A stretch of DNA of 13,947 bases from Candidatus Fermentibacterota bacterium (GCA_016928395.1 JAFGKV010000137.1:1-13947), one strand, 5' to 3'; counted from the first letter of the stretch, positions 1-13,947 are shown. Notes: generated by a model from the sequence alone, not told the origin. A program made the numbers and translations.

Positions 1-990
1 CTGCTGCCGAGCGTCAATCCTCCGCCTGCCATTCCGTTTCTGCATCGCGTCTTTCTGGCGCCGACCCCACGCTCTGCCACCATGCTGGCCGTGTCGCTGG
101 CGCAGAGGATCCTGCGGCCGACGGTTCACCTCATGCACAAGGATTTCACGACCCGGGCGCTGTCCTCCTATGCGGCGCTTCCCCCCATGGAATGGCGGCG
201 CTACGCGACACATGACCACCGGTTGCCTGGAATGACGCCTGATCTGAGAATCATCGGCGATGAGAAGGCCCTGGTCTATGAAGGCACTGTTGTGGTGCGG
301 TTCAAGGGTTGTGTCGGAAACATAGGCCAGGCCGAAGCCAGCGTCCACGAGGACCGCTTCTTTGCCTCAATGGGAATGGCGTTTCTTGACTTCGTTCCGG
401 ATCTTTGCTGTGGCTTCCCCTTTCTTGCCTCGGGAGATCGCTCCTCGGCCCGTACCAGCCGAGAGAGACTATGGGAACGAATCCACGCCGCCGCGCGGTC
501 GGCATGCGAGGTTCTCAACACCGAGAAAGTGGTGGTAATGTCGAGCTGTCCGACATGCCAGGAGTCGTTGCGACGGGCGCACCTGGAGCAGGGTGCCCCT
601 CCGCATCTGTGCATAGCTGACCCGGCCCAGTACGCAAGGGAGCGTGCGAAGATCATCCATCGTCCGACGACACGCCGGGTCGGCCTGAAGGTCCCCTGTC
701 ATGCCATTCCCGAAGCCACGTCGTCCCAGGAGGCTTTGTTGAGGGAGCATGGATTCACTCCGGTTCTCCTGCCCCAATGCTGCGGCATGGCCGGGACCGG
801 CCGCCTTCGGCACCCCGAGGTTGGACTCGTGCTGGCGGAGAGACTGGCGGCGGCTATTCGGGATGCCGGCGTGGACATGGTGGTCTCGGGATGCCCATCG
901 TGCCGCGATGGGATGCAACTCCAGGCCACGATTGATGGGGCACCTCTCCGGGTTGATGACATCTACGGGCTGCTAGTGGAGGCCTCATGA
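1..990 (+). CDS. CCG-domain Fe-S oxidoreductase subunit (GlpC/GlcF/HdrB-like), 5'-partial
   Basis: The frame is open to base 1, so the gene begins outside the window. The internal ATG at 82 is probably not the start. The visible 329 residues contain two cysteine-rich CCG domains. The first has a lone Cys in 'GCVGN', then 31 residues, CCG, 45 residues and CPTC. The second has 'PCHA', then 26 residues, CCG, 35 residues and CPSC. In GlpC, GlcF, LutA and HdrB such domains bind an Fe-S cluster and pass electrons between an FAD-linked 2-hydroxyacid or glycerol-3-phosphate dehydrogenase and the quinone pool or another acceptor. The usual N-terminal 2x[4Fe-4S] ferredoxin domain and any fused or adjacent FAD (GlcD-like) module would lie upstream. 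It is the first visible gene of a tight operon, because its stop overlaps the next ATG by 4 bases. The family is secure; the substrate is unknown. Confidence 0.85.
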   Translation: MLPSVNPPPAIPFLHRVFLAPTPRSATMLAVSLAQRILRPTVHLMHKDFTTRALSSYAALPPMEWRRYATHDHRLPGMTPDLRIIGDEKALVYEGTVVVRFKGCVGNIGQAEASVHEDRFFASMGMAFLDFVPDLCCGFPFLASGDRSSARTSRERLWERIHAAARSACEVLNTEKVVVMSSCPTCQESLRRAHLEQGAPPHLCIADPAQYARERAKIIHRPTTRRVGLKVPCHAIPEATSSQEALLREHGFTPVLLPQCCGMAGTGRLRHPEVGLVLAERLAAAIRDAGVDMVVSGCPSCRDGMQLQATIDGAPLRVDDIYGLLVEAS

Positions 991-1649
991 GAAACCCGTG
1001 GCGAGATCAAGTAATGAGAACGCTGGCGGCACTCCAAGGCATCACCGAACCTCGAGACAGACTGGCGGCCGCATCCGGACTTCTGTTGGGAGCACGATAC
1101 CGGCGCAACCCTCTGGGAGGGGGCCCGGGCCTACCGGAGCGAGGCGTGGTGACCCTTTCCTTCTTCGACTGCGTCACCTATGTGGAATCCGTAGCGGCAT
1201 TGGCACTATCCAAATCGCCCGATGACTACCGTCGCCATCTCATGAAGTTGCGGTACGGAGCCAGGGCGCCTTCGTGGCTGAACCGCCTCCACTACTGGTC
1301 GCAGTGGTCCGACGTTCACGCCCGTCGAGGCATCATCCGTCCCGTGACGCCAACCCGGGACACCGTAAGGATTCGTCGCAGCCTATCAACGATCAAGAGT
1401 GTCCCGCCGGCCGCGGTGGAACTAGTGCTTCACCCGTGGTCGTCCGCCATTCCGGAGGCTGACATCGTCGGGTTCGGATCGCAACGGGCCGACCTAGACG
1501 TGTTTCACGTAGGAATCCTTCGGCGAGACAGACTTCGACACGCGTCCCGCCGGGCCGGCCAGGTCATCGAGGAACCGCTGGCCGATTTCCTTACCCGAGA
1601 GCAGGGCAGTGGCCTCCTTCTTGCACGCCTCCAGGGAGGTGAAGAATGA
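987..1649 (+). CDS. DUF1460 (NlpC/P60-superfamily, amidase-like) protein
   Basis: This 220-residue protein has the DUF1460 signature. A nucleophile-type Cys62 lies in 'FFDCVTYVES', and a C-terminal 'DIVGFGSQRADLDVFHVGI' block contributes His174. This Cys/His pairing is that of NlpC/P60 cysteine peptidases and amidases that act on peptidoglycan stem peptides or similar amides. Characterised relatives are usually exported, but this N-terminus (MRNPWRDQVMRTL) has no hydrophobic signal segment, so I infer a cytoplasmic protein. The ATG overlaps the upstream stop (ATGA), and GGAGG at 978-982 sits 4 bases before it. It is translationally coupled to the Fe-S gene and to the following glycosyltransferase. 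The family call is confident; substrate and reaction are not known. Confidence 0.8.
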   Translation: MRNPWRDQVMRTLAALQGITEPRDRLAAASGLLLGARYRRNPLGGGPGLPERGVVTLSFFDCVTYVESVAALALSKSPDDYRRHLMKLRYGARAPSWLNRLHYWSQWSDVHARRGIIRPVTPTRDTVRIRRSLSTIKSVPPAAVELVLHPWSSAIPEADIVGFGSQRADLDVFHVGILRRDRLRHASRRAGQVIEEPLADFLTREQGSGLLLARLQGGEE

Positions 1650-3004
1650 AGGACCTCGTCGTCTGGAGCACGCCGGAGACCCTGATGCAGCCTGAAGTCT
1701 CCCCAGGATTTCACCATCTTCAGGCCGCGTCGTGGCCCGCGCTTAGATCATCCCTTTGGGAAGCTGCGGAGTCGTCGGGCGAGTTTCTCGGCATGATCTG
1801 GTTTGGCGGCCGAGTGGAGGTCTCTCCTCACGCATGGCAACGGTGCAGATCCGCCGCGGACAGCGGCGCCGATCTGATCTATGGCGACTACCGAACTCCA
1901 CAGGAGCTAGTGCGCACGCTGGATTCCGAGCCAGGCAGCCTGCGGGAGGAATTTGACACGGGCCCGCTGTGGTGTGTGCAAAGGGAAGCTCTCCGGGCCG
2001 CACTGAGCGAACTGCCCGATGCGATCAGCTCTCCCTCGGCCGTCCGCTATGGGTTGCGCCTGGCGTTTCTGCGCGGCCGCACGTCACGCCTCCCCGAGCC
2101 ACTGACACAGGTCCAAAAAAGGCCAGGGGATGACCTCTTCGGCTATGTCCGCGCCGATGCCCGCATCGAACAGGCCGAGTTGGAGACCGTGCTGACCGAC
2201 CATCTCCGCCGGATAGGAGCCTGGCTGCCGCCTCGAACCGCCCCCTACGGGGATGACGGCCCGTATCCCGTGCATGCATCGGTGGTCATACCGGTTCGCA
2301 ATCGGGCACGCACCATCGGCGATGCGGTGGCCAGTGCCCTTCACCAGAAGACGGGTTTCTCGTTCAATGTCCTGGTGGTTGACAATCACTCCGCCGACGG
2401 CACACCCGCCCAGGCGAGACAAGCCGCTGGAGGTAATGCCCGTCTACACGTGATCATCCCCGACCGGCATGATCTGGGCATCGGAGGCTGCTGGAACGTG
2501 GCGTCGTGCTCGCCTTTGGCAGGGCGGTTTCTGGTGCAGCTTGACTCCGACGATGTCTACGCATCCGACCAGTCGCTGCACACCATGGTAACCCTAATCG
2601 ATTCCGGCCCATGGGCCATGGCCGTCGGCGCCTACACGACAGTAGACATGGCGGGCCGGGAAGTGTCTCCCGGCCTCGTGGACCACCGCGAGTGGACTGC
2701 TGAGAACGGCCACAACAATCTCCTTCGCGTCTCTGGCATCGGCGCCCCCCGGACGCTGGCTACGGCCTTCGTGCGCGCGTTCCCCTTCCCCAATGTGAGC
2801 TACGGGGAAGACTACAGCATGGCGCTACAGGTATCACGCCGGCACCATGTCGCGCGAACGCATGAATGCGTGTACTTGGCACGACGTTGGGAGGGCAACA
2901 CGGATCACTGTGTCCGGCCCGAAGTGGCCAGGGATCGGGAAGCCTACAAGAACCGATTGCGAACCATGGAGATCCTGGCCCGCGCTAAGGAGGGCACGTT
3001 GTGA
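1646..3004 (+). CDS. Family 2 glycosyltransferase with an extra N-terminal GT-A-like half
   Basis: This is a 452-residue protein. The C-terminal part (about 210-430) is a GT2 domain. It has the start strand 'ASVVIPVRNR' (211-220), the nucleotide-binding 'LVVDNHSADG' (about 243-252), the metal-binding DSDD at 300-303 and a GED acidic motif at 387-389 where the catalytic base is expected. It should transfer a sugar from a nucleotide-sugar donor to an unknown acceptor. Residues 1-205 also carry GT-A-like pieces ('ADLIYGDYR', 'FDTGPLWCVQREAL') but no first strand or DxD, so this half looks like a degenerate, non-catalytic second domain. No membrane helix or signal peptide is visible. The ATG overlaps the upstream stop by 4 bases, with GGGAGG at 1634-1639. 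The next gene overlaps it in the same way. Confidence 0.85.
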   Translation: MKDLVVWSTPETLMQPEVSPGFHHLQAASWPALRSSLWEAAESSGEFLGMIWFGGRVEVSPHAWQRCRSAADSGADLIYGDYRTPQELVRTLDSEPGSLREEFDTGPLWCVQREALRAALSELPDAISSPSAVRYGLRLAFLRGRTSRLPEPLTQVQKRPGDDLFGYVRADARIEQAELETVLTDHLRRIGAWLPPRTAPYGDDGPYPVHASVVIPVRNRARTIGDAVASALHQKTGFSFNVLVVDNHSADGTPAQARQAAGGNARLHVIIPDRHDLGIGGCWNVASCSPLAGRFLVQLDSDDVYASDQSLHTMVTLIDSGPWAMAVGAYTTVDMAGREVSPGLVDHREWTAENGHNNLLRVSGIGAPRTLATAFVRAFPFPNVSYGEDYSMALQVSRRHHVARTHECVYLARRWEGNTDHCVRPEVARDREAYKNRLRTMEILARAKEGTL

Positions 3005-3975
3005 CGACGTGGGATCATCACCTCATCACACCTGAAGACATGGAATGCTCATGGAACGGCGGTCTTGGCTCGCTGTTGGCGGCGTTGGTGGGCACGGTCA
3101 GGCGAGACTGGCCGATGCTTGAGCAAGGCATCCAGGCCCGGCAGCACGCCGAGAAGCGCGCCGTCATCGTCGGAGAATCGACACCGCTCACTGTGGAGCT
3201 GTTCCACAACCCGGCACGCCTCTCCAGTGTCATCGCAACGCCGGCGGAGGATGCCTGGTGCCCACTGTGCCTGGAGAGCGTTCCCCCGGAGGAGAAGGGT
3301 GTCGCCGTGGGAAGGAACCTGGTTGCCTTGCCGAATCCCGCACCTATCATCCGTGATCACGTGGTGTTCGCCCATCGAGAACACGTGCCGCAGGCCCTGC
3401 ATCCGTGCCTCGAGGATCTGGCCTGGCTGGCCGCCATGGCTGGCGAGGACACGGTGCTCCTGTACAATGGGCCCACTTCCGGCGCATCGTCGCCGTATCA
3501 TCTACACCTGCAAGCCGGCCGAGCGCAGGATCTCCCCCTGACAGGGCAGAAGTTCCCGGACTCCGCGAGCCGCCGAGACACATCTTGGGGCTCTATCGCC
3601 GCCGTGCAGGCTGGCGGGCGCCGGTTCCTGCTGCTGTCAATGGCTGATCCATACCGCCTACCGGATGCATGCCGGCACGCTTTGGGTCTCTTCCAGCCTG
3701 ACGGCGAGTTTCCCCTCAATCTCGTGATCTGGCGGCGTGGCGCCATCCACGCCGCCCTCTTTCCTAGGAGCCGTCACCGCCCCTCCTGCTACTTTCTCCC
3801 CGAAGACCAACGACTGGTGATCAGCCCAGGCTCGGTGGAGATGGCGGGGCTGGTCGTGCTTCCCCGCCGGCAGGATTGGCAGCGCATGGAGCCATGCACT
3901 CTCCAGCGCATTTATCGGGAGGTGTGCCTTGACGACGATGCCTGGCAAAGGCTTCTCGCGAGACTCTCGTCCTGA
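3001..3975 (+). CDS. DUF4922-like HIT/GalT-superfamily nucleotidyltransferase or phosphorylase
   Basis: This is a 324-residue protein. Its key motif is 'YNGPTSGASSPYHLHLQ' (about 155-171), matching the N-G-x-x-SGAS-x-(H)-x-H-x-Q signature of GalT, Ap4A phosphorylase and GDP-hexose phosphorylases. His167 or His169 would form the nucleotidyl-enzyme intermediate. Upstream, 'LPNPAPIIRDHVVFAHREHVPQ' resembles the conserved strand and His/Gln segment of the same families. A CxxC at Cys87-Cys90 ('WCPLC') could bind zinc or be structural. By family it would move a nucleoside monophosphate between phosphate or sugar phosphate and a nucleotide or nucleotide sugar. The substrate cannot be read from sequence. 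The start is GTG at 3001 (GTGA overlap with the previous stop), with AAGGAGG at 2987-2993. The protein is predicted to be cytosolic. I recall DUF4922 genes beside SpoIID genes in Bacteroidota, but could not check this. Confidence 0.7.
   Translation: MTTWDHHLITPEDMECSWNGGLGSLLAALVGTVRRDWPMLEQGIQARQHAEKRAVIVGESTPLTVELFHNPARLSSVIATPAEDAWCPLCLESVPPEEKGVAVGRNLVALPNPAPIIRDHVVFAHREHVPQALHPCLEDLAWLAAMAGEDTVLLYNGPTSGASSPYHLHLQAGRAQDLPLTGQKFPDSASRRDTSWGSIAAVQAGGRRFLLLSMADPYRLPDACRHALGLFQPDGEFPLNLVIWRRGAIHAALFPRSRHRPSCYFLPEDQRLVISPGSVEMAGLVVLPRRQDWQRMEPCTLQRIYREVCLDDDAWQRLLARLSS
3917..3922 (+). promoter_or_regulatory. Ribosome binding site that decides the TTG start of the SpoIID gene
   Basis: GGGAGG lies inside the end of the DUF4922-like gene, 6 bases before a TTG at 3929. 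The alternative ATG at 3938 would be 15 bases away, so TTG is the better start. The genes then overlap by 47 bases in different frames. Confidence 0.6.
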
Positions 3976-5305
3976 GCCCGCCCTTCCGGGCGTCGAGCCA
4001 TTGCTCCGCGTCGGCATCAGCCAGCCGGCCGCCTCGTTGCGGTTCTTCCTATCCGGGCGGTACCAGGTGGGAGACTCAACCATAGGACCAGGCTGGTGCA
4101 CCGCCCACGCCGAGTACCCCCACGCCGCTGTGCTTTGGGATTACACCGAATGCAGGACCGCACAACCGACGCTGCTTGCCCCACTCCGGCCTGCATGTTC
4201 GTTCACCCTACCCTGTGTTGATGTCGGCGCCGGGTTCCATTGGTGCCATCGCGAAGATCTCGTCTACACGGGAACCCTGGAGCTGCTCCCCACACAGAGG
4301 AACGAAATCATCGCCGTGAACCGGATCGGCCTGGAGGAGTATCTGGAGAGCGTGATTTCCTCGGAGATGAACCCCGAGGCCCCTTCCGCATTCCTCGAGG
4401 CCCACGCAGTGGTCGCCCGAAGCTGGGCCCTGTCCCAACTGGGACCTCCGCGGCAGGTTGACGAACCACGCCCTGCCGGAATTGACATATGGGAGTGGTT
4501 TGACCGCGGCAACCATGAGCTGTTCGACCTCTGCGCCGACGATCACTGCCAGCGCTACCACGGACAAACCCGCAAGGTCTCCCACGCCGTCGACGCAGTG
4601 AGGCGCACGCGCGGCACCGTGTTGCGAGCGGGCGACGCCGTGGTCGACACCCGGTTCTCCAAATGTTGCGGCGGCATAACCGAGCTGTTTACCACTGCAT
4701 GGGGAGGGCCTTCACCCGCGGGCATCAGCAGCGTGGTGGATGCCGCCTGCCTGGCTTCGCCGTGGTCGCCCCGGGGCACTGAAGAGACCGGCGCGTCTGA
4801 ATGGATTCTCGGTCGCCCACCCGTCGAATGTGCCGTGGAAGATTCCTCGATCCTGGCGCGCATCCTTCTACCGATGGACCGTTCCACCACAGACTTCTTC
4901 CGCTGGTCAGAGGAGTACTCCCAGGAACGCCTGGCATCCTTGATCGAGGAGAAGACCTGCGCAGGAATCGGGCACATCCGAGGCCTCCTGCCTCTGCGCC
5001 GCGGTCCATCAGGGAGAATCGAGATCTTGGAAATACGGGGCACGAAAGGGGTTCTGCGAGTGGGCAAGGAACTGAGCATCCGCCGCCTCCTGTCGCCCAC
5101 GCATCTCAAGAGCTCGGCCTTCGTGACGGCGGATGAGGACCACTCGAACGGCGTGCCGCGCAAACTCCGGCTCATGGGGGCAGGGTGGGGGCACGGCGTC
5201 GGCATGTGCCAGATCGGCGCGGGCGTCATGGCCGCCCGCGGCGCCGAGTGCCGGGCCATCCTGAACCGGTACTTCCCGGAGGCAACTGCGGGCCTTTGGT
5301 ATTGA
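3929..5305 (+). CDS. SpoIID/LytB-domain protein, apparently cytoplasmic
   Basis: This is a 458-residue protein with a full SpoIID/LytB (stage II sporulation D, amidase-enhancer) domain. Glu146 in 'SVISSEMNPEAP' corresponds to the catalytic Glu of SpoIID lytic transglycosylases. Downstream come the conserved 'CADDHCQRYHGQ' and 'RFSKCCGGITE' (the usual zinc or structural Cys region) and the closing 'GWGHGVGMCQIGAGVMAARG'. In B. subtilis SpoIID this fold cleaves glycan strands stripped of stem peptide. Known members are exported or membrane-anchored. Here the N-terminus (MTTMPGKGFSRDSRPEP) is polar and leads straight into the 'LLRVGIS' first strand, so export is not predicted. The start is TTG, chosen from its ribosome binding site. 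It is the last gene of the operon and is followed by a convergent gene. The domain is certain; activity on peptidoglycan in this setting is inferred only. Confidence 0.85.
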   Translation: MTTMPGKGFSRDSRPEPALPGVEPLLRVGISQPAASLRFFLSGRYQVGDSTIGPGWCTAHAEYPHAAVLWDYTECRTAQPTLLAPLRPACSFTLPCVDVGAGFHWCHREDLVYTGTLELLPTQRNEIIAVNRIGLEEYLESVISSEMNPEAPSAFLEAHAVVARSWALSQLGPPRQVDEPRPAGIDIWEWFDRGNHELFDLCADDHCQRYHGQTRKVSHAVDAVRRTRGTVLRAGDAVVDTRFSKCCGGITELFTTAWGGPSPAGISSVVDAACLASPWSPRGTEETGASEWILGRPPVECAVEDSSILARILLPMDRSTTDFFRWSEEYSQERLASLIEEKTCAGIGHIRGLLPLRRGPSGRIEILEIRGTKGVLRVGKELSIRRLLSPTHLKSSAFVTADEDHSNGVPRKLRLMGAGWGHGVGMCQIGAGVMAARGAECRAILNRYFPEATAGLWY

Positions 5306-5326
5306 ACACGGTCCATCAATGTAGAA

Positions 5327-5358
5327 CCGGCCCCAGGGCCGTAGCCCGAGGGCCGGGG
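5327..5358. terminator. GC-rich inverted repeat between convergent genes, possible bidirectional terminator
   Basis: CCGGCCC (5327-5333) pairs with GGGCCGG (5350-5356). Shorter internal GGGCC/GGCCC pairings offer alternative folds. It lies in the 67-base gap between the SpoIID stop and the stop of the convergent secreted-protein gene. There is no T tract on either side, so intrinsic termination is plausible but unproven. Confidence 0.35.
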
Positions 5359-5372
5359 TAGGACGTGCGTGA

Positions 5373-6515
5373 CTACTTCAAGACAATGGGCTGTCCAGTG
5401 CTCCCGAGATGGGTCAGAATTCGTAGCATGTAGAAGCCCGAAGGAGTACCAGCGCGATCCCATCGTACGATATGCGAACCGGTGGCCATGCCCTGCCAAA
5501 GCTGGGCAACCATCCTGCCCTGCATGTCATAGAGCATCACTTCCGCCGGTCCTGTCTGCGGCACGGAGAACTGCACATCCGCGTGATCGGCCACGGGCTG
5601 CGGCGAAAAAGCAAGGCTCAGCCCCTTGGGCACCTCCGCGGGCACCCTGGCCATAACGGGGCCGAACACCTCAGACAGTCCGGAGAAATCAACCTGCTCC
5701 AGCCAGTAATAGTAGGTCATGCCGGCAGCGACATCCCGATCGAGAAATCCATACGACTGTGGGCTCAACGTGGTGCCCGCGCCGGGAATCAGTTCGGCGG
5801 TAATGCGAGTTCGGTCTGACATGCCGATGGCTCGGAGGATATTGAACCCCATGTTATTCGACTCGGATGCCGTGCTCCAGCTGAGCTCGACTTCCTCGCG
5901 GTCGACCGTCGCTGCGAATGACACGAGTTCCACGGGCACGGCGCCTGCCGCGTTATGGATAACGGCGGTACTTGATGTTGTAGAGATGGAAGTGTTGTCG
6001 ATGTAGATCACTGAGTCGGCGCCGGCAGTAGCGTAGATTCGAGCCTCCACGACGAAGCCCTCATCGTCACCACTACTGGCGAAAGTCCACTGATGCGAGA
6101 GCTGTTCCCACCCGATGCCCGACGAATAGGAGGCACTACCCGAAGCGCTACCCGAATAGGAGCTGATGTCGTTAGGATCGCTGGTATAGTGGGCCCAAAT
6201 CCGCCCCGAAGGGTAGGTGCCCCCGGTCACGTCGTAGACATAGAAACTAGCATCGATGACGTCACCGTCGGCGCACCCCGTGATCCACCAGACATAGACC
6301 TGGGGAGTGGAGCCTTCGTTCGGCGATTTTGTGTACTTCAAGCTCCGCGAGCCCGACTGTGCCTGCTCGGCAGTGTTCTCCAATACGACATTGTTGTACG
6401 TGCCCAGTGCGGTAGAGACTCCATCTTCCCAGTTGAAGGTCATGCTCTGCTGGGCGACGGCGACCCCGCCGCAGGTGACCAGCACCGCCGATACCGCCAC
6501 TACGAGTGCTCTCAT
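5373..6515 (-). CDS. Secreted protein with jelly-roll-like N-domain and type IX/FlgD-like C-terminal domain (copy B)
   Basis: This is a 380-residue protein. The start is the ATG at 6515 because AAGGAGG (6527-6521) lies 5 bases before it; a longer reading frame runs to 6560. Residues 1-21 form a signal peptide (MRALVVAVSAVLVTCGGVAVA, cut before QQSMTF). The next ~185 residues are beta-rich and aromatic, with 'WWITGCADGDVIDASFYVYDV', 'GRIWAHYTSD' and 'DDEGFVVEARIY', resembling a carbohydrate-binding jelly roll. A linker 'AVPVELVSFAA...SWSTASESNNMGFNILRA' and a Fn3-like part follow. The last ~80 residues ('FSPQPV...MLYDMQGRMV...GFYMLRIL...VLK') match T9SS type A sorting or FlgD Ig-like domains. 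It is probably exported and surface-attached or released. No catalytic motif is recognised. It is a close paralogue of the next gene. Confidence 0.8.
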   Translation of the reverse strand: MRALVVAVSAVLVTCGGVAVAQQSMTFNWEDGVSTALGTYNNVVLENTAEQAQSGSRSLKYTKSPNEGSTPQVYVWWITGCADGDVIDASFYVYDVTGGTYPSGRIWAHYTSDPNDISSYSGSASGSASYSSGIGWEQLSHQWTFASSGDDEGFVVEARIYATAGADSVIYIDNTSISTTSSTAVIHNAAGAVPVELVSFAATVDREEVELSWSTASESNNMGFNILRAIGMSDRTRITAELIPGAGTTLSPQSYGFLDRDVAAGMTYYYWLEQVDFSGLSEVFGPVMARVPAEVPKGLSLAFSPQPVADHADVQFSVPQTGPAEVMLYDMQGRMVAQLWQGMATGSHIVRWDRAGTPSGFYMLRILTHLGSTGQPIVLK

Positions 6516-6520
6516 GGGTA

Positions 6521-6527
6521 CCTCCTT
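6521..6527 (-). promoter_or_regulatory. Ribosome binding site of secreted protein B
   Basis: AAGGAGG on the minus strand sits 5 bases before ATG 6515. It fixes the start after a 15-codon upstream extension. The arrangement is identical in the paralogue at 7982. Confidence 0.75.
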
Positions 6528-6622
6528 GAGACACGAGGGTTGACTGAAGAACCGCCGCACATCCGTCCCTGCGGGAGGATTCGACAGGAATCCGCCGCAG
6601 GTCAGCGATCACTATGCCATAG

Positions 6623-6651
6623 CATCTATGTCCCTCTGGGTGATCTGTCAA
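6623..6651 (-). promoter_or_regulatory. Promoter-like element of secreted protein B
   Basis: TTGACA (minus strand, 6651-6646), a 17-base spacer, then TAGATG (6628-6623) within CATAGATG. The same layout (TTGACAGA...CATAnATG) precedes copy A. A transcript would start near 6616 and carry a leader of about 100 bases. The -35 is perfect; the -10 is poor for sigma70 but shares TAnnTg with Bacteroidota-type -7 boxes. Confidence 0.45.
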
Positions 6652-6793
6652 GGCGATGTGATGTGCATCCAGTTCTTCTGGTGAGAGGCCCAGACCCCAC
6701 GGCGGGCCGCCGCAGGAGCCTGCTGGTTCAGATGCGGCGCAGTCGGCTCAGGACAGTCCAAGTAAGGAAGGCAGACCCATACCGAGAACAGCG

Positions 6794-6822
6794 ACGGCCG
6801 CCGAGGTAGTCTCGGCGGCCGT
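6794..6822 (-). terminator. Perfect 12-bp hairpin downstream of secreted protein A
   Basis: ACGGCCGCCGAG (6794-6805) is the exact inverse complement of 6811-6822, with a 5-base loop. It starts 24 bases past the minus-strand stop of copy A, so it is placed to end that transcript. The following minus-strand bases (CGCTGTTCTC) are only mildly T-rich, so it may protect the 3' end instead of terminating on its own. Confidence 0.65.
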
Positions 6823-6845
6823 GCGAGAGAATGAGAATCGGGCGG

Positions 6846-7982
6846 CTACTTCACCACAATCGGATGGCTGACGCTCCCCGAGGCCGTGGTGGCGCGCAGC
6901 ACATACGAGCCCGCAGCCAGACCATTACGCGACAGGTCGAACATACAGGAACCGGCGACAACATGCCGCTCACAGACAGCGCTGACCTGGCGACCCTGCA
7001 GGTCATAGAGGCTGACGCTGAGTCTGCCGCTGTGGGGAATGTCGAGCTGGATCTGAGCGGCGTCCTCAATGGGACTCGGTGCCACCGAGAGGGCGAGCCC
7101 TGAGGGCAAGCCGGCCGGGACCAGCACAGTAACAGGGCCGTGCATGGCAGTGGTTCCCTCAAAGTCAACCTGCTCCAACCAGTAGCGATAGGTCATACCC
7201 TGTGAGACCGTACGGTCGACGAAAGAGTATGTATGTGGGGTAGAGGCGGTACCGGCACCAGAGATCATCTCTGTGCTGACGGTCGTGAGTTCGCCGGAGC
7301 CAAGACCGCGGAGAATATTGAAGCCAAGGTTGTTGAGCTCTGAGGCGGTGCTCCAGGTCAGTTGGACCTCCGCGGGTGTCGCCGAGGCCGAGAACGACGC
7401 CAAATCCACAGGAACCGCGCCACCGGCATTATGGATCACTGCAGTGTTGGAGCTGGTCCTGACGTAACCGTTGTCGATGTACAGAACGTTCGCGCCCTCG
7501 CCGCTGTAGATTCGGGCCTCCACGACGAAACCCTCGTCATCGCCGCTGTTAACGAAAATCCACTGGAAGGAGAGTTCGTTCCAGCCAGTGCCATCCGAGT
7601 ATGTTGAGCTACCGCCAGCAGAGCCCGTGTAGGACATAACATCGGTATTGTTGGTGTAGTGGGCCCAGATGCGGCCGCTCGGATTGGCACCCGGGGTGAC
7701 GTCATAGACGTAGAAGCTGGCGTCAATGGTATCACCGTCTGCGCAGTCGGTGATCCACCAAATGTAGGCTTGCGGAGTGCCGCTCAACGGGTCCTCCCAG
7801 AACTTCAGACTGCGCACGCCGCTCTGGGCCTGTTCAGCAGAGTTCTCGAGAAGGGCGTTGCCATTGGTACCCAATGCCGTAGACAGACCGTCTTCCCAGT
7901 CGAAGGTCATACTCTGCTGGGCGACGGCGACAGCACTGCAGACGATCAGTGCGACCATTGACAATAGTACGCGCGCGCTCAC
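6846..7982 (-). CDS. Secreted protein with jelly-roll-like N-domain and type IX/FlgD-like C-terminal domain (copy A)
   Basis: This is a 378-residue paralogue of the gene at 5373-6515, with the same domain order. The start is GTG at 7982: AAGGAGG (7994-7988) lies 5 bases before it, exactly as in copy B, and the protein then begins in register with copy B. The signal peptide (VSARVLLSMVALIVCSAVAVA, first residue Met) is followed by 'QQSMTFDWEDGLSTALGT'. The N-domain carries 'WWITDCADGDTIDASFYVYDV', 'SGRIWAHYTNN' and 'GDDEGFVVEARIYS'. The linker is 'AVPVDLASFSA...STASELNNLGFNILRG'. The C-terminal sorting-like domain has 'VSLYDLQGRQVSAV' and ends 'PIVVK'. The N-domain is far better conserved between copies than the C-terminal domain. 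Its function is unknown; carbohydrate or surface binding is the best guess from fold type. Confidence 0.8.
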   Translation of the reverse strand: MSARVLLSMVALIVCSAVAVAQQSMTFDWEDGLSTALGTNGNALLENSAEQAQSGVRSLKFWEDPLSGTPQAYIWWITDCADGDTIDASFYVYDVTPGANPSGRIWAHYTNNTDVMSYTGSAGGSSTYSDGTGWNELSFQWIFVNSGDDEGFVVEARIYSGEGANVLYIDNGYVRTSSNTAVIHNAGGAVPVDLASFSASATPAEVQLTWSTASELNNLGFNILRGLGSGELTTVSTEMISGAGTASTPHTYSFVDRTVSQGMTYRYWLEQVDFEGTTAMHGPVTVLVPAGLPSGLALSVAPSPIEDAAQIQLDIPHSGRLSVSLYDLQGRQVSAVCERHVVAGSCMFDLSRNGLAAGSYVLRATTASGSVSHPIVVK

Positions 7983-7987
7983 GGACA

Positions 7988-7994
7988 CCTCCTT
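7988..7994 (-). promoter_or_regulatory. Ribosome binding site of secreted protein A
   Basis: AAGGAGG on the minus strand, 5 bases before GTG 7982. This choice makes both paralogues start at the same place and drops an 11-codon extension. Confidence 0.75.
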
Positions 7995-8086
7995 GACGTT
8001 GACGAGCAGAACCACGACCCGCCCTGGCGGACCCCGAGACCACGCACCTCCGGGACCTATGGCAGGCCGACACGCGACCTGAGTGA

Positions 8087-8116
8087 CATGTATGCCCCTG
8101 GATGATGGTCTGTCAA
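8087..8116 (-). promoter_or_regulatory. Promoter-like element of secreted protein A
   Basis: TTGACA (minus strand, 8116-8111), 18 bases, then TACATG (8092-8087) within CATACATG. It matches the element before copy B. The leader would be about 100 bases. Close to each start codon both leaders share GGTTCT, then GTCAAC (AGAACC at 8008-8013 and GTTGAC at 7998-8003 on the plus strand), then AAGGAGG. Confidence 0.45.
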
Positions 8117-8224
8117 GGGATCGTTCCGGTTCTCGGAGGCAGCCTGCCGAGATAGCCAGTGGAATTGCCCGGAATGACCGGTCAAAGGGTACACCACTGC
8201 GGGGCGGCTGCTGCCGTCTGGTCG

Positions 8225-10180
8225 TCAGGGCGCCGTATCGGCGTGCGGTACGTCGGCAGCGCCCAGACTCCGGCGCATCAAGGCCACGGATGGGCTCTGG
8301 CTCTCCACCGCCTCGGACCGACGGATGAAGTCTGTCGCGAGGGCCGTATCTCCCCGGGCCATTGCAAGAGCAAACCCAATGCTCAATGCGCGAAGGTCGA
8401 GCGGCATGATGGAGAGGTACTGATCAAGCCGCGTCTGGGCCTCGCGGAACCTGCGAGCCTCGAAGTGGCCGGCCACGGAGTACCACAGCAGCTCCGGATG
8501 GACCGGATTCACTCGCAAACCATCTTCCGCAACCTCCAGGACGGCAGCCCGATCGCCCCGCGCATCTCGCTTCAGGTAGGCCCTCGCCAGAGATGAGTGC
8601 ACTTCAGCCACATTGATCGCTTTTCGTGCGCGAAGGGCCTCCAGTCTCTCGATGGCATCATCAAGGCGGCCCATATCCAGAAGATCCTGCGCGTCGCTGA
8701 GGTCCGCGTAGGCAGCGGTGCCTCGCCGGACTCCGAGATAGTCGACGCTGAGGGCGCCGATCAGAATGGCAGCCGCGCCCGCTCGCAATGCTGCTGCCAT
8801 GCGCCGACGGCAGACAATGCTCTCGTAGATCCTGACCAGGGTGACGGCAGCCCCGATGGCAATGAGTGGCACGAGCGGCACCCGATACCGGCCGGTCACG
8901 AAGAAGGCGACGATGGTCAGAGAGTAGACGGCTAGAACCTGCAGCAGCAGCGACACGAACCGCTGATTGAGGGAGGAATCCGTCGAACGGTGCCCGGAAC
9001 CCGGGCGGTGTAGCAGCTCCGGGAGCCCTACCAGGAACAGTCCCAGCAACAGCCCAAAGGTCACGGGGCTGAAGCGAAGGGCCCAGTATCGCCCGCGACG
9101 CGTCTCCAAAGGTTCATTATTGGGGATCTCCACGCTCCCGATCAGTGCCGCGACTTTTCTCCCGGTCAGTCGCAGCCAATGTCCTGGCTCCTCGATGATG
9201 AAGTTGAGGCCCCGCCGCATCCAATAGTGCGAGATCTCCGATGGCTTGTGTGGGCGGCCCACGTCCCGCTGTGCGATGGCTACGGCATCCTCATACCCTC
9301 CCCACCAGGTATGCCGGGTCCCCGGCACTACGGCCTCGATGCCATTGGACTCTGGGTTATTCCCAATGAAGAAGTTCACCCCTCCCTGGGAACTCACCAC
9401 AACCCAATCCCCGCCGACCACCCGGTTTCGAAGCGTGACTGCCAAGGGAGGCGCCAGGAAACCCGCTGCCAGCAGCAGGGTGAAGCCTCCTCTCCGGCCG
9501 GTCGGCAGCGCACGCACCGACCAGAGAACAATGAATGGGAAAAGGGCCAAGGCATTGGGGCGGGTTATGGAGAGGAGGCCGAAAAGGAGACCCGCCAACC
9601 CAGCCAACGCCGGGTTCATTCTCTGGGCCGACACGAACAGAGCCAGCAAACCCGCCAACAGAAAAAAGACCTCAAGCACCGGCAGCAGGAGTTCGGCGTC
9701 GTAGTAGGTCAACACCCACGAGCACGCGCACAGAAGTCCTGCGGCCAGGCCGACTCTCCCTCCAAGGCAACGCGCCGCTACTGCGTAGGCCAGAACACAC
9801 GAGCACGACCCGATGATGACCTGGATCGCACGAAGCAGCAGCAGGCTCTGGCCGAACAGCCTAAAGAGACCGGCCAGGAAATAGGGGTACAGCGGTGCCC
9901 GGAAGTAGGGCGTGCCCTTGATCTGCTCGTACGGAGGAGTCCAGACGCCGGTGGCAAGGCCCTTGGCCCATTCCACGTGATACTCCTCATCCATATAGAC
10001 GAGGTTGAACTCCGGCTGGCGTGATGCCTCGGCCAGATAGAACCCCCGGAACGCCAGGGCCACCGCGAAGACCAGCACGCCACGGCGCCACTCGAACTCA
10101 AGACTCTTGGAATGCCTGACCTCAGGAAGCGCATTCGGGCTCCTACGAGAGTCTGCCCGCCGTCTGCCGTGGTATGTCAT
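8225..10180 (-). CDS. GT39/PMT_2-type polytopic membrane glycosyltransferase with C-terminal TPR-like region
   Basis: This is a 651-residue protein. After a basic cytoplasmic N-terminus, a helix starts near residue 34. The first periplasmic loop carries the acidic 'YMDEEYHVEWAKG' (D64, E65), followed by 'YFRAPLYPYFLAG' (about 92-104). This is the hallmark of PMT_2/ArnT-like enzymes that move a sugar from a polyprenyl-phosphate donor to a protein or envelope glycan. About ten hydrophobic helices follow up to residue ~490, with the typical loop 'FIGNNPESNG' (271-280) and 'EPGHWLRLTGRK' near 341-352. Residues ~491-625 form helical pairs like TPRs ('LLDMGRLDDAIERLEALRA', 'NPVHPELLW'), expected outside the membrane. 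The ATG has an imperfect AAGGCAGG before it. It lies 48 bases after the L,D-transpeptidase gene, so co-transcription is likely. Acceptor unknown. Confidence 0.85.
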   Translation of the reverse strand: MTYHGRRRADSRRSPNALPEVRHSKSLEFEWRRGVLVFAVALAFRGFYLAEASRQPEFNLVYMDEEYHVEWAKGLATGVWTPPYEQIKGTPYFRAPLYPYFLAGLFRLFGQSLLLLRAIQVIIGSCSCVLAYAVAARCLGGRVGLAAGLLCACSWVLTYYDAELLLPVLEVFFLLAGLLALFVSAQRMNPALAGLAGLLFGLLSITRPNALALFPFIVLWSVRALPTGRRGGFTLLLAAGFLAPPLAVTLRNRVVGGDWVVVSSQGGVNFFIGNNPESNGIEAVVPGTRHTWWGGYEDAVAIAQRDVGRPHKPSEISHYWMRRGLNFIIEEPGHWLRLTGRKVAALIGSVEIPNNEPLETRRGRYWALRFSPVTFGLLLGLFLVGLPELLHRPGSGHRSTDSSLNQRFVSLLLQVLAVYSLTIVAFFVTGRYRVPLVPLIAIGAAVTLVRIYESIVCRRRMAAALRAGAAAILIGALSVDYLGVRRGTAAYADLSDAQDLLDMGRLDDAIERLEALRARKAINVAEVHSSLARAYLKRDARGDRAAVLEVAEDGLRVNPVHPELLWYSVAGHFEARRFREAQTRLDQYLSIMPLDLRALSIGFALAMARGDTALATDFIRRSEAVESQSPSVALMRRSLGAADVPHADTAP

Positions 10181-10228
10181 CAGCCTGCCTTCACGATTCG
10201 CCGGCCTTGATATCCCTGCCGCCGGAGA

Positions 10229-11191
10229 TCAGCGTCCATTCCCGCGAGTATCTCCGCGTTCTTCACACGATGCGTCACCACCTCCTGCGTCACGTGTCGG
10301 TGAGAGAGCACTCTGGATACCTGGCCCGCTCACGCCGTGGATGTTGACCGTCTCGTTACCCTCGGTGCGTGATCCTGGTTTCGGGCCCAAGTGCTGACTC
10401 TGCCCACCGGTTACACTGAGGGTCAGAGCCATGGAATCAACCGCGACGTCCACGGGATGGATAGTGAGATCCAGACGTTGCCCCCACGGAGCGTATGCCA
10501 GGAGTTCCTCCAGATCGCGGTGCTCCATCACAATGCACCCGAAACTCCAGTTCTCGCACGTTGCACACGAGTCGCGCCGTGTCCGCGACGTATGAATCAG
10601 GATCTGCGCCCCCAGAGGCGTATTCTGGGGCGGCGGTACCCCCGCCTGCAGGGCCAACTCGATGTGCCGAAACTCGGTGTACGTCAGCTCACCCGTGAGG
10701 AAACCCCTGAATGCATCCACCCAATTGGGATAGAATACATAGAAGCATGATCCGTATGATGGGCTGACATGCCTCATAATCAGGTAGTTGCCTTCGGGCG
10801 TGCGCTTGTCACCCAGCCGGAGCTTGGCGCCGATGGGTGTGCCGCTGAGCGCCACGGGATAGACCTTCAGAGTATGCCCGCATGCCTCTGCTACCGCCAC
10901 GAACTGAGACTTGTACACGTGCAATCTGGGCGGGCACGCAGCCCACGATGCCCCGACCTGCCCGTAGGCCTCGGCCAGCGTCTTCTCGCGGTCGGCCCTG
11001 ATGGCTCGTTCTACCCAGCCTGAGCGCACCGCGTGGGGTATCACTGTCGTGCGCTCCAGCATCTCCCACGGAATGCCATGGTACAACGATGTGTCTGGAC
11101 GTGCCGCTGCGCTCAAGATTCCCGGCATGCAGCACAACGAACCCACCACGAGCACCGGTATCCGGAAACGGCCCTTCGGGCAGTACACCAT
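10229..11191 (-). CDS. Secreted L,D-transpeptidase (YkuD domain) with a long polar tail
   Basis: This is a 320-residue protein. ATG 11191 is chosen over the frame opening at 11233 because AAGGAG (11201-11196) lies 4 bases upstream and the protein then begins with a signal peptide (basic MVYCPKGRFR, hydrophobic core, 'ILSAAA'). The YkuD core has 'YPVALSGTPIGAKLRLGDKR' then 'TPEGNY' (to residue ~136), His200 in 'LIHTS', and the catalytic block 'NWSFGCIVM' with Ser216, Gly218 and Cys219. Such enzymes make 3-3 crosslinks in peptidoglycan or attach proteins to it from the periplasm. The stretch between the His and the Cys contains an extra CATC. After the domain ends near residue 246, some 75 residues are polar, Gly-rich and domain-free, which is unusual. 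It may be a linker-like tail or the result of a frameshift. It is followed closely by the GT39 gene. Confidence 0.85.
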   Translation of the reverse strand: MVYCPKGRFRIPVLVVGSLCCMPGILSAAARPDTSLYHGIPWEMLERTTVIPHAVRSGWVERAIRADREKTLAEAYGQVGASWAACPPRLHVYKSQFVAVAEACGHTLKVYPVALSGTPIGAKLRLGDKRTPEGNYLIMRHVSPSYGSCFYVFYPNWVDAFRGFLTGELTYTEFRHIELALQAGVPPPQNTPLGAQILIHTSRTRRDSCATCENWSFGCIVMEHRDLEELLAYAPWGQRLDLTIHPVDVAVDSMALTLSVTGGQSQHLGPKPGSRTEGNETVNIHGVSGPGIQSALSPTRDAGGGDASCEERGDTRGNGR

Positions 11192-11195
11192 AGGT

Positions 11196-11201
11196 CTCCT
11201 T
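11196..11201 (-). promoter_or_regulatory. Ribosome binding site of the L,D-transpeptidase
   Basis: AAGGAG on the minus strand, 4 bases before ATG 11191. A 6-bp stem with a 4-base loop (11204-11219, CTGGCT/AGCCAG) lies directly upstream in the leader and could affect access to it. Confidence 0.6.
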
Positions 11202-11243
11202 GGCTGGCTGTGAAGCCAGATGCAAATGATCAAGGGTCACGCG

Positions 11244-11272
11244 AAATACCCGCATGGTGTTGCGCTCGTCAA
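11244..11272 (-). promoter_or_regulatory. Possible promoter of the L,D-transpeptidase/GT39 unit
   Basis: On the minus strand TTGACG (11272-11267), a 17-base spacer and GTATTT (11249-11244) lie about 50 bases before ATG 11191. The -10 is weak. I saw no convincing promoter for the divergent histidine ammonia-lyase gene in the same 163-base gap. Confidence 0.25.
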
Positions 11273-11354
11273 TCCGGCCTTGCACCACAGGCATACTTCG
11301 GTCAACATTGTGGCGATACTCACAGAATCACACGGAACAGGAGTGAGAGTTCCC

Positions 11355-13259
11355 ATGCTCACAGAGATCGCTGTTGATCCCGCATCAATTGCCACCGTTG
11401 CGGTCACAGGCCAGACCCTGACCTTGAGCGAGGTGGTAGCAGTCGCCCGGCACCGAGCCCGGATCCGCCTGGACCCCCAGGCTGCGCGACGAGTTGCCCA
11501 ATCCAGGACAACCGTGGAGAGCCTCGTGCAAAGCGGTCAGAAGGTGTATGGCCTCACCACGGGGTTCGGCTCGCTTCGCGACGTCGCGATACCGGCCTCA
11601 GAAGTGCGGCTTCTTCAGCACAACCTCGTTCGCAGCCATGCCGCGGGCGTTGGTGAGCCGTTGGGAGAAGACATCGTTCGCGCCATGATGCTCCTGCGGC
11701 TGAATACTCTGGCCGCGGGCTACTCGGGCATCCGCGTGGAGACCCTGGAGCGAATCGTCACACTCCTCAATGCCGACGTCTTTCCCTGGGTCCCCTCTCG
11801 CGGATCAGTGGGTGCCTCGGGAGACCTAGCGCCGCTGGCCCATCTGGCTCTGGTCGTGATAGGCGATGCTGCCGGCAGGATATGCAGCCAGGATGCTCCT
11901 TCTGCACCGCTTCGCCAGGGTTCGTATCGAGACCGACCCCGTTTTGAGCACTTTGTCGACCTCAGTCCCGGAGTGCTTGAGCACGCCTGCGGACTGGAGG
12001 CCTACGAGCTGGATGCTAAGGAAGGCTTGGCTCTCACCAATGGCACCCAGCTCATGACGGCGCTGGGAGCCTTGGCCCTCTTCGATGTCCTCACGGCCTT
12101 CGAAGCCTCTGTGGCAGGCGCGGCAGCTAGCCTGGAGGCCATCAAAGGGTGCATGCGGGCCTTCGACCCAAGAGTCGCCCAGCTCCGCCGCATGGTCGAA
12201 CAGGGCCAGGTCGCTGCGTGGCTTAACCTCCTGATGGGCGGCAGTACCATCATCTCCGGACGCGCCTACCTTCCCTACTTGAACAGGGTTCGCTCACATA
12301 TCACCGGTGTGATGGCCTCCGGTCCACCTCACTCCGTTGCAGACACCCTCACCGCCGCCGAAGCACAATGCACGATCGCCCTGGACGTAGCGGGCCGTGG
12401 GGAATCGCCGGGGGACAATGTCCGCGAGATCTCACGGCTCTTGGCACAGGCCATGGGCGAGATGGCATCCACGGGGATGGACCGTGAACGAGCCATTCTA
12501 GCGCCCGCTCTGGCCGCCGTGGAGGCCGTCGCCCCTTCCTCGCCGCGGGTTCAGGATGACTACAGCTTCCGGTGCACTCCTCAGGTTCTTGGGAGCGCTC
12601 TGTGGGTCGTGCGGACAGCACTGCAGCGCATATCCAACGAACTGAACGCCGTGACCGACAATCCTCTGGTGTTTCCCGGGGAACTCGGGGAGAACAGCGT
12701 GGTCAGTGGAGGAAACTTCCACGGCCAGCCTATATCCATGGCCATGGATATGGCGGCCATGGCAGCCAGCGAAATCGCCTCCATATCCGAACGGCGGTCA
12801 GCAAAGCTGCTGGACTCAACGTTCAACTACGGGCTTCCTGCGCATCTCGTGCCGCGGAGCGGCCTCAACTCCGGGTTCATGCTGGCGCAGTACACCGCGG
12901 CTGCTCTCGTCTCCGAATCCAAACTCCTCTCCCACCCCGCCAGTGTTGACTCCATTCCCACATGCGAGTCTACCGAAGATCACGTCAGCATGGGGCCTCT
13001 GGCAGGACTCAAGCTCCATCGGGTCGTGGAGAACACGGAGCATGTAGTGGCTATCGAGCTACTTCTTGCCTGCCAGGCTCTGGACATGTGGCAGCCGCTC
13101 AGGCCGGGGCGCGGCGTCGAGGCAGTCCGTCGGTTGGTTCGAGAGTCGGGTATCCCCTTCGTTGAGCACGACGTGCCGCTCTATCCGCTCATGGAGGGAT
13201 GTGTCGCTCTGATCCGAAACCGGAGTATCCACTACGCGTTACAGCGCACCATGAGCTGA
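11355..13259 (+). CDS. hutH: Histidine ammonia-lyase with two insertions
   Basis: This is a 634-residue MIO-family lyase that deaminates L-histidine to urocanate in the cytoplasm, the first step of histidine breakdown. The cofactor triad Ala154-Ser155-Gly156 lies in 'GSVGASGDLAPL'. Compared with Pseudomonas putida HutH (positions from memory), His95 in 'RSHAAG' equals His83, Asn229 in 'NGTQ' equals Asn195, Tyr403 and Arg406 in 'DDYSFR' equal Tyr280 and Arg283, and Glu541 in 'TEDHVSM' equals Glu414. The His and Glu favour histidine over Phe/Tyr. Bacterial HutH is about 510 residues. The extra length comes from ~12 N-terminal residues, ~22 between the MIO and Asn229, and ~89 between Asn229 and Tyr403. 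ATG 11355 is preferred (AGGAG at 11339-11343, 11 bases away); GTG 11343 is an in-frame alternative. No hutU, hutI or regulator is visible. Confidence 0.85.
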   Translation: MLTEIAVDPASIATVAVTGQTLTLSEVVAVARHRARIRLDPQAARRVAQSRTTVESLVQSGQKVYGLTTGFGSLRDVAIPASEVRLLQHNLVRSHAAGVGEPLGEDIVRAMMLLRLNTLAAGYSGIRVETLERIVTLLNADVFPWVPSRGSVGASGDLAPLAHLALVVIGDAAGRICSQDAPSAPLRQGSYRDRPRFEHFVDLSPGVLEHACGLEAYELDAKEGLALTNGTQLMTALGALALFDVLTAFEASVAGAAASLEAIKGCMRAFDPRVAQLRRMVEQGQVAAWLNLLMGGSTIISGRAYLPYLNRVRSHITGVMASGPPHSVADTLTAAEAQCTIALDVAGRGESPGDNVREISRLLAQAMGEMASTGMDRERAILAPALAAVEAVAPSSPRVQDDYSFRCTPQVLGSALWVVRTALQRISNELNAVTDNPLVFPGELGENSVVSGGNFHGQPISMAMDMAAMAASEIASISERRSAKLLDSTFNYGLPAHLVPRSGLNSGFMLAQYTAAALVSESKLLSHPASVDSIPTCESTEDHVSMGPLAGLKLHRVVENTEHVVAIELLLACQALDMWQPLRPGRGVEAVRRLVRESGIPFVEHDVPLYPLMEGCVALIRNRSIHYALQRTMS

Positions 13260-13446
13260 TTCCTTGGCTACCGGCTATCGTGCGATGCGAGGGACAGTCG
13301 GCAGACCGGCTTGAACTAAACGGTAGCTTCACGCAAAGTGGCCCCGGCATCCACGCGCTACCGGACGGGGTCGGCGCTCACCCTGACCGCAAAACGGTGG
13401 TGCGGCGTTCCCACCTGGGGCATGGAAGGAGCGGGTGTGGTGAGTC

Positions 13447-13469
13447 ATCACCCGGCTTGACCGGGTGAT
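13447..13469 (+). terminator. 9-bp hairpin downstream of hutH
   Basis: ATCACCCGG (13447-13455) and CCGGGTGAT (13461-13469) are exact inverse complements around a 5-base loop CTTGA. It lies 187 bases after the hutH stop and lacks a T tract. It may terminate transcription or be half of a paired hairpin element with the one at 13501. Confidence 0.4.
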
Positions 13470-13500
13470 CCAGACATAGGTTCAGATGCTCCTGCCTGAC

Positions 13501-13521
13501 TTGCCCGAACGAGTCGGGCAA
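13501..13521 (+). terminator. 8-bp hairpin, second of a pair
   Basis: TTGCCCGA (13501-13508) and TCGGGCAA (13514-13521) pair perfectly around a 5-base loop ACGAG. Like the hairpin 31 bases upstream it has a five-base loop and a GC core flanked by A/T ends. No T tract follows; the next bases are G-rich. Confidence 0.35.
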
Positions 13522-13578
13522 TGATGGGGGGAGGAGTGGACGTTACACCATGTATCGTCCGGGCGGCCCGGGGCCCCC

Positions 13579-13611
13579 ACTTGTTTGAGGGAACGTGCAA
13601 AGCTCGTGCTC
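13579..13611 (+). repeat. Repeat module, copy 1 (ACTTGTTTGAG, 13 bases, CTCGTGCTC)
   Basis: ACTTGTTTGAG at 13579-13589, preceded by GGCCCCC, is followed after exactly 13 bases by CTCGTGCTC starting at 13603. A second copy with the same spacing begins at 13872. Confidence 0.6.
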
Positions 13612-13625
13612 GACTGCCCCAACTC

Positions 13626-13670
13626 GACGACTACGACTACGATAACGACAACGATGTCGATACCGACGCC
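13626..13670 (+). repeat. Degenerate hexamer tandem array (GAYNNC)
   Basis: After one GAC triplet come seven six-base units of the form GACTAC, GACTAC, GATAAC... up to GACGCC. All begin GA and end C. The array creates artefactual Asp/Tyr/Asn or Thr/Ile runs in short open frames. Confidence 0.65.
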
Positions 13671-13748
13671 GCCCCTACGAGGCAACGGTTCCTCGTCGCA
13701 CTGGGGGGAGCGCCTTCAGGCGCGAAGGGGTGCTTCCCGCGAAGCGTG

Positions 13749-13772
13749 GCCCAGCACCTCTGGATGCTGGGC
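13749..13772. repeat. 8-bp inverted repeat (hairpin)
   Basis: GCCCAGCA (13749-13756) and TGCTGGGC (13765-13772) pair perfectly around an 8-base loop. It directly precedes the heptamer array. It is not linked to any gene end in the window. Confidence 0.5.
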
Positions 13773-13776
13773 GGGC

Positions 13777-13818
13777 CTGATAGCTGAGGGCCGATAGCTG
13801 ACAGCCGACAGCCAACTG
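13777..13818 (+). repeat. Heptamer tandem array (CYGAYAG)
   Basis: Six degenerate 7-base units: CTGATAG, CTGAGGG, CCGATAG, CTGACAG, CCGACAG, CCAACTG. The first five are close to CYGAYAG and the last is diverged. Confidence 0.65.
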
Positions 13819-13871
13819 CCGGCGTATTCTCAACCTTGAAAGACCTGAGTGCCTTCCCCCTCAGAGGCCCG

Positions 13872-13904
13872 ACTTGTTTGAGAGTACATCCTGACCTCGT
13901 ACTC
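13872..13904 (+). repeat. Repeat module, copy 2 (ACTTGTTTGAG, 13 bases, CTCGTACTC)
   Basis: ACTTGTTTGAG at 13872-13882, preceded by GGCCCG, is followed after exactly 13 bases by CTCGTACTC at 13896. It lies 293 bases from copy 1 in the same orientation. The intervening 13 bases differ between copies. Confidence 0.6.
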
Positions 13905-13947
13905 ATACTCGTACTCGGAATACTCGTACTCGGAGCTGCGGCTCCGA
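13896..13947 (+). repeat. CTCGTA hexamer array ending in a 7-bp hairpin at the window edge
   Basis: CTCGTA, CTCATA, CTCGTA, CTCGGAATA, CTCGTA, then CTCGGA. The last part overlaps an inverted repeat TCGGAGC (13930-13936) / GCTCCGA (13941-13947) with a 4-base loop. The array may continue past the window. Confidence 0.6.

Follow-up and report, generated by a model that had tools for sequence, protein, structure and literature searches.

The window, i.e., the whole stretch of 13,947 nucleotides that was analysed, is an entire contig (C176) of the 4.79-Mb, 343-contig assembly of a Candidatus Fermentibacterota bacterium (G000). A direct check of open reading frames places five genes on its plus strand, in the following order: the C-terminal part of an FAD/Fe-S oxidoreductase, with a CCG cysteine-rich domain (1..990; PF02754, 8.9e-14); an AmiA-like (DUF1460) amidase of the NlpC/P60 type without a signal peptide (987..1649; PF07313, 4.6e-30); a GT2 glycosyltransferase with two GT-A-type domains (1646..3004; PF00535, 7.9e-16); a DUF4922 protein, predicted to be a nucleotidyl enzyme of the Ap4A-phosphorylase/GalT fold (3001..3975; PF16269, 5.3e-23); and a SpoIID/LytB-type lytic transglycosylase domain protein, likewise without a signal peptide (3929..5305; PF08486, 3.2e-21; TIGR02669, 2.3e-39). 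For all five genes the Pfam assignments (CCG, AmiA-like, GT2, DUF4922, and SpoIID) agree with the families named in the preliminary description of this DNA, and the three 4-base overlaps and one 47-base overlap reported there were confirmed. Starts and stops overlap as ATGA at 987-990, ATGA at 1646-1649, and GTGA at 3001-3004. Two start codons are possible for SpoIID: TTG 3929, which follows a good GGGAGGTG by a few bases and gives the 47-base overlap with DUF4922, and ATG 3938, which shortens it to 38 bases. As the window begins where the contig does, the first reading frame lacks its 5' end. Proteins with T9SS tails adjoin the cluster in the window and in G001 and G002, the only two other genomes of the source phylum in the collection used here.

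To delimit the gene set, a GT2 alignment was scanned against 84,980 species genomes, which gave at least 586 relatives; the best 80 were taken as loci, and these are thus the closest GT2 relatives and not a random sample. Open reading frames were predicted in the loci and clustered, and recurrent clusters were named. The recurrent neighbours are DUF4922, SpoIID, AmpG-like MFS transporters, AmgK-like and MurU-like proteins, MurQ, and NagK/MurK-like kinases, together with GH3 and NamZ enzymes, NagB-like proteins, SSF transporters, and M15 peptidases. When only the 44 loci in which GT2 is flanked by 5 kb or more on both sides are counted, DUF4922 is present in 35, SpoIID in 29, the AmpG-like transporter in 21, and the AmiA-like amidase in nine. 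GT2 and DUF4922 are neighbours on one strand in 42 cases, with a gap within 60 bases in 32 of them, and in 17 of the loci GT2 stands alone among the five searched families, some of these loci being short or having the partners elsewhere. In a Prevotellaceae locus (L056), GT2, DUF4922, and SpoIID are fused into one frame of 1200 aa; a second such frame (L067) runs off its contig, and two-domain fusions (GT2 with DUF4922, DUF4922 with SpoIID) occur elsewhere. Distance matrices correlate at 0.81-0.88 within GT2, DUF4922, and SpoIID, versus 0.43-0.63 against the AmpG-like transporter. Of 118 evenly drawn Bacteroidota genomes, 18 carry GT2, and exactly these 18 also carry the SpoIID subfamily, often on another contig (Fisher test, 1.3e-21, kinship ignored). 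GT2, DUF4922, and SpoIID form a conserved, co-evolving module that is present in several phyla.

The five-gene order of the window is identical in G001 and G002, the three genomes spanning two genera. The order AmiA-GT2-DUF4922-SpoIID is also found in four loci from genomes titled Binatota or Proteobacteria (L015, L019, L059, and L063), and in L015, a Binatota-like MAG, successive genes overlap by 4, 4, and 37 bases. Since both relatives keep all five genes and L015 keeps four, with overlaps, the order is not due to chance. The five genes could be thought of as mere neighbours, with an Fe-S gene derived from a lactate/glycolate oxidase unit beside otherwise unrelated enzymes, and it fits such a view that the Fe-S/FAD gene was not found beside the module outside the source phylum in the locus set. 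However, an order common to three genomes of two genera, the retention of four genes in Binatota-like genomes, the fusions of module genes, and the exact co-occurrence of GT2 and SpoIID all speak against it; for the four downstream genes it is already contradicted, and as a whole it is highly improbable. That the genes form one functional unit, as was proposed from the window, is instead supported.

The position of the oxidase is different. The first gene is complete in G002; its product, of 1045 aa, combines FAD_binding_4 and FAD-oxidase_C with a 4Fe-4S stretch and CCG. The window product, which is incomplete at its 5' end and contains CCG only, shares 42% identity with the C-terminal third of this FAD_binding_4 and CCG protein. 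In G001 the FAD half was found at the end of a contig (C24), and in the contigs of G000 it was not found, probably owing to an assembly gap. The GlcD-like FAD domain expected upstream of the window is therefore borne out by the G002 fusion and the G001 FAD half. The G002 homologue, for all its FAD_binding_4, FAD-oxidase_C, and CCG domains, scores far under the equivalog cut-offs for D-lactate/glycolate oxidase (GlcD/GlcF). Within the locus set the oxidase adjoins the module only in G000-G002; it is a clade-specific addition to the core module, and its suggested part in a core pathway is not supported, as it stands beside the module only in three genomes of the source phylum. The further suggestion that a 2-hydroxyacid oxidase uses the lactate of MurNAc fares no better: no match to the MurQ etherase, which would release the lactate, was obtained in G000, G001, or G002, and lactate use via MurQ was set aside as unsupported in the window lineage.

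The AmiA-like protein scores 105 bits against PF07313 (cut-off 27), its C62 and H174 are invariant in a 12-member alignment, and its solved relatives include 4h4j, 4q5k, and 4q68. Xu et al. reportedly described, in Structure in 2014, an AmiA-like (DUF1460) amidase specific for anhydro-muropeptides. In the window itself, this amidase is the sole gene of a recycling type that adjoins the core module.

SpoIID scores 76 bits against PF08486 (cut-off 23) and 136 bits against TIGR02669 (cut-off 83). Its E127, in an SSEM motif, is invariant in 31 sequences and aligns with VVASEM of the solved SpoIID 4rwr (3.2e-29); the WGHGVGxCQ motif is likewise invariant, and the subfamily carries a conserved CADDHCQ stretch. 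A simple hydropathy test for an N-terminal hydrophobic segment flagged none of 52 GT2 frames and none of 57 DUF4922 frames; 35 of 36 SpoIID frames had no such segment, the one flagged being a fusion. The same test flagged 7/8 NamZ and 8/8 xanthan-lyase-like proteins. Judged from sequence, the 35 non-fused SpoIID members are predicted to lack the export signal or membrane anchor that marks a classical exported SpoIID. From denuded glycan, a Waddlia SpoIID releases products that are non-anhydro and of the muramidase type (PMC6635528). Like the SpoIID/LytB proteins of Bacillus and Waddlia (PMC6635528), the window domain has the catalytic-type glutamate and the WGHGVG motif; unlike them, it is predicted to be cytosolic and is linked, in some species by fusion, to GT2 and DUF4922, and no sporulation or septum context was seen.

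In DUF4922, the HxHxQ nucleophile motif (H167-x-H169-x-Q171) is invariant in 43 sequences, in which C87-x-x-C90 and two further histidines are also kept. An AF2 model (pLDDT 95) matches yeast Apa2 best (Z 22.8, rmsd 3.2 A over 268 residues), followed by a DUF4931 protein (Z 10.8), ADP-glucose phosphorylase (10.1), and GalT (9.4). By fold and motif, DUF4922 belongs to the GalT/Ap4A phosphorylase superfamily, and nucleotidyl activity is predicted from the model and the motif. It shares with Apa2, GalT, and ADP-glucose phosphorylase the fold over about 268 residues and the HxHxQ motif, but differs from them in its low identity of about 14% and in the invariant CxxC, which we take to resemble the GalT zinc site. 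Among the accessible papers, those that mention DUF4922 concern plant GDP-galactose phosphorylases. The GT2 protein has no membrane helix, and its C-terminal GT-A-type domain contains an acidic LDSDD motif and a conserved RRWEGN. Its AF2 model (pLDDT 92) matches the chondroitin polymerase K4CP over the full length (Z 24.8), with an rmsd of 21.9 that reflects a different placement of the two domains, and the C-terminal half also matches single GT-A enzymes.

The gene company of the module suggests what it may be for. Salvage of peptidoglycan sugars, offered speculatively in the preliminary description, is now well supported and is the best reading, because in various phyla the module homologues are grouped with genes for peptidoglycan recycling, namely homologues of ampG, amgK/murU, murK/murQ, namZ, and nagZ. 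The same description knew of no pathway with this set of genes, and this stands in part. The ampG operon of Tannerella forsythia, which also contains lytB and two gtf genes, had already been published, and in the accessible portions of the source no role is given to gtf and lytB (PMC5388701). This operon (Tanf_08345-08385) encodes a xanthan lyase, gtf, gtf, lytB, ampG, and ybbC, followed by murT/murK/murQ, and its genes are on one transcript (PMC5388701; PMC7670621). From its place in the operon, the second gtf probably encodes DUF4922, so that the module would be part of an operon for muropeptide use. T. forsythia uses GlcNAc-anhMurNAc for growth through AmpG, no AnmK orthologue is predicted, and the fate of anhMurNAc 'remains to be explored' (PMC7670621). 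The gene types of this operon, with a SpoIID-type lytB and a NamZ-type ybbC, recur in the loci; in the window, by contrast, no ampG, namZ, or mur gene lies next to the module, and the AmiA-like amidase and the FAD/Fe-S oxidase are additions.

Alternatively, the genes might serve to assemble or modify a glycan that is secreted or part of the envelope (e.g., the glycan of T9SS glycoproteins), with SpoIID and the amidase only making room in the wall. The resemblance of GT2 to polysaccharide synthases and wall-teichoic-acid transferases, the T9SS-tail proteins next to the cluster in all three genomes of the phylum, and the earlier labelling of the T. forsythia operon as glycosylation-related would be in keeping with this. 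However, the named clusters that recur in at least three of the 80 neighbourhoods include no flippase or sugar-biosynthesis set and are instead AmpG, MurQ, AmgK, MurU, NamZ, and kinases, and hydropathy shows no export signal on SpoIID, which also occurs as a fusion with GT2 and DUF4922, so that a role in glycan assembly is quite unlikely. It is very probable that the module belongs to a recycling pathway, and the cluster as a whole is probably a cytosolic peptidoglycan-recycling set with GT2-DUF4922-SpoIID as its core, joined by the AmiA-like amidase and the clade-specific FAD/Fe-S oxidase.

The known route converts anhMurNAc to MurNAc-6-P by AnmK, and in Caulobacter and Pseudomonas AnmK and MupP feed AmgK-MurU (PMC13046382). 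Among 30 module genomes, AnmK was found in six, MurQ in 14, and the AmpG-like transporter in 25. AmgK-like and MurU-like genes, the calls for which score far under curated cut-offs, are adjacent or at most about 3 kb apart in 16 of the 30; AnmK was found in 0/16 of these and gave no match in 24/30 overall. It also gave no match in G000, G001, and G002 (completeness 94, 82, and 98%). In the Bacteroidota draw, AnmK is present in 7/18 genomes with the module versus 73/100 without (39% versus 73%; Fisher test, 0.0066, kinship ignored). A strict replacement of AnmK by the module was rejected, both being present in 6/30 module genomes and in 7/18 of the Bacteroidota. Two overlapping gene pairs occur in the window genome: a MurU-like/AmgK-like pair with weak scores, also found in G001, and an LdcA/NagZ-like pair. 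The AnmK-MupP-AmgK-MurU route of Pseudomonas and Caulobacter (PMC13046382) has the same goal, MurNAc to UDP-MurNAc, and AmgK/MurU-like genes are present in the window genome and as neighbouring pairs in 16/30 module genomes; unlike in that route, AnmK was found neither in the window genome nor in any genome with such a pair. Most simply read, these data point to another source of free MurNAc, for which the module is the best candidate; this supply is proposed because 24/30 module genomes, including all with the AmgK-MurU pair, gave no AnmK match. It counts against recycling, as regards import, that no AmpG-like transporter was matched in G000-G002 at 1e-20.

In the proposed mechanism, the amidase would strip the stem peptide off imported (anhydro)muropeptides, and SpoIID would act at the anomeric bond of MurNAc, in keeping with the non-anhydro products of the Waddlia enzyme; by hydrolysis or ring opening, (GlcNAc-)anhMurNAc would yield a form whose MurNAc is free and could then pass to AmgK/MurU (or MurK/MurQ). 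Ring opening by SpoIID is put forward tentatively, as a possibility with less than an even chance. GT2 and DUF4922 might form a nucleotide-sugar couple for the GlcNAc part, in which GT2 would shift GlcNAc between NDP and a MurNAc sugar and DUF4922 would catalyse NDP-sugar + Pi <-> NDP + sugar-1-phosphate through a nucleotidyl-histidine; that the two reactions run in the proposed direction is doubtful. Put together, the module could be an AnmK- and NagZ-independent cytosolic route from imported GlcNAc-anhMurNAc to free MurNAc and GlcNAc-1-phosphate, with SpoIID opening the anhydro ring, GT2 working in reverse, and DUF4922 acting by phosphorolysis. In this version, GT2 would convert disaccharide + NDP to NDP-GlcNAc in the manner of sucrose synthase, and phosphorolysis by DUF4922 would regenerate NDP, so that the energy of the glycosidic bond would be kept. 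The full scheme is speculative and rather unlikely. NagZ-like proteins gave no match in 12/30 module genomes, and most GH3 matches in Bacteroidota carry a signal segment. The NagZ-like GH3 of the window genome has no signal peptide; removal of GlcNAc there therefore needs no GT2, and GT2 as a NagZ substitute in that genome is weakened.

A scheme of about the same low likelihood as this complete route is that the module acts on imported muropeptides for detoxification or signalling, with GT2 glycosylating or DUF4922 nucleotidylating (anh)MurNAc that does not return to UDP-MurNAc. GT2 and DUF4922 are transferase types, and in some genomes the module coexists with AnmK plus MurQ, both of which would suit this scheme; the neighbours, however, are kinases of catabolic or salvage type, along with uridylyltransferases, and not regulators.

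By gene content, AnmK is absent from many Bacteroidota and deltaproteobacterial genomes as well as from T. forsythia. With its exact co-occurrence, its fusions in some species, and an adjoining muropeptide importer, the GT2-DUF4922-SpoIID module is a concrete candidate for the anhMurNAc step in recycling. If true, this would provide a biological context for DUF4922 and for a SpoIID that is predicted to be intracellular.

Among the 30 genomes that carry the GT2-DUF4922-SpoIID module (G000-G029), AnmK was found in none of the 16 with a neighbouring AmgK-MurU pair, versus six of the 14 others (Fisher, 0.005). In the extracted locus L130 (G018:C11), an AmgK-like kinase is fused to a RapZ C-terminal-type domain (positions 3166-4596; NF003828, 6.5e-30), possibly providing built-in amino-sugar sensing, and a MurU-like gene overlaps the fusion gene.

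Downstream of SpoIID, the window encodes two paralogues on the reverse strand, at 5373-6560 and 6846-8015, of which the former carries a T9SS type A sorting tail; in G001 and G002, two other genomes of the phylum, a relative likewise lies directly 3' of SpoIID and faces it. Also on the reverse strand are a PMT_2-type membrane glycosyltransferase with a TPR-like stretch at its C-terminus (8225-10180) and a YkuD-type L,D-transpeptidase, a cell-wall enzyme (10229-11233) without a link to the five-gene row. Histidine ammonia-lyase (HutH), assigned by family match, is encoded on the forward strand (11220-13259), and the gap in this match at residues ~347-435 apparently represents an insertion of ~80 residues.

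Two GT2 matches in further genomes (G111:C116:71048-72496 and G076:C140:4451-5911) each contain a single in-frame TAG, which may reflect a pseudogene, an error, or recoding.

Lastly, overlapping genes for LdcA and a NagZ-like GH3 protein, the latter without a signal peptide, are found in the window genome (L127, 3904-6332; G000:C218) and in G002 (L128, 2158-4559; G002:C253). This pair is a second recycling unit of the window lineage.
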